The notes under the pieces: generated by a model | What the model saw: the letters and a program-made list of their open reading frames with translations, nothing else | Databases searched by the model: none | What the model was told of the DNA's origin: nothing | Program-made: the position numbers and the translations under genes | In this document: positions 1 through 64,000 of the stretch, piece by piece | How the letters are laid out: each line of letters begins with the position of its first letter | How positions within the stretch are numbered: position 1 is the first letter of the stretch | Origin: Bacteroidota bacterium | GTDB taxonomy: Bacteria; Bacteroidota; Bacteroidia; UKL13-3 | Reading direction: 5' to 3' | Assembly: GCA_030680835.1 (NCBI GenBank) | Contig: JAUXUD010000082.1 | Span: 62,001-126,000, forward strand | Length of the DNA: 64,000 nucleotides

Positions 1-41
1 TGTTTAAACTGGTAATCGAATAATTGGTGTTTCACGGAAAC

Positions 42-79
42 TGGGTTGCAACCCAAATAGGGCCAATGCAATTGGCCCC
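42..79. repeat. Double REP-like palindrome
   Basis: Two perfect or near-perfect hairpins lie back to back: a 14-bp palindrome TGGGTTGCAACCCA (42-55) and GGGCCAAT-GCA-ATTGGCCC (60-78). They sit in the non-coding stretch 1-223, beyond the 3' end of the gene at 224-1387. The compact GC-rich pair in AT-rich intergenic DNA resembles REP-type extragenic palindromes. No transposase is visible nearby, and the next gene to the left is outside the window. Confidence 0.5.
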
Positions 80-107
80 TACAGGTTATCCCCGATAATT
101 TTTGTCA

Positions 108-220
108 TCGTACATTGTATATCGCACATTGTATATCTTACATTGTACATCGTACATCGTAAATCGTACATCGTACATCGTATATCGTATATCGTACATC
201 GTACATCGTATATCGTACAT
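108..220. repeat. Heptamer tandem array, (TCGTACA)n
   Basis: About 16 consecutive degenerate 7-bp units (TCGTACA, TCGTATA, TTGTACA, TTGTATA) lie directly 3' of the minus-strand gene at 224-1387. Read on that gene's coding strand the unit is TGTACGA and the array starts a few bases after the stop codon. The same unit recurs at 1476-1524, 22513-22568 and 55283-55349. It has no spacers of unique sequence, so it is not a CRISPR. Confidence 0.85.
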
Positions 221-223
221 TTC

Positions 224-1387
224 CTATTCCCATCTCTTAAGCTGGTTTTCTTCAAAATAGAGCATATTTAGGCGGGTGTTCTGGTAACCTTTGCCTTCGG
301 CTTTTGGACTTATTTTGAACCAATTGCAAAGCGGTTTTGTTCGCGATTGTTCAGTAATTTTATCCATGTTACCCTTGTTTGTTACAAAGTAATTAATAAA
401 AAAAGTAGCCTGTTCATAGCCATTTATTGCAAATTCAGCAGGTTCGGTATAATAATGTTCACGGTAGTGTTCAATAAATGTTTTTACTTTTGCATCGTTG
501 TAATCAATATAAACCGGACAAATAATATTAAGATTGAGTTGTTGCCAAAGCGTTAAATTAATGGATTTAAAATCAAACCATTTAATTGAGCCATAGGTCA
601 TAATTTCATTGAATTGATTTGTATCTCCAATAAATTTAATTACCGAACTAACCAAAAACTCATTATCGCTATCAATTATAATATGGTTTGGCCTGTCGGG
701 TTTATAAGCAACTTTATAATCTGCATATTTATTGATATCCATTGTTTTGATGCTAAAGCCGCTGTACTTATTTTTTAATGCCAGCATTCTTGCACCAATT
801 ACTTTTTCGTTGGCATTTTTTCCTGTAAACACCACAATATTGGCATCATTCCAGCCACCTGATTTTATTTGATCCAGGATAAAGTCGCCGTAATAGCTTA
901 GGTCGGGGTAGGCAGAAATGAGGTACGCATTATCGGTTTTGGTTTTTGTTAAAGTGAGAAAGGGAGAAACATTATAAACTTTAAATTGCTCACAAAATTC
1001 CTTTAACCGTACACTATTTTGGGTTCCAACCGGACCAAAAATGAGGTTGCTTTCCTGAAATTCCTTCTTTTTCAGAATTCTTTTAAAAACATTTGTATCC
1101 CCCTCAGAGTCGAATACTCTTATTTCTACTGGAAAGTCAGCTTGAGTCATGCTATCCAGTGCCAGTTTAAAACCTTCATAATATTGCCGGCAGGCATTGC
1201 CTAAGGCTGCATTTTTTGATTTCGGATCAGCCAGAATCTGTTTACTGCAAAAAGGCATCACAACCGAAATAATATATTTGGGTTTTACATTGGTGTCAAC
1301 AATGACTGTATCCTGAGCCAAAGCATTCGGTAATAGCCAAAGCAGACTTAACAAACAAACAAAAATATTTCGCTTCAATAAACTCAT
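224..1387 (-). CDS. Exported periplasmic-binding-protein-like protein (type 1 PBP fold)
   Basis: The 387-residue protein starts with a clear signal peptide (residues 1-25, ending ...NALAQ). It continues with segments typical of type 1 periplasmic binding proteins of the branched-chain amino-acid receptor class: an initial beta strand (IISVVMPF, ~40-47), a helix with YYEGFKLALD (~69-78), and LIFGPVGTQNS (~114-124), where family members probe a ligand cleft. Bacteroidota commonly carry this domain fused to LysM repeats in cell-wall proteins; no LysM is visible here. No permease or ATPase genes are adjacent, so transport is unproven and a sensory or structural role is equally possible. It lies downstream of guaA on the same strand, separated by 141 bp of repeats, so co-transcription is doubtful. 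The fold assignment is fairly safe; the ligand is unknown. Confidence 0.6.
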   Translation of the reverse strand: MSLLKRNIFVCLLSLLWLLPNALAQDTVIVDTNVKPKYIISVVMPFCSKQILADPKSKNAALGNACRQYYEGFKLALDSMTQADFPVEIRVFDSEGDTNVFKRILKKKEFQESNLIFGPVGTQNSVRLKEFCEQFKVYNVSPFLTLTKTKTDNAYLISAYPDLSYYGDFILDQIKSGGWNDANIVVFTGKNANEKVIGARMLALKNKYSGFSIKTMDINKYADYKVAYKPDRPNHIIIDSDNEFLVSSVIKFIGDTNQFNEIMTYGSIKWFDFKSINLTLWQQLNLNIICPVYIDYNDAKVKTFIEHYREHYYTEPAEFAINGYEQATFFINYFVTNKGNMDKITEQSRTKPLCNWFKISPKAEGKGYQNTRLNMLYFEENQLKRWE

Positions 1388-1452
1388 ATTAATTTCGCAA
1401 TAAAATTAAATTCTAAATCATCGTACATCTATAGGTTTAGTTCCGATAGGTT

Positions 1453-1475
1453 TCGACTTCGCTCAACCTGACATG
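1453..1475. repeat. Dispersed REP-like element, copy 1
   Basis: The motif TCGACTTCGCTCAACCTGACAT lies between guaA and the PBP-like gene and abuts the heptamer array that follows. A second copy with one altered region occurs at 19463-19485, also intergenic. Short elements with the core GTCAGGTTGAGCGAAGTCGA recur in intergenic DNA of Bacteroidota genomes, to my knowledge. It contains the small inverted repeat CGA-CTTCG-CTCG in the second copy only. Confidence 0.55.
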
Positions 1476-1524
1476 TTGTACATCGTATATCGTACATCGT
1501 ACATCGTACATTGTACATCGTACA
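1476..1524. repeat. Heptamer tandem array, seven units
   Basis: Seven consecutive units (TTGTACA, TCGTATA, TCGTACA x3, TTGTACA, TCGTACA) stop four bases before the complement of the guaA stop codon. One isolated unit is at 1421-1427, left of the REP-like element. On the guaA coding strand the junction reads TAG-GGAATGTACGATG, the same as after the M23 peptidase gene at 55278. Confidence 0.85.
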
Positions 1525-1528
1525 TTCC

Positions 1529-3055
1529 CTATTCCCATTCAATAGTAGCAGGCGGTTTACTGCTAATATCATAAACCACCCGGTTAATGCCTTTTACTTC
1601 ATTGATAATCCGGTTTGAAACCAAGCCCAGAAAGTCGTGTGGTAGATGGCAAAAATCTGCTGTCATTCCATCAACAGAAGTTACAGCCCGCAAACAAATT
1701 ACATTTTCATAAGTTCTTTCATCGCCCATAACACCAACGGAGCTGATGGGTAAAAAAATGGCTCCGGCCTGCCAAACGCTGTTATACAAATTTTTGTCTT
1801 TTAGTTCAGAGATAAAGATATGGTCGGCTTCCTGCAAAATTCTTATTTTTTCTTCGGTTATGTCACCCAAAATACGAATAGACAGTCCTGGTCCGGGGAA
1901 TGGATGCCGGTTTAGAATAATCGGTTCAATTCCTAGTGCAGTACCCACGTTTCTTACTTCGTCTTTAAACAGCATACGCAGGGGCTCTACAATTTTGAGG
2001 TGCATTTTTTCGGGCAAACCACCCACATTGTGATGCGATTTAATGGTAGCTGATGGTCCCTTTACACTTACACTTTCAATAACATCCGGGTAAATGGTTC
2101 CTTGCGCGAGCCATTTTACATTGTCTAATTTTTTAGCTTCATCATTAAAAACATCAATAAAAACCCGGCCAATCGTTTTCCGTTTTTCTTCCGGGTCGCT
2201 AATTCCAATTAGTGCATCCACAAAACGTTTTCGGGCATCAATCCCAATTACATTCAACCCCATGTTTTTATAGGCATGCAGTACCTGGGTATATTCATCT
2301 TTGCGCAAAAGTCCGTTATCAATAAAAATGCCCGTAAGGTTTGAACCGATAGCAGCCTTTAACAAAACCGCTGCCACAGATGAATCCACACCACCCGATA
2401 ATCCCAGAATCACGGTGTCATTTCCTAGTTTCTGTTGTAATTCCAGCGTGGTATTTTCAATAAAATGTTTGGGTGTCCAGTCTTGTTTTAAACCTGCAAC
2501 TTTAGAAATAAAGTTATGCAGCAAGGTTTTTCCATCGGTGCTATGCGTAACTTCGGGGTGAAACTGAATGGCGTAAGTAGGCTCACCCTTAATTCTAAAA
2601 GCGGCAACCCTTACGCTTTCGGTACTAGCAATAATTTCAAAATTTTCCGGTACTTCCTGGATGGTGTCGGCATGGCTCATCCATACCTGAGTTCCCGGCT
2701 CAATATCATCAAATAAAACATTTTTTACAATTTTCTCAAGCCGGGTTCGCCCATATTCTCTCGAATTGCCCGGGGCTACAAAACCACCGTTTTGATTTGC
2801 CAATAGTTGGGCACCATAGCAAACGCCCAAAAGGGGTAGTTTGCCTCTGTAAATACTCAAATCAATGTTTGGCAAAATGCCATCATTAACGCTATACGGA
2901 CTTCCGCTTAAAATTACTGCCTTTGTTTCAGCATCCAGTTTGGGCAAATGTGTGCAGGGATGAATTTCAGAGAATACATTTAATTCGCGCAAACGGCGGG
3001 CAATTAATTGGGTATATTGCGACCCGAAATCAATAATGAGGACTTTTTCTTCCAT
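1529..3055 (-). CDS. guaA: GMP synthase (glutamine-hydrolysing)
   Basis: The enzyme converts XMP to GMP using glutamine and ATP, the last step of de novo GMP synthesis in the cytosol. From the chosen ATG the protein has 508 residues. The N-terminal class I glutamine amidotransferase has Cys79 (GVCYG) and the His166/Glu168 pair (FHPEV). The ATP-pyrophosphatase P-loop is SGGVDSS (220-226). The C-terminal dimerisation domain ends in the family signature TIEWE. An upstream ATG in frame at 3076 would add seven residues before the conserved [12 protein letters not shown] start, so I prefer the ATG at 3055. The gene is monocistronic in appearance, diverging from mnmH, and its stop codon runs straight into a heptamer repeat array. 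Confidence 0.97.
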
Positions 3056-3189
3056 AATAATGGGCGCGAATTTCAATTATTTTTATCATTAATTTATACT
3101 AAAGTAAATAGATTTGCCACCAAATACAATGCTTAGTTCCGATTGCAATAGAAATTCTGTGCATTTATAAGTCCTGAGCCCTTTGTAAG

Positions 3190-4197
3190 ATGCTCAAACA
3201 AATTTCAATAATTGAATTTTTAAATCGCCCCAAAAACGCACTATTACTTGACAGCAGGAGTGAAGGGGAGTTTTTACAAGGCCATATTCCCGGAGCTGTT
3301 TCGTTTCCCGTATTAAATAATGAGCAGAGAAAAGAAGTAGGAATTTGTTACAAACAAAAAGGACATCAGGTGGCAGTTGTTCTGGGTTACGAGTTGGTGG
3401 GTCCGCATTTTAAACGATTTGTAGAGGAAGCCTATCGGAATTTTCCCGTCGGCCCTATTTATTTACATTGCTGGCGGGGAGGCCTCAGAAGCCTGATAAT
3501 GGGTAATTTGCTTTCATCGGCAGGTTATCAGGTTTACTTGTTAAAAGGAGGCTATAAAGCATATCGCAATGCGGTTTTAGAGGTATTGTCAGGTCAGTTT
3601 GAGTTTAACGTTTTGGGTGGGTTTACGGGCTGCAATAAAACAGTTATATTAAATGAATTAAGCCGCTTGGGCAGTCAGGTACTTGATTTGGAAGATTTGG
3701 CCAATCACAGGGGCTCCGCCTTTGGCAATATTGGATTGCCTGCACAGATAAGTCAGGAGCAATATGAAAATGATATTTATTCGAATCTGGTATCATTTGA
3801 TTTTTCAAAACCGGTATGGGTTGAAGATGAAAGCAGGTTAATCGGCAAGTTTCAGATTCCGACGAAAATACATGATGCCATAAGAAGCAGTAAAGTTTAT
3901 TTTTTGGATTATTCATTTGAAACCCGATGCAAAAATATACTTGAACTCTATGGAAAATTTCCGAAGGAAGAATTAATCGCCTCGACCCTGAAAATTAAAA
4001 AGAGATTGGGTGATTTGAAAACAAGAGAAGCCATTGCTTTTTTAGAAGCTGGCAATCCTGATGAATGGATAAAAATTGTACTTACTCATTATGATAAGTT
4101 ATATCAGTTTGGACTTGAAAAAAGGGATCCAAACAAAATTGTTAAAATAGGATTAGCAGGAGATGAATTGCTGAATTACCTGAAGCGCGTGCCCTAA
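3190..4197 (+). CDS. mnmH: tRNA 2-selenouridine synthase
   Basis: MnmH (SelU/YbbB) replaces sulfur by selenium in 2-thiouridine at the wobble position of Lys, Glu and Gln tRNAs, using selenophosphate and a geranylated intermediate. The 335-residue protein has an N-terminal rhodanese domain with catalytic Cys94 in HCWRGGLRS, then a P-loop domain, as in the family. The P-loop reads GGFTGCNKT (143-151): the glycine normally preceding the Lys is Asn149, an unusual substitution, although the Lys-Thr pair is kept. The downstream motif EDESRLIG is intact. No selD is visible in the window, so the selenophosphate source must be encoded elsewhere if the enzyme is active. It converges on the LruC gene. 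Confidence 0.93.
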   Translation: MLKQISIIEFLNRPKNALLLDSRSEGEFLQGHIPGAVSFPVLNNEQRKEVGICYKQKGHQVAVVLGYELVGPHFKRFVEEAYRNFPVGPIYLHCWRGGLRSLIMGNLLSSAGYQVYLLKGGYKAYRNAVLEVLSGQFEFNVLGGFTGCNKTVILNELSRLGSQVLDLEDLANHRGSAFGNIGLPAQISQEQYENDIYSNLVSFDFSKPVWVEDESRLIGKFQIPTKIHDAIRSSKVYFLDYSFETRCKNILELYGKFPKEELIASTLKIKKRLGDLKTREAIAFLEAGNPDEWIKIVLTHYDKLYQFGLEKRDPNKIVKIGLAGDELLNYLKRVP

Positions 4198-4202
4198 ACA
4201 AA

Positions 4203-4250
4203 TTCTTAATTCTTACCCCGATAGCAATCGGGGCTTAATTCTTAATTCAA
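4203..4250. terminator. Hairpin with flanking ATTCTTA heptamers between convergent genes
   Basis: A GC-rich hairpin CCCCGATAGCAATCGGGG (4216-4233) is flanked on each side by repeated ATTCTTA-type heptamers, followed by AATAGTTTTTTT. It lies between the ends of mnmH and the LruC gene and probably terminates mnmH. The core CCCGATAGC-ATCGGG recurs at the apex of the palindromic element at 15839-15854. Confidence 0.6.
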
Positions 4251-4262
4251 TAGTTTTTTTAA

Positions 4263-5738
4263 CTACCTGATATACAATTTTGTATTGTCACGGTATCCTG
4301 CAGCCGTATTGGAGTACCAATCGGTATAAGATGCGCCACTGCTTTGAGCCCATTCTGCAAAATGCAAATATCCGGTTACAAAATCGTTGATGGTATGCAT
4401 GTAAAGGATCGATGAGGTAACATTTAAAGCCCAGGGCAGGTTGTTTACAGTTTTGTAATATCTGTTTGAAGCAGGAATGGTATTATCCTGATCCACTCCA
4501 AAATAACTTGTTGAAGCTTTAGTTGTTGGAACAAAATCAGGTAAATGAACTTCTTTTCCACGGGTTTGGTCAACAATGATATAAGGGTTGAAAACCACAT
4601 CACCCAAATTGATCATTTGCCCGCTTGTAGTGGTAAAGGTTACCGTAACACTGGTGGTATCAGGTGTTACATATGGATTGGTAAGAATTACATTGGTTCC
4701 GCTTCCACCCGGTGAAGGCAATACCTGTTGGGCATCATCATACACAATTATATTCGCATAAGTCTGACCGTTTTCGCAGCCATTAGAAGCATTGCTAATC
4801 CATGCAGCACCAAAGTTACGGGTTCCGCTTACCGCAGTAACTTTTGATGGAACCAAGCCATTTAGCTGAAACGCAAATCCATTGTGAAAACTGGCACCAA
4901 TGGCGCGGGTTACAAATTTTGATTTCATCTCCACCACTTTATTGGAAGCATTTGTTACCAGATTATAGCGGTAATCAATCACCAGATCATTAAAATCATA
5001 ATCACCTGTTGCAGGCCAAAGGTCTTCAAACATAAGCGTACCATATGTTGCAGCTGGGTACCAATTGTTATAAGCACGTGTTGCATCAGCCGGATACGCA
5101 TCATCACCATCTGCAACTCCATCACTGTCTGCATCCGCAATAACAGATAGGGGGTAACAACTATTAGAAGGATCTGCCCAATAAGTACCTGGCATTACAC
5201 AATCATCCATCATAATTTTACTGCTGGAGCCTGAACCTAAAAAGCTAAACATTATTTTATAGGGAAGGCCTGAACCTGCTATAGCAGATGGAACAGGAAT
5301 CGTTAAATTTTGCACATCATTATTTGAAGTGTTAAACGCATAAGTATAAAATTCAACCCGGGTACCTTCTTTTAAAGCCGCAGAAGCACTGTATGGTATA
5401 TATCCAATTGCAAGTGTACGTGTAGTACCGTTATCATTACTTAATTTGGTTTTTAAAGTAATATTACCTGCATTTGGTTTAAACCAGGGAGATTTGATGC
5501 AATTGGCAGTAACAGAAGTACTAACCGAAGAGTGGGTTGTTGAATAATTACCGTTAATTTCATCGTTGCTGGTATAAGTTACATTAGTAAAACTAAAGCA
5601 GCGTGCAATATCATAGTTTCTATTATTGGAAGTGCTCTGCGAAGAAGCAGAACTTTCGCAATTTAAAGTAATTGTTTGGGCACCTGCGTTTGCAAAAATT
5701 CCTGCCAGGAACAGGGTGCTGAAATATAATTTTTTCAT
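4263..5738 (-). CDS. LruC domain-containing secreted protein
   Basis: The 491-residue protein has a signal peptide (1-20, ...NAGAQ). A threonine/serine-rich beta domain (~25-195) follows, then a calcium-binding-like acidic loop DADSDGVADGDDAYP (~202-215). The characteristic segment FEDLWPATGDYDFNDLVIDY (~237-256) belongs to DUF4114/LruC-domain proteins. The remainder is beta-rich and ends RDNTKLYIR without a T9SS sorting domain. LruC proteins are surface or periplasmic proteins of unknown function in Bacteroidota and Leptospira. The small lipoprotein gene at 5917-6327 lies upstream on the same strand (178-bp gap). That lipoprotein resembles the N-terminal module found on longer LruC proteins, which suggests a split two-component arrangement. 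Confidence 0.8.
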   Translation of the reverse strand: MKKLYFSTLFLAGIFANAGAQTITLNCESSASSQSTSNNRNYDIARCFSFTNVTYTSNDEINGNYSTTHSSVSTSVTANCIKSPWFKPNAGNITLKTKLSNDNGTTRTLAIGYIPYSASAALKEGTRVEFYTYAFNTSNNDVQNLTIPVPSAIAGSGLPYKIMFSFLGSGSSSKIMMDDCVMPGTYWADPSNSCYPLSVIADADSDGVADGDDAYPADATRAYNNWYPAATYGTLMFEDLWPATGDYDFNDLVIDYRYNLVTNASNKVVEMKSKFVTRAIGASFHNGFAFQLNGLVPSKVTAVSGTRNFGAAWISNASNGCENGQTYANIIVYDDAQQVLPSPGGSGTNVILTNPYVTPDTTSVTVTFTTTSGQMINLGDVVFNPYIIVDQTRGKEVHLPDFVPTTKASTSYFGVDQDNTIPASNRYYKTVNNLPWALNVTSSILYMHTINDFVTGYLHFAEWAQSSGASYTDWYSNTAAGYRDNTKLYIR

Positions 5739-5916
5739 AGTTATTAATTAATGTTAATGTGCAAGGTGGCACTTATTTTTTATTTAAATTACTGCATTTT
5801 GTTAGTGGAACCATGTTTAATATGAGCCTCTTAACCATAAAATGATCAATTAAAAAACGGGTTACTGATTGCAGGAAATGAATGGAGGTTTTCATATTAA
5901 TGTTATTTTATTTGGT

Positions 5917-6327
5917 TTATTCGGGTACTATTTCGGGCATGAAATCAAAGATGATACTGCTCAACTGAGTACTGTATTTCTTACTGATAGTTCCATAACT
6001 CACCAATACTTCCTGAACATTGGAAGGAATTGCCAACTGAGCCGTTAAGTTTTGATCCATCAGGTGCATCGCATTAAAATACACGGTTTTACCGTCTACT
6101 GTAGTAACCCATAGTGTTTTATTTATCGGAGCCTGCGTAGCAAAACCCTGTACATTTAACTGAATTGCTTTGGTGGTTTTCCAGTCGAAATTTGCACTGG
6201 CTTTTATCTGATTAAACTGGCTCACCTTGTTTGGATCACTGGGAGGTGTTACCTTATCCATTAACGTTTTTTTACAGGCTGTTAAAGCAAAAATGGCGAT
6301 TACCGCAATTATTAATATCTTTTTCAT
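5917..6327 (-). CDS. Small lipoprotein associated with LruC protein
   Basis: The 136-residue protein has a lipoprotein signal peptide with lipobox LTAC (Cys18). The mature part contains FDWKTTKAIQLNVQ (~53-66), which resembles the phrase that opens the N-terminal beta domain of many Bacteroidota LruC-domain lipoproteins. The rest reads as a small beta-sandwich. It precedes the LruC gene on the same strand, so the two may be co-expressed. Inference: here the membrane-anchoring N-terminal module and the LruC module are separate polypeptides. A frame-overlapping 62-codon reading frame just upstream (6324-6512) has no coding features. Confidence 0.6.
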   Translation of the reverse strand: MKKILIIAVIAIFALTACKKTLMDKVTPPSDPNKVSQFNQIKASANFDWKTTKAIQLNVQGFATQAPINKTLWVTTVDGKTVYFNAMHLMDQNLTAQLAIPSNVQEVLVSYGTISKKYSTQLSSIIFDFMPEIVPE

Positions 6328-6591
6328 AGTTTTCTGTTTTCATTATTATTTACGCAAGTCCTGTGCCAATAAAGAAAATTATAGCAATTAATCGTGTGCA
6401 AATTACTGTAATACACACAAATATGCAAATAATCTCTGAAGTTATTTTTACACATCTTGAAAAAATTTGTATCAAAATGGGAGCAAAATGCAATTCTGGT
6501 TCGAGCCTGCAATTTACAATTAATGGATTGATTTAAGTTATGTTATTTGTTTTAATCAGCAGTTTCAATTTTAAAAGACCTATATATTGTT

Positions 6592-6599
6592 TAATTTCG
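6592..6599 (+). promoter_or_regulatory. -7 promoter element of the kdnAB-kdsA operon
   Basis: TAATTTCG matches the Bacteroidota -7 consensus TAnnTTTG in its common TTCG variant. It ends 23 bases before the chosen kdnA ATG, giving a leader of roughly 15-18 nt. This argues against the in-frame start at 6587, which lies upstream of the element. The -33 element is weak (TTTT around 6570). The rest of the interval 6328-6622 shows nothing else recognisable. Confidence 0.5.
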
Positions 6600-6622
6600 C
6601 GGAATCATACAATATATATATT

Positions 6623-7828
6623 ATGGCAGGAAATGAATTTTTTGGTACAGAAGAGAAAAAAGAAATAAATGATGTGTTGGAAACCGGTATTTTATTTAGA
6701 TATAATCATGATGCCCAGCGCAATAATATATGGAAAGCAAGGGAATTTGAAGCAGAAGTTGCCAAACTGGTAGGGGCAAAGTATGCCCATGCTGTATCCA
6801 GCGGCAGTACTGCTGTAACTTGTGCATTGGCTGCAGCCGGAATTGGCGCCGGTGATGAAGTTATTGTTCCCCCGTTTACCTATATAGCTTCAATTGAAGC
6901 CGTTATTTTTGCTGGGGCCTTACCGGTATTTGCCGAAATTGACGAAACTTTATGTTTAAGTGCTGCCGGCATTCGCAAGGCCATTACACCCAAAACCAAA
7001 GCAATATTATTGGTGCATATGTGCGGACAAATGGCACAAATGGATGAAATAATGAAAATCGTTAAAGAATTTAATCTGGTTTTGGTTGAAGATGCGGGTC
7101 AGGCAATGGCAGCGAGTTTCAAAGGTGTTTCAACAGGCCTTTGGGGTAAAACCGGATGTTACAGTTTCGATTTCTTTAAAATAGCTACAGCCGGTGAGGG
7201 TGGGGTTATGGTTACCAACGATGAAGCTGCGTATAAACTAGCCGACAGTATTGCCGACCATGGACACGACCATCAGGGTGATAACAGGGGTATGGAAAAT
7301 CATCCGGTTTTGGGCTTTAATTACCGTATTTCGGAATTACACGCTGCTGTAGGTTTGGCTCAAACCCGCCGTGTACCCATGATCAGGGATAAAAACAATA
7401 ACATTAAAAAAGCCATGATGGCCGAACTTGGGAAAATTAAAGGCATTGGCTTTGCTGTTATTCCTGATCCCAATGGCGACTCTGCAACTTTTTTAAACAT
7501 ATTGATGCCCGATACTGAACTGGCTCAAAAAACTGTTGAAGAATTTAACAAAAATGGGGTTTCGGGTTTTAATTACTGGTATACCAATATGTATCATTTT
7601 ATAAACCAATGGGACCATATTAAAGAAGGCAGGGTTGCAGCCAAAACCAATGTTCAGTTATTGGGAGCACCCCAGGATTATAAAAACCTGGATTTACCCA
7701 AAACCCAGAAAACCATTGGAAGATTAATTTCTTTTGGTATTAAAGCCACCTGGGATGATGCAGCACTTAATGATTTGCTGACTAAAATGAAAGTTTCGAT
7801 TAATTCTGCATTATCAGTTACCGCATAA
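6623..7828 (+). CDS. kdnA: 8-amino-3,8-dideoxy-manno-octulosonate (Kdo8N) aminotransferase
   Basis: A PLP-dependent DegT/DnrJ/EryC1/StrS-family aminotransferase of 401 residues. The internal-aldimine Lys186 lies in SFDFFKIATAGEGG, and the PLP-ring Asp157 in VEDAGQ. In Shewanella oneidensis KdnA aminates the 8-aldehyde made by KdnB from Kdo, giving 8-amino-Kdo for lipid A/LPS. Assignment to KdnA rather than another sugar aminotransferase rests on the immediately following Fe-dependent dehydrogenase (3-bp gap) and kdsA (16 bp further on), matching the Kdo8N pathway. The start at 6623 follows the promoter element and gives the family-typical N-terminus. It is probably the first gene of an operon kdnA-kdnB-kdsA. 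Confidence 0.88.
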   Translation: MAGNEFFGTEEKKEINDVLETGILFRYNHDAQRNNIWKAREFEAEVAKLVGAKYAHAVSSGSTAVTCALAAAGIGAGDEVIVPPFTYIASIEAVIFAGALPVFAEIDETLCLSAAGIRKAITPKTKAILLVHMCGQMAQMDEIMKIVKEFNLVLVEDAGQAMAASFKGVSTGLWGKTGCYSFDFFKIATAGEGGVMVTNDEAAYKLADSIADHGHDHQGDNRGMENHPVLGFNYRISELHAAVGLAQTRRVPMIRDKNNNIKKAMMAELGKIKGIGFAVIPDPNGDSATFLNILMPDTELAQKTVEEFNKNGVSGFNYWYTNMYHFINQWDHIKEGRVAAKTNVQLLGAPQDYKNLDLPKTQKTIGRLISFGIKATWDDAALNDLLTKMKVSINSALSVTA

Positions 7829-7831
7829 AAC

Positions 7832-8911
7832 ATGCATAAAAATTTTAAAAGTATTGAAAAAACCGTTTTCGGAAGGGGAAGTTTTAACCAGTTAGACGAA
7901 ATAATAGCTCCAAAACGGGTTGAGAATAATGGCTTCATGGTTTTTATAGTTGATAACTATTTTAAAGGCAAAGAGCTGGAAAAAAGGATTCCTGCAAAAC
8001 CGGAAGACATGGTTTTATTTATTGATGTAGATCCGCATGAACCCACAACAGAACAAATTGATGCATTAAGAGATGGGATTCTTGCAAGCAAAGGATTGCC
8101 TTCAGGACTTGTTGGAATTGGTGGTGGCAGCATTATGGATATTGCCAAGGCATTGGCTTTAATGCTAACCAATGAAGGTTCTTCCACTTTATATCAGGGT
8201 TTGAACCTGATTAAAAAACAAGGAATTTACCATGTGGGCATCCCAACCATTTCGGGTACAGGTGCCGAGTGTTCAATGACCGCTGTGTTAACCGGGCCCG
8301 AGAAAAAACTGGGTCTGAAATGCGAATGGACTATTTTTGATCAGGTAATTCTGGATTCAGAATTAACAGCCAGCGTACCCGTTGACAAGTGGTTTTATAC
8401 AGGTATGGATACATTTATTCATTGTATTGAAAGCCGGGATGGTATTTTAAACAACGCATACAGCATGGCCTATGGTGAGCAATCCTTAAAACTGTGCCGG
8501 GATATCTTTTTGGGTGAAAATGCGGGACAAAACCCGGAGAATGATGATAAGTTAATGGTAGCTTCATTAATGGGAGGCTTAAGTCTTACCTATTCGGAAG
8601 TTGGAGTTTGCCATGCATTGAGTTATGGTTTGGGAAAAGTATTCGGTGAAAAACATTGTTTTGCAAATTGCCTGGTTTTCCAGCATCTTGGAGATTATTA
8701 TCCTGAAGGTGTTAAAGAATTTAAAGTGATGCTGGAAAAACACCATGTGGAATTACCAACCGGATTAAGCAACAAATGGACAGATGCCGAAATAACGGAA
8801 ATGGCAACAGTAGCCTTTAATTTAGCGCACATGTGGAACCACGCAGTTGGAACCGATTGGAAAGATAAGATTACTGTTGAACGGATTGAAGGTTTGTATA
8901 GAAGAATGTAA
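7832..8911 (+). CDS. kdnB: Kdo 8-oxidase, iron-containing alcohol dehydrogenase
   Basis: A group III metal-dependent alcohol dehydrogenase of 359 residues. The dinucleotide-binding signature is GIGGGSIMD (95-103). The metal ligands are placed as in the family: Asp193 and His197 (MDTFIH), His261 (VCHALS) and His275 (EKHCF). KdnB oxidises the C8 hydroxyl of Kdo to the aldehyde that KdnA aminates. The gene starts three bases after the kdnA stop, so the two are likely translationally coupled. The pairing is the best evidence for substrate; the dehydrogenase alone would only be a generic Fe-ADH. Confidence 0.86.
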   Translation: MHKNFKSIEKTVFGRGSFNQLDEIIAPKRVENNGFMVFIVDNYFKGKELEKRIPAKPEDMVLFIDVDPHEPTTEQIDALRDGILASKGLPSGLVGIGGGSIMDIAKALALMLTNEGSSTLYQGLNLIKKQGIYHVGIPTISGTGAECSMTAVLTGPEKKLGLKCEWTIFDQVILDSELTASVPVDKWFYTGMDTFIHCIESRDGILNNAYSMAYGEQSLKLCRDIFLGENAGQNPENDDKLMVASLMGGLSLTYSEVGVCHALSYGLGKVFGEKHCFANCLVFQHLGDYYPEGVKEFKVMLEKHHVELPTGLSNKWTDAEITEMATVAFNLAHMWNHAVGTDWKDKITVERIEGLYRRM

Positions 8912-8927
8912 GGTTAATAAATATATA

Positions 8928-9764
8928 ATGACAAAAATAGTTAAAGTAGGAAATATAGAATGCGGAAGCAATGAGTTGTTTCTCATAAGTGGCCCTTGTG
9001 TAATAGAAGATGAATCCATAATGATGAAAACTGCCGAGAAACTGAAAGAAGTATCGGAACGTTTAAACATCGGTATGATCTATAAATCATCCTTTCAAAA
9101 AGACAATCGCAGCAGTTTAAAATACTATGATGGTCCGGGTTTAGATAAAGGTGTAAAAATTCTGGCCAAAGTAAAAGAACAATTCGGTTTCCCGCTTTTG
9201 ACCGATATTCATTACCCGGAACAAGCCGCTGCAGCAGGTGAAGTTTGTGATGTTTTGCAAATACCTGCCTACTTGTGCATGCAGTCTACTTTAATGGTAG
9301 CTGCAGCAAAAACAGGACGTGTAATCAATATCAAACACGGTCAGTTTCTTGCACCTGAAAATATGAAACATCCGGTTCAAAAATGTATCGATTCTGGCAA
9401 TGATCAAATCATATTAACTGAAAGAGGTTACACCTTTGGATACAATGATATGATTGTGGATCCAAGAAGTTTCTTTTTAATGGGACAGATAGGATATCCG
9501 GTTGTTTTTGACATTACGCATGCCATTCGTAAATATGGAATTCCAAGTGCCGATGCCAAAGGCGGAGCCCGGGAGTTTTTGCCGGTTTTAAGCAGGGCGG
9601 GAGTTGCAGCCGGAGTTGACGGAGTGTTTATAGAAACGCATCCCGATCCGGCAACTGCTTTGTGTGATGCTGCATCTCAACTGAGTGTTTATGCACTTGA
9701 AGAATTTTTAAAGCCCCTGATTGAAATCCATAATCTGGAAGTAGCATACAGAAAAAACAAATAG
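8928..9764 (+). CDS. kdsA: 3-deoxy-8-phosphooctulonate (Kdo-8-P) synthase
   Basis: The enzyme condenses PEP with D-arabinose 5-phosphate to give Kdo 8-phosphate in the cytosol. The protein has 278 residues from the ATG at 8928; an upstream in-frame start at 8847 would overlap kdnB and adds unconserved residues. Landmarks are SGPCVIED (21-28), FQKDNRSS, HGQFLAPENM and ETHPDPATALCDAASQL. Cys24 in SGPC, instead of the Asn of E. coli KdsA, places it with the metal-dependent class II enzymes. It is the third gene of the kdnA-kdnB-kdsA unit, so Kdo formation and its conversion to Kdo8N appear co-expressed. Confidence 0.95.
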   Translation: MTKIVKVGNIECGSNELFLISGPCVIEDESIMMKTAEKLKEVSERLNIGMIYKSSFQKDNRSSLKYYDGPGLDKGVKILAKVKEQFGFPLLTDIHYPEQAAAAGEVCDVLQIPAYLCMQSTLMVAAAKTGRVINIKHGQFLAPENMKHPVQKCIDSGNDQIILTERGYTFGYNDMIVDPRSFFLMGQIGYPVVFDITHAIRKYGIPSADAKGGAREFLPVLSRAGVAAGVDGVFIETHPDPATALCDAASQLSVYALEEFLKPLIEIHNLEVAYRKNK

Positions 9765-9874
9765 GTTTATAGTCTGACATATCCTGTTGAAACTCTTTTT
9801 TCTTTAAATTAAAATTGCTTAAGATTGAAAACTAATAAAATCTATGTTTCCAATTTCTTAAAACCCAATTTAAA

Positions 9875-10552
9875 ATGAAAAAACTTGTTTTCTCAGTATT
9901 CATGTTCTTAGGCTTTTCATTTCAGTCCTTTAGCCAGTATGAACCACCCGTTCCAATAGAAAACAAAACCAATACAGCTGAAAATCCCGGTCAGCAACCG
10001 GCTTTTTATATTGGCCTGGGCACAGGCTTATTTTGCAAGTATGGTTTGATAGGTTTGGCGTTTGCAACCAGAATTACCGAAAAAACCCTGGCCGAAGTTC
10101 AGATAGGTTCGGGAGGATGGGGCAATAAGGCCGGTTTTTCAGTAACCACGAATGTGAAAAGAGTAAACGGATGGTGTCCGAGCATTGGTTTTAACAGAAG
10201 TTTTGGTGCCGATGCAATAGAGTTAGAACCTGAAGTAGTGAATAACGGAGGTGCTCCTTTTAAAATTAAGACCAAATTGAATTTGAAGCCCATAAATGTA
10301 ATTTGCCTGAGTATGCAAAGACAATTTGTTAATATGCGGGGTAACCGCTTTATTCTGGAATTCGGGTATTCAATACCCATTTCAGAAACTATAGTAGAAT
10401 TTGCAGATCAAACAGTTGTTTATAATGGAACCATCATTCCCACATCCAACCTGAAATTTTCTACAATTCAGAAAACAGCTTTTAAACTACAAAATCCTTC
10501 TGGTTTGTTACTCAGCCTCAGTTATCATTTTGCATTAGGTAAATATAATTAG
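9875..10552 (+). CDS. Exported protein of unknown function, possible outer-membrane barrel
   Basis: The 225-residue protein has a signal peptide (1-20, ...FQSFSQ). The body alternates polar and hydrophobic residues with many Gly and aromatic positions (e.g. FYIGLGTGLFCKYGLIGLAF, ~45-64). The C-terminus LLLSLSYHFALGKYN looks like a terminal strand of an outer-membrane beta-barrel. No family was recognised. It lies 110 bp after kdsA on the same strand, so it may be transcribed separately. Nothing links it to Kdo metabolism except position. Confidence 0.5.
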   Translation: MKKLVFSVFMFLGFSFQSFSQYEPPVPIENKTNTAENPGQQPAFYIGLGTGLFCKYGLIGLAFATRITEKTLAEVQIGSGGWGNKAGFSVTTNVKRVNGWCPSIGFNRSFGADAIELEPEVVNNGGAPFKIKTKLNLKPINVICLSMQRQFVNMRGNRFILEFGYSIPISETIVEFADQTVVYNGTIIPTSNLKFSTIQKTAFKLQNPSGLLLSLSYHFALGKYN

Positions 10553-10582
10553 GCTGTTTATAGCTTATTGGTTTTTTAAACC

Positions 10583-10590
10583 TATTTTTG
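10583..10590 (+). promoter_or_regulatory. -7 promoter element for the transaldolase-CBS gene
   Basis: TATTTTTG matches the Bacteroidota -7 consensus TAnnTTTG exactly and lies 28 bases before the ATG at 10619. It indicates that the fusion gene has its own promoter, separate from the kdnAB-kdsA unit. Confidence 0.55.
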
Positions 10591-10618
10591 CCAAAAGCAT
10601 AATTATTTAGCAAAACAA

Positions 10619-11629
10619 ATGGAATTATACCTGGATTCAGCAAACTTAAAAGAAATTGAAGAAGCCTTTAAACTGGGTTTTTTAAATGGTTTAACCACTA
10701 CCCCCACGTTTATGCAACGCGAAGGGATTACCGACGTTGACGCGATGATTGTTAAATTATCCAAAATAGTACCGGTATTGCAGATTGAAGCACTGGGAGA
10801 CACAGCAGAGGATGTTTTAGCGGAAGCGAAAAGATTGCTGGCACTAGGACTTGACCCTAAAAAAACGGTGTTTAAAATTCCGGTTTCCTTGGAAGGTGTG
10901 CGCGCATGCAGAATGCTCCGCAATGAAGGATTATTGGTAAATGTACATTTGGTTTATACTTTGCAGCAGGCTTATATGGCAATGCATGCAGGTGCAACTT
11001 ATATATGCCCGCTGGTTGGCCGTTTACAGGATCAAGGTCATGATGCCCTTGATTTGGTATCGCAGATTGTAGATGCTGTTGACAAGTATGGTTACGATAC
11101 CAAAGTTATGTTTTCATCAGTTCGAACTATGGAACATGTTCGCAATGCCATCAATCTGGGCGCACATACCATTACAGTTCCATTAAAAATAATGAAACAG
11201 CTAACCGAAAATCATTTTACCACGGTAGGAACTGATCAGTTTATACATGATACCCGGTTAATGACAGTTCGTGTAAAAGAGGCTTTAAACGGAATCAATC
11301 CGATTGTTTCTGCCGATGCCAACCTCGCCGATGCAATTGTTAAAATGACGGAATACGGTTTTGGAGCCATCACCATTGTAAATACAGACGGAAGCCTGAA
11401 GGGCGTATTTACAGATGGAGATTTGCGCAGAAAAATTCAAAGCGATGGCCGCGATGTTTTAAGTAAAAAAATGGGAGATTTTGAATATGGTAAACCTGTT
11501 TCCATTGAGGGAGGCGCTTTATTAAATGAAGCCGCAGGCATATTTAAATCCACCAAAGTTGATACCATTCTGGTAACTGATGATGGCAAACCCATGGGAA
11601 TGCTGGATATTCAGGATTTAGAAGCTTAA
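10619..11629 (+). CDS. Transaldolase/F6P-aldolase-like enzyme fused to a CBS pair; candidate arabinose-5-phosphate source
   Basis: The 336-residue protein has two parts. Residues 1-~220 match the small transaldolase/fructose-6-phosphate aldolase (FSA/TalC) family: MELYLDSANL with Asp6, TTTPT (26-30; usually TTNPS/T), Schiff-base Lys86 in VFKIPVS, and PLVGRLQDQG (~131-140), where E. coli FSA has its Tyr131 (here Leu132). The FSA residue Gln59 aligns with Glu57, as in true transaldolases. Residues ~225-336 are two CBS motifs (e.g. GVFTDGDLRRKI, 262-273), exactly the accessory found at the C-terminus of KdsD/KpsF arabinose-5-phosphate isomerases. No SIS-domain KdsD is in the window, while kdsA, kdsC, kdnA and kdnB surround this gene. 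Inference: it supplies or regulates A5P. Alternatives are a pentose-phosphate transaldolase or a regulatory paralogue. Confidence 0.75.
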   Translation: MELYLDSANLKEIEEAFKLGFLNGLTTTPTFMQREGITDVDAMIVKLSKIVPVLQIEALGDTAEDVLAEAKRLLALGLDPKKTVFKIPVSLEGVRACRMLRNEGLLVNVHLVYTLQQAYMAMHAGATYICPLVGRLQDQGHDALDLVSQIVDAVDKYGYDTKVMFSSVRTMEHVRNAINLGAHTITVPLKIMKQLTENHFTTVGTDQFIHDTRLMTVRVKEALNGINPIVSADANLADAIVKMTEYGFGAITIVNTDGSLKGVFTDGDLRRKIQSDGRDVLSKKMGDFEYGKPVSIEGGALLNEAAGIFKSTKVDTILVTDDGKPMGMLDIQDLEA

Positions 11630-11633
11630 TTGC

Positions 11634-12224
11634 CTAATACGAACCGTAGGTTGGATATTTATTATAGTCGAGAATATATTTACGGTAAAAATCTGCTCCG
11701 CCGTTACGCGTAACGGCATGCTTGCATATTGAAGAAACACCCACAATATTGTGTTCTTCGTTTTTTATAAAATTACAGTTTGATCCGCTTTCACCTAAAC
11801 AGGTGTTCATATTGTTGTCGAAGTTCAGTGGAAATTCGTTTTTAATACCGGCAATATCACCAAAGCAGGGAAACGCAATTTTCAAAAGCTTATTTGAATA
11901 ATTTCCATCCATGGTTAAATAATAGTGACCATAAGGGCCTTCAATTTTAAAATTTCCCATCGTAAAATTGGCGTGTTCTACTTCATCAATATAAACAAAA
12001 TGCAATGCATCAATATTGTCTAAAACTGCAATGCCATTTTTAAAATAACCAATACCCACCCGGTCATCCATTAAACGGATAATGGTATCTGTTGAAGCTA
12101 AACCGGAAGTTTTTAAATTGATTTGGTTTGATGAAGCTGTTAAATATTCCTTACCTGTGATAGGATATTCCAGAAATGTTAAAACGACAAAAACCATTGA
12201 ACAGATAAAAATTAATTTTTTCAT
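11634..12224 (-). CDS. Exported protein of unknown function
   Basis: The 196-residue protein begins with a hydrophobic signal-like segment (MKKLIFICSMVFVVLTFLEY) and has four later cysteines in two groups (FPCFG..., TCLGESGSNC...) that could form disulfides in the periplasm. No family was recognised. It lies on the opposite strand, four bases from the end of the transaldolase-CBS gene, with its 5' end divergent from kdsC. It interrupts the Kdo genes and is probably unrelated to them. Its reading frame and signal peptide look genuine. Confidence 0.55.
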   Translation of the reverse strand: MKKLIFICSMVFVVLTFLEYPITGKEYLTASSNQINLKTSGLASTDTIIRLMDDRVGIGYFKNGIAVLDNIDALHFVYIDEVEHANFTMGNFKIEGPYGHYYLTMDGNYSNKLLKIAFPCFGDIAGIKNEFPLNFDNNMNTCLGESGSNCNFIKNEEHNIVGVSSICKHAVTRNGGADFYRKYILDYNKYPTYGSY

Positions 12225-12311
12225 TGGTTTTGAATTTGTACTTCAAATCTACCTATTTTAATTGAAATCTCACATTTCGTTTCGCAGCTCACGTTTCCCG
12301 GGCAATTTCCA

Positions 12312-12319
12312 TATATTTG
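12312..12319 (+). promoter_or_regulatory. -7 promoter element for kdsC, nearly leaderless
   Basis: TATATTTG is a perfect TAnnTTTG element ending 9 bases before the ATG at 12329. Transcription should therefore start within a few bases of the start codon, giving a leaderless or nearly leaderless mRNA. The alternative TTG start at 12317 would lie inside the promoter element and is rejected on that ground. Confidence 0.55.
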
Positions 12320-12328
12320 AACCCAATC

Positions 12329-13042
12329 ATGAATACGAACCATACTGAATCGATCTTTACCCAAATAGGAGGCGTTTTTTGTACCCCTGCGGAAAAATTA
12401 ACCGATAAGTTAAAAACCATTAAAGCATTTGTGTTTGATTGGGATGGTGTATTTAATAATGCTGCCAAAAATGAAAACAAAAGCAGCACCTTTAATGAAG
12501 CAGACAGCATGGGTACCAATATGCTTCGGTTCAGCCATTATATTTTAAACAATAAATTGCCCGCAACGGCCATTATTTCGGGGGAGAAAAATGAGATGGC
12601 GTTATACTTTTGTAATCGCGAGCATTTTGATGCATGTTATTATAAAATTCCGGATAAAATTATAGCGTTACAAAATTTTTGCGGATTGAACCAACTCAAA
12701 ATAGAAGAGGTATGTTATGTGTTTGATGATGTATTGGATTTAAGTATCGCAGCTGTATGCGGAGTAAGAATTTTAATCAACCGTAAAGCCAATCCCTTAT
12801 TCAAAAATTATATTGTTCAAAATAATTTTGCAGATTATATCACGGCCCACGAAAGCGGAAACTTTGCCGTACGCGAAGCCTGCGAATTAATGATCGGACT
12901 CCTTGGAAATTATAATCAATGTATGGATGAGCGCAAAGATTTCACACCGCTTTATGCTACTTACCTCGCACAAAGGCAATCCGGCGAAACCGGATTTTTT
13001 ACTCAAATTGATGGAGTGGTTATTGAAGGAGAGAGAGGGTAG
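12329..13042 (+). CDS. kdsC: KdsC-like Kdo-8-phosphate phosphatase (HAD superfamily)
   Basis: KdsC releases phosphate from Kdo-8-P to give Kdo. The 237-residue protein carries HAD motif I FDWDGVFN (Asp37, Asp39), motif II Ser in IISGEKNEMA, a Lys in KIPDKIIAL, and motif IV FDDVLDLSIAAVCG. It then has the KdsC-type tail AHESGNFAVREACELMI. It is longer than the usual ~170-190 residues: an N-terminal extension of about 30 residues (with FTQIGGVF) and a C-terminal extension of about 40 (with FTQIDGVV). Motif I carries Trp and Phe where classic KdsC has Val and Leu. Substrate is inferred from context. The stop codon and last residues lie in an octamer repeat. Confidence 0.8.
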   Translation: MNTNHTESIFTQIGGVFCTPAEKLTDKLKTIKAFVFDWDGVFNNAAKNENKSSTFNEADSMGTNMLRFSHYILNNKLPATAIISGEKNEMALYFCNREHFDACYYKIPDKIIALQNFCGLNQLKIEEVCYVFDDVLDLSIAAVCGVRILINRKANPLFKNYIVQNNFADYITAHESGNFAVREACELMIGLLGNYNQCMDERKDFTPLYATYLAQRQSGETGFFTQIDGVVIEGERG

Positions 13043-13108
13043 GAGTGTAGGAAAATAGGAGGGTAGGATGGTAGGAGTGTTGGAAAGTTGGAGTGTAGGA
13101 AAATGAGC
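13037..13108. repeat. Octamer tandem array (NNGTAGGA)n
   Basis: Eight consecutive octamers (GGGTAGGA, GTGTAGGA, AAATAGGA, GGGTAGGA, TGGTAGGA, GTGTTGGA, AAGTTGGA, GTGTAGGA) begin inside kdsC. The kdsC stop TAG (13040-13042) is part of the first unit. Together with the inverted array at 13141-13196 it can fold into a long imperfect hairpin between the convergent genes kdsC and ppk1. Confidence 0.85.
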
Positions 13109-13140
13109 ATACTCACAAATAATCCTAAAATCATACATTC

Positions 13141-13196
13141 TTACCCTCATACACTCCTACCCTCATACCCTCATACCCTCATACCCTCCTCCCCTC
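13141..13196. repeat. Inverted octamer array overlapping the ppk1 3' end
   Basis: Seven octamers (TTACCCTC, ATACACTC, CTACCCTC, ATACCCTC x3, CTCCCCTC) extend into ppk1 and encode its last five residues (EGRRV) and stop on the minus strand. It is the inverse of the array at 13037-13108 and probably acts with it as a bidirectional terminator. Confidence 0.85.
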
Positions 13197-15257
13197 TATA
13201 AACTCGTAGGTTGCCTGTTGTGAACTCTTACTCAAATTTGTATTATCTTTTTTAACATAGCTGTTATCATCAAATCCATCTATTTTTCGCGCCTTTATTT
13301 GATCCGATAATTGAAGGTTAATAATATCCCGTACAAACTTTTTGGCTTTTTCGTTGTATATTGGGAATGCGCATTCAATGCGGTTATTCAGGTTTCGGCT
13401 CATCCAATCGGCTGAAGCCAGATATATTTTCTCATGGCCTCCGTTTGCAAAAATATAAACCCGCGCATGCTCTAAAAACCGGTCGATAATACTAATAACC
13501 TGAATGTTTTCACTGCTGTTGTTTATACCCGGAACCAGGCAGCATATTCCTCTTACAATCAGACTAATTTTAACCCCTGCATTACTGGCTTCGTATAATT
13601 TTTTAATGATTTCAAAATCAACCAATGAATTCATTTTTGCAATAATATAAGCGGGTTTTCCTTGTTTGGCATTTGAAGCTTCATGTTCTATCAGGTTTAA
13701 AAACTGTTTCTTCATAAACTCGGGAGCTACCAGCAAATGCTTGAAATTACGTTTCATATTGGCAAATAACATATCTGTAAGGTTTGCTATTTCTTCAGTA
13801 ATAACCGGGTCTTTGGTGAATAAGCTAAAGTCGCTGTAAATGCGAGCTGTAACGCCGTTGTAATTGCCCGTTGAAAGATGGGCATATTTTACCAGCTGGT
13901 TATTCTCTTTTCGGTAAATCAGGCATAATTTACAGTGCACTTTCTGACCCGGTTTGCCAAAATGCACTTGGGCTCCTGCCTCCTGCAATTGGTTGGTCCA
14001 GTAAATATTTGATTCTTCATCAAAGCGGGCCTGAAGCTCCATTAATACCACTACTTTTTTACCGTTTTTAACGGCATTGATTAATGCATTTACCACATTG
14101 CTGTGCCTTGCCACACGATATAGCGTTATTAAAATAGTAGTTACACCCGGGTCAATGGCCGATTCGCGCAATAAGCGGATTACATAATCGAAACTTTGGT
14201 AGGGGTGATGGGTAATTATATCTTCCCTGCTGATGGCATCAAACATGATTTGTTCAGCATCCAAATTTTTAATGGGAATGTGTTTAAGGGGTTCAAAATA
14301 ATCCTGCTTTGAACCAATTTTTGGAAATTCCATAAAATCTTTGAAATTATGGTATCTGCCACCTGCTATCAGGTTTACATGTTTTAAATCCAGCTTTTTA
14401 ACCAGAAATTCCAGCATTTCTTTCGGCATGGCTTCATCGTATACAAAGCGGGTGGGAATGCCTTTTGAGCGTTGTTTTAAGCTCTTTTGAATTTTGTCCA
14501 GCAACGATACCGAATAATCTGTTTCATCCTTTGAAATTTCATATTCCGCATCGCGGGTTAGTTTTATAATATACGATTCAAAATGCTGATAATCGAAAAT
14601 AGAAAAAATTAGATGCAGGTTAACCCGTAAAATATTTTCAAGAAAAATAATATGTGTATATTCCGTATTTATGGGTAGTGAATAAAAGCGATTAATAATT
14701 CCCGTAGGAATTTCAATGATTGCATGCTTGGGCTGCGCTCCGCTCTTGCTTTCCTTCATCCGTACCGCAAGGTAAATACTGCGATCACGCAAATGGGGAG
14801 TCTGCTTTAATTCGTCGATAATAATAGGAAAGAGGTTGTTTAAAATACTGTTTTTAAAGTAATTTTTAACAATCAATTTCTCAACGTCATTTAATTCGTG
14901 TTCTTCCTTTAAATAAATATTTCTTTTGTTCAATTCCGGTATTATCTGCGTTTCATATACTGCTGTAAACCGGTCTTGTAAACTCAAAACAATTCTTTGT
15001 ATTTCCGCCAATATTTCATCCGGGGATGCCTGGTATTCATTGATATTCTTTTTCCCGTTTATGCGTTGCAATCTCCTGATCTGAGCCACGCGAACCCGGT
15101 AAAACTCATCTAAATTAGATGAAAATATGGCCATAAACTTTAAACGCTCCATTAAGGGTGTTTCAGGATTTTCGGCTTCCTGAAGTACCCGTTCATTGAA
15201 ATGCAGCCAGCTAATTTCCCTGTCTTTGTATAAATTCCCTTTATGGTTCTTAATCAT
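13179..15257 (-). CDS. ppk1: Polyphosphate kinase 1
   Basis: PPK1 reversibly polymerises the ATP gamma-phosphate into polyphosphate. The 692 residues match the family length, with an N-terminal helical domain (EISWLHFNERVLQEA, ~14-28; SSNLDEFYRVR, ~46-56), a head domain, and two phospholipase-D-like C-terminal domains. The autophosphorylated His is His441 in KVHCKL. Other family motifs are HLSTGNYNGVTARIYSDFSL and LEHARVYIF, the latter holding the second conserved His. The C-terminal five codons and stop fall in an octamer repeat array. The gene diverges from the small gene at 15472; no ppx is adjacent. Confidence 0.96.
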   Translation of the reverse strand: MIKNHKGNLYKDREISWLHFNERVLQEAENPETPLMERLKFMAIFSSNLDEFYRVRVAQIRRLQRINGKKNINEYQASPDEILAEIQRIVLSLQDRFTAVYETQIIPELNKRNIYLKEEHELNDVEKLIVKNYFKNSILNNLFPIIIDELKQTPHLRDRSIYLAVRMKESKSGAQPKHAIIEIPTGIINRFYSLPINTEYTHIIFLENILRVNLHLIFSIFDYQHFESYIIKLTRDAEYEISKDETDYSVSLLDKIQKSLKQRSKGIPTRFVYDEAMPKEMLEFLVKKLDLKHVNLIAGGRYHNFKDFMEFPKIGSKQDYFEPLKHIPIKNLDAEQIMFDAISREDIITHHPYQSFDYVIRLLRESAIDPGVTTILITLYRVARHSNVVNALINAVKNGKKVVVLMELQARFDEESNIYWTNQLQEAGAQVHFGKPGQKVHCKLCLIYRKENNQLVKYAHLSTGNYNGVTARIYSDFSLFTKDPVITEEIANLTDMLFANMKRNFKHLLVAPEFMKKQFLNLIEHEASNAKQGKPAYIIAKMNSLVDFEIIKKLYEASNAGVKISLIVRGICCLVPGINNSSENIQVISIIDRFLEHARVYIFANGGHEKIYLASADWMSRNLNNRIECAFPIYNEKAKKFVRDIINLQLSDQIKARKIDGFDDNSYVKKDNTNLSKSSQQATYEFIEGRRV

Positions 15258-15471
15258 ATTATCCTAACAAAGCTAATCATTTGAAGCCCATGTCAAAATG
15301 CTTAAAACATATTTTAATGTTAATTTATCGTTAAATATAAGGTGCAGCATACAGTAAATACCTTTACCCAGGTATAAATTTTATTATCAACTTGTAAAAA
15401 TAGGGATTCAACAATTAACCCAATTGTTTCAGGCACGATAATTGAGATTCTTTCGTTTTATTGTAAAGAAG

Positions 15472-15771
15472 ATGAAAAAGAATTTCATGGTTGAATTGTT
15501 TTTACCCGAAGAGCTGGATCTTGAATTTATGCGCATGATTCCTGCACACCGTGCCTATATTAACGAGCTCATTAACAAGGGCATAATTATTACCTATTCC
15601 ATTAGTTTCGACCGCACCAAAGGCTGGATTATTTTTTCGGCCAACGAAGCCGAAGAGGTGCTTGATATTGTGCAGCAATTCCCAATTAACCAATTTATTA
15701 CTATTGAAATTAACGAACTGTTTATTCATGATGGCGAGGCATTCCGGTTTCCAAAACTGCACTATAATTAG
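15472..15771 (+). CDS. Small ferredoxin-fold protein, muconolactone-isomerase-like
   Basis: The 99-residue protein (ATG at 15472; an earlier in-frame start at 15442 lacks conservation cues) has the alternation MVELFLPEELD...FMRMIPAHRAYINELINKG. Then come a strand pair (IITYSISFD, GWIIFSANE) and a second helix EEVLDIVQQFPI. This is the beta-alpha-beta-beta-alpha-beta order of dimeric alpha/beta-barrel proteins such as the muconolactone delta-isomerase or YCII group. No aromatic-catabolism genes are nearby, so an isomerase role is not supported. It may simply be a small dimeric barrel of unknown activity. Its stop codon overlaps a large inverted repeat. Confidence 0.55.
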   Translation: MKKNFMVELFLPEELDLEFMRMIPAHRAYINELINKGIIITYSISFDRTKGWIIFSANEAEEVLDIVQQFPINQFITIEINELFIHDGEAFRFPKLHYN

Positions 15772-15910
15772 AGTCTGTCTAGAATGTCCTCTGGCTGCGT
15801 TATGCTCATTCGTAAAAATGCTCATTTACATCAGTAATCCCGATAGCTATCGGGAGCGCTTTTTACGAACTTCGCAAGCCTTGCCAGAGAACATTCTAGC
15901 TCAGACTCTC
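15770..15910. repeat. Long imperfect inverted repeat, MITE-like
   Basis: About 140 bp can fold on itself. The outer arms are GAGTCTGTCTAGAATGTCCT... (15771-15795) and ...GCCAGAGAACATTCTAGC plus TCAGACTC (15883-15908). The inner arms are CGTAAAAATGCTC and GAGCGCTTTTTACG. A GC-rich palindrome CCCGATAGCTATCGGG lies at 15839-15854. It starts at the stop codon of the preceding gene. There is no coding capacity, so it looks like a miniature inverted-repeat element or a very large terminator. Confidence 0.7.
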
Positions 15911-15989
15911 GATTAAATGGACATACTCTAATTAATTAAAAATTTTTTCTGTCTTCATAATTCTTTAATTTGCCCGAAACAAATGATGC

Positions 15990-17114
15990 ATGCGAATAGG
16001 GTTTGATGCCAAACGTATATTTAATAACCAAACCGGATTGGGCAACTATTCACGTTCGCTGGTTAAGGGTTTATTGAAAGCATACCCAGAAAATCAATTC
16101 GATTTATATACCCCAGAAATAAAAATATTCAAAGATTTTTTATTGGCTGAACCCAATGTAAAGAGGTTTTTACCGGACAGCATACTGTCAAAAACTTTTC
16201 CGGGCTTATGGCGAAACCAGTGGATGCTGAGAGATTTGATTAAAAATAAAACCCAAATCTACCACGGTTTAAGCAATGAATTGCCTGTAGGTATTGAGCA
16301 TAGTGGCATTAAATCGGTAGTGAGCATTCACGATTTAATTTTTTTACATGAACCGCAAAATTACTCCTGGATTGACCGGCAAATATACCAGCGCAAATTT
16401 AAATCTGCGGTTTCGCGTGCAGATATTGTAATCGCGGCAAGCCAGCAAACCAAAAGAGACATCATTCATTTTTATGGCACTGACCCCAATAAAATAGAAG
16501 TGATTTACCAGGATTGTGACCCGGCTTTTGCTGAGATTTATTCGGATGAAGTGAAAGCGGCAGTTACCAAAAAATATATGTTACCCGGACAGTTTATTTT
16601 AAGTGTGGGTACCCTCGAAAAACGTAAAAACCACTTATATTTACTTAAAGCATTTCATCAGGATAAACTCGAAAAGATACACCTGGTATTAATCGGTAAA
16701 AAAGGAGATGCATACCATGAGATCATTGATTTTATAAATTCAAACCATTTACAAAAACGCGTTACCCTAATCAATCAGGTTGATTATACCGATTTACCCT
16801 GCCTGTTTCAACTTGCATATGTGTTTGTGTACCCAAGCCTGCTCGAAGGGTTTGGCATTCCGGTTTTAGAGGCATTGAAAAGCAGGGTTCCTGTAATTAC
16901 TTCCAATTGTTCATCACTACCAGAAGTTGCAGGCAATGCAGCTATTTTGGTTGACCCAACAAATATTAATGAAATTAAAGATGCATTAGAAAAGGCTTGT
17001 TTTAATAATTCATTAAGAGACCAATTAATTGCAAATACAGGGAATCAAATTAAGAAATTTGATGGAAAAGAATTAGCTACAGAGTTAATGGAAGTTTATA
17101 AGAAGCTGGTTTAA
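15990..17114 (+). CDS. GT4-family glycosyltransferase
   Basis: The 374-residue protein is a retaining GT-B-fold glycosyltransferase. The N-terminus MRIGFDAKRIFNNQTGLGNYSRSL carries the family's glycine-rich acceptor loop. HDLIFLHEP lies near residue 110, ILSVGTLEKRKNH (~205) marks the inter-domain region, and EGFGIPVLEAL (~285) has the donor-binding E-x7-E pattern. It then has NCSSLPEVAGNAAILVDP. It most likely transfers a sugar from a nucleotide diphosphate donor during LPS, capsule or glycan synthesis. It stands alone on the strand, with no neighbouring glycan genes to narrow the substrate. Confidence 0.88.
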   Translation: MRIGFDAKRIFNNQTGLGNYSRSLVKGLLKAYPENQFDLYTPEIKIFKDFLLAEPNVKRFLPDSILSKTFPGLWRNQWMLRDLIKNKTQIYHGLSNELPVGIEHSGIKSVVSIHDLIFLHEPQNYSWIDRQIYQRKFKSAVSRADIVIAASQQTKRDIIHFYGTDPNKIEVIYQDCDPAFAEIYSDEVKAAVTKKYMLPGQFILSVGTLEKRKNHLYLLKAFHQDKLEKIHLVLIGKKGDAYHEIIDFINSNHLQKRVTLINQVDYTDLPCLFQLAYVFVYPSLLEGFGIPVLEALKSRVPVITSNCSSLPEVAGNAAILVDPTNINEIKDALEKACFNNSLRDQLIANTGNQIKKFDGKELATELMEVYKKLV

Positions 17115-17243
17115 GTTATAATCGACTTAAGATTTTAACTCGCATCAAAAATTAATGTAAAGGATAAGCAAATATTAGTTTTTCAATTATAATTGTTGAT
17201 TTCTTATTAAATTCGATTGGTTAAATGTTGAAATAAAAAAATT

Positions 17244-19409
17244 ATGAAAAATAATATATTAATAACATTATTTTTTTGTTTAATAAGTGGTTTTACAAAA
17301 TTACATGCACAACAACCCAAATGTGAGTTTGATACTATATACTATCACGTTCCTATTAATTTCAATAGTGGAAAAAAAGTTATTCAATTAAACGATAATA
17401 GCTTTTTTATTGTTGGCACCTCAAAAATATATGATAATACTCCACCTAGATATTTTTATTCAACATCATTTATTAGATTAGGAGCTTGTGGGAGTATTAT
17501 CTGGACATTTAAAGATAGTGTTTCTGTAAATTATATCGCAGATACAAGGTTAATTGAAGAACAGGATGAAAGTATTACCATATTGGTTAATGGAAACCGC
17601 TTAATAAAACTGGATAAATATGGCATTAAAAAATGGGAAGTAAAAGTTGGAGATTCTACAAATTATTTAAGCACTTATAGTTTTATTAAATTGAGCCCCA
17701 ACAGATATTTATTTGCCGGAGCAAAGGCCAATCAAACAAGCATTTTACTTACAGATTCACTTGGCAATGCCATACTTCAAAAGAGCTATTTTATTAATGC
17801 AAATGCTAATAGTTATATTCAACAAGTGTATAAAAAATCGTTGAATGAAATAAATTTGATCGGATTTGAAGGCAGCAGCTTATTTAAACTGACAATAGAT
17901 ACAATGGGAAACCTACAAAACAGCAATTATACCGTAGTATTTAATGGTTCATCTCCTGAAAAACATGCTTGTTATAATTTTGATTCAAACGAAATTCTAT
18001 ATTCATCATTAGTTTTAGAAACATATAAAATATATTTGGCAAGATATACATTAAATGGAGTTAAAATTAAAGACTCTATAACAAACATAGATGGACCTGC
18101 GAATACCAATGTATCTTATCTATCAGTAGCACCTAATAAAGCCATTGAATTACGTGCACTACGCAATACTATTTTAGTTGATTCGGATTTTAATACAATT
18201 TGGAAGGATACATTATTATCAACTGGTTATGCTTATTATAGTTCTATATTTACGAAAGAAAATTCAGTAATTACTGTCGGTGATATGGTACATTGCCCAG
18301 GCACTCCCGCTTCTTGTTATTGGGATTTACATGTTAAAAAGTCTTTCACTTACAAGTATATTAAATCATTAACTATAAGCGGGCAAAATTATATAAATAC
18401 AAATACAGGTCAAACTCAATTAACTGCAATAATTACCCCAGCCGATGCACTTAACCAGCAAATAAACTGGAGTGTGAATGATACCAATAAAGCAATAATA
18501 AGCCAAACAGGTTTGCTCACAGCTAAAGCCAATGGAACAATTACTATTAGGGCAACATCCGCAGACAATTCAAATGCAACGGCTACAAAAAGTATAACTA
18601 TTACAAACCAGTTAGTATACATCACATCAATAGTAATTAACGGTTCAGATTCTATTAACCAGAATCGTGGGAAAATACAGTTGACAACCAGTATAGCACC
18701 CACAGATGCCACAAATAAAAAAATAAAATGGAGTTTGAATGATACCAGTTTAGCGAGCATAGATTCAATTGGCTGGATTACAGCCAAAGCTAATGGAACC
18801 ATAATAGTTACGGCAGCATCTGCCGATAGCAGCAATATTTCTGCAACAAAAAGTATAAGTATTACCAACCAGTTAAAATATATTCAATCAATTATTATTT
18901 ACGGCCCAAATTCCATTACTCAAAATGCCGGACAAATACAGTTAACAACAAGTATTATACCCACAGATGCATCAATTCAGAAAATAAACTGGAGTGTGAA
19001 TCTTGCCAATCTAGCCAGCATTGACACAACAGGTATAGTTACAGCCAAAGCTAATGGAACAATAATAGTTACCGCCTCGGCTTCAGATGGAAGTAATATT
19101 ACAGCAACAAAAAATATTACCATTACCAATCAAACCAATGCAATAAATGAAATGTTGCCAAATTTGGGAGTGTCCGTTTATCCAAACCCGGCAAACCAAA
19201 GCATCAATATTTTATTTCAATCAATAGTAATAAGCCCCGATTTTGAGTTATTTGATGCAAAAGGAATGCTTGTAAAAAATGCACACTTTGATAAAATAAA
19301 TGAACAGCTTTATAACCTGAATATAAAAGATTTGGCAGACGGAATGTATTTGCTTTCTGTAAGTAGTGATCAAAATAAAATTTACCAAAAAGTAATGGTG
19401 GTAAAATAG
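17244..19409 (+). CDS. T9SS-secreted protein with three Big2 Ig-like repeats
   Basis: The 721-residue protein has a signal peptide (ends ...KLHAQ) and an N-terminal region of about 350 residues with beta-propeller-like strands. Three tandem 87-residue bacterial Ig-like group 2 (Big2) repeats follow (~374-630). The T9SS type A sorting domain begins around VSVYPNPANQSINI and ends DLADGMYLLSVSS...KVMVVK. It should be exported by Sec, then carried across the outer membrane by type IX secretion and anchored at the surface. Big2 modules commonly mediate adhesion or spacing. The enzymatic function, if any, is not recognised. The repeats are near-identical in places at the DNA level. Confidence 0.82.
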   Translation: MKNNILITLFFCLISGFTKLHAQQPKCEFDTIYYHVPINFNSGKKVIQLNDNSFFIVGTSKIYDNTPPRYFYSTSFIRLGACGSIIWTFKDSVSVNYIADTRLIEEQDESITILVNGNRLIKLDKYGIKKWEVKVGDSTNYLSTYSFIKLSPNRYLFAGAKANQTSILLTDSLGNAILQKSYFINANANSYIQQVYKKSLNEINLIGFEGSSLFKLTIDTMGNLQNSNYTVVFNGSSPEKHACYNFDSNEILYSSLVLETYKIYLARYTLNGVKIKDSITNIDGPANTNVSYLSVAPNKAIELRALRNTILVDSDFNTIWKDTLLSTGYAYYSSIFTKENSVITVGDMVHCPGTPASCYWDLHVKKSFTYKYIKSLTISGQNYINTNTGQTQLTAIITPADALNQQINWSVNDTNKAIISQTGLLTAKANGTITIRATSADNSNATATKSITITNQLVYITSIVINGSDSINQNRGKIQLTTSIAPTDATNKKIKWSLNDTSLASIDSIGWITAKANGTIIVTAASADSSNISATKSISITNQLKYIQSIIIYGPNSITQNAGQIQLTTSIIPTDASIQKINWSVNLANLASIDTTGIVTAKANGTIIVTASASDGSNITATKNITITNQTNAINEMLPNLGVSVYPNPANQSINILFQSIVISPDFELFDAKGMLVKNAHFDKINEQLYNLNIKDLADGMYLLSVSSDQNKIYQKVMVVK
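18363..19133 (+). repeat. Three in-frame 261-bp repeats (Big2 modules)
   Basis: Repeat starts at 18363, 18624 and 18885 are exactly 261 bp apart and encode 87-residue Big2 modules. Short stretches are identical, for example GCCAAAGCTAATGGAAC in repeats 2 and 3. The regular spacing suggests tandem duplication. Confidence 0.85.
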
Positions 19410-19462
19410 TATAAGTGCGCAGTTGCTTTATCATTCAACTATTGATTGAATGGAAAGTTGTT

Positions 19463-19485
19463 CTCGACTTCGCTCGAACTGACAT
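19463..19485. repeat. Dispersed REP-like element, copy 2
   Basis: CTCGACTTCGCTCGAACTGACAT matches the element at 1453-1475 apart from the central bases. It sits between the Big2 protein gene and an octamer array. Confidence 0.55.
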
Positions 19486-19500
19486 TATTTCACCCTGACC

Positions 19501-19553
19501 CCTCTCATACCCTCCTACACTCATACCCTCTTACCCTCATTTTCTCATCTCCC
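19501..19553. repeat. Octamer tandem array, complement of (GGGTAGGA)n type
   Basis: Units such as TCATACCC, TCCTACAC, TCTTACCC fill most of the gap between the Big2 gene and cca. Orientation is opposite to the copies that follow kdsC and the ABC transporter gene. Confidence 0.75.
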
Positions 19554-19572
19554 AAATCTAGCCAATTCTCCT

Positions 19573-19580
19573 TACCTTCG
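19573..19580 (+). promoter_or_regulatory. -7 promoter element for cca, nearly leaderless
   Basis: TACCTTCG fits TAnnTTCG and ends five bases before the GTG start at 19586, implying a leaderless or nearly leaderless transcript without a ribosome-binding site. Confidence 0.45.
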
Positions 19581-19585
19581 CCTCC

Positions 19586-20995
19586 GTGAAAATCGAACTG
19601 AAAGACCCTGTATTTGCGCAACTGGCATCATTGGCGGCTAAATTGCAAATTCCTGCTTTTGTGGTGGGTGGTTATGTGCGCGATCTGTTTTTAAACCGGG
19701 TTTCTAAAGATGTGGATATTGTTGTAGTGGGTGATGGGATTAAATTTGCCAGCGCTTTTGCTGAACGCATGACCGAAAAAACCGATTTTGTGGTGTTCAA
19801 AACCTTTGGTACCGCCATGGTGAAAACAGCAGATTGGGACATTGAATTTGTAGGAGCACGCAAGGAAAGTTATAGTCGCAATAGCCGCAAACCTGCAGTA
19901 GAACAAGGTTCGATAAAAGACGACCAGTTGAGAAGAGACTTTACAATTAATGCATTGGCAATTAGTTTGAACCCGGAAGATTTATTTGAACTGGTTGACC
20001 CTTTTGATGGGGTGATGGATATTGAACGACAGATCATAAGAACCCCACTGGCGCCAGAAATTACCTTTGATGATGACCCTTTGCGCATGATGCGGGCCAT
20101 ACGCTTCTCGGCACAATTAAATTTTGATATACACCCCGAAACCTTTGCTGCCATTAAATTGCACGCCGAACGCATAAAAATAGTTTCGTTTGAACGCATT
20201 AGCGAAGAGCTGAACAAAATAATGCAAAGCAAAAAACCGGGAATTGGTTTTACCCAATTGTTTGAAAGTGGTTTGTTAAAAATTATTTTTCCGGAACTAA
20301 ATGCCATGCACGGGGTTGAAGTAATTAAGCGGCAGGCTCATAAAGATAATTTTTACCATACCCTGCAGGTGCTTGATAATGTTTGTGCCGAAACTGATAA
20401 CATTTGGTTGCGCTGGGCAACTTTATTGCACGATATTGGAAAACCCATAACCAAAAGATTTGATATAGCCGAAGGGGGCTGGACGTTCCACGGACATGAA
20501 GACAAGGGAAGCAGGATGGTTTCCAGAATTTTCAGGCAATTGAAACTACCGCTAAACGAAAAAATGAAATATGTGGAAAAAATAGTTGCGCTTCACCATC
20601 GTCCCAAAGCACTTGCCGAACATGGGGTTACCGATTCGGCCATCAGGCGGCTTATTGTTGATGCAGGTGAAGACCTGGACGATTTGTTTACCCTTTGCCG
20701 GGCCGATATGACCAGCAGAAACCCAGAGAAAATTAAATTATACCGCAGCAATCTGTTAAAAGTTCAGGAATTGGTACGGGAAGTAGAAGAACGCGATGCC
20801 TTACGCAATTGGCAACCTCCGGTTACCGGAGAAGATATTATGAAGTACTTTAATATCAACCCATCAAAAGAAGTGGGAATTATAAAAAATGAAATCAGGG
20901 AAGCCATTTTGGAAGGAAAAATAAAGAACGATTTTGACGAAGCAATGCAATTGATGATTGACTTAGGTTTAAAGCTTGGTTTGAAACCAAATTAA
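19586..20995 (+). CDS. cca: CCA tRNA nucleotidyltransferase with HD domain
   Basis: The enzyme adds or repairs the 3'-terminal CCA of tRNAs. The 469-residue protein starts at GTG. The class II nucleotidyltransferase head has GGYVRDLFL and catalytic DVDIVV (~42-47), RRDFTINAL, and the RNA/nucleotide-binding segment DDPLRMMRAIRFSAQL. It continues with an HD phosphohydrolase-type domain (LLHDIGKP, ~290; HGHEDKGSRM) and a C-terminal helical tail. The HD domain usually gives 2',3'-cyclic phosphodiesterase or phosphatase activity in tRNA repair. A nearly leaderless promoter precedes it. Confidence 0.94.
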   Translation: MKIELKDPVFAQLASLAAKLQIPAFVVGGYVRDLFLNRVSKDVDIVVVGDGIKFASAFAERMTEKTDFVVFKTFGTAMVKTADWDIEFVGARKESYSRNSRKPAVEQGSIKDDQLRRDFTINALAISLNPEDLFELVDPFDGVMDIERQIIRTPLAPEITFDDDPLRMMRAIRFSAQLNFDIHPETFAAIKLHAERIKIVSFERISEELNKIMQSKKPGIGFTQLFESGLLKIIFPELNAMHGVEVIKRQAHKDNFYHTLQVLDNVCAETDNIWLRWATLLHDIGKPITKRFDIAEGGWTFHGHEDKGSRMVSRIFRQLKLPLNEKMKYVEKIVALHHRPKALAEHGVTDSAIRRLIVDAGEDLDDLFTLCRADMTSRNPEKIKLYRSNLLKVQELVREVEERDALRNWQPPVTGEDIMKYFNINPSKEVGIIKNEIREAILEGKIKNDFDEAMQLMIDLGLKLGLKPN

Positions 20996-21085
20996 CGGAT
21001 AATTATTCAGGCTTAAATAAAAAATTAGCCTTTATAGATATTTTAACTTGCAGCAATCAAAAAAAATTAGAAATTCGCAAAACCT

Positions 21086-21122
21086 AAAACTCAAACTCAT
21101 AACTCAAAACTCATAACTCAAT
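21086..21122. repeat. Heptamer array (ATAACTC / AAAACTC)
   Basis: About five units (AAAACTC, AAACTC, ATAACTC, AAAACTC, ATAACTC) end five bases before the start codon at 21125. The same family is longer at 22583-22638. Confidence 0.75.
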
Positions 21123-21124
21123 AC

Positions 21125-21736
21125 ATGGCTGTTTATAAATTTAAAGTCTCATTTGAAGATTACGAAGATATTAATCGAACAATTGAGATTAAATCAACGC
21201 AAACCTTTTTCGATTTTCACAAAGCTATTTTGGAAAGCATCAATTTTGATGACAAACAAATGGCTTCCTTTTTTATGAGCAATGACAGCTGGAAAAAAGG
21301 CCAGGAAATTACGCTGGAAGACATGACGGAAAATGCGGAAAATCCCATTCCGGTTATGGCTAAAGCGAAACTGAACCAGTATATTATTGATCCGCACCAG
21401 AAGATTTTTTATGTATATGATTTTATAGAATGCTGGACCTTATTAATTGAACTGGTATCTATCAGCATTACCGAAAATCCAAAAACCAAATACCCGGTTT
21501 GCATTAAAAGTGTGGGACTGGCACCCAAGCAATATGATAAAGTACAGCGTTTTGGACTTGTGGATGACAATGAATTTGATGAAATAACCAAAAATTACCT
21601 AACCCGGGCTGAAGAAGTTACCGGCGAAATTGTGGATGATGAAACAGATGAGTTTGGCTTATTTAATAGTGGAGAAGAAGGAGGGGACGAAGCAGAGGGT
21701 GGTGCAGGTGAAGCAGAACCTGAAGAACTTATTTAG
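21125..21736 (+). CDS. Plasmid pRiA4b ORF-3-like protein
   Basis: The 203-residue protein matches the pRiA4b ORF-3/IS1096 passenger-like family: YKFKVSFEDYEDINRTIEIK at the start, TFFDFHKAILESINFDD (~28-44), FFMSNDSWKKGQEI (~49-62) and the aromatic FYVYDF (~94-99). The tail (from ~170) is strongly acidic and Gly-rich, common in this family. The biochemical function is unknown. It is followed five bases later by a DnaQ-like exonuclease, suggesting co-expression. The family name recalls plasmids, but no mobile-element gene is nearby. Confidence 0.82.
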   Translation: MAVYKFKVSFEDYEDINRTIEIKSTQTFFDFHKAILESINFDDKQMASFFMSNDSWKKGQEITLEDMTENAENPIPVMAKAKLNQYIIDPHQKIFYVYDFIECWTLLIELVSISITENPKTKYPVCIKSVGLAPKQYDKVQRFGLVDDNEFDEITKNYLTRAEEVTGEIVDDETDEFGLFNSGEEGGDEAEGGAGEAEPEELI

Positions 21737-21741
21737 TAATT

Positions 21742-22512
21742 ATGTTCAAACTTAATCTCAAACGTCCGCTGATCGTTTTCGATCTCGAAACTACCGGCAT
21801 CAGTATTTCAAACGACCGGGTTGTTGAAATTGCTTGTATAAAAATTTTTCCCGATGGAACTGAGGAAGTGAGAGTTGAAAGGGTAAATCCACAAATTCCA
21901 ATTCCGCCTGAAGTTACTGCAATACATGGAATATCGGATGCAGATGTAGCCGATAAACCTACTTTTGCAATGCTTGCCAAAGATTTGTCGGTTTTTATGA
22001 AAGGCTGCGATTTTGCCGGGTTCAATTCAAACAAATTCGACTTCCCGATGCTTGTTGAAGAGTTCTTAAGAGCAGGGGTGGAGTTTGATGCCGAAAACAG
22101 AAAGTTTGTAGATGCCCAGCGGATATTTCACACCATGGAACCCCGCAACCTGAACGCAGCATACAAATTTTATTGCAATAAACCTCTTGAGAATGCACAC
22201 AGTGCCGAAGCAGATACACGAGCCACCTATGAAGTTTTAAAAGCTCAAATACAGCATTATCCAGAACTCGAAAATAACCTCGATTTTTTATGTAAGTTTT
22301 CGGGTCAGAACAACAATGTAGATTTAGCCGGAAGAATGGTTTTTAATGCGGCAGGTAAAGAAGTATTCAATTTTGGCAAACACCGCGGCAAATTGGTTGA
22401 AGACATTTTAAAAACGGATACCGGCTATTATAAATGGATGCTCGACGGTGATTTTTCACTGGATACAAAACGCAGACTTACGCTGATTAAGCTGAGATCG
22501 AAGTTTAGTTGA
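21742..22512 (+). CDS. DnaQ-like 3'-5' exonuclease
   Basis: The 256-residue protein is a DEDDh exonuclease. Exo I is FDLETTG (~13-19), Exo II is FNSNKFDFPML (~94-104) and Exo III is HSAEADTRATYEVL, with His then Asp. After the nuclease domain comes a small segment FNFGKHRGKLVEDI...YYKWML (~214-240), recurrent in Bacteroidota exonucleases of this type. It could serve in repair, RNA trimming or as a stand-alone proofreading subunit; the replicative role is not demonstrated. Its stop codon passes straight into a heptamer array. Confidence 0.86.
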   Translation: MFKLNLKRPLIVFDLETTGISISNDRVVEIACIKIFPDGTEEVRVERVNPQIPIPPEVTAIHGISDADVADKPTFAMLAKDLSVFMKGCDFAGFNSNKFDFPMLVEEFLRAGVEFDAENRKFVDAQRIFHTMEPRNLNAAYKFYCNKPLENAHSAEADTRATYEVLKAQIQHYPELENNLDFLCKFSGQNNNVDLAGRMVFNAAGKEVFNFGKHRGKLVEDILKTDTGYYKWMLDGDFSLDTKRRLTLIKLRSKFS

Positions 22513-22568
22513 TTTACGATGTACGATGTACAATGTACGATGTAAAATGTACATTGTACGATGTATTA
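22513..22568. repeat. Heptamer array (TGTACGA)n immediately after a stop codon
   Basis: Eight units (TTTACGA, TGTACGA, TGTACAA, TGTACGA, TGTAAAA, TGTACAT, TGTACGA, TGTATTA) begin at the first base after the exonuclease stop codon. Confidence 0.85.
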
Positions 22569-22582
22569 AGAACTGAAACAAC

Positions 22583-22638
22583 ATACTTCATACTTCATAA
22601 CTCATAACTCATAACTCATAACTCATAACTCATAACTC
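22583..22638. repeat. Heptamer array (ATACTTC)2(ATAACTC)6
   Basis: Eight contiguous heptamers, the last six identical (ATAACTC), lie between the convergent exonuclease and gliding-CTD genes. Two heptamer families are thus juxtaposed within 130 bp. Confidence 0.9.
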
Positions 22639-22654
22639 GTCATTCGTAATTCAG

Positions 22655-25600
22655 TTACCTTAATATGGTAAAATTACCTTTCAGGGTGTGTTCGCTATTA
22701 TCCCAACCGGTATAGGTAACAATATAAAAATACACATCCGATTGAATTTCTTTACTGTTGAAAGTGCTGTTAAACCCTGTTTTTTTATTGTGTGTTTCAA
22801 ACAGGAGTTCGCCCCAGCGGTTATAAATTTGCAGGTAATAATCTTTAACAAAAACCGGAACGGTATTAAACATATCATTTAAACCATCTCCGTTTTCGGT
22901 ATAGGCATTGGGCACGTATACAATGGGTGCCTGAATGAGTTCAACGGTATTGGATCTGCTGGTTTGATTGTTACCAAAAATATTTTCATAGGCAACCACG
23001 GTGTATTGGTACAAACCATTATCGTAATTTAAGTTATCATCTTTGGTGAACAGATTTTTTTCGCCTGTTTGGGTCAGGAGTTTTTCGGTATAAATTCCGG
23101 GTTCATTTTTTAACACTTCATACCGGTTAATGCCTAAAGGCCAGTAATCATAAGGGTACCAATCGAGCGAATGGCTGAAAGGAAAACTTTTGCCTGCCAG
23201 TAAAATACTGCACGAAGGGGGATTGTTTTTACTTGTGTTTCCACATAAATCTGTATTCACAAGCTGGTAACAATACGATTCCTTATCAACCTTAACATTA
23301 TTATCCAGCATAAAGGTGTCGTCAATATTTTCTGAGATTTTAAGCAGAGAATACACTGGGTTATTTCTACCTTCTTTTTTGTATATCTGGTAGCGCCAGA
23401 AACTATCCGCGTTGGCTCTTTGCCATACCAGTTTCAATTCCTTATTGTTTTGAACCGTTACGGTATACAATGCAAGATCGGGTGCCGGAAATGAATTGGA
23501 TTGAATATAAGAACCGCTGCTGGTGTCTCCATAATAACCACAGGTATCCATAGAAGTAATATAATAATATACACTCATGTTAGGATCATATTTAACGATA
23601 TCCGTATATGACCTGCGGTTTAAATCTCTGGTTTTTAAAATAAGTTTGGGTATGCCGTTTGATACCCTTACCAGGCAAAGGTAAGTGGTGTATTTGAGCG
23701 GGAAAAACGGATTCCAGTCAATTTGAAAACTATCATTGGGGAATTTACGTGGACACTTTATTTCGGGTGCTTGTGCTTTGTCGAGCGGACTCACATATAT
23801 TTTAACGAGTTTGGTTTTCATTCTCCAAACCGGACATTCGTTGTTTCGTACAATTATATTTGCATATAAGGTGTCTTTAAAAATATCCTCGCATCGAGGT
23901 TGCCATGTAAGGTGAACCACAGCTGAACCCATATTGTTTTTTATGGTATATTGGCCTTTGTTTAAAAAGCTTCCGTTTACAGATGCAAAAACTGAATCCT
24001 GGGGCTCAACACTATTAATTAAAAAATCGGCACTAAAGAGGTCAAATGGTTGTAAATTAATTAGGGTATCATTAACTCCTGTAAATGCTGAACTGGTATC
24101 TTCAATTTGGATACTGCAAATTTTGCGCGAGGAATCACCTGGCATCAGGCATCCGTTTAATGCAACAATCTGATAACAATAATTGGTGTTGAAATTGTTC
24201 AGCGCTTTCAGGTCGTAATAATTGTTAGTGCTTTGACTTGATACGGAATCGTAAACAACGATGCCGGCAGATCCCTCACTTCTTAAAATTATGTATTTAC
24301 CAAAATCAAATACAGGAGGATTATTTGTCCATTTTAACTGAATAGAACTATCGTTAATAATTTGAATGCAATCCGGATAGGGTGGAGGAACACGTTCAGA
24401 AATAACTACAACCTTTATGGTAACTTTAGTAACGTTTGGTACCGGACAGGAGTTATCATTAAATTCAAGAAAAATATACTGTGTATCTAAACTGATATCA
24501 TCACATATACTTTGCCATTCAATATGTGCACTGATTCTGCCTGGAATTGAAATCGTATCGGTTATTACAGCAGGGTTCGGTGATTTAGAAAACAAAGTAC
24601 TATTGGCAGTCATGGTTATTACATCATTATTGGCATCTGTTGCCGAAAAATCAAAAGACAATTTTTGCCCTACCACTACAATGGCTAATGAATCTAAAAA
24701 TACCGGTGATGCCAGATACGTTCGCATATCAAATTTGAAAAGGCCTAAGTTACATCCACCTAAATTGTGATTGAATGCTCTTTTTCCCGGATTAATTCTT
24801 GAATAAGCAGTTGGGGTTGTAGGGAAATCGCTTAGTCCGCCGCAACCTGCGCATACAGCCTGATATACGATTCCGGATTTGTCGAAATGGCTGGTTCCTC
24901 CATCAACGTGTTCCTGACTCTGACCGCCGCCATAAAAAGTTGCATACAACAACTGGCCGAAATTCTGGCTTAATACCATCAGATAAAAATCCGAACCATC
25001 TGTTGTTTTCTGAAATGCATCAACGGTGGTTGGAAGCCCGTAAACGAGGCTCATTCCATTATGGTAAGAGGTGTTTGTACCTCCTCCCCATCCGCTTACA
25101 TAAACGCGTCCGCAATTATCAACCAAAAAAGCAGTAGGCGAAATTTCAGGTTGAGCATTCCCATTTCCAAAAACAGTTTTTAATAAAATGCCATTTAGGT
25201 TCGGGTCGTATTTCTGAAGAAACTGTTTTCCATTAACTTTTCCGTAAACACCCGTGCTCATAGTCATTGTACCTGCGGTTTGACCCAATGTATAAATATT
25301 GTTTTGGTTATCGGTTTGTAATAAATAAACCTGATCGTATGAACTCGTTCCTGTATATATAATTTTTAATTTTTGTCCGCTGCTTGAGTATTTACCGATA
25401 AAGCCATCTACTCCTCCGTTATAAGTAAATGCTGAACTCGCAAAAAGCATATTGCTACTGGTGGCACCTCCTCCAACTATTATTTCATTGATGTTGTTTA
25501 CACAAACAGAATACACCGCATCATCGCCATTTCCACCTACATACGTGCTGAACAAAAGTGATGACAGGTTATTCGAAAATTTTAATAATAAACCATCCTG

Positions 25601-26992
25601 ACTTCCGCCTCCATAAAAACTTTGGGCAGGATTAACAAGCGGGATTCCCTGGGATTGGGTACAGCTGGAAACAACAATATTCTGGCTTTTATCATAGATA
25701 ATTTCTCCCCGGTAACAATCTGCATAATTGTAGGGTAAAGGGTTACTTTGTGCAGCATAACTGTATCCTGCATTCCCGTTTATACCATCATTCCCGCTTC
25801 CTCCATAAAATGTTGAGGCAATAAGCGCATTACCGGCAGTGTTTAATTTGCATATAAAAATATCTGCATTGCCATTATGGGTTCGGTCAAAAGCACCAAA
25901 AGTGGTTGGGAAATCAGCAGAATTTGTGGTTCCCATGATTACAATACTCATGGGTCCGGATGAATCAGCAGTCACCGTCACACTATGGGGTTGTTCATTA
26001 TCACTTCCCCCGATAAAAGTTGCAAACAAAAGTTGGCTGCCAACCGGATTAAATTTGGCGATGAATGCATCTCTTGCATAATCACCATTGTCGCCGTTAC
26101 CTCCTCCATAATATACATCATAGGCTCCCGTAGTTACCGGAAAATTTGCTTCATATACCGTACCGGCGCCGTAAGCATTTCCATAAGCATCATAGCTTGC
26201 TGCAAATCCAAAATTATCAGCAGCACTTCCGATATAGGTTCCAAAAATCACAGAAGGATCAATGACTAAAGGTGCTTTTTTATTGTAATGATCCAACTTA
26301 AACGTAACGATATTATGATTTAAAACGTAATCTGTTTTAATAACTTCCTGAAATTTATCTAAATCCTGGTAACTCACAGGAGCCTCTTCTATCCATTCCC
26401 CCATACTGGTTTTAATGTGCAGTTGATTGTTTTCAAGATTTAAATTGTCGGCACCATCATACTGCAATTTGATTCGTGAAGGATCGGCACCGGCAGCCAT
26501 TATAAAATTTATTTTTAAACCATCGGGTTGAGCCAGAAGTTCTAAATCGGTTTTGGGATAAACATTGTGAAGTATTATTTTTTTAAAAGCAAAAACATTG
26601 CTGGCCCAGTTTTTTTCTTCGCCTACAAAATAATTAAAGTATTCCTTGCTTTTATAATCTTTGCTTATTGTTGGATTGAGGTTTGATCCCAGCAATTTAA
26701 CTTTTACCGAATGAAAATGAATACTTTTAATGGGTTCTCCGTGTTGCTTTTGATGGGTGGCGATTTTATCAACAAAAAGGTAAGTGAGTTGATTTCTTTC
26801 AATAAACAAACTTCCAATTGGCAACTCGGCCCTGAATAATATATTACTCTCCCACTGCCCTTTATTTTCAATGAATTGAATTGCGGAAGATGGGAAATTA
26901 CCTGCAAAAGAATTTGCATAAGCGTAAGAAAACATCAAGACAAAAAAGCTTATCTTGCAAGTGAGAGACGTATATGTTTTTCTACATTTCAA
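22655..26992 (-). CDS. Giant secreted protein with SBBP-type repeats and gliding-motility C-terminal domain
   Basis: About 1445 residues if the TTG at 26992 is used. That choice gives a basic N-region and hydrophobic core ending ...YANSFA. The earlier ATG at 27169 lies inside the divergent sirtuin gene, and the later ATG (26935) would lack a signal n-region. Order: an N-terminal domain beginning FIENKGQWESNILFRAELP, seven-bladed-propeller-like SBBP repeats (FATFIGGSDNEQPH, STFYGGSGNDG, STYVGGNGDDA), and fibronectin-III-like modules. The C-terminal domain is of gliding-associated (CHU_C, T9SS type B) kind: VPNAYTENGDGLNDMF and YNRWGELLFET. It is probably surface-exposed. Function beyond adhesion or scaffolding is unknown. 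Confidence 0.85.
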   Translation of the reverse strand: MKCRKTYTSLTCKISFFVLMFSYAYANSFAGNFPSSAIQFIENKGQWESNILFRAELPIGSLFIERNQLTYLFVDKIATHQKQHGEPIKSIHFHSVKVKLLGSNLNPTISKDYKSKEYFNYFVGEEKNWASNVFAFKKIILHNVYPKTDLELLAQPDGLKINFIMAAGADPSRIKLQYDGADNLNLENNQLHIKTSMGEWIEEAPVSYQDLDKFQEVIKTDYVLNHNIVTFKLDHYNKKAPLVIDPSVIFGTYIGSAADNFGFAASYDAYGNAYGAGTVYEANFPVTTGAYDVYYGGGNGDNGDYARDAFIAKFNPVGSQLLFATFIGGSDNEQPHSVTVTADSSGPMSIVIMGTTNSADFPTTFGAFDRTHNGNADIFICKLNTAGNALIASTFYGGSGNDGINGNAGYSYAAQSNPLPYNYADCYRGEIIYDKSQNIVVSSCTQSQGIPLVNPAQSFYGGGSQDGLLLKFSNNLSSLLFSTYVGGNGDDAVYSVCVNNINEIIVGGGATSSNMLFASSAFTYNGGVDGFIGKYSSSGQKLKIIYTGTSSYDQVYLLQTDNQNNIYTLGQTAGTMTMSTGVYGKVNGKQFLQKYDPNLNGILLKTVFGNGNAQPEISPTAFLVDNCGRVYVSGWGGGTNTSYHNGMSLVYGLPTTVDAFQKTTDGSDFYLMVLSQNFGQLLYATFYGGGQSQEHVDGGTSHFDKSGIVYQAVCAGCGGLSDFPTTPTAYSRINPGKRAFNHNLGGCNLGLFKFDMRTYLASPVFLDSLAIVVVGQKLSFDFSATDANNDVITMTANSTLFSKSPNPAVITDTISIPGRISAHIEWQSICDDISLDTQYIFLEFNDNSCPVPNVTKVTIKVVVISERVPPPYPDCIQIINDSSIQLKWTNNPPVFDFGKYIILRSEGSAGIVVYDSVSSQSTNNYYDLKALNNFNTNYCYQIVALNGCLMPGDSSRKICSIQIEDTSSAFTGVNDTLINLQPFDLFSADFLINSVEPQDSVFASVNGSFLNKGQYTIKNNMGSAVVHLTWQPRCEDIFKDTLYANIIVRNNECPVWRMKTKLVKIYVSPLDKAQAPEIKCPRKFPNDSFQIDWNPFFPLKYTTYLCLVRVSNGIPKLILKTRDLNRRSYTDIVKYDPNMSVYYYITSMDTCGYYGDTSSGSYIQSNSFPAPDLALYTVTVQNNKELKLVWQRANADSFWRYQIYKKEGRNNPVYSLLKISENIDDTFMLDNNVKVDKESYCYQLVNTDLCGNTSKNNPPSCSILLAGKSFPFSHSLDWYPYDYWPLGINRYEVLKNEPGIYTEKLLTQTGEKNLFTKDDNLNYDNGLYQYTVVAYENIFGNNQTSRSNTVELIQAPIVYVPNAYTENGDGLNDMFNTVPVFVKDYYLQIYNRWGELLFETHNKKTGFNSTFNSKEIQSDVYFYIVTYTGWDNSEHTLKGNFTILR

Positions 26993-27014
26993 ATACGTTG
27001 TAAATATACTATAT

Positions 27015-27725
27015 ATGTTAGACAAAAATAAACCCCATTTAGTTGTATTAAGTGGTGCAGGTATTAGTGCCGAAAGTGGTTTGCAAACCTTTAGAGACAG
27101 TGGTGGGCTCTGGGAAGGCCATTCTATTGAGGAGGTAGCCACTCCGGAAGCCTTTGTGAAAAATCCCAAAATGGTGCTGGATTTTTACAATGAACGCAGA
27201 AAAGTAGCATTAGGAGCCCGGCCTAATGAAGCGCATTTGATTCTGGCACAACTTGAGGAGAATTATCAGGTTTCCATCATCACCCAAAATGTAGATGACC
27301 TGCATGAAAGAGCCGGAAGTACACAGATTTTACACTTGCACGGAATGTTAAACAAAAGCCAGAGCACAGCAAATCCAAATTTGATTTATCCCATCGCCGG
27401 ATCAGACCTCAATATAGGCGATACCTGCGAACTGGGATCACAACTCAGACCATTTATTGTATGGTTTGGAGAAGATGTGCCTCTGATTACTGAGGCGGCA
27501 AAATGGGTGGGTATGGCAGATATTTTTCTGGTAATTGGAACCTCTTTACAAGTTTATCCGGCTGCTGGTTTGTTAAGGTATCACAGTTCATGGAAACCAC
27601 TTTATGTAATTGACCCAAAGCCAATTATAGTTTATGACAAACCCAATTGCATTCAAATAAATGAAAAGGCATCGCAGGGAATGAAAATTTTGATGAAAGA
27701 TTACTTTTTTCTGCCAATAAAATAG
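27015..27725 (+). CDS. cobB: NAD-dependent protein deacylase (sirtuin) without zinc cysteines
   Basis: The 236-residue sirtuin removes acyl groups from lysines using NAD. Landmarks are SGAGISAESGLQTFRDSGGLW (12-32), TQNVDDLHERAG and the catalytic HLHGML. FYNERRK carries the Tyr-x-x-Arg pair typical of class III (Sirt5-like) enzymes that prefer succinyl or malonyl lysine. In place of the usual two CxxC pairs there is a single Cys between HGML and RPFIVWFGE, so structural zinc is probably absent, as in other Bacteroidota sirtuins I know. The start at 27015 is chosen because the upstream ATG at 26955 adds non-conserved residues. The 3' end overlaps the convergent beta-helix gene by 25 bp. Confidence 0.88.
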   Translation: MLDKNKPHLVVLSGAGISAESGLQTFRDSGGLWEGHSIEEVATPEAFVKNPKMVLDFYNERRKVALGARPNEAHLILAQLEENYQVSIITQNVDDLHERAGSTQILHLHGMLNKSQSTANPNLIYPIAGSDLNIGDTCELGSQLRPFIVWFGEDVPLITEAAKWVGMADIFLVIGTSLQVYPAAGLLRYHSSWKPLYVIDPKPIIVYDKPNCIQINEKASQGMKILMKDYFFLPIK

Positions 27726-29809
27726 CTGATACCCAGGTGAAACTGAAAATAAGCATCGGTAAAATTATTTGTTGAACGCCTGGCATTGGGGGCCACTCGA
27801 TCATCATAATGTAGTGTTTGCGACAAAACCTGGTCAGAATAGTTGGTGGTTTCTTTGGCTGACTCGATGAGTTTATTAAAATCACCACCATACCACAAAC
27901 CTGGTCCAAAATCATCCAAATAATCGGTAGATGTTAATACAACTTTTGCCTCTCCTTTAACCGACCAGTTTTTCATTAAAACACAAAGCGAAAAAGTAAA
28001 ATTTGAGCTTACAGCTATAGAGCTGTATCTTTTCGCACCAGGCAGAAAATTCTGACCTTCTGTACCCAACTCCCTTAAATTGACTCTGTTGTTCTTATAA
28101 ATCCGTTGTCGCCATTGATAAACAGATTCTTCAGGATCTCGCGCTTCCCAGATATAACGATAAGGTGTAAAATGGAAAATACCGGCACCAAATTCAATAG
28201 CCGGGATGAGTTTTGCCTGTTGATTTTCGGCGAGCGAATAGTTTTTCAGATACCATAAACCCTGAAATTCCAGAATTTGCATTTTGCTTGAAAACATATG
28301 GTCATATGACCAGCCAACATCAATTTTATTATAATCTTTATCAACGGAGTATACGGTAGATATGCCCGAAAACTGACCTGCTGCCCAGGGATTATGCATG
28401 GAAATGGTTGTTAAATACAAAGTTGCCCTAACTGAAAACCAATTATTGATATTGTACTGGCCATAAAAGCCTCCGCTGTATTCAATGGTTGATGGAAACT
28501 GAGGTCCGTACCGGTGTTTTAAATCGGCACCGCAATAAACACCACCACCAAACCAGGATCCGATTTCCCAAAACCGCAAACTGATTAGTTTTTTATTTTT
28601 ACCTCCAAATGTTGGGATTTTAAACCAAAATGCAACATGGGTACTATCACGAATTAATGTAGAATCGGGCCATACAGGGCTAATCAGATTTAGACCCGGT
28701 TTTTTATAAATGGGTACCGGAAGTTCCTTTTCTGTTAATTTAGGAATGAATATTTTGATGCCATTAAAAAGTAAGGCATATGCTGGATTTCCCACTTTAT
28801 AAGTCAGAATTAATGTATCGTTAAGTTTTATTTGGTTACTGATTACTAAATTCTCAAGAGAATCGCGTAGTTCTTTTATTCTTGGGTAACCTTGAACCAT
28901 AAAAACAACCTCTCCAAACGAATGGCTTACACTTCGAACAAAATTATTGGCACCATCCCAATCTGAAATATCATTTTTGAACACAACATCCACATTTGGA
29001 ATTCGATTATTTACCTGTCTGTCGTAAATGAGTCGGTTGCTTTTATTGTTTTGATAAAACTCATTAACAGTTAGAACGTCTAATCCACCACCCACCGACA
29101 ATCCTACTTCATTTTTACCCGCAAAATTCCTTAAAAATGCAAGTTTTCCAATATTAACCTGTGCTTCATGAATAGGCGAATTGCAATCGAAATGCAATAC
29201 CCCCAAAGTTGATCTGTCACCCTGGATATTATTTTCAATAAACAACAGGCCGTCAATAGAATAAATTATACCATCTGCACCAACGGCTTCCAATAAAAAA
29301 TTGCCTGAATTATTATAAGACTCAATATTTTCCATATTAAACGCAATGTCTTTACCTTCACGTAAATCCAGAATAGGTTTTGATACATACAAAACAGGTT
29401 CACCCGATAAGGAGCCTGAAAATACAGTATTGCTGATATTAACTTCTTTTCTATACCAAAAAGGATCAAAATGCATGGGTTGCAGCAACGATTCGAATTT
29501 AACATGAGAAATAAGTATCACCCCTTCGGATTCTTTACCCGAAATCAGCAAACCAACTCCGGGTTTAAACCGGTTTGCGGAAATCAATATTACGGGATGT
29601 TCACGGGTACCTTCCAGATCAATACTTCCTTCTATTTGTAGGGTTGCACCTGGTTCAAAATACAAAACTTTCCCGGCTCCAAAGGTGAGTGTTTCCCCTT
29701 TTTTAACATATTGGGTACCCGAAATTCTTAATGTATCCTGAGCAAAAATATTACCCTGTAAGCAATTCAAGCCAGTTAGAATCAGAATACAAATGAGAAG
29801 TTTTTTCAT
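27701..29809 (-). CDS. Exported beta-helix/outer-membrane protein at the end of a GldLM-like operon
   Basis: The 702-residue protein has a signal peptide (ends ...GNIFAQ). An N-terminal right-handed beta-helix-like region follows (LRISGTQYVKKGETLTFGAG; LQIEGSIDLEGTREHPVIL; later VSKPILDL...). The C-terminal ~300 residues have alternating aromatic/polar strands and a terminal FQFHLGISYFIGRKK, suggesting an outer-membrane barrel. No family was recognised with certainty. It starts three bases after the second gldM-like gene and is the last gene of the five-gene unit. It is a plausible outer-membrane partner or cargo of the inner-membrane motor encoded upstream. Confidence 0.6.
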   Translation of the reverse strand: MKKLLICILILTGLNCLQGNIFAQDTLRISGTQYVKKGETLTFGAGKVLYFEPGATLQIEGSIDLEGTREHPVILISANRFKPGVGLLISGKESEGVILISHVKFESLLQPMHFDPFWYRKEVNISNTVFSGSLSGEPVLYVSKPILDLREGKDIAFNMENIESYNNSGNFLLEAVGADGIIYSIDGLLFIENNIQGDRSTLGVLHFDCNSPIHEAQVNIGKLAFLRNFAGKNEVGLSVGGGLDVLTVNEFYQNNKSNRLIYDRQVNNRIPNVDVVFKNDISDWDGANNFVRSVSHSFGEVVFMVQGYPRIKELRDSLENLVISNQIKLNDTLILTYKVGNPAYALLFNGIKIFIPKLTEKELPVPIYKKPGLNLISPVWPDSTLIRDSTHVAFWFKIPTFGGKNKKLISLRFWEIGSWFGGGVYCGADLKHRYGPQFPSTIEYSGGFYGQYNINNWFSVRATLYLTTISMHNPWAAGQFSGISTVYSVDKDYNKIDVGWSYDHMFSSKMQILEFQGLWYLKNYSLAENQQAKLIPAIEFGAGIFHFTPYRYIWEARDPEESVYQWRQRIYKNNRVNLRELGTEGQNFLPGAKRYSSIAVSSNFTFSLCVLMKNWSVKGEAKVVLTSTDYLDDFGPGLWYGGDFNKLIESAKETTNYSDQVLSQTLHYDDRVAPNARRSTNNFTDAYFQFHLGISYFIGRKK

Positions 29810-29812
29810 AAA

Positions 29813-31186
29813 TTAATTATTTATTTGGAATACCATTTGGTTATCAAGATCAAAATATTTATTGGACGTTTTAACTTTTACACTTTCTATAATGATATAT
29901 CTTAGTTTTTTCACCTGCTCTTCTGTTAAGAAAATATCGGGTCCATTTATGGTAATTGTTTTATTGCCAACTCCTATTAAACGGATTTGGATTGATTCTA
30001 CCGAATAAATAAAATCCGGCATTTCGGGATGTCTGGCGGCAAATGAAATTTTCTTTGTTTGGATCAACCTGTTGTACGATAATTTATTTTCTGAGGAGCC
30101 TTCAATAAAAATAAAAGGTATCGGAACCGGTTGAATGTAAACAGAATCAAATAATAAAAGTTCAAGGTTTGAGGAGCGTAAAACAAACCGGCACCAACCG
30201 CTTGAGTTAGGTGTAAATTCGAGACTTTTTGAAGATTTTTTAAGAACTAATTTTTTATCACAGCTACAGGAAGCACTTCCTATATCCGGTAAATTTGAAT
30301 ATTCAATCTGACTCTTTTTTCCCTGATAAAAAGTTTGAAATCCATTTTCAGCATCAAATGCAAATTCTTTTGCCTGTACATGTATCTGAAAACGTTCCAC
30401 ATCTCCATTTCGGTCCAAAATCAGATCAAACGTACCTGCATGTGCAGGAACGAAAATCAATGTATCACCACGCCAACTATTAATGGGAAAAGGTTTCCCC
30501 ATGTCATTTATTAAAACATTTAAATCGGTTTTATCCTGAATTAAAAATTTAATGCTGTCACCAACACGCGAACTCTCAGTATTAAACGCCATTTTTAACA
30601 TGGGTTCATCATGTTCAGGTTTATTACTTACCTCTATAGCTCCGTTTAGTAAATTTAACCTTAACAGCAAATCGGCCAGGAGCGTTTTTACAACTGCCGA
30701 TGGGGCATGTTTAAACTTCCATTCAGCCCATTTTGTAGCATCGGTATTCGTTAAACCATTGCTAATATCATCTTTAAATAATCGAATAAATTCACTTTTC
30801 TTAACCGGATTACTTTGTTTTGTGGTGAAAAAATCAAACAATAATTTAAGTTCGTGATGCAAGGGAACTGCATTTCCTTCGGTTATAAAAAAGCGGTCTG
30901 TTTTTGAGTATTCATTGGGTTCAATAAATTTACCGCTTACGGCATCGGTTGTTAATTTATTGAATTCGTTATTCAAGTGAATTACCAGATTATGAATTTT
31001 TTGAATCTGAGGATATTTTATTTTTTGAATCTGAGGCTTCATTAAATATGCCGAAATCGGGCCATTAATACGCAGCCATTCAATCGGGATTTGAATGATG
31101 GATAAAGATATAAATAGCAGGTATAGTAAGCTTATCAGCTTAAATCTGAGATTTTTAGAACTCTTTATCCTTATATGATTTGCCAT
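29813..31186 (-). CDS. GldM-like protein, second paralogue
   Basis: The 457-residue protein is built like GldM/PorM: a short basic cytoplasmic N-terminus, one transmembrane helix (LISLLYLLFISLSIIQI, ~17-33), then a long periplasmic beta-domain chain. The N-terminus aligns by eye with canonical GldM at the YLxFI motif. Arg14 sits eight residues before Tyr22, the spacing I recall for Arg9 and Tyr17 of Flavobacterium johnsoniae GldM. The C-terminal LRYIIIESVKVK...VFQI resembles the last GldM domain. It is directly downstream (1 bp) of the first gldM-like gene and lacks a signal peptide. Canonical GldM pairs with GldL in a proton-driven motor. Confidence 0.7.
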   Translation of the reverse strand: MANHIRIKSSKNLRFKLISLLYLLFISLSIIQIPIEWLRINGPISAYLMKPQIQKIKYPQIQKIHNLVIHLNNEFNKLTTDAVSGKFIEPNEYSKTDRFFITEGNAVPLHHELKLLFDFFTTKQSNPVKKSEFIRLFKDDISNGLTNTDATKWAEWKFKHAPSAVVKTLLADLLLRLNLLNGAIEVSNKPEHDEPMLKMAFNTESSRVGDSIKFLIQDKTDLNVLINDMGKPFPINSWRGDTLIFVPAHAGTFDLILDRNGDVERFQIHVQAKEFAFDAENGFQTFYQGKKSQIEYSNLPDIGSASCSCDKKLVLKKSSKSLEFTPNSSGWCRFVLRSSNLELLLFDSVYIQPVPIPFIFIEGSSENKLSYNRLIQTKKISFAARHPEMPDFIYSVESIQIRLIGVGNKTITINGPDIFLTEEQVKKLRYIIIESVKVKTSNKYFDLDNQMVFQINN

Positions 31187-31187
31187 A

Positions 31188-32594
31188 CTATTTTAATACT
31201 ACAACCGGGCTTCCCATTGTTGTGGTAGCTCCGTCGCGTCCTATTAATTTAATATTGTTAAAAATAATGGTACTTCCATCGGGTGCACTGGCTTCAGCCT
31301 GTCTTAATTCGTTTCGTAAAAAACGGGTAGCACAATGAAATAAATTTTGTGTTCCTCCCGGCTGAACCAATATCATATCAAAATGAACTACCTGCCAAAA
31401 AGTATTAACAGATTCTAACCTGTGTGCATTTTGAAATTCAACTTTTTGTCCCGAAATGTCCATTAAAGCAACTTCGGGGTTATTGGGTGCTGATGCAAAA
31501 AATGATAATTTGTCCAAAATTTCCCCGTTCTCTGTCATCATAATTTCAAACTTTCCTTCCTTTTTGGGAATGATGGTAAGTATATTATCATTTCGTGAGA
31601 TTTCAGCAGCATTTGAAATAAAGTGTAATTTTGGACTCATTTTCATCTGGAAATTATACAATTGCAGTACTATAGGTTGTCCAACTTCACCTTTTAAATT
31701 TGACTCTTTGGGAATATATCGAAATGATGGACCTTCAACATTAAATGATGTTAATACTTTTTTTAAACCCAAACTTATTTCAACTGCATAGTTACCTGCT
31801 TTCAGGGGTTTGTATATTACTTTGCTGATGCCATTTTTGCCTGGCATAACTCCCACAGGACGGTTGTTGATTTTTATGTATGGATGTATACTGGTATCAT
31901 TCGATTGAATACTAATGTCAATGAATTCACCTAAAATTAAATTCTTTTTGAAGCTTTGAATAAAATCGGATTGTTCAAGAGTTAATATTTCTATCTTTTT
32001 ATTTGTTCCTGCTTCTTTGTTAAAAGCAAGAATGGTTTGATACAAGAAAATGGTCTTAAAATGTTCAAAAATACTTGGGATTACTCCGTTTGGGGAGTCT
32101 TTAAAGTAAAATTCTAAATTTGAGTATTCCTTGTTATTATAATCAACAGGCATGAACAACTGGGTACTTAAGGTTTTATTTGAGACAGCATGATAGGCAT
32201 TTAAATATGCATTAATGGTCTGATCCAGCTTTTGCCCGATTGCTCCTAACCTTATGTATTTCTCAACATAATTATTTTCCCTGAGTTTTTCACCTTTAAC
32301 GCTTTTATCAATGGTATATTTTTTAAATTCAGCCAAAAACCCATCAATCGTTGCACATGCTTTTAGTGTGATGGCTTTTAATTTCAATTCGTTTTTACTG
32401 ATTGGTTTTATTTCATTTAAATCAGCCCGTAGTCTCGTGTTTAATTCAGCCTGGGTTACCGCCAAACCGGGAAACTGGTATACATATTGTCCGGCACTTG
32501 AAAAGAAAAGAAATAAAATAAACACCAGATACAGAAATGATAATTTCTTAAATGTGAGGTTTTTTGATTTCGATATTTTTACTGTGCTTGCCAT
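31188..32594 (-). CDS. GldM-like protein, first paralogue
   Basis: The 468-residue protein has a basic N-terminus and one transmembrane helix (KLSFLYLVFILFLFF, ~17-31) carrying the GldM-like YLVFI segment. A helical membrane-proximal region and successive beta domains follow. The C-terminus (RFLRNELRQAEASAPDGS, then IIFNNIKLIGRDG) strongly resembles the final domain of GldM. The position matching the critical GldM Arg is Thr14, unlike the sister gene, which has Arg there. It starts 14 bp after the gldL-like gene. The two GldM-like proteins differ enough to be ancient duplicates rather than a recent repeat. Confidence 0.75.
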   Translation of the reverse strand: MASTVKISKSKNLTFKKLSFLYLVFILFLFFSSAGQYVYQFPGLAVTQAELNTRLRADLNEIKPISKNELKLKAITLKACATIDGFLAEFKKYTIDKSVKGEKLRENNYVEKYIRLGAIGQKLDQTINAYLNAYHAVSNKTLSTQLFMPVDYNNKEYSNLEFYFKDSPNGVIPSIFEHFKTIFLYQTILAFNKEAGTNKKIEILTLEQSDFIQSFKKNLILGEFIDISIQSNDTSIHPYIKINNRPVGVMPGKNGISKVIYKPLKAGNYAVEISLGLKKVLTSFNVEGPSFRYIPKESNLKGEVGQPIVLQLYNFQMKMSPKLHFISNAAEISRNDNILTIIPKKEGKFEIMMTENGEILDKLSFFASAPNNPEVALMDISGQKVEFQNAHRLESVNTFWQVVHFDMILVQPGGTQNLFHCATRFLRNELRQAEASAPDGSTIIFNNIKLIGRDGATTTMGSPVVVLK

Positions 32595-32608
32595 TATTTT
32601 TTAGTAGT

Positions 32609-33094
32609 TCACTTGTTTAAGAGTGAATTGTATTTGTGGTTTATTTGCCGCATATGGTTATTGTACGTATCCATTTGTTCATTAAACTCTGCAATACGGG
32701 AATGCATTTCAATAGATTTATTTGCACTGTTTTGCATTTCAATTTTTATCTGCTGAATGCTCTTATTCATTTCTTTCAGTTGAATGGTAAGTTCGTTTAA
32801 AGTGCCTGCAAACTGAGTCATTGCGTCGCCATAGCCCGTATTACTGGAAGTATTGCCATCCCCACCGGTGAGTTGTGGGAACACATTTTCCCAATGATAA
32901 TCTTTGTCTTCGGTATTGCGTTCAAAAGCCGAAATCAAAAATACTACGGCTTCAATACTTAATCCCGCCACAAACATTTCGTTGGCGTAACTCCAGCCTA
33001 AAAATTTAAACATGGCACCCACCAATACTACTGCAGCCCCAAATCCATAAATAAATGTTATTGCGTCTAATTTCCCCTTTGCTTTCTTCTTCAT
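32609..33094 (-). CDS. GldL-like motor protein
   Basis: The 161-residue protein has two N-terminal transmembrane helices: ITFIYGFGAAVVLVGAMFKFLGW (12-34) and NEMFVAGLSIEAVVFLISAFE (38-58). A cytoplasmic coiled-coil tail follows (~110-161). The GldL hallmark pattern is present: Lys30 at the end of helix 1 and Glu48 within helix 2. These align with residues I recall as Lys27 and Glu49 of F. johnsoniae GldL, the latter being in the proton path. It is shorter than usual GldL (~210-270). The adjacent genes are two gldM-like paralogues; gldK and gldN are absent, so this is a second GldLM-type module rather than the core T9SS locus. Confidence 0.83.
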   Translation of the reverse strand: MKKKAKGKLDAITFIYGFGAAVVLVGAMFKFLGWSYANEMFVAGLSIEAVVFLISAFERNTEDKDYHWENVFPQLTGGDGNTSSNTGYGDAMTQFAGTLNELTIQLKEMNKSIQQIKIEMQNSANKSIEMHSRIAEFNEQMDTYNNHMRQINHKYNSLLNK

Positions 33095-33104
33095 AGTACT
33101 TTGA

Positions 33105-33587
33105 TTATCGTTTTTTTAAGATATATTCCTGGAAGCTGTTCCAGTTTGCAGAATGCTGACTCAATGCCCTTTTTCCAATTGATTTTGTTAATATATAGAC
33201 AATTACAATAAATACAATCATAAAAATAGATAATAGGATCAATTGTGTGTTAAATTTTTTATCCAACTGGTCTTGTACAAATGAAAAAGTTTCATTTTGT
33301 TCCTTAAATTTTTTCTCAAATTCATCCAGGGCCAGGTTCATGGCTCTTTCGTTTTGTGCCTGAAGTTCTAATCCTTTTGTAATTTGTTCATTAACATTTG
33401 ATTTAATACCTGCCAGAGTTTTAGTAAGTAGTTGGTTTTCAACTTTTAAATCATTAATTTGTTTGTTTAAAATTGAATTTTTTAGTTCCAATTTTTGGAT
33501 TTTCATGTCCAGATTATTGAACTTTTCATCCTGGGAATTCGCAAAAAATGGAAGCAGAACAAAAAGACTAATTGTTAAAATTTTCAT
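33105..33587 (-). CDS. Coiled-coil membrane protein preceding the GldL-like gene
   Basis: From the ATG at 33587 the protein has 160 residues: a signal-like N-terminus (ILTISLFVLLPFFANSQ), a long coiled coil (~25-120; heptad-rich KIQKLELKNSILNKQINDLKVEN), and one transmembrane helix (LILLSIFMIVFIVIVYIL, ~122-139) with a short basic tail. A start at 33617 would fall inside the promoter element and is rejected. No family was recognised. It ends 10 bp before the gldL-like gene and opens the operon. Its topology would place the coiled coil in the periplasm if the first segment is cleaved. Confidence 0.65.
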   Translation of the reverse strand: MKILTISLFVLLPFFANSQDEKFNNLDMKIQKLELKNSILNKQINDLKVENQLLTKTLAGIKSNVNEQITKGLELQAQNERAMNLALDEFEKKFKEQNETFSFVQDQLDKKFNTQLILLSIFMIVFIVIVYILTKSIGKRALSQHSANWNSFQEYILKKR

Positions 33588-33610
33588 AATTTTTTCAATT
33601 TGGGACAAAA

Positions 33611-33618
33611 CAAACATA
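33611..33618 (-). promoter_or_regulatory. -7 promoter element of the GldLM-like operon
   Basis: On the minus strand TATGTTTG matches TAnnTTTG and lies 24 bases upstream of the ATG at 33587. It supports a single promoter for the five tightly spaced genes ending at 27701. The divergent interval 33588-33755 also serves the amidase gene; nothing else was recognised in it. Confidence 0.5.
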
Positions 33619-33755
33619 AATATTAATCTTTAATTTAGGTATAAAAAAAAAGGATTTTGGGGTGTTAATTTTAGAGGAATAACTTTCTAAAAATAAAAAA
33701 ATACCATATACTTGCCAATTACATAAAATTTAAATTAGGGGGTATTTAAGTTTAG

Positions 33756-34541
33756 ATGAACAATAACCTTAGCGTTACATTATTTCAGCAAAATCTTTTT
33801 TGGGAAAACATTGAAGCAAATATTTCGAAATTCGCGGCTTTAATTAATTCCTCAGGCCTGATAACTGATATACTGGTGTTGCCTGAAATGTTCAGTACCG
33901 GATTCTCCATGCAACCCGAAAAATTTTCCCAAACTATGGACGGGAGTGCCATATCTGCAATGAAAGCATGGGCACGTGCATGCAATGCAGCTGTTTGCGG
34001 AAGTTTAATTATTTCCGAAAAGGGAAAATACTATAATCGTTTTGTGTGGGTTGAACCGGATGGGAAATTAACTTATTATGATAAAGGCCATTTATTCAGG
34101 ATGGGTGAAGAACAGTTGCATTATTCAAAAGGAAATAATAGAATAATTATTGATTATAAAGGATGGAAGATTGCCCCATTTATTTGTTACGATTTACGTT
34201 TTCCTGTTTGGCTCAGGAGGAGCACAGCTTATAATTATGATTTAATACTGCTCGTTGCAAACTGGCCCGAAAAGAGAAGCCTGCACTGGAAGACCTTAAC
34301 TCAGGCACGTGCAATTGAAAACCAATCATACCTGGTTGCTGTTAACCGGGTAGGTATAGATGGAAATCAGGTAAATCACTCGGGAGACAGTCAGGTAATA
34401 AAGCCTACCGGAGATATCATTTTTACTGAAGCCCATAACGAAACAGTAAAAACACTGAAGTTAAATTTTGACGATTTAACACAATACCGCACCAATTTTC
34501 CCGTTGGCATGGATGCGGATATTTTTGAATTAAATAATTAA
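33756..34541 (+). CDS. Omega-amidase (nitrilase superfamily, YafV-like)
   Basis: The 261-residue carbon-nitrogen hydrolase shows the Glu-Lys-Cys triad: Glu44 (LPEMFSTGF), Lys110 (YDKGHLF), Cys144 (FICYDLRFPVW). The MFSTGF and YDLRFP segments are characteristic of omega-amidases that hydrolyse alpha-ketoglutaramate and alpha-ketosuccinamate, a metabolite-repair step after glutamine transaminases. The length is normal. It is cytosolic. It is divergent from the GldLM-like operon and followed by the DUF1573 gene after 36 bp. Confidence 0.88.
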   Translation: MNNNLSVTLFQQNLFWENIEANISKFAALINSSGLITDILVLPEMFSTGFSMQPEKFSQTMDGSAISAMKAWARACNAAVCGSLIISEKGKYYNRFVWVEPDGKLTYYDKGHLFRMGEEQLHYSKGNNRIIIDYKGWKIAPFICYDLRFPVWLRRSTAYNYDLILLVANWPEKRSLHWKTLTQARAIENQSYLVAVNRVGIDGNQVNHSGDSQVIKPTGDIIFTEAHNETVKTLKLNFDDLTQYRTNFPVGMDADIFELNN

Positions 34542-34577
34542 TGCAACGATTCAATGATAAAGTGAATCAATAAAGAT

Positions 34578-35720
34578 ATGAAGAAAACGAAAATTTTAAT
34601 TGCTGTGTTTATACTCACAGGCATGGTAATGGCTCAAAAACCAGTTAAAAAAATCCCGATAAAACCAAAAGAAGTTCCGGCATCTCCTGCAAAAACAATT
34701 GGCAAGGGCCTGGTTGATTTTGAGTATACCAAATTTGATTTTGGTAACCTGAATGAAAAGGGAGGCAAGGTGTTTCATGATTTTATGTTTACCAATGCAG
34801 GCAATGCACCTATTACAATTGTTAATGTAGTTACGTCCTGTGGTTGCACCTCAACCGACTGGACCCGGGTGCCCGTAAATCCGGGAGAAAAAGGAGTAAT
34901 AAAAGCCAGTTTTGATCCGAATGGGCGCCAGGGTAAATTTAACAAATCACTTATGGTTCAAACAGATGGAGATCCGGCTTATTTATCCATTGAAATAAGT
35001 GGGTTTGTTTTTCCCTCAAACTATAATTTTGCTGACACCTATAAATACCAATATGGTAATCTTGCAGTGAAATCAAATACCATTGATTTTAATAATGTTA
35101 AAAACACCGCTTACGACAGTACTTTAATTGGTTTGTATAACATGAGTAATAAAAGAATTTATGTGTATAAGATAGAAGGTCCGGGAAATATGTTATTTAC
35201 GAAACCTTACGATAATATATTACCCAATACCGATTTAAATATTAAATTGAAATATTATCCAAGAAAACCAATGGAATACGGACCTGTACGCCAGGAGATA
35301 AAAGTTTATACCAATGACGATTCATTACCGGTAAAAACATTTTATGTGAGTGCCAATATTGTTGAAGATTTTGGAATTCTTGACAAAAGCAGGCTTAAAA
35401 AATCGCCCAAAGCAGATTTTAATAAAACCGAAATTGATTTGGGAAAAGTATCGCTGTTTTCCAGTCCGGTTGCAACATTTACCATTACAAATAAAGGAAA
35501 AGAAGATTTAATAATCAGAAGAGTAGTAAGGGCCTGCAATTGCCTGGTTCCGGAGCTGGATAAAACAGTGATTCCAAAAGGCAAAACAGCTACTTTAAAA
35601 GTTGCGTATTCACTGGCAAATATGGCTGGCCCTGATTCTAAAACAATAAAAGTTATAACAAACGACCCATTAAATACAGAGATTACACTCACGGTAAAAA
35701 TTGATGTGGTAGGTCAATAA
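34578..35720 (+). CDS. Exported protein with two DUF1573 Ig-like domains
   Basis: The 380-residue protein has a signal peptide (ends ...GMVMAQ). An N-terminal DUF1573 domain (~45-140; FDFGNLNEKGG, SCGCTSTDW) and a C-terminal DUF1573-like domain (~285-375; IDLGKVSLFSSPVATFTITN, CNCLVPELD) follow. DUF1573 is an Ig-like (ASH/MSP-type) domain abundant in periplasmic and surface proteins of Bacteroidota. Molecular function is unknown. The Cys-Gly-Cys motif is conserved in the first domain, and the second has Cys-Asn-Cys. Confidence 0.85.
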   Translation: MKKTKILIAVFILTGMVMAQKPVKKIPIKPKEVPASPAKTIGKGLVDFEYTKFDFGNLNEKGGKVFHDFMFTNAGNAPITIVNVVTSCGCTSTDWTRVPVNPGEKGVIKASFDPNGRQGKFNKSLMVQTDGDPAYLSIEISGFVFPSNYNFADTYKYQYGNLAVKSNTIDFNNVKNTAYDSTLIGLYNMSNKRIYVYKIEGPGNMLFTKPYDNILPNTDLNIKLKYYPRKPMEYGPVRQEIKVYTNDDSLPVKTFYVSANIVEDFGILDKSRLKKSPKADFNKTEIDLGKVSLFSSPVATFTITNKGKEDLIIRRVVRACNCLVPELDKTVIPKGKTATLKVAYSLANMAGPDSKTIKVITNDPLNTEITLTVKIDVVGQ

Positions 35721-35794
35721 TTATACCTTCCGGTTTTAACGGTAAATTTATTCAGGCAATTGGAATTAGCATTATTTTTCGTTTAAAAAATTTA

Positions 35795-35802
35795 TATTTT
35801 TG
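35795..35802 (+). promoter_or_regulatory. -7 promoter element for the HtrA protease
   Basis: TATTTTTG, an exact TAnnTTTG match, lies 22 bases upstream of the ATG at 35825. No stress-sigma motif was recognised. Confidence 0.5.
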
Positions 35803-35824
35803 AACCCCAAAAATCAACTTATAT

Positions 35825-37264
35825 ATGAAGAAGTTTTTTATTGTGCTCATTGGCTTTGTAAGTGGCATTTCAGGTGCCTGGGTATTTAATAAATATCAAC
35901 CCAAAACTGTTTATTTTCAAAATGCATCCGGCGATAATTATAATTTGCCACTAAGCACGGTTAACTATAAAGGATCCAATTTAGCAAGTACGGATTTTGT
36001 GAAAGCTTCGCATGCATCAATTAACAGTGTTGTGTTTATCAAAACATTAACCAACCAGCGTATTACCAATGACCCGTTTTTTGACTTTTTTAATGGAATC
36101 GATTTCTTTGGCAGGAGGGGACCTGTTGCAAGCTCGGGTTCAGGTGTTATTTTAACGGATGATGGCTATATTGTAACCAATTTGCATGTGGTAAAAGATG
36201 CCAGTCAGATTGAAGTAATTACCAATAATAACAAACAATCGTATAAAGCCATTGTGATAGGAACCGATGCGTCTACAGATTTGGCGCTTTTAAAAATAGA
36301 AGGAAACAACCTGCCACATATCATTTTGGGTAATTCGGATGCCCTTCAAATTGGAGAATGGGTTTTGGCCGTGGGGAATCCTTTTAATTTAACCTCAACC
36401 GTTACTGCCGGTATAGTAAGTGCCAAAGGAAGAAATATCAATATCGTAAACAGCCAGTTTCCCATTGAATCATTTATCCAAACCGATGCAGCCATTAATC
36501 CGGGAAACAGCGGCGGAGCTCTGGTTGACCTGGATGGTAAACTCGTTGGTATCAATACTGCAATATCCAGCAATACCGGTTCGTATAATGGCTATGGATT
36601 TGCCATCCCTGTTAATATTGTTGCTAAAATCGTAAAAGATCTGGTTGAGTTTAAAGAAGTTCAAAGAGGTTATACCGGTTTAAATGTAAAAGATATTGAT
36701 GCTGCAATGGCTCAAAAGCTAAAAATCAGTAATAGTCATGGGGTTTTTGTGGATTATATAATGCCGGAAGGACCAGCAGAAAACAGTGGGATCAGACAGG
36801 GAGATGTTGTTATAAAAGTGAATGATAAAGATATAGACAGCAAGGCCAATTTCGATGAGCAGATTGCTTTTATGAGACCCGGAGATAAAGTTAAGGTTGT
36901 TTATTTAAGGGATGGAAAAGAAGGAGAAGCATCAATTGTATTATTAAGCAAAGAAGGAAATACAGCCATTTTGAAAAAAGGTTCCGTTTCTTCAGATATT
37001 TTGGGAGCCGATTTACAACCGGTTTCAAAAGGCGAAAAAGATAAAATGGGATTGAAAAGCGGGTACCGGATTAGTAATATTCGGCAGGGAAGGATTGCTA
37101 GTATGGGAATTCAGGAGGGTTTTATCATTACATCTATCAATAGGAAAGAGTTTGACAATGTAAATGAAATGATAAAAGTACTGGAGCAGGCACGCGGACA
37201 AACTTCCATTGAGGGTGTATTCCCCAATGGGGGCAAAGGAGTCTTCTCTTTTTACATTTATTGA
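35825..37264 (+). CDS. DegQ/HtrA-type periplasmic serine protease
   Basis: The 479-residue protein has an N-terminal membrane anchor or signal (residues 4-20). The trypsin-like domain has catalytic His121 (TNLHVV), Asp152 (STDLALLKI) and Ser229 (NPGNSGGAL). Two PDZ domains follow (~280-370; GYTGLNVKDID, FVDYIMPEGPAENSGIRQGDVV; and a second from ~385 with GFIITSINRKEF). It should degrade or chaperone misfolded envelope proteins. It stands before an ABC exporter gene (35 bp gap), so the two may be co-transcribed. Confidence 0.94.
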   Translation: MKKFFIVLIGFVSGISGAWVFNKYQPKTVYFQNASGDNYNLPLSTVNYKGSNLASTDFVKASHASINSVVFIKTLTNQRITNDPFFDFFNGIDFFGRRGPVASSGSGVILTDDGYIVTNLHVVKDASQIEVITNNNKQSYKAIVIGTDASTDLALLKIEGNNLPHIILGNSDALQIGEWVLAVGNPFNLTSTVTAGIVSAKGRNINIVNSQFPIESFIQTDAAINPGNSGGALVDLDGKLVGINTAISSNTGSYNGYGFAIPVNIVAKIVKDLVEFKEVQRGYTGLNVKDIDAAMAQKLKISNSHGVFVDYIMPEGPAENSGIRQGDVVIKVNDKDIDSKANFDEQIAFMRPGDKVKVVYLRDGKEGEASIVLLSKEGNTAILKKGSVSSDILGADLQPVSKGEKDKMGLKSGYRISNIRQGRIASMGIQEGFIITSINRKEFDNVNEMIKVLEQARGQTSIEGVFPNGGKGVFSFYIY

Positions 37265-37299
37265 ACAAAAAGTGTTACTTCGTGTTTTAATAAATACGA

Positions 37300-39075
37300 A
37301 TGAAGATACTCATCAGTTATTTAAAGAATTATAAAAACCTTGTTTTTTTATCATTGTTACTGGCTACCATAAATCAGTCGTTTTCAATGATGGATCCCTA
37401 TATTTTTGGGAAAATTGTGGACCGTGTAATTCACAAACCTGCGGGATATGATCAGGATGTATTTTTAAATGGTATTGGCTTATTGATACTGGCAGGAATC
37501 GGTGTGGCCATGGTTAGTAGAATTGCCAAAGCATTTCAGGATTATACCCAGAATTTGATTCTTCAAAAGTTTGGGGCTGCTGTTTATACCGATGGTTTAA
37601 AACATGCTTTACAGTTACCCTTTCAGGAGTTTGAAGACCAAAGAAGCGGGGAATTACTGAATGTTTTGCAAAAAGTTCGGACAGATTCCGAAAAGTTCAT
37701 CATTAATTTTATCAATATCTTTTTTACCTCAGCAATCGGAATCATATTTGTTGTGATTTATGCGGTGAGTGTGCAGCCCTGGCTTATTTTTATTTATTTT
37801 GTTGCCAGTTTTTTTTTAGCGTTTCTCACCAGTTATTTATCAAAAAAAGTTAAAAAGGTTCAACAAAAAATAGTACAGCAAACCCGTGTATTGGCAGGTT
37901 CTACAACCGAATCGCTACGTAATATAGAACTGATAAAAAGTTTGGGTTTAACCCATCAGGAAATGAAACGACTGAACCTCTCAACACAAAAAATATTAAA
38001 GCTGGAGCTTGAGAAAGTACGTTCGATAAGAAGCATAAGTTTTATACAGGGCACTATTGTAAACTTATTGCGCCAAAGTATCTTGTTTTTACTCATGTAT
38101 CTTATCTTTAAAAACACCATGACACTGGGCGAACTGATGACTTTGCAGTTTTACTCTTTTTTTATTTTTGGTCCGATGCAGGAAATGGGAAATGTAATAA
38201 TAAGTTACCGGGAGGCAGAAGCTTCATTACAAAACTTTGAGCAGATAATGCAGAAGCCAATAGAAGTCAAGCCGTTGAATCCGGTTGATATCAATCAGAT
38301 TGCCGAACTCGAATTTAAACAGGTTTCATTTACACACAGAACGGCAAAATCAAGGGCCTTGCATACTATTGATTTTAAAGTATCCAGCGGCCAAACGATT
38401 GCCTTTGTCGGGCCATCGGGCTCAGGAAAAACAACTCTGGTAAAATTATTGGTTGGATTATACAAGCCCGATGAAGGCCAGATATTATACAATAATATTG
38501 ATTCACAGAATATAGATTTTGACCGGCTGAGAAATCAAATTGGATTTGTAACTCAGGACACACAATTGTTTTCGGGTACCATTAAGGAAAACATGTTATT
38601 TGTGAACCCCAAAGCAAGTGATGAAGAAATAATAACAGCCCTGCATTTTGCGGCATGCCAGGGATTACTGGAAAGAAGTGAACACGGAATTGACAGTGTA
38701 ATCGGAGAGGGTGGCATTAAAATTTCGGGAGGTGAAAAGCAGAGACTTTCTATCGCAAGGGCATTATTGCGCAAGCCCCGCCTCTTAATTTTTGATGAAG
38801 CTACATCCTCGTTGGATTCAATTACCGAAGAAGAAATTAGTGCTACCATCAGGCAAATTAGCAGCAACAAATCGCATTTAACAGTAATGATAGCACACCG
38901 GCTTTCCACCATTATGCATGCCGACCGGATTTTTGTTTTGGAAAAAGGGGACCTGGTTGAAACGGGTAAACACAATGAACTATTGGCAGAAAAGGGCCTC
39001 TATTATGCCATGTGGAGGCAGCAGATTGGAGAGCGTAAGGAAGTAGTGGTTCCTGGGTATGGTGTTTTGGTTTAA
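37300..39075 (+). CDS. ABC exporter, fused permease and ATPase
   Basis: The 591-residue half-transporter has an N-terminal type IV (ABCB-like) membrane domain with about six helices (~12-300), followed by an ATPase domain. That domain has Walker A GPSGSGKTT (~374-382), signature SGGEKQR, Walker B LLIFDEATSSLD and the switch His in AHRLST. It should work as a homodimer, or pair with another half, to export a lipid, drug or peptide; substrate cannot be deduced. It ends just before an octamer repeat array. Confidence 0.92.
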   Translation: MKILISYLKNYKNLVFLSLLLATINQSFSMMDPYIFGKIVDRVIHKPAGYDQDVFLNGIGLLILAGIGVAMVSRIAKAFQDYTQNLILQKFGAAVYTDGLKHALQLPFQEFEDQRSGELLNVLQKVRTDSEKFIINFINIFFTSAIGIIFVVIYAVSVQPWLIFIYFVASFFLAFLTSYLSKKVKKVQQKIVQQTRVLAGSTTESLRNIELIKSLGLTHQEMKRLNLSTQKILKLELEKVRSIRSISFIQGTIVNLLRQSILFLLMYLIFKNTMTLGELMTLQFYSFFIFGPMQEMGNVIISYREAEASLQNFEQIMQKPIEVKPLNPVDINQIAELEFKQVSFTHRTAKSRALHTIDFKVSSGQTIAFVGPSGSGKTTLVKLLVGLYKPDEGQILYNNIDSQNIDFDRLRNQIGFVTQDTQLFSGTIKENMLFVNPKASDEEIITALHFAACQGLLERSEHGIDSVIGEGGIKISGGEKQRLSIARALLRKPRLLIFDEATSSLDSITEEEISATIRQISSNKSHLTVMIAHRLSTIMHADRIFVLEKGDLVETGKHNELLAEKGLYYAMWRQQIGERKEVVVPGYGVLV

Positions 39076-39083
39076 TGTTTTTA

Positions 39084-39139
39084 AGGAGGGTAGGAGTGTA
39101 AGAATATAGGAGGGTAAGAATAGGAGGGTAGGAAAATAG
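39084..39139. repeat. Octamer tandem array (GGGTAGGA)n
   Basis: GGGTAGGA, GTGTAAGA, ATATAGGA, GGGTAAGA and similar units fill the gap between the ABC exporter and fabD, convergent genes. Same family and same orientation relative to the upstream gene as after kdsC. Confidence 0.8.
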
Positions 39140-39211
39140 TATGTTCCGTTTGAGAAATTAATTAAGCTTAGTAAATCTGCTAAAGGCTAAGAGCTAGTGG
39201 CTAAAAGCCTT

Positions 39212-40090
39212 TCAGGCACTTGCGGTATTTGCTTCCCGGTGTATTTTTTTAACAAGGCCTTGTAATACATTACCAGGTCCGCATTCTGTAAAATCGGTAG
39301 CACCATCTGCAATCATCGCTTCAACCGACTGTGTCCATCTAACCGGAGCTGTTAATTGGGCAACCAGATTTTGTTTTATTTCATTTACATCAGTTACCGA
39401 TTTTGCAACATAGTTTTGGTAAACCGGACATGTGGGGGTATTAAACTGAGTGGCATAAATGGCGGCTTCCAGTTCAATGCGGGCTGGTTCCATAAATGGA
39501 GAATGAAAGGCGCCTCCTACCGGCAAAACCAAAGCTCTTTTGGCTCCGGCTGCTTTCATGAGTTCACAGGCTTTATTGATGCCCGCGATGCTACCAGAAA
39601 TAACCAATTGTCCGGGACAATTGTAATTGGCAGGAACCACTATTTCATCCGTGATGGAAGCACAGATTTCTTCAACTTTGGCATCCTCAAGTCCCAGTAT
39701 GGCAGCCATGGTTGACGATTCCCTTTCACATGCCTTTTGCATAGCCATAGCACGCGCATAAACAAGTCTTAAGCCATCTTCGAATGTTAGTGTTTTATTG
39801 GCAACAAGCGCCGAAAATTCACCCAAACTATGACCGGCAACCATATCCGGAGCAAAAGCGGAAAGGGTATGGGCTTTAATAACAGAATGTAAAAATATGG
39901 CGGGTTGTGTAACGCGGGTTTGTTTTAAATCTTCATCAGTGCCCAAAAACATAATATCGGTAATACGGAAACCCAATTGCTCATTTGCTTTTTCAAATAA
40001 GTCTTTCGCGGTTGGGTTTGTATCATACAATTCTTTTCCCATTCCTGCAAACTGGGCACCCTGACCCGGAAATATATAAGCTTTTTTCAT
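39212..40090 (-). CDS. fabD: Malonyl-CoA:ACP transacylase
   Basis: FabD loads malonyl groups onto ACP for fatty-acid synthesis. The 292-residue protein has FPGQGAQFAGMG (7-18), catalytic Ser88 in GHSLGE and His in GGAFHSPFM. The oxyanion-associated GQGAQ motif and QLV-type PGQLVISG are also present. It lies 15 bp downstream of the QueD/PTPS gene on the same strand and may be co-transcribed with it. No other fab gene is adjacent. Confidence 0.96.
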   Translation of the reverse strand: MKKAYIFPGQGAQFAGMGKELYDTNPTAKDLFEKANEQLGFRITDIMFLGTDEDLKQTRVTQPAIFLHSVIKAHTLSAFAPDMVAGHSLGEFSALVANKTLTFEDGLRLVYARAMAMQKACERESSTMAAILGLEDAKVEEICASITDEIVVPANYNCPGQLVISGSIAGINKACELMKAAGAKRALVLPVGGAFHSPFMEPARIELEAAIYATQFNTPTCPVYQNYVAKSVTDVNEIKQNLVAQLTAPVRWTQSVEAMIADGATDFTECGPGNVLQGLVKKIHREANTASA

Positions 40091-40105
40091 GTTAAACAGT
40101 TTAGA

Positions 40106-40531
40106 TTACGCTCCGTAATACTCAACAAAATTGTTTTCGGTTTCAATTAATTTTATGCAATGCAATTTGCCATTTTCAATATGGGGTTCCAGTATATTCC
40201 AGACTGCGACAACAAGATTTTCAATAGAGGGAATTTCTCCTTTTAAGAATTCAACATCCTCGTTCAGGTTTTTATGATCCAGTTTTTCGGTAATTAAATC
40301 TTTTATAAGTTGTTTTAATTTTTTAAGGTCCATGATCATTCCGGTATCCGCTTTGGGAATGCCCTTAATTGTAACAAAAAGTTCAAAATTATGGCCATGG
40401 TAAAATTTGTTTGCGCATTTGCCAAAAAAGGCATCATTTTCTTCTTCCGACCAATTGGGATTATATAATTTATGTGCGGCATTAAAGCGCTCCCTTCGGG
40501 TTATATATACAATATTTTGCTTTTCAGCCAT
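40106..40531 (-). CDS. 6-carboxytetrahydropterin synthase / 6-pyruvoyl-tetrahydropterin synthase family
   Basis: The 141-residue enzyme has zinc ligands His20 (FNAAHKL), His45 and His47 (FYHGHNF) and catalytic Cys39. It acts on dihydroneopterin triphosphate, giving a queuosine precursor (QueD) or 6-pyruvoyl-tetrahydropterin. The Cys-to-HGH spacing is C-x5-HGH, as in animal PTPS (CxxxxxHGH), rather than the C-x3-HGH of E. coli QueD, so the product is uncertain. No queC, queE or folE is nearby. In many Bacteroidota the equivalent is annotated as QueD. Confidence 0.8.
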   Translation of the reverse strand: MAEKQNIVYITRRERFNAAHKLYNPNWSEEENDAFFGKCANKFYHGHNFELFVTIKGIPKADTGMIMDLKKLKQLIKDLITEKLDHKNLNEDVEFLKGEIPSIENLVVAVWNILEPHIENGKLHCIKLIETENNFVEYYGA

Positions 40532-40609
40532 TTTAAGATTTTAAAATAAGGGGGCAAATATATGCTAATTTGCTGAAGGATAAAATTTAAAAAATTCACC
40601 GAAATCAGA

Positions 40610-41248
40610 TTATATCACACAACTAAAAGACTTAACTTGCTGCTCATCCAACAGAAAACTGTTAAATAAATCAATCTTTTTTTTGCTGCCAAAAATATCA
40701 ATGTTTAAATGAAACACTTCATTGCTTTTTGTCTCAATTTTACGGTGATACCGGATGCCTAATTCATGTAATTTGTTTTCAATTTTATTCGTTTTTATTT
40801 CCGACATAAAAATAATGCTGTATGCACGATGGTGATGATATCGGGTTATTATTTTTTGTATATATTCAAATAAAAATAAAACGATTATTGTTAGCACAGC
40901 TCCTTGAACCGCCAGGGCATAATCTTTGGAACCAATGGCCATTCCAAGTGCGGCAGTAATCCAAATAGTAGCAGCAGTGGTTAAGCCAACCACATTAAAC
41001 CCATCCTTAAATACAACACCTGCTCCAATAAATCCGATACCGGTAAGTATGTTTGCTGCAATCCGGTCTTCACTACCATGTGCACCGAGTTTAACCGACA
41101 TCATGGTAAACAGGGTTGAACCCACACTAATCAGAATCATGGTTCTAAAGCCGGCAGCTTTGCTGCTTACCTCCCTTTCTATACCAATTATTCCACCAAT
41201 TACCAATGCAATAATAAGTTGCAGGGTTTCTTCAGATGCTACTTCCAT
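40610..41248 (-). CDS. MgtC/SapB-family membrane protein
   Basis: From the ATG at 41248 the protein has 212 residues with about five transmembrane helices. The MgtC signature includes IALVIGGIIGIERE, AAGFRTMILISVGSTLFTM and ILTGIGFIGAGVVFKDG. The C-terminal domain after ~140 is an ACT-like cytoplasmic tail (SIIFMSEIKTNKIENKLHEL). MgtC homologues affect magnesium homeostasis, phosphate and ATP synthase in enterics; the role here is unknown. The 14-residue earlier start is not conserved. Confidence 0.88.
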   Translation of the reverse strand: MEVASEETLQLIIALVIGGIIGIEREVSSKAAGFRTMILISVGSTLFTMMSVKLGAHGSEDRIAANILTGIGFIGAGVVFKDGFNVVGLTTAATIWITAALGMAIGSKDYALAVQGAVLTIIVLFLFEYIQKIITRYHHHRAYSIIFMSEIKTNKIENKLHELGIRYHRKIETKSNEVFHLNIDIFGSKKKIDLFNSFLLDEQQVKSFSCVI

Positions 41249-41449
41249 TTGTTTTGAGATTAATACTTTACCTGACGATTTTATAAGCAAGATATTTTAA
41301 ACTTTCAGGATTACAAAAAACAAACAATTTTAATTTTAAATTACGTTTCACTTTTTAAATTAATCAGAATGTTATAAAAAGTGTGAATAATGTAATTTTT
41401 TTCAGAAATAATGTAATTCAAAATTATAATTATCGCTCAACTTTGTTTA

Positions 41450-41779
41450 ATGAAAAATCAAATAAAATCGGCAGAAGAAATTACCCGTGAGGTAGATAAA
41501 ATTCATAAAGAAATTCAACCGGCTCTCTATGAATCCAAACCAAAACCAGATGCTGTTATTTTGGAAACAGAAAAAGATTTGAATGCAAAAATTCTACAAA
41601 TTACGATGACAATCAGCGAAAAATATCCTGAGCTGTCAAAGTATATTGAAGAAATGCCGGAGACCATTCCTGATGAGAAAGACCCCGAGATTACAAAAAA
41701 GCATTTAAAAGGCTATTATAATTCATTGAACACCATGTTGAATAAATACATACTGGAACATCAGATTATTGGTAATTAA
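41450..41779 (+). CDS. Small helical protein of unknown function
   Basis: The 109-residue charged, predominantly helical protein (SAEEITREVDKIHKEIQPAL; later SEKYPELSKYIEEMPETIP) has no signal peptide or membrane segment. No family was recognised. It is followed 28 bp later by a small membrane protein gene on the same strand. Confidence 0.55.
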   Translation: MKNQIKSAEEITREVDKIHKEIQPALYESKPKPDAVILETEKDLNAKILQITMTISEKYPELSKYIEEMPETIPDEKDPEITKKHLKGYYNSLNTMLNKYILEHQIIGN

Positions 41780-41807
41780 TATAAGCTGAACTAACAATCA
41801 AAAATAA

Positions 41808-42029
41808 ATGCAAATGAAAAATGCAGGAATCATACTCATTGTAATGGGAGTTATAATGATGGTATATACCGGTTTCAATTATGTAACTACAGAAAAAGTG
41901 GTTGATCTGGGACCTATTCAAATAAATCAGGAAAAAAATCATCCGGTACAATGGTCACCTATCATTGGGGGCGTTCTGCTTTTGGGAGGCATCATATTAA
42001 TTATTAGTGATAAAAAGTCTGACAGTTAA
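41808..42029 (+). CDS. Small two-helix membrane protein
   Basis: The 73-residue protein (71 if the second ATG at 41814 is used) has two transmembrane helices, IILIVMGVIMMVYTGFNYV (~7-25) and IIGGVLLLGGIILIIS (~51-66). A short loop with VVDLGPIQINQEKNHPVQW lies between. No family was assigned. It probably shares a transcript with the preceding small gene. Confidence 0.55.
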   Translation: MQMKNAGIILIVMGVIMMVYTGFNYVTTEKVVDLGPIQINQEKNHPVQWSPIIGGVLLLGGIILIISDKKSDS

Positions 42030-42333
42030 TCAAAACAAATGCAATAATACATATTCATTATATCATCAGGATTCTATAACAAGCTGTAGCCTAACTTCAA
42101 AATCTGCTTTTTGCAACTGTGTTGATTTTACATTGTTCATGTCAAACTTATATGTGCCCGGTATGGGTTTTTTATTTATATAGGATATAAATAATTTGGT
42201 TTGAAAAGATTAAGAGAATATTAGGAATTATGCTGATTCTTAAATTGTACCTTTATAATATGAAAGGACTTTTTATAAGATCAATAACCCCTTTTTGGGT
42301 TCAATCAATTAATCACCCTAATTATTTACTAAA
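42030..42333. other. Gene-free interval upstream of the PKD protein
   Basis: The 304-bp AT-rich gap holds no open frame of interest. Near its end a possible -7-like TACCTTTA (42249-42256) and a small inverted repeat AACCCC-TTTT-TGGGTT (42286-42301) occur upstream of the ATG at 42334. I see nothing else I can name. Confidence 0.4.
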
Positions 42334-45300
42334 ATGAAATCACTGTTTACCCGGTTGTTTTTGAGTAGCTTTTTCTGGCTTTCTGCAATTGCATGTTTTG
42401 GCCAGTCAGTAAGCGTAATTGTAAATCCAAACACAATTTGTTTGGGACAAAACGCACAGGTTTATGCAATTCTATCCGGAGTTGCTACCACAAATGTTAC
42501 GTCTTACACTTTTTACTGGAACGCTGCCAAAACTGACTCTGCTTATAATAATTATAATACAGGAACTCCTGTAAAAAACAATGTAAATAAGTTATTCGCA
42601 AATGCAGGTGTTTATAAAATAAGTGTTCGTGTTCAATTTTCAAACCGGGCAGATTTATCAGCCGAAGTTTGGGATACTGTCTATAATCTTCCAACCGCAG
42701 GTTTCGCATTAACCAATCTGGATAGCCAGTGTTTTAAAGGCAATAATTATTGTTTTATTAACCAATCGGTTCCAGGAGCGTTTCCAGGTTTGCCAATTGG
42801 TTCAACCTTTGCATCTTTTGGAGACGGAGATAGTGTTTCTGTAGGATCAGGGGTTTCATACTGCCATTCATTTACAATAGGAAATTCAGTATTTCAGGTT
42901 ACATTAAGAACTACTGATATACGTGGTTGTTGGTCAAAAGTGTATAAAAATATTTTTGCAGCTCCTGATATGAATGCCAATTTTACAATTAACGGAACTC
43001 CAAAATGTGATACTACTCCTTATATTTTTATAAATCAAACGCCAGTTTCTCCAACAGCTTTAGCATGGTTTGCGTGGTATTTTGGAGATGGAGAAAGCTT
43101 TATTTCCAGTAACCCACCTGTACCTTCAGAAGTTATAGGTCCCAATAATAAATGGAACGGCTTTACCCATAAATATACAAAAAGCGGTTTGTTTGATCCG
43201 ATTTTAGTAATTAAACACAGGTATTTTAACTGTACAGATAGCTTTGTTTATTCTCGAACCGGAAATCCTTTGCCCGAAAATCTAATAATTAATTTAGATA
43301 TTGCAACCAAACAAGCTACCCAAAATTTGGCAAGTGCCGATAGCGTTTGTTTTGGAAATTTAAATAAAGGGCGCGTTTGTCTTTTCAATAAAAATTCCTT
43401 GTCTGGTGTTAATGTGAGTCCGGGTATTATATGGAATTTTGCAGACCCTTTTGCAAATCCACCGGGTTCCGATAAGTTTTATAATACGGCCGAAGCCTGT
43501 TATACTTACAAAAAGTTAGGGCAATATTTCCCAACTCTAACTGTTGGTTGTTCGGGAATACCCAATAAAGTTTTCACTTATGCAAATGGGGTAAAAATTC
43601 TGGGTCCAAAGGTACAGGTTGAAGATCCATCGGCAACGGGGCCTGTATTAATTAAACCTTTTTTGAAAAATCAGTGCGGTCCTGATTTACCTGTTGAGTT
43701 TACCAATGCATCACAAGTTTATCTTTCCAATAAATTATACATGAGGTGGGATTTCAGTGATGATTATTCACCCAGGTGCACCTCTTTTTCGGTGCCTGAT
43801 CCCAGCAAACCTGTATCACCTGTAAATGCAAACAGTTGCAATGGTTGTGAACCCTATACCACATCAAATGATATGTTAAACCGTACACTGGGAAAATTTA
43901 TTGTGAATGGTATAACATATACAGGAAGGGTGAATTGTAATTATTCGCATGATACTTTACCCATACATATGTACAATAACTGGGAAAAATTGTATAAGTG
44001 GTTTGTTAACGGACATGATTTCCCTCCATACGATCAGAGTGCAAATGGATGGACAAAAGATCCTTCACAGGTAACATGGCCGGGTGGTAATCCTGCAAAT
44101 CCTACAGGTAAAAAATTAGTACATCCTGATGATACTGCCAGCTGGGGTAAACCCATATTTTCTGCAGGTCCCAATCCGGTACGAATTGATACCATGATTT
44201 CAATGTGGCCTGCTGATATTATTCCCAATAAGCCCATTACGCTTACCAAAGATATACCTGATCCAAAAGCAACAGCAGCTGGTTATTGGAATGCATATAT
44301 CAGTGCAGGACATCGCATAGATACTAATGGTTTTATTTTTCCAAACGATTTATCCAATTTACCGGATGGAACCCAAAGGAGATATAAAGGAAATACGCCG
44401 TTACCCAACCTTCCAACAAACACTTCTTTATACCAATACTTTTTTAAACGTCAGGTTGAACATTGTATTGATGCCAGATTATTAATGCGTGACAGTATTG
44501 CCATGCAATCAGCAGGTCCGTTTGGTAATTGTAGTGATGAAGCTATTGTTACCCTTCCTTTGGTAGGAGTTGATGCACATGGTTTAGGTAAAAGCGGCAA
44601 TGAATGTATTGGATTGTTCAATGGTTTAAATGGAGGCAATGTAAAAATTCATTTTAATGGCAGTGCTGGTAATCCGGGCTTATCTCCCGAGTGCAGTGCC
44701 AAAACTTTTTTATTGTTTAATCATGATTCGTTGCTCGATAGAAAAGACAATACACCTTGCGCTTTGGATGGGTTTGTACAATTTGATGGAACTTCTCCGA
44801 TGTTTACACCTCCTCAAGCTACCACTCCGGGTGGAAGCCGGTTCCCTCCGTTTAACAATGCCCCGAACTTTAATCCTTTAACCGTTTGGTTAAATATAAA
44901 TGGTGATGTTAACAATACCCATTATATGCCTAATGGTGCATGGCCATACTCAAATAGTCCAATAGACCCTAAAGGTTTTGTTACCGTTGGATTAATTGTA
45001 GGAACCGGATGTGCAACATTTGCATGCAATTCACCGGCATGCATATCCGATACGATATGGTATCATAATTTCTTTCATTTTATAAATCTGGATGCTTCAT
45101 TTACCTATCGTAAAGTAGGAGGGTACCCGGCTTATGGAAACGGAGGCAAATTACCCGGACAGGATTTTACCTACGATGCAACAACCAAAGAACCCTGGAG
45201 CCGCCTGTATGGAAAGGGCGATATCATCCAGTTTGAATCCAATATAAAACAACAGGATTTTGTTTTGGCTGATGTGTGGGATTGGGGTGACGGAAGGCTG

Positions 45301-47346
45301 ACAGTTGACTCGTTTTATACCAATCAAACAGATGCATTTTTTCATTTGAATCCGTCAAATCCAAACGATTCTGCATTTTTTGTTAAGAATACATTTCCAC
45401 TAAACAGAATACGATATGAATACAATACAGAGACACTACCCTGGACACTCATCAGTCAGTTTGTTCCATACCCCGTTGGGGTAAATGTTTTGAACCTAGT
45501 GCGCCATGATACGGTATGGCAGTGTTTTGATATTATGCATTTTTATGCGCCACTCAGTATAAAAACAACACATTTACGAATAGATTCTGCTTTCTTTATA
45601 CATCCCGTTAATCATCAATTTGTAAAATCCACATCGGAAATGAAAGTGGGCCCGGGCACTATGCAAAGGAGGAATGATATTACTCCTGTTCAGCACAACC
45701 TGATCACAAATAATCTATGTTCAAATCAGGGTTTGAGGTGGCTGGTTATTGGAGTAATGGATACTTTTACCATAAAAAATAATGATGCAGTTTTATGTGT
45801 AGGTGAAAATGCTGAATTCAGTGATTCCATTCATTATTGGTACCCTAAAGATGATGGACTTCACAATCCGAAACGACCATTGGACATAGGTGAATATCCA
45901 TTATTATCAGGTTATCAAACCGGTACCAATCCAAACACCTATTGGGGTTCAAATACCTATAAAACCGGAATGAGCGGATATCCGGCTGACAGCATAAAAA
46001 TACGTGCCAATGCCAGTAAGGGTGGAAAACTGGATACGTTCTTCTACGAAAGAATTTATTGGGATTTTGAATCGGATGGGGTAATTGATTATGCAGGTAT
46101 CAATGCCAAACATAAATTTACATCGGCAGGTCGCTTTAAAGTTTCCATGATCAGCAGAGATAGTGTTGGGTATTTTGATACCTGTTTTATGTATGTTGAT
46201 GTAGTAAAACCCAATGCCCATTTTACCAGTAAATCTTTATTTCAATGTGGTGAGGCTGCACAGTTTCATGATTCATCTTATTTAAGTAGCCCTTGCATAA
46301 ACAATACGGGTACTTCATGCGATCAGATTGTTCTTCGTCATTGGTGGTTTGGAGATAAGGGCTACGGGCCGAACGCCTGGAGCTCAACACTTCCTGATCC
46401 AATGCATGCATATAATAAAAAAGGTTGGTTTAAAGTTCAGGAATCTATTCTTACCCTTGAAGGTTGTGCAGATACATTAAGAAAAGATATATACCTCCTA
46501 GGCCCGCGTCCAAGAATAAAATTATTAACAGATTCGGTGGGATGCGCACCTTATACTGTTAAGGTTGTTTCATATCCATTCGATTCTTCAGGATTTGCAC
46601 AAACGGGTGCAACCCAAATTTTCTCAGGAAGAGCGGATCACATTGGAGATGTTGTTACATTTAAAAATCCTGATACAATTAGTATCACTTATAATACCGC
46701 AGGTGCTTATAATATATCAGCAATAGGATGGGATAAATTCCCTGCAAATGATTGTCCGCCGGTAATTACTCCGGATACAATTAACGGTATTGAAAGACCC
46801 ATTCGAATTTATGTAAATCCCAAACCAGTAAAACCGGTAATTTCAGGCAAAACAGCTGTTTATGCTTCTCAACTGGAACGTTATTCGATTATAATTAATT
46901 CAGGAAATACGTACTTATGGAAAGTTGGTGGTGGTGTTATCAACTCAAACCAGGGTGATAGCGCAGTGTTTATAACCTGGGGTCTTGCAAATTCAAATGC
47001 ATGGATAAGTGTGGATGAAAGTAATGGATTGTGTTTAACACGCGATACACTTAAAGTTACTATTGGAAATGTTGGGATCAATGAAGTTGCCGGACTAACT
47101 GATATTAAACTTTTTCCCAACCCAACTGCAAATGGTTTAACTTTTACCGCTTCAACGCTTTACACGGAAACATGGACTTTTGACTTATACAGTGTTGACG
47201 GGAAACTAATTTTGAGCAAAATCCAGCGTAGCGACAATAACTTGTTAAACATTATTTTTGATGTGAGCAATTTAAGTTCAGGCGCCTATTTTGTCCACGC
47301 TCATTCAGAAACCGGAAACGGAAGAATGAAGTTTATAAAAAAATAA
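42334..47346 (+). CDS. Giant T9SS-secreted protein with PKD domains
   Basis: The 1670-residue protein has a signal peptide (ends ...ACFGQ). It is a long chain of PKD-like beta domains, recognised by WxFGD/WDF motifs (WYFGDGESF, WNFADP, WDWGDGRL, YWDFESDGVIDY, WWFGDKGYG), and a C-terminal T9SS type A domain (IKLFPNPTANGLTF...SGAYFVHAHSETGNGRMKFIKK). The many cysteines are probably paired in the secreted form. It is likely surface-anchored and adhesive, but no catalytic domain is recognised. A canonical terminator follows. Confidence 0.83.
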   Translation: MKSLFTRLFLSSFFWLSAIACFGQSVSVIVNPNTICLGQNAQVYAILSGVATTNVTSYTFYWNAAKTDSAYNNYNTGTPVKNNVNKLFANAGVYKISVRVQFSNRADLSAEVWDTVYNLPTAGFALTNLDSQCFKGNNYCFINQSVPGAFPGLPIGSTFASFGDGDSVSVGSGVSYCHSFTIGNSVFQVTLRTTDIRGCWSKVYKNIFAAPDMNANFTINGTPKCDTTPYIFINQTPVSPTALAWFAWYFGDGESFISSNPPVPSEVIGPNNKWNGFTHKYTKSGLFDPILVIKHRYFNCTDSFVYSRTGNPLPENLIINLDIATKQATQNLASADSVCFGNLNKGRVCLFNKNSLSGVNVSPGIIWNFADPFANPPGSDKFYNTAEACYTYKKLGQYFPTLTVGCSGIPNKVFTYANGVKILGPKVQVEDPSATGPVLIKPFLKNQCGPDLPVEFTNASQVYLSNKLYMRWDFSDDYSPRCTSFSVPDPSKPVSPVNANSCNGCEPYTTSNDMLNRTLGKFIVNGITYTGRVNCNYSHDTLPIHMYNNWEKLYKWFVNGHDFPPYDQSANGWTKDPSQVTWPGGNPANPTGKKLVHPDDTASWGKPIFSAGPNPVRIDTMISMWPADIIPNKPITLTKDIPDPKATAAGYWNAYISAGHRIDTNGFIFPNDLSNLPDGTQRRYKGNTPLPNLPTNTSLYQYFFKRQVEHCIDARLLMRDSIAMQSAGPFGNCSDEAIVTLPLVGVDAHGLGKSGNECIGLFNGLNGGNVKIHFNGSAGNPGLSPECSAKTFLLFNHDSLLDRKDNTPCALDGFVQFDGTSPMFTPPQATTPGGSRFPPFNNAPNFNPLTVWLNINGDVNNTHYMPNGAWPYSNSPIDPKGFVTVGLIVGTGCATFACNSPACISDTIWYHNFFHFINLDASFTYRKVGGYPAYGNGGKLPGQDFTYDATTKEPWSRLYGKGDIIQFESNIKQQDFVLADVWDWGDGRLTVDSFYTNQTDAFFHLNPSNPNDSAFFVKNTFPLNRIRYEYNTETLPWTLISQFVPYPVGVNVLNLVRHDTVWQCFDIMHFYAPLSIKTTHLRIDSAFFIHPVNHQFVKSTSEMKVGPGTMQRRNDITPVQHNLITNNLCSNQGLRWLVIGVMDTFTIKNNDAVLCVGENAEFSDSIHYWYPKDDGLHNPKRPLDIGEYPLLSGYQTGTNPNTYWGSNTYKTGMSGYPADSIKIRANASKGGKLDTFFYERIYWDFESDGVIDYAGINAKHKFTSAGRFKVSMISRDSVGYFDTCFMYVDVVKPNAHFTSKSLFQCGEAAQFHDSSYLSSPCINNTGTSCDQIVLRHWWFGDKGYGPNAWSSTLPDPMHAYNKKGWFKVQESILTLEGCADTLRKDIYLLGPRPRIKLLTDSVGCAPYTVKVVSYPFDSSGFAQTGATQIFSGRADHIGDVVTFKNPDTISITYNTAGAYNISAIGWDKFPANDCPPVITPDTINGIERPIRIYVNPKPVKPVISGKTAVYASQLERYSIIINSGNTYLWKVGGGVINSNQGDSAVFITWGLANSNAWISVDESNGLCLTRDTLKVTIGNVGINEVAGLTDIKLFPNPTANGLTFTASTLYTETWTFDLYSVDGKLILSKIQRSDNNLLNIIFDVSNLSSGAYFVHAHSETGNGRMKFIKK

Positions 47347-47372
47347 TCCATATATAATCCGTTCAACGCCGT

Positions 47373-47410
47373 AAAAAAAAGAGGCTGTCTCAAAAGGGCA
47401 GCTTCTTTTG
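47373..47410 (+). terminator. Rho-independent terminator of the PKD protein gene
   Basis: AAAAAAAAGAGGCTGTCT is paired with GGGCAGCTTCTTTT, separated by a short CAAAA loop. The stem includes G-U pairs and ends in a T-rich run. The flanking A- and T-runs make it potentially bidirectional. Confidence 0.8.
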
Positions 47411-47660
47411 TATTATCCGATTTAAACTTTGTGGAAACGTATCATTAAATGTTCTTTAATATTAAAAAAGAGCAGACATATATTTGAACCTGACAAATAT
47501 CATCTAATTGTAAAATTCAATAGAATGATTAAGGGCTATGTTCGTATAAATGCGTGTTGTTTAAGTATTTATAAGTATTTTATACAAAATGCACAACCCT
47601 GTGTGATTTACTCTTCATTGCATTCATTTAATTAAGAAAATATTAATAACTGATTAAAGT

Positions 47661-47668
47661 TATCTTTG
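47661..47668 (+). promoter_or_regulatory. -7 promoter element for the arylsulfotransferase-like gene
   Basis: TATCTTTG is a perfect TAnnTTTG element 17 bases upstream of the ATG at 47686. Confidence 0.5.
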
Positions 47669-47685
47669 GTATATATATTATTTTT

Positions 47686-50190
47686 ATGAAAAACATCATA
47701 CGCCTGCGGTCGATATTTTTAACCGGACTTATATTCACTATTACTGTTTCCAATGTTTTTAGTCAAATACCCAACTGCCCGGATATTATTTATGTCTCGC
47801 CAAAACCCGGAAGCATTCACAATCATCCTGCTACAAATATTTTAATCAAGTGCATTCGTCCGATGAACATAGAATCAGTACTAAACCGAAATACAATTTT
47901 TCTAAAAACAGGATCAAAGCAATTGGAATTTAACGTGAAAATTCTTGAAGATAAAAAAACAATTATCATTCATCCTTTAAACAATTTGCCTGCAGATGAA
48001 AAAATTGAGGTTTTGGTTAAAAAGTCAATTTTGTGCGAAAATGGAAATGTTATAGAACCTTTTAAATTTAACTTTTATATTTCAGGTAAAATATCCGGAG
48101 ATTTTGTTGATAGTGAGCCTATGGTTCCTCGCGTAAGTCCACCTGCAATACAAAATAGTGAAGGGAAGACATTAACAGGAAGTACTTCAATTATTGGAAA
48201 GGTAAATAGCCAGTATCCTATAAATGTTATGGTGAATAATAATCCCGGGGCGGGTTATTATTTTGTATCCACATTTTCATACAATTCAAATTATCCAAAC
48301 AGGGCAATGATTCTTGATAGTAAAGGTAAAATTGTTTATGACAGAATGCGATCGCATTATGTATTGGATTTTAAGCAATTAACAAATACTACTTTCTGTT
48401 ACGCCGATTTTACCGAACATGTATATTATGTTTTAAATTCAAGGTTTCAGGAATTTGATACAATACGAGCCGGAAATGGTTATTTGTTAGACATACACGA
48501 ATTACAGGTTGACAAAAATAACGGACACTATTTTATTCTGGCTCAGGAAAACGTTGAAGTGGACATGTCGGATAGTGTGGATGGCGGAAATCCCCGGGCC
48601 ATGGTTTTAGGAATGATTGTGCAGGAATTGGATGAGAATAAAAATGTTGTTTTTGAGTGGAAAACATTGGATCATTTACCCATTACAGCAACGAAAGGAC
48701 AAAACTTAAAGGCAAATAAAATTGATTATGCGCATTGCAATGCCATTGAACTGGATACGGATACTACTTTCTTACTGTCATCAAGGCATTTAAATGAAAT
48801 AGAAAGGGTTGACCGCAGAACCGGAAAATTAATCTGGCGAATGGGAACGGATGCTACCTATAACGACTTTACTTTTTATGATGATACAATTGGTTTCACT
48901 TATCAGCATGACATCAGAAGGCTGCCAAACGGAAATATAACTTTATATGATAATGGCAACCTGAGAGGAGGTGATACATCCTATTCAAGAGCATTGGAAT
49001 ATGAACTGGATGAAGACCATAAAACAGCAAGACTTGTATGGCAATACCGCAGTCCTTTAAATACATATGGTGGTTTTATGGGAAGTGTTCAACGTTTATC
49101 CGACGGGAATACATTAATTGGATGGGGAGGAAATTCAATTACGTTTACCGAAGTAAACATGAGTAAAAATAAAGTAATGGAAGTAAGTATAGCTCCCTGG
49201 GCATATAGTTACCGGGCATTTAAATTTGATATTCAGGAAACCATTAATTTAAATCAGATTCCACTTATTTTCGATGATACCCTGCCGTATTGTAACGAAG
49301 ATTCTATAACTGTATTCAATAACTTGGCAAGTGCAATTCTTCCTGTCAGCATACCTGAAGGCTCATACGAAATACAAATTAAAAATAACCTTGCAACGGT
49401 GTATACTGAGACCTTCAATAATTTTTTCAATAAAAAAAGCACCTATTTGGATTTTACATACGATCAGTTAACGCAAAAGGATACTACTATTTGTCTGGGT
49501 TCATCTTTACAATTAAACGGATCCAATAAATGTGGTAATTTAAAATACAAATGGTCAACATTAGATAGCAGTTTATCAATAAATGTTTCACCTAAACTTT
49601 CAACAACTTACTGGCTTGAAATGACCCATGGAAATTACAGGCGAACCGATTCAGTAAGAGTTAATATTACTTCGGTTCCCAATTTCTCGATTTTAGGAAG
49701 CAAAACATTTACCGTACCTTATCAGGTAATGACTTATTCGGTACCTTATAACCCTTCAAACAGTTATAGTTGGGATGTATTTAATGGAAACATTATTTCG
49801 GGATACAATACAAACTCAGTAAACGTTCAGCTTGATAACGTTGACTCTATTTGGGTATCAACACAAATTACAAATGCGATTGGTTGTATTAATAATGCCA
49901 AAATAACAATTACTCCCGAATCCAAAGCTTCGGGATTAATCGAAAGCCAAAATCGTTCTGAATTTAATGTTTTTCCCAACCCTGCATCCGATAATCTGAA
50001 TATATCTTCACCATATAAAAACTTTCAATATAAGTTAGTTGATTTAACCGGCCGCATAATAATGAAATCGGATGTTTCATTCCAGCAAAATCCGGTTCAG
50101 CTTGATATACGCGATTTACCAAATGGATTGTACATGCTCTATTTAAATTCAGGAGATAAGCGTGCGCATTTGAAGATTGAGAAGTTTTAA
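47686..50190 (+). CDS. Arylsulfotransferase-like T9SS-secreted protein
   Basis: The 834-residue protein has a signal peptide (ends ...NVFSQ) and an Ig-like N-terminal domain (~25-130). A beta-propeller resembling the ASST/arylsulfotransferase family follows: RAMILDSKGKIVYDRM, LDIHELQVDKNNGHYF, DYAHCNAIELD, WRMGTDA, TYQHDIRRLPNGNITLYDNGN. C-terminal Ig/PKD-like modules and a T9SS type A sorting domain (FNVFPNPASDNLNIS...PNGLYMLYLNSGDKRAHLKIEKF) complete it. The propeller keeps His-containing motifs (HDI, AHCN) typical of this family. Activity is not proven; it may act as a surface sugar or aryl sulfate transferase. Confidence 0.78.
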   Translation: MKNIIRLRSIFLTGLIFTITVSNVFSQIPNCPDIIYVSPKPGSIHNHPATNILIKCIRPMNIESVLNRNTIFLKTGSKQLEFNVKILEDKKTIIIHPLNNLPADEKIEVLVKKSILCENGNVIEPFKFNFYISGKISGDFVDSEPMVPRVSPPAIQNSEGKTLTGSTSIIGKVNSQYPINVMVNNNPGAGYYFVSTFSYNSNYPNRAMILDSKGKIVYDRMRSHYVLDFKQLTNTTFCYADFTEHVYYVLNSRFQEFDTIRAGNGYLLDIHELQVDKNNGHYFILAQENVEVDMSDSVDGGNPRAMVLGMIVQELDENKNVVFEWKTLDHLPITATKGQNLKANKIDYAHCNAIELDTDTTFLLSSRHLNEIERVDRRTGKLIWRMGTDATYNDFTFYDDTIGFTYQHDIRRLPNGNITLYDNGNLRGGDTSYSRALEYELDEDHKTARLVWQYRSPLNTYGGFMGSVQRLSDGNTLIGWGGNSITFTEVNMSKNKVMEVSIAPWAYSYRAFKFDIQETINLNQIPLIFDDTLPYCNEDSITVFNNLASAILPVSIPEGSYEIQIKNNLATVYTETFNNFFNKKSTYLDFTYDQLTQKDTTICLGSSLQLNGSNKCGNLKYKWSTLDSSLSINVSPKLSTTYWLEMTHGNYRRTDSVRVNITSVPNFSILGSKTFTVPYQVMTYSVPYNPSNSYSWDVFNGNIISGYNTNSVNVQLDNVDSIWVSTQITNAIGCINNAKITITPESKASGLIESQNRSEFNVFPNPASDNLNISSPYKNFQYKLVDLTGRIIMKSDVSFQQNPVQLDIRDLPNGLYMLYLNSGDKRAHLKIEKF

Positions 50191-50285
50191 GGTTTGTAAA
50201 CTAAACATGTCTATATTTGCATGCTTAAATAATTAATTTAAAGCAACTAAATGGCTTTGAACCAAAGCTTTGTACCTTTTCATAT

Positions 50286-51614
50286 ATGCAATCCAAATCC
50301 TTCCCTATCGAACAAATCCTAACGAAATTAAAAATAAATGCCCTAAATGATATGCAGCTGGCTTCGTTAGAAGCCAATAAAAAACATCCGGATATCATTC
50401 TATTATCTGCAACCGGTTCAGGAAAAACACTGGCTTTTTTATTGCCCCTGTTGCAATTAATGGATAGCGAAATTAAGGAAACCCAGGCTATCATTATAGT
50501 TCCTTCCCGTGAGTTGGCATTGCAAATTGAGAAAGTTTTTAAATCTGTTGTTTCGGGATTTAAGGTTACCTGTTGCTATGGCGGTCATAAACGCGAGATT
50601 GAAGAGAATAATTTAATTGAACCGCCTGCTCTATTAATAGGCACGCCCGGTCGTCTGGGCGATCATATCCGCAGAGGCAATTTGAGTCTGGGTTCGATAC
50701 AAGCGCTTGTATTGGATGAGTTTGATAAGTCCCTTGAAATGGGATTCCAGGAAGAAATGGCTTTTATTATTCGTGCATTGCCGGCATTAAAAAAACGAAT
50801 TCTTACCTCGGCAACAGAAGCAGTGGAGATTCCTTCTTTTATGGGTTTAAATAAACCATATCGATTGGATTTTTTAAAGCATGAGGATTTGTCAAATTCA
50901 GGACTGGAAGTGAAATCGGTTTGCTCAGAAACATTAGATAAGTCGGAAACTTTATTTAAATTGATATGTGCCCAGGGCGGTCAATCCACCATTGTTTTTT
51001 GTAACCAGCGCGAAACCGTTGAGCAATTAAGTGCAATGCTTGATAAAAAAGGAATCCGTAACGAATTTTACCATGGCGCATTGGAACAAAAGGAACGTGA
51101 ATCGGCATTATGCAAATTCAGGAATGGTACTTCAGATGTTTTAATTACCACAGATCTTGCCTCACGTGGATTGGATATTCCGAACATCCGGCATATCATC
51201 CACTATCATTTACCTTTAACCGAAGATGCCTTTACACACCGGAATGGACGCACCGCACGTCAGGAAGCTAGTGGAACTGCAACCATCATATTAGCCCCAA
51301 AAGAATATTTACCCGTTTATATTGACTCAACAATTGAAAAAATAAAATTGCCGGAAACAGCCATCATTCCAGACAAACCTAAATGGATGACTCTTTTTAT
51401 TGCAGCGGGAAAAAAAGATAAAATCAACAAAATTGATGTCGTTGGATTTTTATCACATGTAGCATTATTGAAAAAAGAAGATATCGGTTTGATAGATGTG
51501 AAGGATTATTTTTCATTTGTTGCCATCCGGAAATCAAAAATTGCACACACGCTTGAATTGATACGGGACGAGAAAATAAAGAATCGTAAAATTAAGATGG
51601 AAATCGCAAAATAA
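50286..51614 (+). CDS. DEAD-box RNA helicase (DEFD variant)
   Basis: The 442-residue protein shows the ordered helicase motifs: SATGSGKT (I), PSRELALQ (Ia), GTPGRLGDHI (Ib), VLDEFDKSLEMGF (II, DEFD instead of DEAD), TSATEA (III), FCNQRET (IV), TTDLASRGLDIP (V) and HRNGRTAR (VI). It acts in RNA unwinding, such as ribosome assembly or mRNA turnover. A C-terminal domain with a short basic tail (KNRKIKMEIAK) follows. The DEFD motif II occurs in some Bacteroidota helicases and keeps the Mg/ATP-binding DE pair. Confidence 0.9.
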   Translation: MQSKSFPIEQILTKLKINALNDMQLASLEANKKHPDIILLSATGSGKTLAFLLPLLQLMDSEIKETQAIIIVPSRELALQIEKVFKSVVSGFKVTCCYGGHKREIEENNLIEPPALLIGTPGRLGDHIRRGNLSLGSIQALVLDEFDKSLEMGFQEEMAFIIRALPALKKRILTSATEAVEIPSFMGLNKPYRLDFLKHEDLSNSGLEVKSVCSETLDKSETLFKLICAQGGQSTIVFCNQRETVEQLSAMLDKKGIRNEFYHGALEQKERESALCKFRNGTSDVLITTDLASRGLDIPNIRHIIHYHLPLTEDAFTHRNGRTARQEASGTATIILAPKEYLPVYIDSTIEKIKLPETAIIPDKPKWMTLFIAAGKKDKINKIDVVGFLSHVALLKKEDIGLIDVKDYFSFVAIRKSKIAHTLELIRDEKIKNRKIKMEIAK

Positions 51615-51745
51615 TCCTGAAAGAAAATAATTCGCATTTAACATTAGTGATGATCTGATTGTATAATTACCTATAAAACAAACTGAAAGAGATTTTGAAT
51701 AAGTTAATTTTTAAGTTTAGTTTATTTTTTTCAACTTTGAGAGGT

Positions 51746-52453
51746 ATGAAAAACCCCAAACTCCCAAAATTCAATATTATTTTCATATTCGTATTCCTGT
51801 ATTTTAATACATGGCTTAAAGGTGAAATTTGTACCATTAAAAAGCCGCTTTTTAAAACATTCGTTATCGCAAATGATTCTCAGGAGACCCTTCCCAAACA
51901 CACCAAAAAACCAAGCCCACCCAGACCGGTTGTAAACTATTCAAAAAAAACGAATATGATCCGCTCAGCGCCATTTGTTGCCCGGCCAATTCTTCAAAAA
52001 GTGTGGTTTGATACGAGTTCATATTTTCAATTTTCCGATACAATTCCGGATCGTTTTTGGATCAAAGCAGTAGGAGATTATGACTATAAGGCAATGGTTT
52101 TCTTTAAGATTATCAATAAAGCTGGAAAGATAATTTACAGAGATTCGTTCCCGTTGATGGATATTCTGGGAATTTATATTGAAGGAGGGGGAAATTATGC
52201 AACCCGAACCCGAAAGGAGGAAGCGATTGAGCAGTATGTTGAAGAGTTTTTTTACGAAAATAATTTCAATGTCAGTGTCCGCGATTTATCCGTTTCTGAG
52301 GTTTATGAAAACTATATAGTTGAAAATTATCAGGCGTTCCAGAATAAATCTCCCAGGCGAACATTTGTATACTCTAAATTAGAAAATTCGCAAAGTTTAA
52401 TTGGTTACCACCCACAATTGAAAAAAGCATTAATGTTTTATGAATACAGGTAG
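51746..52453 (+). CDS. Exported protein of unknown function
   Basis: From the ATG at 51746, preceded by GAGAGG, the protein has 235 residues with a signal peptide (KFNIIFIFVFLYFNTWLKG). The upstream TTG at 51695 is less likely. A proline/lysine-rich linker (TKKPSPPRP) precedes a mixed alpha/beta domain with aromatic strands (FWIKAVGDYDYKAMVFF, FVYSKLENSQSLIGYHPQLK). No family was recognised. Confidence 0.55.
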   Translation: MKNPKLPKFNIIFIFVFLYFNTWLKGEICTIKKPLFKTFVIANDSQETLPKHTKKPSPPRPVVNYSKKTNMIRSAPFVARPILQKVWFDTSSYFQFSDTIPDRFWIKAVGDYDYKAMVFFKIINKAGKIIYRDSFPLMDILGIYIEGGGNYATRTRKEEAIEQYVEEFFYENNFNVSVRDLSVSEVYENYIVENYQAFQNKSPRRTFVYSKLENSQSLIGYHPQLKKALMFYEYR

Positions 52454-52713
52454 GTAACGGAATTACTTTACAATTGCTTTTGGGATATGATGCAAGATGA
52501 ATTAACAGCCTACTGCTATCTGCACAGATTGATTTACCACTATCCAATAACCGAATTCTGATTAGCAACATTATAAGTCATTATGTCTGCTAAATGAAAT
52601 GAAAGCGTTAATTATTTACTGAAATATGCCATTGTGGCTCAATATTTGAACTGGTATGGAGCTTGATGATTTTGGATATCTTAAAAAAATTTAAATAAAA
52701 GGAGACCAAAATT

Positions 52714-53163
52714 ATGACACTTATTAAATTTAATCCTGCAAAAGAGCTTTTTAAAGAAAGCATGTTACCATCAGAAATCAACAGCTTGTTTGATTCTTTT
52801 TTTAATGATGGTTTGGGAAAATTTGAACGCAACGTATTTTTTACCCCCAGGGCTGATGTGATTGAAAAAGAATCTCACTTTGAAGTTCAACTTGCCTTAC
52901 CCGGTTTAAAAAAGGAAGAAATTAAACTCGACATCAATAAAAACGTATTGACGGTGAGCGGTGAGCGTAAAATGAACAGCGAAAACAAAGACGACAAATT
53001 TCACATGGTTGAAAACTTCTATGGAAAGTTTTCAAGGAGTTTTACCTTACCGGAGAACATCGACCAAACTAAAATTGAAGCACAGTTAACAGATGGCATA
53101 CTGAATGTGACATTGCCAAAATCAGAATTAAAACAAAATAAGACCAGCGTCGTTATTAAATAA
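52714..53163 (+). CDS. Small heat-shock protein Hsp20/alpha-crystallin
   Basis: The 149-residue chaperone has an N-terminal arm, the alpha-crystallin domain (~45-135; RADVIEKESHFEVQLALPGLKKEEI, then NVLTVSGERK) and the conserved C-terminal GILNVTLPKSE. A strong ribosome-binding site AAAGGAGA precedes the ATG. It prevents aggregation of unfolded proteins without ATP. No CIRCE or other heat-shock operator was recognised in the 260-bp upstream gap, which is otherwise featureless. Confidence 0.95.
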   Translation: MTLIKFNPAKELFKESMLPSEINSLFDSFFNDGLGKFERNVFFTPRADVIEKESHFEVQLALPGLKKEEIKLDINKNVLTVSGERKMNSENKDDKFHMVENFYGKFSRSFTLPENIDQTKIEAQLTDGILNVTLPKSELKQNKTSVVIK

Positions 53164-53229
53164 TGTATGTCCATATCGACCAGGCTCTAAATAAGAATCA
53201 AGGGTAGCTTGAGTTTTCATAGGTTAGAA

Positions 53230-53266
53230 AGTCCCGCATCCACAAAATGGAGCGGGGCTTTTTTTT
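53230..53266 (+). terminator. Rho-independent terminator after hsp20
   Basis: AGTCCCGC...GCGGGGCT stem with an 18-base loop region containing ATCC-ACAAAAT-GGA, followed by TTTTTTTT. Confidence 0.85.
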
Positions 53267-53350
53267 GCTGTAAAAACCTGAACCTGAATTCATTTTCCCT
53301 AAGATGTTTTTACGCATTGTTAATTGCTTTTTTTATCGTGCGCAAACCTG

Positions 53351-53358
53351 TAAATTCG
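53351..53358 (+). promoter_or_regulatory. -7 promoter element for ribF
   Basis: TAAATTCG, a TAnnTTCG match, ends 10 bases before the ATG at 53369, giving a very short leader. Confidence 0.45.
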
Positions 53359-53368
53359 TAAAATTCAC

Positions 53369-54328
53369 ATGAAAGTTTATTATAGTTTAGCTGAATTTCC
53401 AAAACTCGAAAATGCAATTGTAACGCAAGGCACTTTTGATGGCGTTCATGCGGCTCATAAAGTAATCATTTCTCAGTTAAAAGATATTGCAAAAAGCACG
53501 AATGGACAAACGGTACTTATTACTTTTGATCCTCATCCAAGAACTATTTTATACCCCGATGATCATGGCCTGCATTTGCTGAGCACACTCGATGAAAAAA
53601 TAGAACTCTTGCGGGAGCAGGGCATTGACCATTTACTGGTATTGCCTTTTACCCAGGAATTTTCAAGGCTTAGTTCATTGCAGTTTATCAGGGATATTAT
53701 TGTAAATGGTATTCATACAAAATATTTGGTAATTGGATACAATCACCGATTTGGCAAAAACCGTGAAGGTAGTTTTACGCATTTGCTTGAATACGGCCCG
53801 GCATACGGATTTGAGGTAATAGAAATTGCAGAACAGGATATTGATAAAGTTTCGGTGAGTTCAACCCGCATCAGAACCGCTTTGGATGAAGGAGATGTGG
53901 CGCAGGCCAGCAGATATTTAGGCAGATTTTATTCTCTGGCAGGATTGGTTATTCATGGCAGAGAAATGGGGAAGACCCTGGGTTATCCAACTGCAAATAT
54001 CCAGGTTAGCGATCCCATTAAATTAATTCCGGCAGATGGTGTTTATGCCGTTTTTGTGTGGGTTCAGAACAAAAAATACGGGGGTATGTTAAATATAGGC
54101 AATAATCCAACCATACCCGGTAAAGGAAGAAGTATAGAAGTAAACATTTTCAATTTCAGTATGTCCATTTACAATCAAAGCATCCGCATGGAGTTTGTTG
54201 ATAAATTAAGAGACGAATTGAAATTTAATACCCTTGAAGATTTAAAAACTCAATTACATAAGGATAAATTGCACGCATTAAAATCAATCGACAGTTTATC
54301 ACTAAAATCAAATAATGAAGTTGGGTAG
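53369..54328 (+). CDS. ribF: Bifunctional riboflavin kinase / FAD synthetase
   Basis: The 319-residue enzyme makes FMN then FAD. The N-terminal FAD synthetase domain has the nucleotidyltransferase GTFDGVHAAH (21-30) and ISxSSxR-like VSSTRIR (~169-175). The C-terminal flavokinase domain has GREMGKTLGYPTANI (~198-212) and the tail LRDELKF. The end overlaps the next gene by 14 bp in a different frame, so the two are translationally coupled. Confidence 0.95.
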   Translation: MKVYYSLAEFPKLENAIVTQGTFDGVHAAHKVIISQLKDIAKSTNGQTVLITFDPHPRTILYPDDHGLHLLSTLDEKIELLREQGIDHLLVLPFTQEFSRLSSLQFIRDIIVNGIHTKYLVIGYNHRFGKNREGSFTHLLEYGPAYGFEVIEIAEQDIDKVSVSSTRIRTALDEGDVAQASRYLGRFYSLAGLVIHGREMGKTLGYPTANIQVSDPIKLIPADGVYAVFVWVQNKKYGGMLNIGNNPTIPGKGRSIEVNIFNFSMSIYNQSIRMEFVDKLRDELKFNTLEDLKTQLHKDKLHALKSIDSLSLKSNNEVG

Positions 54329-55280
54329 GTATTTATTTCTGTTATTTTTATTTGTTACTTCAATAGGTTCGCTTCGGGCGCAGGTAATTGAAGATCCTGA
54401 TTCCATTATTGTTCTTGACATTGAGGAAGAGGAAGAACTCGAAGAGGAAGCCAGTGAATACGACAGTGTAATTGTTAGTCCCAACGATAAATACTGGGAT
54501 TTTATAAGACCGCGCAATTTTTTGTTTGATACATCCTACGCACCCGCCAATAATTTTTATTCCATTTGGGATACGCTTACCATCAATCCCTACCGAATTG
54601 ATTTAAAAGCGATGAATGATACCATTCAATTGGTATTGGCCGATTATGATGATTGCTCCTTTCACCCGCCTGCCATTGGTGATGTTACTTCGTTGTTCGG
54701 TTTTAGAAATTGGGGACGAAGGCAAAAATTTCATTTCGGAACCGATATCCGGATGGAAGTGGGTGACCCTGTTTATGCGGCATTTGAGGGGGTAGTGCGG
54801 GTTGCCAAACTCAGTGCCGATTATGGTTATGTGGTTTTAATCAGGCACAATAACGGGCTCGAAACTTTGTATGCCCATTTCTCGCAGCTGCTTGCATATC
54901 CGGGACAACCGGTTAAAGGAGGCGATATAATTGGTCTTGCAGGGAGTACAGGTCGCTCAACCGGACCTCACCTGCATTTTGAAGTACGCTTTAAAGGAGA
55001 AAAAGTGGATCCAGCGCTAATCATTCATTTTCCTTCCGGCTCTTTGTTAAACGATACTTTTCGGGTTGACAAGGGTTGCTTTAAACATTTGTATGAGGTT
55101 CAGGCTGCAAAGCTTAAAGCCAAACATGTAAAAGTTCCCCGTTATGTGAAAGCGCGTAAAAACGATACCATACTTAAAATTGCCAACAGGTACAGACTCA
55201 GTCCAAAGCGGTTAAGCCGCTTAAACGGACTTAAAATGAAAGCCAAAATTAAATCGGGGAAACGAATTCGCTTACGCTAG
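54315..55280 (+). CDS. M23 peptidoglycan endopeptidase with C-terminal LysM
   Basis: The 321-residue exported protein (signal peptide ends ...SLRAQ) has an acidic linker (EEEEELEEE, ~37-46), then an M23/LytM domain. Zinc ligands are His140 and Asp144 (FHFGTD) and His221 in GPHLHFE, with His188 (YAHFS) and His219 as catalytic residues. The C-terminal LysM-like motif is NDTILKIANRYRLSPKRLSRLNGL (~284-307). It should cleave cross-links in murein during growth or division. It is translationally coupled to ribF by overlap. Confidence 0.92.
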   Translation: MKLGRYLFLLFLFVTSIGSLRAQVIEDPDSIIVLDIEEEEELEEEASEYDSVIVSPNDKYWDFIRPRNFLFDTSYAPANNFYSIWDTLTINPYRIDLKAMNDTIQLVLADYDDCSFHPPAIGDVTSLFGFRNWGRRQKFHFGTDIRMEVGDPVYAAFEGVVRVAKLSADYGYVVLIRHNNGLETLYAHFSQLLAYPGQPVKGGDIIGLAGSTGRSTGPHLHFEVRFKGEKVDPALIIHFPSGSLLNDTFRVDKGCFKHLYEVQAAKLKAKHVKVPRYVKARKNDTILKIANRYRLSPKRLSRLNGLKMKAKIKSGKRIRLR

Positions 55281-55282
55281 GG

Positions 55283-55349
55283 AATGTACGATGTACGATG
55301 TACGATGTACAATGTAATTTAATACATCGTACATTGTACATTGTACATT
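55283..55349. terminator. Inverted heptamer array between convergent genes
   Basis: The left arm is (TGTACGA)3-TGTACAA-TGTA (55283-55316) and the right arm TACATCGTACA-TTGTACA-TTGTACATT (55323-55349). The arms are complementary over about 27 bp around an ATTTAA loop, one base after the end of M23 and two bases before the lipase stop. It probably acts as a bidirectional terminator built from heptamers. Confidence 0.7.
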
Positions 55350-55351
55350 TA

Positions 55352-56452
55352 TTAATCCTTCATTCTACTTAACAGATACAAATAAGGTTCAAACTTGTGA
55401 TGGGTAAAAATCGCTTTGGGTTCATCGGGGAACAATTTATAATAACTATTGTCGGCCAGTAAGATGATTTGTTGTCCGCAGCGTGTGTAATTGCTGGTGT
55501 GTGAATAGGTGGGTTGAGGCTGATTTTGCAGTCGCTTTTTAGCTCTTTTATAAATTAACTTACCCAAATATTTTTCATGTTTCTTTTGGGCTTTGTTTAA
55601 TGGTTTTGATAATTGATTAAAGGCATGACGCATCAATAAATTTTTAGGAAATGACTGTTTTTTTATTACTGTATTTACAATTGCAAAAGGATTGGTTTTA
55701 TTAAAATCTCTTTCTGTCTGAATGGATACCGGAGCTTCCGGAACCCAGTCGGCACTGTTAATAACTGTAAAGGCCCAACCCCCATAGGTAGCAGTTTCGT
55801 AGTCGTATGCAAAATACAAATTACCGGGTTTGGGTGCGGCACTGCTGTATGTTTTAATTGTAATGGATTTTGTGAATCTGTTTTGTGCAATTAAATTTCT
55901 CAGATATGCCGTGAGTAAAATACTAATGGCACCACCCTGACTATGACCGGTAATAATAAATTGATTTATATTTTGCAGGATACAACTATCTATTTTGCTT
56001 AAGATATCACCCGATAAATAACCCAGTCCGGTAAGCCAGCCTGCATGAATGGTTGCCCTCGAATTTGTAGCCAACTGATACTTGAACAGGGATGTATCGC
56101 TAAGTCTTAAAACGCCTGTTGCAGGCAGCATGGCAGCATAAAAATTTTCCATCCAGCTATCCGCATTTTTAGTAGTTGCCCTGATGCTGATTACTGCGAT
56201 GTTATTATTATATATCCATAAATCCCAGCTGTTATCGAGCGCAATGCTTAGCGACCGGTATATTAAACGTGAAAAAGCAGGTTTGGGGATTTTGGTTTTA
56301 TAAATTGAAGTATCAACTTGTGTTACTGCAATTTTTAACAACTCGGCATACTCAGCTTTGTCAAATCCGGGTTTTAAATTTTGGGCAAATATTCGGTTTG
56401 AACCCACATTGAATAGTAAAACTAAAAAGGTTAACTGAACTATTTTTTTCAT
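55352..56452 (-). CDS. Exported lipase (class 3-like alpha/beta hydrolase)
   Basis: The 366-residue protein has a signal peptide (ends ...NRIFAQ). The lipase class 3 pattern is present: nucleophile Ser171 in ITGHSQGGAISI, preceded by an AGWLTGLGYLS region, with Asp in the NSADWVPEAP segment and a C-terminal extension ending in basic and aromatic residues. Substrate is presumably a lipid or ester in the periplasm or surroundings. It follows an esterase gene on the same strand by 8 bp, so an operon is likely. Confidence 0.8.
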   Translation of the reverse strand: MKKIVQLTFLVLLFNVGSNRIFAQNLKPGFDKAEYAELLKIAVTQVDTSIYKTKIPKPAFSRLIYRSLSIALDNSWDLWIYNNNIAVISIRATTKNADSWMENFYAAMLPATGVLRLSDTSLFKYQLATNSRATIHAGWLTGLGYLSGDILSKIDSCILQNINQFIITGHSQGGAISILLTAYLRNLIAQNRFTKSITIKTYSSAAPKPGNLYFAYDYETATYGGWAFTVINSADWVPEAPVSIQTERDFNKTNPFAIVNTVIKKQSFPKNLLMRHAFNQLSKPLNKAQKKHEKYLGKLIYKRAKKRLQNQPQPTYSHTSNYTRCGQQIILLADNSYYKLFPDEPKAIFTHHKFEPYLYLLSRMKD

Positions 56453-56460
56453 CGGCTTTT

Positions 56461-57225
56461 TTAAGTAACTATAAAGTTTAATACCGTTTCATAAAAGTCG
56501 TCAGGTTTATCGGCATGAACCCAATGCCCTGCGCCGGCTATTGTTATTAACGTTGAATTGGGAAATAATGTTTTAATCATTGTATCATCCGATTTTAAAA
56601 TATACGCAGATTTTTCGCCTTTTATAAAAAGTGTCCTTCCCAGAAAGGGTAAATTATAAAAAATTTCACGGCTCATGTCTTCGTAATTTTCATACAATAC
56701 CGGAAGATTCATTTTCCATTGAAAGCTTCCATCTGCATTACGTTCCAGATTTTTCAATAAAAACTGTCGGGTGCCATAATCCGGTAAAAACGGAAGCATG
56801 GCATCCTCAGCATCTTTTCGGGATGTGAGTTGGTTCAGTTTAACCGCAAAAAGTGCCTTAAAAACAGCATCATGACCACGCTCATAATGCTTCGGGGCAA
56901 TGTCTACTACAATCAGGTTTTCAACAATTTCGGGATGCTCCAATGCAAACTGCATAGCTACTTTTCCTCCCATCGAATGTCCGATAATAGAGATATTTGA
57001 TAGCTTATGTTCCTTTACAAATTCAAGTAAATCGGCAACCATGAAGGCAATTGAATGTGCCGGACTATGTTGTGTTTTGCCATGGTTTCGCTGATCGATG
57101 GCAAACACGTTAAAACTTTTTCCAAAACGGGTTGCCAGTGTATGCCAGTTGTCCAGTGAACCTAAAAAGCCATGTAAAATTATCAGGGATTTACCTGAAC
57201 CATATTCTTTGTAATGAAGTTTCAT
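56461..57225 (-). CDS. Alpha/beta hydrolase, esterase YbfF-like
   Basis: From the ATG at 57225 the protein has 254 residues. HGFLGSLDNW (~18-27), IDQRNHGKT (~43-51), nucleophile Ser84 in GHSMGG, and a C-terminal His in AGAGHWVHADKP are all typical of acyl-CoA/ester hydrolases like YbfF. It is cytosolic without a signal peptide. The six-codon earlier start is unlikely because it lies before the conserved MKLHYKEYGSG. Confidence 0.87.
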   Translation of the reverse strand: MKLHYKEYGSGKSLIILHGFLGSLDNWHTLATRFGKSFNVFAIDQRNHGKTQHSPAHSIAFMVADLLEFVKEHKLSNISIIGHSMGGKVAMQFALEHPEIVENLIVVDIAPKHYERGHDAVFKALFAVKLNQLTSRKDAEDAMLPFLPDYGTRQFLLKNLERNADGSFQWKMNLPVLYENYEDMSREIFYNLPFLGRTLFIKGEKSAYILKSDDTMIKTLFPNSTLITIAGAGHWVHADKPDDFYETVLNFIVT

Positions 57226-57363
57226 TTTTACTAATAATACCAACGCAAATAAAGCGCTTTACATAAAAACATGGGCATTAAATGGTTTAATTTTTATGAA
57301 GAAATTAAGAATTTGTTTAAAAGTTAATTTTTTTAATGTATAAATTGCTGAATATTAATATTA

Positions 57364-60300
57364 ATGCTTATGCTAAAAAATTACTTCATCAAAACCGTAT
57401 GCTTATCAGCATTGGTTTTTACAACAATTATTACGCAAGCCCAGTTAAATTACCCTGTTTCAAGTTTTCAAAATATTACGGGTACTTACACGGATTTGGG
57501 TACTACGGGTACTGCCATAACTGTAGCCAATTCAAATGATGCCAATTCATCAGCTATTTCAATTGGTTTTACTTTTGTATATAATGGCACGTCGTTTACC
57601 AGTTTTATTTTAAATACAAATGGTGTTATTAAGCTGGGTACAACAGCGCCATCTACAACAGCACTTTATACCGTTGCCCAAAACAGCGGGGCAGGAACAG
57701 GAGGTATATTTAATATTGCTGATGCAAATATGATTGCACCCTTTGAACTTGATCTTGTTGGAACAGCCAGCTATGAGTTTAGGTCGGCAACTACTGGGGC
57801 AGTAGGCTCAAGAGTTTGTACCATTCAATGGAAAAACGTTACTGAAAACACTACAACTCCGGCCGTGCAGTATTCGAATTTTAGTTTCCAATGCAAGTTG
57901 TATGAAAGTACCAATATAATTGAATTTGTATATGGAGCGGCAACTGCAAGTACAAATACAAGCAGTTTTAAAACAGCGCAAGTGGGTTTAAAAGGCAGCT
58001 CTACAGCAGCAATTAATATGATTTCCATTACCAAGGGTTCAACCCAGGCCTGGAACTTAGGCACTGCGTTACAGGGAAATTATACGGGGAATAATTTTAA
58101 TTATGGTAACAATGTTGGTGCCGCCAGACCCTTACCTGTTCCCGGAACTACTTTACGTTTTGTTCCCATATATGCCTCTGATATGGCTATCAGACAGGTT
58201 TATTCATTGGGGAAATTACCGGTTCCATTTGGAGTACCCCACACAGTAAAAGCAGCAATAAAAAATGCCGGTTCAACAGCGCTAACGAATGTTTATGTTA
58301 GTATTGAGGTAACAGGCACTATTAGCATTTTGGATTCTGTTTTGATTACGGGTATTAATGCAGGAATAGATACAACCATTAGTTTTCCATCTTATACACC
58401 TTCTTCAACAGGTACGAATTTTATTAAGGTTTTTGTTTCTCAGGATAACAATGTATATAACGATACAAATTATTATACACAAATAGTAAATCAGAACACG
58501 TATAATTATGCTGATCCAACAGTTGTTACTGCCGGCGGAGTTGGTTTCACGGGTGCTACGGGAGATTTTGTAGCTAAATTTCCCTACACAGGTTCAGCTT
58601 CAATCAATCAAATCGGAGTTAATTTTAGTGCAGGTGGTAATACTTTAAAAGTGGGTATTTGGGATACAACTTCGGCAGGCACTCCGGGAACATTACTTTG
58701 GTCTTCATCCTCTTTCTCTACCTTAGCAGGTTTAAATACAATTCCGGTAAGCCCGGCAGTATCAATTTCAGGTACTTTTTTCGTGGGTGTAATACAAACT
58801 GGTACTGTCAATGCAGCCTTTTCTTTTCAAAACGAATCCCCCATAAGAAAACAAACATTTTACTATACTTCACCAACCGGAGGCACCACATGGACAGATT
58901 TTTTTACCACCTCTTCAAACTTCAGGTTTATGATTGAACCCCGGTTGCAATTAGCAGATGATTTAGGTTCAACAAGCATTGAAGCACCCTGTAATGCGTT
59001 TCCTTTAGGGCAGGGAAGTATCAATCCGATTGCAACTTTTTATAATTATGGTTCAAATACACAATTTGCAATAAAGTTGCGGGCCAAAATATATAATCAA
59101 GCAGGTTCAGTTGTTTATAATGACAGTTCATCTTTATCTTTTATTTTACCATCAGTAAGTCAAACAGTAACTTTTACAAGTGTCTTTAATCCAACATTAG
59201 CGGGTACTTATACCATTAAAACATGGTCGGAGTTAATAGGTGACGGAGACAACAATAACGATACAGCTACTAAATCATTCACGGTTCAAAATCTGGTTAC
59301 AGGTGTTGGCTCTGGTGATCGCATTCAATTTGACGGAACGGATGATTATGTGATGATTCCTTATGCAGCCAATTTAAAGCCCAACACCAATTTTACGGTG
59401 GAAGCCTGGGTGCGTCCTTCCAGTGTTGTTTCTATCGGTACCCTATATTCAAAAGATTCTACAACTACGGATTCGTCTTTAACAATTTATATGGTTGGAG
59501 CCACACCTCAGGTTGTGATGCGCACAGCCAATGGTTCAGTTGCATTAATGGCGAGTTCCTCGGGCAGTTTGTTTTCATGGACGCACGTGGCGGTTACCTA
59601 TGATGGCAGCGACCTTAGAATATACGTAAACGGAGACACAGCCGGAGTGGCATCAATAACCGGATCCGTTACCTGTTTAAATGGTCCAACTTATTTGGGC
59701 AGAAGAGCAGGGGCTACATTACCGGCAAATTTAGGTCTTGAAAATTTCATGTTCTGGAATACGGTGCGAACCGAAAGCCAGATCAGACTGGGCATGCATA
59801 CAAAAGTTCCGGCCCTTTCAAGCTCCAATCTGATGGCATACCTGCGTTTTGATGAAGGTCCGGGTAATTTATACCTGGCAGATGCTTCGGGTAATTGCAA
59901 TGAGGCATTGATGAATAATTTTGATCAGGCAACCTGCTGGTTTCAAAGCTCTTTGCCTTTAGATACTACATTGGGAACTTCTATGATTTTTACCAATGAT
60001 AATTTGCAGTCGTTTGCAAACAAAAATCTGGCTTTAAAATTCAGTAACTTATCAGGTTCAGCACAGGTTGTGGCTCATTATTTTAAATATTTACCTTTGG
60101 GCTTTTTACCTGATACCGTTATTGCCACCACCCCTAAAGTGAGTCACAACAGGCATTGGGCCGTTTATAGATATGGAAGTAATTCTTACGACAGTGTAAG
60201 AGCGAGCTTTACGTTCCCATCAGGTAATTTAGGAGCTTCGGGTACTGCAGCGAGTTTATATTTAACGGTTAGAGACAATGGTGCTTCAGGTATTTGGACA

Positions 60301-60993
60301 ACAGCCCGAAATCCTGCTGATTCGCTGGATATTTTCAATCAAACGGCTCAGTTTTGGTTGCCTCAGTCCATTTCAATTAAAAAGCAATTTGGTGTAGCGA
60401 GTTCGGGTACCAGCAACCCACTGCCTGTAAAATATCTGAGTTTTGCAGGATTTAAACAACAAAGCGGAGTTAAATTAATTTGGATCACTGCAAGCGAAAT
60501 AAACAATGCACATTTTGTAATTGAACGCAGCACTGACGGCAAAAATTTTGATGCCATCGGAAAAGTTAAAGGAGCCGGAAATAGCCAGCAAAAAAATACT
60601 TATTCCTTCCTGGATATGAATGTATTCTCATTGAATGCCAATAAAATTTACTATCGTTTAAAACAATTTGATGTGGATGGCAATAACGAAAATTCCAATA
60701 CGGTTATTATTGAAATGGAAAAACAGGATGTTATTTTTGTGAATACAATTCTTCCCAATCCTTTCAGTGATAAACTTGAACTGTCCTATACAAGCAGTCA
60801 GGATTTACATATGGTTATTGAAATCATAAATATTAACGGTGAAATCATGTTTAAGAAAACAATAGATTCGGAGGCAGGTTACAGGCAAATTAACCTGGAT
60901 GAAGCCGGGGATATGCCTCATGGAGTTTACTTTATGCGTTTGCAATACAATGGTATTGTGAATATACAAAAACTGTTGAAACTGGCGAATTAA
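57364..60993 (+). CDS. Large T9SS-secreted protein with LamG domain
   Basis: The 1209-residue protein has a signal peptide (ends ...TQAQ). N-terminal beta domains contain ISIGFTFVYNG and later FAIKLRAKIYNQ. A LamG/concanavalin-like domain lies at ~655-830 (RIQFDGTDDYVMIPYA, EAWVRPSS, TYLGRRAG). C-terminal beta modules (VKLIWITASEINNAHFVIERS) and a T9SS type A sorting domain (NTILPNPFSDKLELSYTS...GVYFMRLQYNGIVNIQKLLKLAN) complete it. LamG domains bind glycans or mediate adhesion. It is a probable surface adhesin or polysaccharide-interacting protein. The ATG at 57370 is an alternative start. Confidence 0.84.
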   Translation: MLMLKNYFIKTVCLSALVFTTIITQAQLNYPVSSFQNITGTYTDLGTTGTAITVANSNDANSSAISIGFTFVYNGTSFTSFILNTNGVIKLGTTAPSTTALYTVAQNSGAGTGGIFNIADANMIAPFELDLVGTASYEFRSATTGAVGSRVCTIQWKNVTENTTTPAVQYSNFSFQCKLYESTNIIEFVYGAATASTNTSSFKTAQVGLKGSSTAAINMISITKGSTQAWNLGTALQGNYTGNNFNYGNNVGAARPLPVPGTTLRFVPIYASDMAIRQVYSLGKLPVPFGVPHTVKAAIKNAGSTALTNVYVSIEVTGTISILDSVLITGINAGIDTTISFPSYTPSSTGTNFIKVFVSQDNNVYNDTNYYTQIVNQNTYNYADPTVVTAGGVGFTGATGDFVAKFPYTGSASINQIGVNFSAGGNTLKVGIWDTTSAGTPGTLLWSSSSFSTLAGLNTIPVSPAVSISGTFFVGVIQTGTVNAAFSFQNESPIRKQTFYYTSPTGGTTWTDFFTTSSNFRFMIEPRLQLADDLGSTSIEAPCNAFPLGQGSINPIATFYNYGSNTQFAIKLRAKIYNQAGSVVYNDSSSLSFILPSVSQTVTFTSVFNPTLAGTYTIKTWSELIGDGDNNNDTATKSFTVQNLVTGVGSGDRIQFDGTDDYVMIPYAANLKPNTNFTVEAWVRPSSVVSIGTLYSKDSTTTDSSLTIYMVGATPQVVMRTANGSVALMASSSGSLFSWTHVAVTYDGSDLRIYVNGDTAGVASITGSVTCLNGPTYLGRRAGATLPANLGLENFMFWNTVRTESQIRLGMHTKVPALSSSNLMAYLRFDEGPGNLYLADASGNCNEALMNNFDQATCWFQSSLPLDTTLGTSMIFTNDNLQSFANKNLALKFSNLSGSAQVVAHYFKYLPLGFLPDTVIATTPKVSHNRHWAVYRYGSNSYDSVRASFTFPSGNLGASGTAASLYLTVRDNGASGIWTTARNPADSLDIFNQTAQFWLPQSISIKKQFGVASSGTSNPLPVKYLSFAGFKQQSGVKLIWITASEINNAHFVIERSTDGKNFDAIGKVKGAGNSQQKNTYSFLDMNVFSLNANKIYYRLKQFDVDGNNENSNTVIIEMEKQDVIFVNTILPNPFSDKLELSYTSSQDLHMVIEIININGEIMFKKTIDSEAGYRQINLDEAGDMPHGVYFMRLQYNGIVNIQKLLKLAN

Positions 60994-61036
60994 ACATTCG
61001 TTAAATTTCTTGTATTCAACATAATAATTCATTTCA

Positions 61037-61081
61037 AAATACGGCAGGGGCGATTACTATTTCGCACTTGCCGTATTTTTT
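61037..61081 (+). terminator. Rho-independent terminator after the LamG protein gene
   Basis: AAAATACGGCA is paired with TGCCGTATTTTT at the base, extended by the inner pairing of GGGCGA-like and TCGCAC-like sequences. A T-run ends the right arm. Confidence 0.75.
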
Positions 61082-61156
61082 GGATTTACATGTAAATTTC
61101 CTGACAAAAATTATGTTTATTATTTAGATTTATTACAAATAAGTCAATTAAAGCCT

Positions 61157-61164
61157 TATTTTTG
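61157..61164 (+). promoter_or_regulatory. -7 promoter element of the suf operon
   Basis: TATTTTTG, an exact TAnnTTTG match, ends 25 bases before the sufB ATG. No IscR- or SufR-like operator was recognised. Confidence 0.5.
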
Positions 61165-61189
61165 TACTTCAATAAATACTCATTTTTGC

Positions 61190-62638
61190 ATGCCTGAACC
61201 CGAATCAGATATTATAGATCAAGTAGTTAGCCAGGATTATAAGTACGGATTTTCTACCAACATTGAAATGGAAATGGCGTCCATTGGATTAAGTGAAGAA
61301 ACCGTGCGCTATATATCCAAAAAGAAAAATGAGCCGGATTGGATGCTCGAATGGCGTTTGAAGGCCTACAAACATTGGCTTAAACTGGATGAACCGAAGT
61401 GGCAAAATTTTGAATATCCAAAAATAAATTACCAGGAAATCTATTTTTACGCAGCCCCCAAAGAAAAAATAAAACTTGATAGTTTAGATCAGGTGGATCC
61501 GGAGCTTCTTAAAACGTTTGAAAAGCTGGGAATCAGCTTGCTGGAGCAAAAAAGACTTACCGGGGTAGCAGTAGATGCCGTATTTGATTCCGTTTCCATT
61601 GCCACAACATTTAAAGACCAACTCAGGGAAAAAGGAGTTATATTTTGTTCCATAAGTGAGGCATTAAAAGAACACCCCGAACTGGTGAAGAAATACATTG
61701 GATCCGTTGTTCCTCAAACCGATAATTATTTTGCCGCTTTAAACTCAGCAGTTTTCAGCGACGGTTCTTTTGTGTATATTCCAAAAGGAGTTCGCTGCCC
61801 AATGGAATTGTCGACTTATTTCAGAATTAATGCCGAGAAAACTGGTCAGTTTGAGCGCACCCTGATTATCGCCGACGAGGGCAGTTATGTTAGCTACCTG
61901 GAAGGCTGTACTGCACCCATGCGTGATGAAAATCAATTACATGCTGCGGTTGTGGAGTTGGTTGCACATGAAAAAGCTGAAATAAAATATTCAACGGTTC
62001 AAAACTGGTACCCAGGCGATAAGGAAGGAAAAGGGGGTATTTTTAATTTTGTAACCAAACGTGGATTGTGCGAAGGGGCTTTTGCCAAAATAAGCTGGAC
62101 CCAGGTTGAAACAGGTTCAGCCATTACCTGGAAATACCCGAGCTGTATTTTAAAAGGAGACCATTCGGTGGGAGAGTTTTTTTCGGTTGCTGTTACCAAT
62201 AACTGCCAGGTTGCCGATACGGGAACCAAAATGATTCATCTGGGCAAAAACACCAAAAGCAGAATTGTTTCAAAAGGTATCTCTGCAGGGAAGTCGCATA
62301 ACACGTACAGAGGTTTGGTTAAAGTGAACAAAAAAGCAATAGGGGCGCGCAATCACACCCAGTGCGACAGTATGTTAATCGGCGACCGGAGCGGAGCGCA
62401 TACATTCCCTTATATTGAGATTGGCAATAAATCGGCGCAGGTTGAACACGAGGCCAGCACTTCCAAAATAGGGGAAGACCAAATATTTTATTGCAACCAG
62501 CGGGGAATTGGAACCGAAGCAGCCATAGGCTTAATTGTTAATGGTTTTTGCAGGGAAGTGCTGAACCAATTGCCCATGGAGTTTGCTGTGGAAGCCCAAA
62601 AATTATTGGCGGTATCGTTAGAAGGAAGTGTAGGTTAG
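61190..62638 (+). CDS. sufB: Fe-S cluster assembly scaffold protein SufB
   Basis: SufB is the main scaffold of the SufBCD complex that assembles Fe-S clusters. The 482-residue protein shows [21 protein letters not shown] (~194-214), [28 protein letters not shown] and the conserved C-terminal Cys in [13 protein letters not shown]. The order sufB-sufC-sufD with gaps of 9 bp is the usual Bacteroidota operon. A terminator separates it from the upstream secreted-protein gene. Confidence 0.97.
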
Positions 62639-62647
62639 AAAATAAAA

Positions 62648-63409
62648 ATGATGTTAAGTATAAAGAATTTAAGTGCAGAAATAGACGGAAAGAAAATCCT
62701 TGACGGATTGGAATTAGAAATAAAAGCAGGTGAAGTACATGCAATCATGGGTCCGAACGGAGCCGGCAAAAGTACATTATCTGCAGTATTGGCCGGCAGG
62801 CCCGAATATGTGGTAACAGGTGGTACTGTTACATATATGGGAAAGAATTTACTGGATATGTCGCCCGAAGACAGGGCTTGTGAAGGCGTATTTCTAGCAT
62901 TTCAGTATCCGGTTGAAATACCCGGGGTATCAACCACAAACTTTTTAAAAACAGCTGTAAATCAAAAACGCTTATACAATGGCCTTGAACCCATGGAAGC
63001 AACCGATTTTTTGAAAATGATGCGTCAGAAAATGGAATTGGTGGAAATGGACAAATCACTAACAGGCCGTTCATTGAATGAAGGCTTTAGCGGAGGAGAA
63101 AAGAAGCGTAATGAGGTTTTCCAAATGGCCATGCTTGAACCCAACCTGGCAATATTGGATGAAACAGATTCGGGTTTGGATATAGATGCGCTGCGTCTGG
63201 TTTCAAACGGAGTAAACAAAATGCGTAATACGGAACGTTCATTTGTGGTAATAACCCATTATCAGCGTTTGCTTGATTATATCATTCCCGATTTTGTGCA
63301 TGTACTATACAAGGGTAAAATTGTAAAAAGCGGTGATAAGGAACTGGCCAAAGAGCTTGAAGTAAAGGGATATGATTGGATTAAGAACGAACTGGAAGCA
63401 GCAGTGTAG
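62648..63409 (+). CDS. sufC: Fe-S cluster assembly ATPase SufC
   Basis: The 253-residue ABC-type ATPase has Walker A GPNGAGKST (~35-43), signature SGGEKKRNE, Walker B LAILDETDSGLD and switch His in ITHYQR. It powers SufBCD and does not transport. Two adjacent ATGs at 62648 and 62651 could both serve as the start. It begins nine bases after sufB. Confidence 0.97.
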   Translation: MMLSIKNLSAEIDGKKILDGLELEIKAGEVHAIMGPNGAGKSTLSAVLAGRPEYVVTGGTVTYMGKNLLDMSPEDRACEGVFLAFQYPVEIPGVSTTNFLKTAVNQKRLYNGLEPMEATDFLKMMRQKMELVEMDKSLTGRSLNEGFSGGEKKRNEVFQMAMLEPNLAILDETDSGLDIDALRLVSNGVNKMRNTERSFVVITHYQRLLDYIIPDFVHVLYKGKIVKSGDKELAKELEVKGYDWIKNELEAAV

Positions 63410-63418
63410 CAATAAAAA

Positions 63419-64000
63419 ATGTTAGCAGAAATTATAAATTCTAATTTTAACCGGTACGCATCTGGTGCTGAAAAAGACCTGTTTTTCGAGACCCGAAAAC
63501 AGGCATTTGAGGCATTTGAAACTATGGGATTTCCAACTCAGAAAAATGAAGAGTGGAAATATACCAATATTAAAGGAGTTACTGCAGGGAGCTTTGAAAT
63601 GAGTGATGAACGCCCGGCACATGCAAAAACAATATTTGAAAAATCGGTATTAAATGAAATCAAGGCCAATCAACTCATATTTGTAAACGGCATATTTTAT
63701 CCTGATTTGTCAATTTTATTAGAAAAAGATAAATCCATTGTTCTAACAAATTTAGCGAATGCAAGAACAGAATACAGCGAATTGTTTAACCGGCATTTTT
63801 CAAAATATGCCAAAACAGAAGAACATTCATTAAATGCACTCAATACAGCATTATTGAATGATGGGGCCTTTATATATGTTCCTGAAGGCGTAAAGCCTGA
63901 ATATCCTGTGATTATTAACCATTATATTGACTCAACGCATATCAATGTGTTGGTTCAGCCGCGAAACCTGATGGTGATAGATAAAGGAGCTGAAATTACG
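63419..64000 (+). CDS. sufD: Fe-S cluster assembly protein SufD, N-terminal part (runs off window)
   Basis: An open frame of 194 codons from the ATG at 63419 continues to the window edge without a stop. The N-terminal features fit SufD: FPTQKNEEWKYTNIK (the usual EEWRYT motif), then NDGAFIYVPEGVKPEYPVII, the same strand pattern as in SufB. It begins nine bases after sufC. The C-terminal half is not visible, so completeness cannot be judged. Confidence 0.93.
   Translation, partial: MLAEIINSNFNRYASGAEKDLFFETRKQAFEAFETMGFPTQKNEEWKYTNIKGVTAGSFEMSDERPAHAKTIFEKSVLNEIKANQLIFVNGIFYPDLSILLEKDKSIVLTNLANARTEYSELFNRHFSKYAKTEEHSLNALNTALLNDGAFIYVPEGVKPEYPVIINHYIDSTHINVLVQPRNLMVIDKGAEIT

Follow-up and report, generated by a model that had tools for sequence, protein, structure and literature searches.

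A transaldolase-like barrel fused to a CBS pair as a putative replacement of KdsD in Bacteroidota

In a stretch of 64,000 nucleotides from a Bacteroidota contig (JAUXUD010000082.1, positions 62,001 to 126,000, hereafter the window), a transaldolase/FSA-like domain and a CBS pair are joined in one protein, encoded in an operon for Kdo-type sugars. We consider it likely that this fusion is a non-homologous replacement of the KdsD function. The same pathway slot had been proposed for it in an earlier note on this DNA, and the proposal is supported by the mutual exclusion of the fusion and KdsD, by the linkage to kdsA, kdsC and kdsB, by the presence of a separate transaldolase in the genome and by the KdsD type of the CBS pair. 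The first committed step towards Kdo is the isomerase reaction giving D-arabinose 5-phosphate (A5P); KdsD is composed of a SIS domain and two CBS domains (PMC10448790). Judged by its sequence, the fusion is placed outside KdsD because it has no SIS domain (PF01380 is absent, Pfam giving TAL_FSA and CBS only), and outside the TalC/FSA equivalog because it scores below the cut-off of that family and its pocket is changed. Neither a transaldolase-CBS fusion nor a substitute for KdsD was found described in the literature searched, which consisted largely of papers available without subscription.

The Pfam TAL_FSA model matched residues 3-201 of the fusion with 129.6 bits (cut-off 27) and the CBS model residues 229-274 with 53.4 bits (cut-off 24). 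The second CBS repeat is under the Pfam threshold, yet residues 226-334 align to solved KdsD CBS pairs. In the AlphaFold model, the fusion is made of a barrel and a CBS pair (mean pLDDT 92.4, pTM 0.69). As a fold search with the whole model gave transaldolase-fold entries only, the CBS pair was predicted alone (pLDDT 86.2) and searched separately; the barrel matched bacterial transaldolases and FSA with Z 28-30. Pfam, alignment and model thus bear out the Schiff-base aldolase domain joined to a CBS pair that had been described from the sequence. Homologues of the fusion are present in at least 80 loci from named genomes, with 76-93% identity and a conserved gene order, which excludes a chance origin. 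The mean column conservation is 0.92 for the barrel versus 0.79 for the CBS pair, indicating that the barrel is under stronger constraint, and in a tree the fusions and the housekeeping enzymes form two separate clades (100/100). The fusion was also found at 80-81% identity in two records titled Saccharibacteria (L081) and Azovibrio (L094), which are probably mis-binned or mis-titled MAGs.

Table 1. Coordinates of the fusion, its domains and the neighbouring genes in the window.
Feature	Position	Strand	Basis or remark
KdnA-like 8-amino-3,8-dideoxy-manno-octulosonate transaminase	6587..7828	+	5k8b, E 3.2e-126
KdnB-like 3-deoxy-manno-octulosonate 8-oxidase, iron-type dehydrogenase	7832..8911	+	best relative 5k8c, E 2.7e-123
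KdsA (3-deoxy-8-phosphooctulonate synthase), divergent fusion-associated clade	8928..9764	+	TIGR01362, 333 bits (cut-off 314)
Small outer-membrane-barrel-like ORF between kdsA and fusion	9875..10552	+	in 14 of 80 loci
Transaldolase/FSA-like domain and CBS pair fusion, 336 aa	10619..11629	+	intact ORF; putative A5P-supplying enzyme
TAL/FSA-type (beta/alpha)8 domain, residues 1-214	10619..11260	+	Pfam, residue comparison, fold match
CBS pair, residues 229-334, with the GVFTDGDLRR stretch common to KdsD CBS pairs	11303..11620	+	Pfam, alignment
Small ORF downstream of fusion	11634-12224	minus	
KdsC-like HAD phosphatase	12317..13042	+	KdsC model, 54.8 bits (cut-off 208)

As listed in Table 1, relatives of KdnA, KdnB and KdsA lie upstream of the fusion and a KdsC-like protein downstream, and for this reason the operon is assigned, on predicted gene functions, to Kdo and 8-amino-Kdo. 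KdnA (5k8b) is the sole PDB relative of the aminotransferase at E < 1e-60, and the kdsA frame is open from 8847, upstream of its likely start. The KdsC-like HAD protein gave no Pfam match and appears as a diverged phosphatase travelling with the fusion. The placement of the fusion between kdsA and kdsC is confirmed for the flanks, but one small ORF is found on each side and the KdsC-like protein has diverged. The barrel-like ORF upstream, 31-57% identical where present, is probably outside the function. The KdnA/KdnB (8-amino-Kdo) operon and the altered KdsA pocket had been overlooked by the earlier note.

Among the best 80 fusion loci, kdnA and kdnB were detected in 48, kdsA in 50, the kdsC-like gene in 56 and kdsB in 37; at least one Kdo gene was present in 69, and kdsD was nearby in none. 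The gene order is kdnA-kdnB-kdsA-fusion-kdsC-kdsB in one genome (G091) and kdsA-fusion-kdsC with no adjacent kdnAB in another (G146). The fusion stands without nearby kdnA or kdnB at locus L103, from the cultured strain Chitinophagaceae bacterium LGM1, and is unlinked to kdsA in G190 and G232. As a side observation, 8-amino-Kdo is suggested for fusion-bearing Bacteroidota by their relatives of KdnA and KdnB.

The genome from which the window is derived (4.3 Mb, 99.8% complete) was analyzed for the enzymes expected under either reading of the fusion. A canonical transaldolase of 225 aa with the TTNPS motif is encoded on contig C50 and reaches 274.5 bits with TIGR00875 (cut-off 245.95); the separate housekeeping transaldolase that the earlier note had called for is thus present, and the idea that the fusion is the only transaldolase of this genome was ruled out. 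With PF01380 and TIGR00393, no SIS-type A5P isomerase was detected in this genome, whose SIS proteins are GlmS, MurQ, GmhA and PGI/PMI. There is thus no canonical KdsD in it, and a hidden SIS-only or SIS-CBS isomerase was rejected on the same evidence. In 30 fusion genomes altogether, no other SIS A5P isomerase was found; the identity of the SIS proteins was established by family model in the genome of the window and by size and position in 29 more, where the matches fit GlmS, MurQ, GmhA and PGI/PMI. The loss of KdsD could in principle be compensated elsewhere.

The distribution of the fusion, KdsA and KdsD was determined by searching one same set of 198 Bacteroidota genomes. The fusion is sharply set off in this set, with four matches at E < 1e-160 and the next ones, at 2e-45, corresponding to ordinary transaldolases. 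KdsA was above its cut-off in 145 genomes and KdsD in 143. With the addition of G128 (308 bits) and of G052, in which KdsA is split into two ORFs, the KdsA-positive genomes amount to 147, and these comprise 142 with KdsD only, four with the fusion only, one with neither (G023) and none with both (Fisher p 2.7e-7 for the exclusion, a value that ignores phylogeny). In the 64 genomes of the order to which the window belongs, 34 have the fusion, 21 have KdsD and none has both. The anticorrelation with kdsD anticipated from the sequence is consequently near-perfect. KdsA is present in 33 of the 34 fusion genomes of the order, the exception (G224) being an assembly 79% complete, so that a search for fusion-bearing genomes devoid of KdsA gave no convincing case. 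KdsD is absent from 34 of 35 further fusion genomes. It is present in one MAG (G289), on a 33.5 kb contig (C126) and at its edge; the G+C of this contig is similar to that of the fusion contig (0.47 versus 0.45). With this one exception, the fusion is present together with KdsA and absent where KdsD is present. Since families f3 and f9 each hold fusion-only and KdsD-only genera, the exchange of KdsD and the fusion happened more than once. The distance from kdsD to kdsA is at most 2.5 kb in 36 or more of the 198 genomes; the slot that kdsD has there is thus the one occupied by the fusion.

Several genomes have neither protein. G023, which is 100% complete and KdsA-positive, has SIS proteins that look like GmhA, MurQ and GlmS. 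In the order of the window, KdsA without KdsD or fusion was observed in G230, G235 and G248, two of the three being incomplete. Five genomes of one genus of the same family (G216-G220) are without KdsA, KdsD and fusion, and may therefore lack Kdo. Finally, both KdsA types are found together with the fusion in G223 (contigs C9 and C10), possibly a transitional state.

The kinship of the CBS pair was then considered. By sequence, its closest solved relatives are 4o9k, 3fna and 3k2v, all of which are KdsD CBS pairs; by structure, 4o9k shares the first place, at the highest identity. The 4o9k structure is that of a complex, the ligand probably being CMP-Kdo. Among the CBS-bearing NCBIfam models, the best one for the fusion is kpsF with 62 bits, followed by an unrelated model with 26; TIGR00393 matches the CBS part only (62.1 bits, cut-off 203.7). 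Of 20 KdsD CBS pairs, 14 have the DGDLR motif seen in the fusion, which is absent from the four other CBS proteins compared. In a small tree with only four outgroup rows, the fusion CBS pair groups with the KdsD CBS pairs (92/85). These results establish the KdsD type of the pair through structures, model and tree. Its transplantation from KdsD, put forward by the earlier note, is only suggested, because of the four outgroup rows of the tree and because G190 encodes a standalone CBS protein that does equally well on the kpsF model (64.9 bits).

The active site was compared in 80 fusions and 26 housekeeping transaldolases. Asp6, Thr26, Glu57, Lys86, Asn108, Arg135, Ser167 and Arg169 are common to all of them, and the Schiff-base Lys86 and the sugar-phosphate clamp formed by Arg135, Ser167 and Arg169 are accordingly kept in all fusions. 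Lys86, Asp6, Glu57, TTTPT and Leu132 are as the earlier note had described them and proved invariant in the 80 homologues examined. When the sample was extended to 113 fusions (the 80 homologues and 33 from the genome searches, some genomes possibly occurring in both sets), 12 positions were identical in all, and four exchanges were found in every sequence: Asn28 to Thr, Thr110 to His, Ser130 to Cys and Phe132 to Leu. The original residues are retained in 26 of 26 housekeeping enzymes. The TalB counterparts of the exchanged residues (N35, T156, S176 and F178) are known, from structure titles, as crystallised active-site variants, and so are the counterparts D17 and E96 of the kept Asp6 and Glu57. 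The pocket departs from both known types, having neither the FSA Tyr nor the transaldolase Phe/Thr pair, and His110 stands in place of the water-positioning Thr. With the TIGR00875 model (TalC/MipB or FSA equivalog), the fusion obtains 170.6 bits.

The KdsA proteins encoded with the fusion form a clade of their own, with about 43% identity to the KdsA that accompanies KdsD. Four motif shifts are fixed in 55 of 55 sequences: KANR[ST]S to KDNRSS, CRQT to CMQ[ST], IKKGQF to IKHGQF and THSxQ to THxxR. Among them, the R to M, A to D and Q to R changes affect A5P-binding motifs of other KdsAs. The motifs altered in these proteins (kdsA of L046-L125, L205-L207 and L210) bind A5P and PEP elsewhere. 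In Aquifex, the CRQT arginine is Arg106, which reaches over the subunit interface to the phosphate of A5P.

In the mechanism that we propose, the fusion would supply an aldose 5-phosphate, most likely A5P, which KdsA would condense with PEP; the product would lead to Kdo and then, via KdnB and KdnA, to 8-amino-Kdo. A5P is probably the aldose phosphate delivered to KdsA, and it would be formed by an altered Schiff-base or acid-base chemistry. A transaldolase of Francisella has been crystallised with A5P covalently bound (3upb), which indicates that the transaldolase fold can bind this sugar at its lysine. The pentose 5-phosphate would be gripped by the transaldolase clamp (Arg135, Ser167 and Arg169), and Lys86, His110 and Glu57 would shift a proton at C2. 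The outcome could be the isomerisation of ribulose 5-phosphate or, by way of an aldimine/enamine at Lys86, the C2-epimerisation of ribose 5-phosphate. We hold such an isomerase or epimerase chemistry to be nearly evenly balanced between true and false. The Lys86/His110/Glu57 set resembles the Lys/His/Glu set of triose-phosphate isomerase in kind only. The CBS pair might sense a downstream product, for example CMP-Kdo or its 8-amino form, and act as an end-product brake. Taken as a whole, a new Kdo-precursor route, in which a transaldolase barrel turned pentose-phosphate isomerase/2-epimerase (His110/Glu57/Lys86) is combined with a KdsD-type sensor and a co-evolved KdsA, and in which this module took the place of the KdsA-KdsD pair on several occasions within Bacteroidota, can be advanced tentatively.

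Replacement of KdsD could also be achieved by another chemistry, the fusion acting as an FSA-type aldolase that forms A5P from glycolaldehyde and glyceraldehyde 3-phosphate (G3P). This sub-case has a precedent in a synthetic pathway in which E. coli FsaA makes A5P from these two compounds (PMC9947464, citing Garrabou 2009 and Sanchez-Moreno 2012). The Schiff-base lysine and the phosphate clamp kept in the fusion are compatible with it, but the pocket contains neither the FSA Tyr nor the transaldolase Phe/Thr pair, and a reaction between glycolaldehyde and G3P offers no explanation for the His at the water-positioning site. To our knowledge, folate synthesis is the only glycolaldehyde source of such cells, and it should be too small for the Kdo demand. 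As glycolaldehyde should be scarce, the aldol route was ranked second and judged physiologically unlikely. That the fusion is simply a second, ordinary transaldolase, with a CBS pair regulating the pentose-phosphate flux and with an incidental Kdo location and absence of KdsD, seems very improbable to us. The fold and the Z scores to bacterial transaldolases and FSA agree with such an enzyme; the TIGR00875 scores on either side of the cut-off for the separate transaldolase and the fusion, the four active-site residues exchanged in 113 of 113 fusions, the mutual exclusion with KdsD and the dependence on KdsA all speak against it.

The motif changes of KdsA are the main ground for a further alternative, since they imply that its aldose partner may differ from A5P. 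The fusion would then provide a different aldose phosphate to a re-tuned KdsA for a variant ulosonic acid, and fusion, KdsA, KdsC-like protein, KdnA and KdnB would constitute a co-adapted module. The separate KdsA clade with its fixed changes, the score of the KdsC-like phosphatase far under the KdsC model cut-off (Table 1) and the co-occurrence of KdnB with the fusion are in agreement with this possibility. Nevertheless, KdsA is still above the KDO8P synthase cut-off and retains Asn-Arg-Ser, the enzymes to which KdnA and KdnB are closely related act on Kdo itself, and 37 of 80 loci have a linked kdsB, so we find a different aldose quite improbable. Because the fusion also tracks KdnB, which is present in 32 of the 34 fusion genomes of the order, its role could lie in 8-amino-Kdo synthesis and not in the supply of A5P in itself.

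If the replacement of KdsD by the fusion is true, an unrelated fold in the A5P isomerase slot would explain KdsA-bearing genomes without KdsD. It would add a case in which a regulator module, the CBS pair, was kept and the catalytic fold exchanged, and it would represent a new chemistry for the transaldolase barrel. The A5P isomerase is discussed as an antibacterial target.

Compared with known systems, the fusion shares with KdsD/KpsF/GutQ (SIS and CBS pair; TIGR00393), which interconvert ribulose 5-phosphate and A5P, the type of CBS pair, the kdsA-adjacent position and the pathway role proposed here, whereas it is devoid of SIS and has for catalysis a transaldolase barrel in which the Schiff-base lysine is conserved. 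With the MipB/TalC-type transaldolases and FsaA (PF00923, TIGR00875; 3r8r, 3s0c and 1l6w) it has in common the fold, Lys86, Asp6, Glu57, Asn108 and the phosphate-binding Arg/Ser/Arg. Unlike these enzymes, it has a CBS pair, is encoded in a Kdo operon and falls below the TIGR00875 cut-off, and Asn28, Thr110, Ser130 and residue 132 (Phe in MipB/TalC, Tyr in FSA) are replaced in every fusion. Relatives of both KdnA and KdnB of Shewanella oneidensis (5k8b and 5k8c) are encoded just upstream of kdsA and the fusion, but those structures cover post-Kdo steps and involve no fusion. The Francisella enzyme 3upb is comparable in that a transaldolase lysine is able to hold A5P; it is a housekeeping protein of the TalB type that has no CBS pair and none of the four exchanges.
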